From Desulfurococcales archaeon (GTDB taxonomy: Archaea; Thermoproteota; Thermoprotei_A; Sulfolobales; Ignisphaeraceae): a stretch of DNA of 5,154 bases. The position numbers and the translations under genes were made by a program. Location: positions 1 through 5,154 of the forward strand of contig JAPYWC010000050.1 in assembly GCA_028276605.1 (NCBI GenBank). Direction: 5' to 3'. Below are positions 1 through 5,154 of this stretch, in pieces; positions within the stretch are counted from its first letter, which is position 1, and each line of letters begins with the position of its first letter. The notes beneath the pieces are model-generated. The model was not told the DNA's origin. It searched no databases and was given only the letters and a program-made list of their open reading frames with translations.

Positions 1-442
1 GTTAAAGGTAAAGCCATTTTTTATTGGTATATCAGGCTTCGTCGCTGTAATAATAATTCTCATTGTAAGTACGGTGCTAGGTGTGAGCATGCTCTTGTTA
101 TCTTCCTCAACTTTTGAATGGATGAAACCTGAGCAAAGAGGTTACAAACTTACCGTAATGTGCTATAGAATTGATTATTCTTCAACTCTATCAGAAAGTA
201 ATGCAAACTTCTTATGCTTAGTCCAAAACCCAATCGATTATAACATCACCCTAAGCATAATCACAACTGCTGGTAAATATGAATTCTATATACCCTCCTC
301 AACGGTGCAGCCATTGAATTCTAGTAGCACAAGACAATATAGCTATGGAAAAGTAATTCCAATTCAAGGTAGGATTCTATATGCTGAGGCTAGGGCAAAG
401 GATTTCTATGGCAAGCTTGAAGTAGAGGTAGTCTATAGGTGA
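1..442 (+). CDS. Partial single-span membrane/surface protein (5' end outside window)
   Basis: The frame is open from base 2 to the TGA at 440-442, so a GTG at 74 is unlikely to be the true start: it would cut through a hydrophobic segment. The first base could be the last base of an xTG start codon just outside the window, but this cannot be seen. The visible product begins LKVKPFFIGISG and has one long hydrophobic helix over about residues 6-34, followed by roughly 110 polar, beta-prone residues with two cysteines (MCY and FLC) and two N-glycosylation sequons (NIT, NSS). This fits a protein anchored by its N-terminus with the rest outside the cell. The next gene begins 7 bases after the stop and its ribosome binding site lies within this stop region, so the two are probably co-transcribed and translationally linked. 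I do not recognise the family. A pilin-like or secretion-linked subunit is possible but not shown. Confidence 0.75.
   Translation, partial: LKVKPFFIGISGFVAVIIILIVSTVLGVSMLLLSSSTFEWMKPEQRGYKLTVMCYRIDYSSTLSESNANFLCLVQNPIDYNITLSIITTAGKYEFYIPSSTVQPLNSSSTRQYSYGKVIPIQGRILYAEARAKDFYGKLEVEVVYR
437..442 (+). promoter_or_regulatory. Ribosome binding site AGGTGA containing the upstream stop codon
   Basis: AGGTGA matches the complement of the archaeal 16S 3' end and sits 7 bases before the ATG at 450. Its last three bases are the TGA stop of the preceding gene, so a terminating ribosome is placed directly on the next initiation site. It supports ATG 450 as the start. Confidence 0.75.
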
Positions 443-449
443 AAAGTGC

Positions 450-1616
450 ATGATTCGTCAGGCACAGGGTGAGTATGTAGCTGCTGTGACTATGATCGTG
501 ATAGTCGTTTTATTCTCTCTCTTAGCAATTCAGTGGGCAAATATGATTGCTGGTATGGGTAGTCAGGTGAGGGATGATATCACAAGGTTCAAAGAGAAGT
601 TGGTTGTCATCTACCCATGCAATGAAAATGCTAGTCAGCTGTGCATAATTAATGATTGGGATGGAACATCAGTAATTAAAGGTGTGATACTTATAATGAG
701 CAATAGCACTGCCTACTTATGCACCAATAACTTATCTGTAGTGATACCTATAGGTGGTAAGCAATACCTCTACCTAACCTGCAACTTGGATATAGTGAGA
801 AGCGCTAGGAGCGTGTGTGTCTTCACTCAAAATTTAAATATGTTCTGTAACACCACTACAACAGCTTTTCTTTCTCCCTTTTTGCTGAAACCTATTGAAA
901 CAGGTTTATGGTATGCCATTCCTAAATCACTTTTTGGCTATAATAATGTGACAATTTATGCGCGAGTAAATAACTCGCTACAGACCTTGAAAACATATAT
1001 TTGGGATGCAAACACTAGCTGGATAATCTTCTACGTACCTAAGGGCACCACATACATTAGCTTCAAGATTACGAACAGATCACTACAAATACTAGCTACT
1101 AAGGACTGGTTCCAAGTTAATGGAATAGGCAATGCAGGTGGTGCAGTTTGTATATGTGGATCCTGGGATGGAGGCTTTACATGCCCTACTTTTGCTTGTG
1201 CTGCGTCAGGCGAAGTGAGTATTCAGGTATCATTAGTTGGTGAGAAGTTCTACTTTGATGGACAGAAAGTGGTTAAGCAACTGATCTACTATGTTCAGTG
1301 GCCCAAAACAGGTAGAGCTTGGGGCTACATAGGTGTGGCTACGGGATCTACGGATCCATGTAGCTATAATGCATGGGTTGGTAGTGTATCGTGGTGGGGT
1401 GTGAGTGGAGATTCAAGCTGGAGCAAGGATAATGCACATATAACTGGATGTAATAGCTGGATTAATGGTGCGCAATGGTACGTTGAATATACTGTCACCT
1501 TCAACTTCAATCCATACTATGAAATAAGGCAAAAAACATGGAGCCCCGACTCAAACAACATTATAACTGCTAGTAACGGCAACAAGATAAAGATTGTTAC
1601 TAAGATATCAAAATGA
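450..1616 (+). CDS. Cysteine-rich cell-surface protein with pilin-like N-terminal helix
   Basis: This 388-residue protein has a short N-terminus (MIRQAQGEY), one hydrophobic helix at about residues 10-35, and a long extracellular-type region rich in Asn, Thr, Ser, Trp and Tyr. The N-terminus recalls archaeal type IV pilin-like or other N-anchored secreted proteins. The QG|EY context is not a textbook PibD/FlaK cleavage site, so processing is uncertain. There are twelve cysteines (57, 65, 91, 111, 123, 133, 234, 236, 245, 250, 304, 334), an even number compatible with disulfide stabilisation outside the cell. At least eight N-X-S/T sequons also suggest N-glycosylation. Residues 225-345 are Gly/Trp/Cys-rich and beta-like, possibly a separate domain. 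The gene follows the partial membrane protein with a 7-base gap and shares its stop/RBS region, so they are likely one operon and may form one surface structure. No enzyme motif was seen and I do not recognise the family. Confidence 0.8.
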   Translation: MIRQAQGEYVAAVTMIVIVVLFSLLAIQWANMIAGMGSQVRDDITRFKEKLVVIYPCNENASQLCIINDWDGTSVIKGVILIMSNSTAYLCTNNLSVVIPIGGKQYLYLTCNLDIVRSARSVCVFTQNLNMFCNTTTTAFLSPFLLKPIETGLWYAIPKSLFGYNNVTIYARVNNSLQTLKTYIWDANTSWIIFYVPKGTTYISFKITNRSLQILATKDWFQVNGIGNAGGAVCICGSWDGGFTCPTFACAASGEVSIQVSLVGEKFYFDGQKVVKQLIYYVQWPKTGRAWGYIGVATGSTDPCSYNAWVGSVSWWGVSGDSSWSKDNAHITGCNSWINGAQWYVEYTVTFNFNPYYEIRQKTWSPDSNNIITASNGNKIKIVTKISK

Positions 1617-1711
1617 GTTGCACTAGTAAAAGTATTTTAAGCTGAGGAAGTATTCTTACTTAAAGAGTAAAGGAGTACCTAATCTCAACTTTGTATTGAG
1701 GTTTCAAACCC
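1617..1711 (+). promoter_or_regulatory. Intergenic region with probable promoter for the translin-family gene
   Basis: The spacer holds AT-rich TATA-like stretches (AGTATTTTAA at 1631-1640, CTTAAAG at 1659-1665) and GAGGT at 1698-1702, nine bases before the TTG at 1712. The CTTAAAG element is about 50 bases ahead of the TTG, which would put transcription start near 1687 and leave a leader of about 25 bases. TTACT-TAAAG-AGTAA (1656-1670) is a small inverted repeat over the same element. No strong terminator for the upstream gene is evident. Confidence 0.4.
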
Positions 1712-2332
1712 TTGTCTCTGAAGATACATATAGATGAAATAATGAAGTATTTTGAGGAGTTGTACTCTGCTAGAGAATGGCTGATAAAGAGAAGTAGAGA
1801 CATACTTACACTTTGTAGAAAAGCTATAGTTTCTTGTCTACGCGAAAGTCATGAAACCGAAAAATATGTTAATGAGCTTATGAGTTTATTTAGAGAATTC
1901 AAGGAGTATGCCATGAAGTATCCAGATCTATACTACAGCAACTTCTATCATGCTATTGAGTCTGAGTACATCGAGGCTATAGAGTTTTGCACCATTCTTA
2001 GAGAAGGCAGAGTTTTATCACATAGTGAGCTCGGAGTCTCACCACAGTCATATGTTATGGGGCTTCTAGATCTGATAGGTGAGCTAAAGAGGTACTCTCT
2101 AGAGCTGATTAGGAGGGAGAAATATAGTGAGAGCGTAAGGGTTTACGATATTGCTGAAAACATATATAATCAGCTCGAGGACTTTGTGTTCGCTGAAAAC
2201 CTTGTGCCAGGGCTGAAGAGGAAGCTTGATGTGTATAGGAAGGTTCTCGATGATTGGAAAGAGCTTCTCATAGATCTTTTATCTAGAGAAAGGCTAAGAA
2301 AGCTATTTGAGCAAGTTAAGCAAAGCAAGTAG
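1712..2332 (+). CDS. Translin/Trax-family RNA-binding protein (possible endoribonuclease)
   Basis: This 206-residue, almost entirely helical protein matches the translin family (archaeal COG2178-type). Family signatures are E85-Y-I-E88-A in the middle helix, then Y114-V-M-G-L-L-D120-L-I-G-E124-L-K-R127, the conserved YxxGLxDLxGELxR block, and a C-terminal PGLKRKLDVYRK segment (166-177). In eukaryotes translin and Trax form C3PO, an octameric RNase; Trax supplies acidic catalytic residues including two glutamates three apart. E85 and E88 have that spacing, so a metal-dependent, Trax-like endonuclease is plausible. This is inference from motif; the protein may only bind RNA. The length is normal for archaeal members. 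The start is TTG, chosen because GAGGT at 1698-1702 lies nine bases upstream. A box C/D guide RNA begins seven bases after the stop, and a SPOUT RNA methyltransferase follows on the same strand, suggesting a shared transcript concerned with RNA. Confidence 0.85.
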   Translation: MSLKIHIDEIMKYFEELYSAREWLIKRSRDILTLCRKAIVSCLRESHETEKYVNELMSLFREFKEYAMKYPDLYYSNFYHAIESEYIEAIEFCTILREGRVLSHSELGVSPQSYVMGLLDLIGELKRYSLELIRREKYSESVRVYDIAENIYNQLEDFVFAENLVPGLKRKLDVYRKVLDDWKELLIDLLSRERLRKLFEQVKQSK

Positions 2333-2335
2333 ATG

Positions 2336-2390
2336 TCAGTGATGAAGGCTAGATAATCTGAGCTGTGATGATCGGTTTCTGGACTGAATC
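2336..2390 (+). ncRNA. Box C/D guide sRNA (all four boxes at consensus)
   Basis: Box C GTGATGA (2339-2345), 12-base guide (2346-2357), box D' CTGA (2358-2361), 3-base spacer, box C' GTGATGA (2365-2371), 12-base guide (2372-2383), box D CTGA (2384-2387). This is the ideal archaeal dual-guide layout for 2'-O-methylation by L7Ae, Nop5 and fibrillarin. The D' guide AGGCTAGATAAT predicts target AUUAUCUAGCCU, methylated at the U opposite A2353. The D guide TCGGTTTCTGGA predicts UCCAGAAACCGA, methylated at the G opposite C2379. Both targets partly resemble neighbouring parts of the 23S rRNA segment containing CCGAAACCGG and GAUCUAGCC (roughly E. coli 670-690), but each has mismatches to the sequence I remember, so the target is tentative. 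The RNA fills the spacer between translin-family and SPOUT genes and is followed by seven Ts, so it may be processed from their shared transcript or end there. Confidence 0.9.
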
Positions 2391-2397
2391 AAAAACC

Positions 2398-2404
2398 TTT
2401 TTTT
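2398..2404 (+). terminator. T-tract, possible transcript end after the C/D sRNA
   Basis: Seven consecutive Ts lie 11 bases after box D of the guide RNA and directly before the ribosome binding site of the next gene. Archaeal RNA polymerase can terminate at T-runs without a hairpin. If it does so here only partly, the methyltransferase gene could still be read from upstream. Confidence 0.35.
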
Positions 2405-2408
2405 GGTG
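2403..2408 (+). promoter_or_regulatory. Ribosome binding site (TTGGTG) for the SPOUT methyltransferase
   Basis: The GGTG core is 9 bases before ATG 2418 and favours that start over the in-frame ATG at 2427, which has no comparable site. Confidence 0.5.
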
Positions 2409-2417
2409 CGATAAATC

Positions 2418-3290
2418 ATGAATGGCATGGGTGATTTGCTTCTCCCTAAAAGAACAAAGCCATATATGGCAATAGCAATTCCTTCATCCATAGTTTCAGA
2501 AGAGTTTGATTTGAGGGAGAGGACAAGAAAGGTTGGATATATTGGTAGAGCAGCAGCAATATTTAGGGTTGAGGATATAGTTATCTACATAGATGATGAT
2601 GCAAAGAATGCTGAGTTTGTAAGGGATGTGCTTACATATCTTGAGGTGCCTCCATACCTAAAGAAAAGGCTTATTAAGTTAAATCCAAACCTTAGATTCG
2701 TTGGTGTTTTACCGCCTTTAAAATCAGTGCATCACGTACCTCATGCTTTTGGATTAGATATAAGGGAAGGAGTAGTTATAGATGCTAACGAGATAAGGAG
2801 CATTATCTATGTGGGTCTTGAGAAAAGGGTTATTGTTTACCAGCCTCTCACCCCTGGTAAGAGGGTGGTTATTAGGATTGAGAAAGAACTTGAAGATAGC
2901 TATATAGGTAAGGTCATTAATAAAGAGGCTCTTGATTGGTATTGGGGCTACAAAGTAAAGATCTATAACAGTATTAAGGAAATGTTTGAAAAGCTCAGTG
3001 CCGAAAACTACAGAATCATTTGCGCATCTAAGAAAGGAGTAATGATATACGAAGCAGAGGAAAGGCTAAGACAAATAATGAGAGAGGCAGACAAGATTAT
3101 TACTATATTTGGTGGTCCTAAGCTTGACATAGATGAGATAGCATCATTAAGTGGCGTTGATGCCAACAAGTACTGCGAAGAAACAATAAACTTCATACCG
3201 AGACAAGGAGTTGAAAGTGTTCGAACCGAGGAGGCAATATATATTGTGTTATCAATTCTTAACTACCTAAAGGAAAAACCAATAACATAA
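2418..3290 (+). CDS. SPOUT-family RNA methyltransferase (COG2106, C9orf114-like)
   Basis: This 290-residue protein resembles the archaeal/eukaryal SPOUT methyltransferase family COG2106 (PF02598). The N-terminal half of the SPOUT fold is at about 15-110 (MAIAIPSSIVS opening, IDDD at 59-61, LPPLKSVHHVPH near 98-109). A beta-rich, OB-like insertion follows at about 111-185. The C-terminal knot half carries I-T-I-F-G-G-P (228-234) and N258-F-I-P-R-Q-G-V-E-S-V-R269-T-E-E-A, the signature expected for the S-adenosylmethionine-binding trefoil knot. The family is thought to methylate RNA; the exact target here is unknown. Start ATG 2418 has GGTG nine bases upstream. In many archaea this gene lies beside ribosomal protein L3; here it is instead flanked by guide RNAs and tRNA-Tyr, with a translin-family gene upstream. 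No obvious promoter lies in the 85-base spacer, so read-through from upstream is likely. Confidence 0.88.
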   Translation: MNGMGDLLLPKRTKPYMAIAIPSSIVSEEFDLRERTRKVGYIGRAAAIFRVEDIVIYIDDDAKNAEFVRDVLTYLEVPPYLKKRLIKLNPNLRFVGVLPPLKSVHHVPHAFGLDIREGVVIDANEIRSIIYVGLEKRVIVYQPLTPGKRVVIRIEKELEDSYIGKVINKEALDWYWGYKVKIYNSIKEMFEKLSAENYRIICASKKGVMIYEAEERLRQIMREADKIITIFGGPKLDIDEIASLSGVDANKYCEETINFIPRQGVESVRTEEAIYIVLSILNYLKEKPIT

Positions 3291-3339
3291 AATGGGCTTA
3301 GCATTAAGCTTATTTGCATTGCACACTAACAACTTTATA

Positions 3340-3395
3340 TAGATGATGACTCCGGCAGGAACGGATTCAGTGAAGAAATTTCCATGAACTGATGA
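3340..3395 (+). ncRNA. Box C/D guide sRNA; first guide complementary to 16S rRNA 5' end
   Basis: Box C ATGATGA (3343-3349) is perfect, then a 12-base guide (3350-3361), D'-like CGGA (3362-3365), 4-base spacer, C'-like GTGAAGA (3370-3376), a 12-base guide (3377-3388) and perfect box D CTGA (3389-3392). Within the first guide, TCCGGCAGGA (3351-3360) is fully complementary to UCCUGCCGGA, a near-universal archaeal 16S sequence close to the 5' end. The fifth base before D' (A3357) points to U20 in E. coli numbering by my alignment. The second guide AATTTCCATGAA predicts UUCAUGGAAAUU, which I cannot place. The D' and C' boxes each have one mismatch, common in real archaeal guides. It begins about 50 bases after the SPOUT gene stop; CTTATTT at 3309-3315 is a weak TATA candidate at the right distance. 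Confidence 0.75.
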
Positions 3396-3442
3396 CACCC
3401 TTATCAATGGTTTTAAGAAAGCAGTAATAAGCATACAATGCT

Positions 3443-3502
3443 ATGTCAGCCGGTTGATCTTCTATCATCTGCATCACATATGATCACCTCCCTCATCATC
3501 CA
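3443..3502 (-). ncRNA. Probable box C/D sRNA with guides to both ends of 16S rRNA
   Basis: Read on the minus strand: box C ATGATGA (3499-3493), 12-base guide GGGAGGTGATCA (3492-3481), a poor D'/C' centre (C' best read as ATGATAG, 3468-3462), 12-base guide AAGATCAACCGG (3461-3450), and perfect box D CTGA (3449-3446). The D guide is complementary over 10 bases, starting at the base next to box D, to CCGGUUGAUC at the archaeal 16S 5' end; the fifth base (A3454) points to U13 in E. coli numbering. The first guide is complementary over 10 bases to GAUCACCUCC, the 16S 3' end. Against this, D' is not recognisable (TATG or GTGA), the C to D distance is 43 bases rather than about 38, and GGAGGTGATC could instead be a Shine-Dalgarno site for a 36-codon minus-strand frame. 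Both 10-base matches fall exactly in the windows set by boxes C and D, which favours the guide RNA. Confidence 0.55.
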
Positions 3503-3540
3503 TTATAGTGCTTACCTTAGTAAAGTAATGCTGAATAAAG

Positions 3541-3548
3541 CTTTTAAA
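3541..3548 (+). promoter_or_regulatory. TATA box of tRNA-Tyr
   Basis: CTTTTAAA lies about 39 bases before the mature tRNA 5' end. With the usual archaeal spacing, transcription would start near 3571, leaving a 5' leader of about 13 bases for RNase P to remove. The stretch is AT-rich on both strands and might also serve the minus-strand guide RNA. Confidence 0.5.
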
Positions 3549-3583
3549 TTCAAGTACTAAATACTAATCAACTAGAGAGTAAT

Positions 3584-3673
3584 CCCGCCGTAGCTCAGCG
3601 GCAGAGCGCCCGGCTGTAGTGAGGGGGCGCGGATACCGGGTGGTCGGGGGTTCGAATCCCCCCGGCGGGACCA
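3584..3673 (+). tRNA. tRNA-Tyr (anticodon GUA) with a 15-base intron and encoded CCA
   Basis: The cloverleaf is complete: acceptor CCCGCCG (3584-3590) with CGGCGGG (3663-3669), D stem GCTC/GAGC (3593-3596, 3604-3607), anticodon stem CCCGG/CCGGG (3609-3613, 3636-3640), T stem GGGGG/CCCCC with TTCGAAT loop (3646-3662), discriminator A3670, then encoded CCA (3671-3673). Anticodon GTA is at 3616-3618. C1-G72 is the tyrosine identity pair of archaea. Seventeen bases instead of two separate the anticodon from the 3' stem strand, giving an intron at 3620-3634 in the canonical 37/38 position. Exons are 3584-3619 and 3635-3670. Minus-strand frames across this gene are antisense artefacts. Confidence 0.97.
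3620..3634 (+). other. tRNA-Tyr intron with bulge-helix-bulge splice motif
   Basis: CTGT of the anticodon loop (3614-3617) can pair with GCGG near the intron 3' end (3629-3632) as C-G, U-G, G-C, U-G, the central 4-bp helix. This leaves 3-base bulges AG|U (3618-3620) and AU|A (3633-3635), the form cut by the archaeal splicing endonuclease. The intron-side helix is very short (G3621-C3628), so the motif is of the relaxed type. Confidence 0.8.
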
Positions 3674-3704
3674 CAAATTCTTGTTATCAATCAATTTCAT
3701 TGCT

Positions 3705-3763
3705 TGCTCAGTTCTCCGCCGTTTCTTCATCAGAACATCCGCCCCAATAGACCTCATCATGCA
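3705..3763 (-). ncRNA. Candidate box C/D guide sRNA, antisense side of tRNA-Tyr downstream region
   Basis: Read on the minus strand: perfect box C ATGATGA (3760-3754), 12-base guide GGTCTATTGGGG (3753-3742), D'-like CGGA (3741-3738), 4-base spacer, C' CTGATGA (3733-3727, first base off consensus), a 15-base interval (3726-3712), and perfect box D CTGA (3711-3708). The first guide predicts CCCCAAUAGACC, with the A opposite T3746 as site. The twelve bases next to box D predict UUCUCCGCCGUU. I cannot assign either target with confidence. The 15-base second interval is longer than the usual 12, so this is weaker than the plus-strand guides. A minus-strand frame with ATG starts runs through it into the tRNA, but its remaining translation is only tRNA antisense. 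CTTATAAG at 3797-3804 could act as its promoter. Confidence 0.5.
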
Positions 3764-3796
3764 GTCGAACCATATTTTAGGTATTAGGTATTGGAG

Positions 3797-3804
3797 CTTA
3801 TAAG
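3797..3804 (+). promoter_or_regulatory. Palindromic TATA box CTTATAAG; leaderless start of the methyltransferase
   Basis: The centre of CTTATAAG is about 25-26 bases before ATG 3826, so transcription would begin at or next to the start codon. No Shine-Dalgarno-like sequence lies between. Being its own reverse complement, it could also fire on the minus strand, with a start near 3774, just upstream of the minus-strand C/D candidate. Confidence 0.6.
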
Positions 3805-3825
3805 AATTGTAAACTTGTACAGCCT

Positions 3826-4701
3826 ATGGCTATGCAGTTCTATAGGTACAAATATATAGATGGCATTGTCTTAACGAAGTGGGATGTTGATGAGATACTG
3901 AGGAGAGCTAAGGAAGATGCATTGATAGATGTTACTGTAGATTTTGGACTGAGGGTGGTTAGTGTAAGGGTTATGGGGGAACATATTTTATTCCCTGATG
4001 GAACGAGCTTATCGATTGATATGCTTAGCAATATTCGTGAAGGGTTTGCATACAAGCTAATCAGTGGTAGGCTCTTGCGTCTCGATTTCTATGTAGATGG
4101 AAACTACTACAAGCTAAAACCTGTTGCACCTACTGCTGCTCCAACACTTGAAATAAACGGTATTCAGATGCATAGAACTGTCGGTACGGATCCGTGGAGA
4201 GATACAATTGCAAAGGTTTCAGCTCTCGGATCATTAAAGAATAGAAAGGTTTTAGACATCTGTACAGGTTTAGGCTATACAGCAATAGCAGAGATGCTAC
4301 AAGGTGCTGAGAAGATCATTACAATAGAGAAGGATGTCAACGTCCTGTTTATGGCATCCCTAAATCCGTGGTCCCGTAGCCTAGAGAATGAAAAGATAGA
4401 AATAGTTGTGGGTGACGCATCGCAAGTTATTAAAGAGTTAGAGAGTGAAAGCTTTGATGCAGTTCTTCATGATCCTCCAAGATTTAGTATTGCAGGTGAG
4501 CTCTACAGTTTGGAGTTCTATAGAGAGATCTTTCGGGTTCTGAAGAAAGGTGGCAAACTGTTTCACTACACAGGTGAACCTGGAAAGCACACAAATGTAG
4601 ATATCCTGAAAGGTATTAAGAGGAGACTTGAGGAGGCAGGATTCGAAGAAATTGTATGGATTGATCGTGCAAAGGGGTTTAGAGCTAGGAAACCATACTA
4701 A
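3826..4701 (+). CDS. Archaeal SAM-dependent methyltransferase (COG2521-like)
   Basis: This 291-residue protein has an N-terminal region without clear homology (about 1-125, beta-rich) and a C-terminal Rossmann-like class I methyltransferase domain. Motif I is V142-L-D-I-C-T-G-L-G150 (SAM binding). The acidic end of strand 2 is E168 (IITIEKD), and G196-D197-A-S follows strand 3. The catalytic-loop position reads D216-P-P-R-F220 after DAVLH. A post-motif IV strand follows with KKGGKLFHYTG. The layout fits the archaeal methyltransferase group COG2521, whose substrate is not established to my knowledge. DPPR-F in place of N/DPPY/F hints at, but does not prove, base or amino-group methylation. ATG 3826 is preferred over the ATG at 3832 because the TATA box is spaced for leaderless transcription from it. 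It ends 5 bases before the stop of the converging glycosyltransferase gene. Confidence 0.85.
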   Translation: MAMQFYRYKYIDGIVLTKWDVDEILRRAKEDALIDVTVDFGLRVVSVRVMGEHILFPDGTSLSIDMLSNIREGFAYKLISGRLLRLDFYVDGNYYKLKPVAPTAAPTLEINGIQMHRTVGTDPWRDTIAKVSALGSLKNRKVLDICTGLGYTAIAEMLQGAEKIITIEKDVNVLFMASLNPWSRSLENEKIEIVVGDASQVIKELESESFDAVLHDPPRFSIAGELYSLEFYREIFRVLKKGGKLFHYTGEPGKHTNVDILKGIKRRLEEAGFEEIVWIDRAKGFRARKPY

Positions 4702-4706
4702 TCTGT

Positions 4707-5154
4707 TTAAGTTGTAACAGCTCTATAGTAGGCATAGAGCCTAGCCTTCTCATAACACAACTTTAGCAATTCTGCTAAGTTACTTTCTCTAAATCTCCTC
4801 TCAATCCAATTTACAGCATTAGCCCTAATATTAGTCCTCGCTTTTGCAATTTCACGTGCCCACCAACTCCTTAAATTATTTAATTCGCTATAGTCTCCTG
4901 TATCAATAAACTGTGTTAGCCTAGCTATGTCCTCCACCGCCTCTGCAAGTGCATACACATCCTCAGGTGGCACAGAAACGCCTGTTCCAGCCGCAATATC
5001 GTGCCTCAAGTCAATTATTGTTTCAGGTAAGCCACCAACATTTGAAACAACTACTGGAGTTCCTACAGCTTGAGCTTCTATAGAAACAATGCCAAAGGGT
5101 TCGTAACGAGAAGGTACAACAAATACGTTTGCAGCATAGCTAAATGCTTTTAAA
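4707..5154 (-). CDS. Partial GT-B glycosyltransferase, glycogen synthase-like (C-terminal part)
   Basis: The minus-strand frame is open from the window edge to the TAA at 4709-4707, giving about 148 C-terminal residues; the true start is outside. It opens with SYAANVFVVPSRYEPFG, then IVSIEAQAVGTPVVVS, NVGGLPETI and a later GVSVPPEDVYALAEAVEDI. This is the nucleotide-sugar-binding half of GT-B retaining glycosyltransferases (GT4/GT5). The E-P-F-G-I-V-S-I-E stretch gives the E-x7-E motif whose glutamates are used in sugar-nucleotide binding and catalysis. The S-R-Y-E-P-F-G wording and VGGLPE are close to archaeal glycogen/starch synthase-type enzymes, but GT4 members share much of this. The tail (about 65 residues) is helical, ending YAYYRAVTT. 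A TTG at 5009 is not the start, since the conserved motifs lie upstream of it. It converges on the methyltransferase gene with 5 bases between stops. Confidence 0.9.
   Translation of the reverse strand, partial: LKAFSYAANVFVVPSRYEPFGIVSIEAQAVGTPVVVSNVGGLPETIIDLRHDIAAGTGVSVPPEDVYALAEAVEDIARLTQFIDTGDYSELNNLRSWWAREIAKARTNIRANAVNWIERRFRESNLAELLKLCYEKARLYAYYRAVTT

Follow-up and report, generated by a model that had tools for sequence, protein, structure and literature searches.

Can a single small RNA address the two ends of the same 16S rRNA, and would it modify both of them, or modify one and hold the other? The question is raised by a short minus-strand locus, here termed sA (3446..3499, box C to box D), in a stretch of 5,154 nucleotides from a Desulfurococcales-type archaeon, the whole of which is referred to below as the window. 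Over its full length the window is 94.7% identical to a MAG, Desulfurococcales archaeon RSNS17 (L001, genome G001). An earlier note on this DNA had proposed that the minus strand from 3499 to 3446 encodes a C/D box sRNA candidate whose two guides are complementary to the 3′ and 5′ ends of 16S rRNA, and that its poor D′ box might leave the 3′-end guide to hold rather than to methylate.

The boxes of sA and the spacing between them can be read directly from the DNA, and the extent of the gene follows from these boxes, from the 12-nt guides and from a sequence profile. In the order of transcription on the minus strand, box C (ATGATGA, 3493..3499) is followed by the 12-nt D′ guide GGGAGGTGATCA (3492-3481), whose core GGAGGTGATC (3482..3491) is complementary to the 16S 3′ end GATCACCTCC, the anti-Shine-Dalgarno. 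Next comes a degenerate D′ region (3474..3480), in which TATG (3480-3477) occupies the spot 12 nt from box C and GTGA (3477-3474) lies 15 nt from it. Box C′ (ATGATAG, 3462..3468), a near match to RTGATGA, stands directly 5′ of the 12-nt D guide AAGATCAACCGG (3461-3450), the core of which, GATCAACCGG (3450..3459), is complementary to the 16S 5′ end CCGGTTGATC; box D (CTGA, 3446..3449) closes the element. Several features expected of an archaeal C/D box sRNA are thus present, namely a box C of the form RTGATGA, a box D CTGA, a C′ box and, between C′ and D, a 12-nt rRNA-complementary guide whose target is paired at position 5. Against Rfam, sA scores 17-19 bits with sR11, sR12 and sR7, which have gathering scores of 37-39, and no family lies above its cut-off; as these families describe single sRNAs, such sub-threshold scores do not exclude sA from the C/D class. 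The naked RNA is predicted to form a guide-to-guide hairpin at 37 °C (-11.2 kcal/mol) and no structure at 80 °C. Judging from sequence, sA is very likely a true C/D sRNA that carries a guide for each end of 16S, and the boxes and guides lie where the earlier note had placed them.

Both complementarities are complete over the guide cores. On the 16S of relatives, GGAGGTGATC forms 10 of 10 pairs with GATCACCTCC at the 3′ end and GATCAACCGG forms 10 of 10 with CCGGTTGATC at the 5′ end, which bears out the proposed pairing with both termini and gives sA, on these 16S sequences, a pair of guides to far-apart sites in the same rRNA, as a long-range chaperone calls for. Position 5 from box D is an A and faces a U of 16S; this U, within CCGGU, we take to be E. 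coli U13, and the C of GGAUC opposite the 3′-end guide is presumably E. coli C1533. The 16S ends were examined at 30 loci, drawn from 72 genomes with a 16S match among 197 searched, and contain CCGGTTGATC in 29 cases (the search expression missed L011), GGATCACCT in all 30 and GATCACCTCC in 22. The 16S search returned no match in G001, and the complementarity of sA was read on the 16S of other relatives; three genomes that carry sA (G045, G014 and G069) have both target sites exact in their 16S genes. The two guides score 26.5 and 26, against a value of 25 that is reached by 5% of 300 random 12-mers on one 16S+23S set, and because each lies just above this 95% level the complementarity alone is suggestive only. 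A role for sA as a guard against mispairing of the 16S ends was considered and rejected, the mutual pairing energy of these ends being unexceptional: in four genomes with 469-473 other 16S windows apiece, 97-138 of these equal or better it when the 5′ end is considered, and 52-60 when the 3′ end is.

It is the recurrence of the guide pair that decides the matter. The earlier note had recommended a search of related genomes for the same pair, and a pattern made of the two guides and the gap between them, with no boxes specified, matches in 5 of the 214 genomes of the order, the near-identical G001 included. In each of the five, RTGATGA lies one base 5′ of the guide core and CTGA directly 3′, so that boxes C and D are kept with the pair. 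Neither the pattern read backwards nor a swapped arrangement, with the 5′-end guide first and the 3′-end guide second, occurs in any of the 214 genomes. A profile trained on the window and the five pattern-match genomes finds a full-length match in 24 of the 214 at E ≤ 3.4e-7, five of which are training sequences, and some match at E ≤ 1 in 170, many of these weak or covering half the model only. The window and the 24 full-length matches constitute the 25 family rows discussed below. They were extracted with an expression that required box C, GGAGGTGA, AACC and box D and that lost none of the 24 matches; RTGATGA in all 25 rows was therefore demanded by the expression, yet at no cost in profile matches.

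Within these rows, the 3′-end guide core pairs perfectly over 10 nt in 21 and has one inner mismatch in the other four. In 17 of the 25 (with one G-U in G053), the 5′-end guide forms an unbroken run of 8 pairs or more; in the remaining 8 the run is just 6-7 pairs long, which indicates that selection on this pairing is not absolute. The register of the D guide to box D is constant throughout, and an A that faces U occupies position 5 before box D in every row, AACC having been required for extraction. Among the 17 rows in which both guides fit (the window and 16 genomes), the 3′-end guide core has a mean pairwise identity of 0.98 and the 5′-end core one of 0.87 (0.97 over positions 3-10), against 0.34-0.48 in the middle and a near-random 0.26-0.29 in the flanks, the figures for guides and boxes being partly ascertained because profile matches and rows were selected on those very elements. 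The box-free search is accordingly the cleaner test of the pair, which is conserved far beyond chance.

All full-length carriers belong to one order. No full-length member of the family was found at E ≤ 0.001 in 15 further genomes of the class, and in a 300-genome sample of the phylum (E ≤ 5e-4) a full-length match with both guides occurs only in G001, G025, G014 and G003, all of the order. Most of the model, with the 5′-end guide only, is matched in two genomes of the phylum sample (G419 and G384) and, at weaker E-values, in seven of the order (G186, G130, G108, G174, G162, G050 and G214); such presence counts are lower bounds, as the strict filters applied in searches of more than 40 genomes lose weak matches.

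Whether the 3′-end guide could direct methylation depends on the D′ box. In 16 of the 25 rows an NNGA motif (CGGA, CCGA, CAGA, CTGA and similar) stands exactly 12 nt from box C, and in these the guide could methylate its target. The motif is absent from that spot in nine rows, namely, the window, G001, G025, G045, G075, G087, G069, G003 and G053, and in all nine the 3′-end guide is intact. The spot reads TATG in the window and G001, TATA in G025, and TATT in G045 and G075, and in these five an NTGA follows 3-4 nt later. Under the N+5 rule for the methylated position, as set out in PMC7994747, a D′ box shifted in this way would move position 5 to the final base pair of the duplex or beyond it, which makes 3′-end methylation unlikely in these five. 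That the guide docks at the 3′ end and does not methylate is, for the window's own organism, an even call. The D′ box of the window is poor at the 12-nt spot, as the earlier note had maintained, and the suggestion that the 3′-end guide might hold rather than methylate would suit the window and the eight other rows that lack the motif better than the 16 that keep it. For the opposite terminus, the D guide is likely to direct methylation of the U at the 16S 5′ end.

Each guide also occurs without the other. As judged by eye, 37 loci in the order carry the 5′-end guide alone and 18 the 3′-end guide alone; among the latter, a few have no recognisable second guide and three have one mismatch. From the 40 loci read for lone guides, L104, L107 and L117 were dropped for having neither motif, and from a further 20, L152, L154 and L169 were dropped on the same ground and L153, L155, L156, L157 and L161 because they resembled coding sequence or an ordinary Shine-Dalgarno element. 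Both guides are present in G116 and G013, on two separate sRNAs, with the 5′-end guide in the D′ position and one mismatch in the 3′-end guide. Outside the class, the phylum sample of 300 contains the 3′-end guide in 8 genomes, 7 of them with NNGA at 12 nt, and the 5′-end guide in 2. These same-phylum sRNAs, recognised by ATCAACC..CTGA or by GGAGGTGATC (mostly before NNGA), share their guides and the D or D′ register with sA, but their second guide is another one or, at a few loci, unrecognisable, whereas sA has both. The pattern suggests that the 5′-end and 3′-end guides are real methylation-type guides, and since each is found elsewhere in the phylum with other partners, the pair in sA looks as if two older guides had been fused.

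Facing sA tail to tail in the window is a second C/D box sRNA gene, sB (3343..3392, plus strand), with box C at 3343-3349, C′ at 3370-3376 and D at 3389-3392. Its first guide, CTCCGGCAGGAA (3350-3361), followed by a D′ box CGGA (3362-3365), matches nt 15-24 of a 16S string whose numbering begins 6 nt before CCGG; the second, AATTTCCATGAA (3377-3388), has a weaker match at about nt 53-61. The first target overlaps that of the sA D guide (nt 7-16) by two bases, so that the D guide of sA and the D′ guide of sB together cover string nt 7-24. We take this segment to be helix 1 and also the 5′ strand of the central pseudoknot, for which AAAGGAATTGG, the likely partner strand, occurs in 16S. The window shares this convergent arrangement with 9 of the 16 other genomes in which both sA guides fit; sB lies on a separate contig in three of the 16 (G093, G117 and G069) and has no match at E ≤ 1e-4 in the other four (G132, G105, G152 and G053), these results being obtained with a profile whose training set was the window and 8 of the 9 neighbours, themselves found beside sA. 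In G093 and G117, another convergent C/D candidate adjoins sA.

Around sA lie genes for a Translin-family protein, a putative RNA methyltransferase (PF02598), a tRNA-Tyr and an S-adenosylmethionine methyltransferase-like protein. The tRNA-Tyr (GTA; 3584-3673, plus strand) is 90 nt long and has extra bases 3′ of the anticodon, which are probably a short intron. Between it and sA (about 3500-3583), AAAGCTTTTAAA is TATA-like on both strands, and the sA-side part of this interval is almost identical in L001; the interval is a possible shared divergent promoter. Four C/D box sRNA candidates are found inside 1.5 kb of the window. In addition to sA and sB, a canonical one at 2339-2387 (plus strand; GTGATGA, CTGA, GTGATGA, CTGA) has a D guide that pairs with the 23S segment CCAGAAACCGG, and its top Rfam match, sR5, reaches 34.3 bits, below the gathering score of 40; the fourth, at 3708-3760 (minus strand), adjoins the tRNA-Tyr, has a D′ box CGGA and a D guide that matches best in 23S CTCCGCCGT.

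Could the same sequence be a Shine-Dalgarno element with a short minus-strand leader peptide rather than an sRNA? GGAGGTGATC would make a strong Shine-Dalgarno, and the frame that starts at the ATG in box C is open to box D in 14 of the 25 rows; in 11 of them, the window included, its stop codon is the TGA of box D itself. In the remaining three (G132, G105 and G152; loci L042, L043 and L048) it passes box D, so the sRNA may there form the beginning of a protein gene or lie within one. In seven relatives (L052, L054, L055, L057, L058, L059 and L060), moreover, the D guide reads GGATGCAACCG, whose ATG, by eye, opens a downstream frame MQP..., so that the 3′ part of the sRNA and a protein start may overlap; in the same relatives the 5′-end pairing is reduced to 6-7 contiguous pairs. 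The box-C frame, however, stops short of box D in 11 of the 25 rows and in 10 of the 17 with both guides fitting, the distance from box C to box D varies from 49 to 58 by steps that are not multiples of three, the ATG nearest 3′ of the Shine-Dalgarno-like element in the window is followed directly by TGA, and boxes C and D keep a fixed spacing from the guides. A leader peptide in place of an sRNA is therefore unlikely, indeed very improbable. That sA is a chance assembly of rRNA-like words would fit the modest score of either guide taken alone, and is scarcely credible for a whole RNA found in 24 of 214 genomes against 0 of 214 for the control patterns.

The remaining choice is between functions of a genuine sRNA. 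An ordinary double-guide sRNA, directing independent and successive methylations from an RNA shared through an accident of recombination, with no bridging or chaperone role, would also explain the sequence, as two methylations inherited together: the guides are modular and recur apart, even on separate sRNAs in G116 and G013, so that co-inheritance of the pair needs no bridging, and the NNGA motif is kept at 12 nt in most rows. We regard this account as evenly balanced, for the two guides have stayed joined in the window and 16 genomes despite near-random flanks, and the 3′-end guide stays intact in the nine rows, the window among them, that lack the motif. Another possibility is an RNA that methylates the 5′ end only and clamps or chaperones the pre-16S ends, keeping them together or unpaired until processing: the pair is recurrent, the 3′-end guide is kept where the D′ box is lost, position 5 then falling at the duplex edge or outside in the window and the rows most like it, and chaperone roles have been proposed for distant double guides (PMC4644070). 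This account is tentative and somewhat unlikely in our estimate, given that the 16 rows with the motif look competent for 3′-end methylation too and that the mutual complementarity of the 16S ends is not unusual. The description that we prefer, and hold to be probably correct, makes sA a true archaeal C/D box sRNA with a methylating D guide for the 5′ end and a 3′-end guide that, in the window, mainly docks.

Several known systems offer partial parallels. In a 2015 study (PMC4644070), archaeal sRNAs with distant rRNA targets were proposed as chaperones (Table 3: Neq sR15, sR17, Iho sR103 and others). Like sA, for which the same role is considered, they have C/D/C′/D′ anatomy and two 10-12-nt guides to far-apart targets in one rRNA. 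None of the 15 rows of that table joins two 16S ends, and sA differs from them in that its targets lie at the extreme ends, some 1,490 nt from each other, and in that its D′ box is degenerate in the window. The two methylation sites of sA may, taken singly, already be among the 719 predictions of that study. In eukaryotes, the U3 snoRNA pairs with helix 1 near the central pseudoknot and delays formation of the pseudoknot (PMC9196750); the two are alike as C/D RNAs with pairing to small-subunit helix 1, whereas sA, of some 55 nt, has methylation-type double guides and the 16S 3′ end as its second target, and is not classed as a U3. U3-like sRNAs are apparently absent in archaea (PMC3608112), and according to a 2021 review neither U3 nor snoRNPs with a part in rRNA folding or processing that does not depend on modification are known there (PMC8339473). 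No published sRNA joining both 16S ends was noticed in a literature search of listings and the opening lines of abstracts, mostly of papers outside subscription.

If expressed and assembled into an RNP, sA would act as follows. The D guide would pair with the first nucleotides of 16S, and fibrillarin would 2′-O-methylate the U of CCGGU; the D′ guide would pair with the last ten nucleotides (GAUCACCUCC) and, in much of the family, would lead to methylation of the C of GGAUC. In the window and its likest relatives, where the D′-like box is shifted by 3-4 nt, this guide would probably dock without methylating. Because the two guides match opposite ends, one sRNP could contact both pre-16S termini, in turn or together, during maturation, and the convergently encoded sB sRNP would cover the next 16S segment beside it. 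Simultaneous holding of both ends is plausible, though rather less likely than not.

On a bolder reading, which we find decidedly doubtful, sA and sB would together be an archaeal stand-in for U3: they would shield string nt 7-24 of 16S, with helix 1 and the pseudoknot's 5′ strand, and sA would at the same time grip the 3′ end, its guide there having become purely a docking site in the window and the relatives most like it; pseudoknot formation and end processing would wait for the sRNPs to depart. Among archaeal sRNAs that might aid rRNA processing or folding, sA is a concrete, testable candidate: an sRNA whose guides for both 16S ends recur together, one of them seemingly without methylation geometry in some members of the family.
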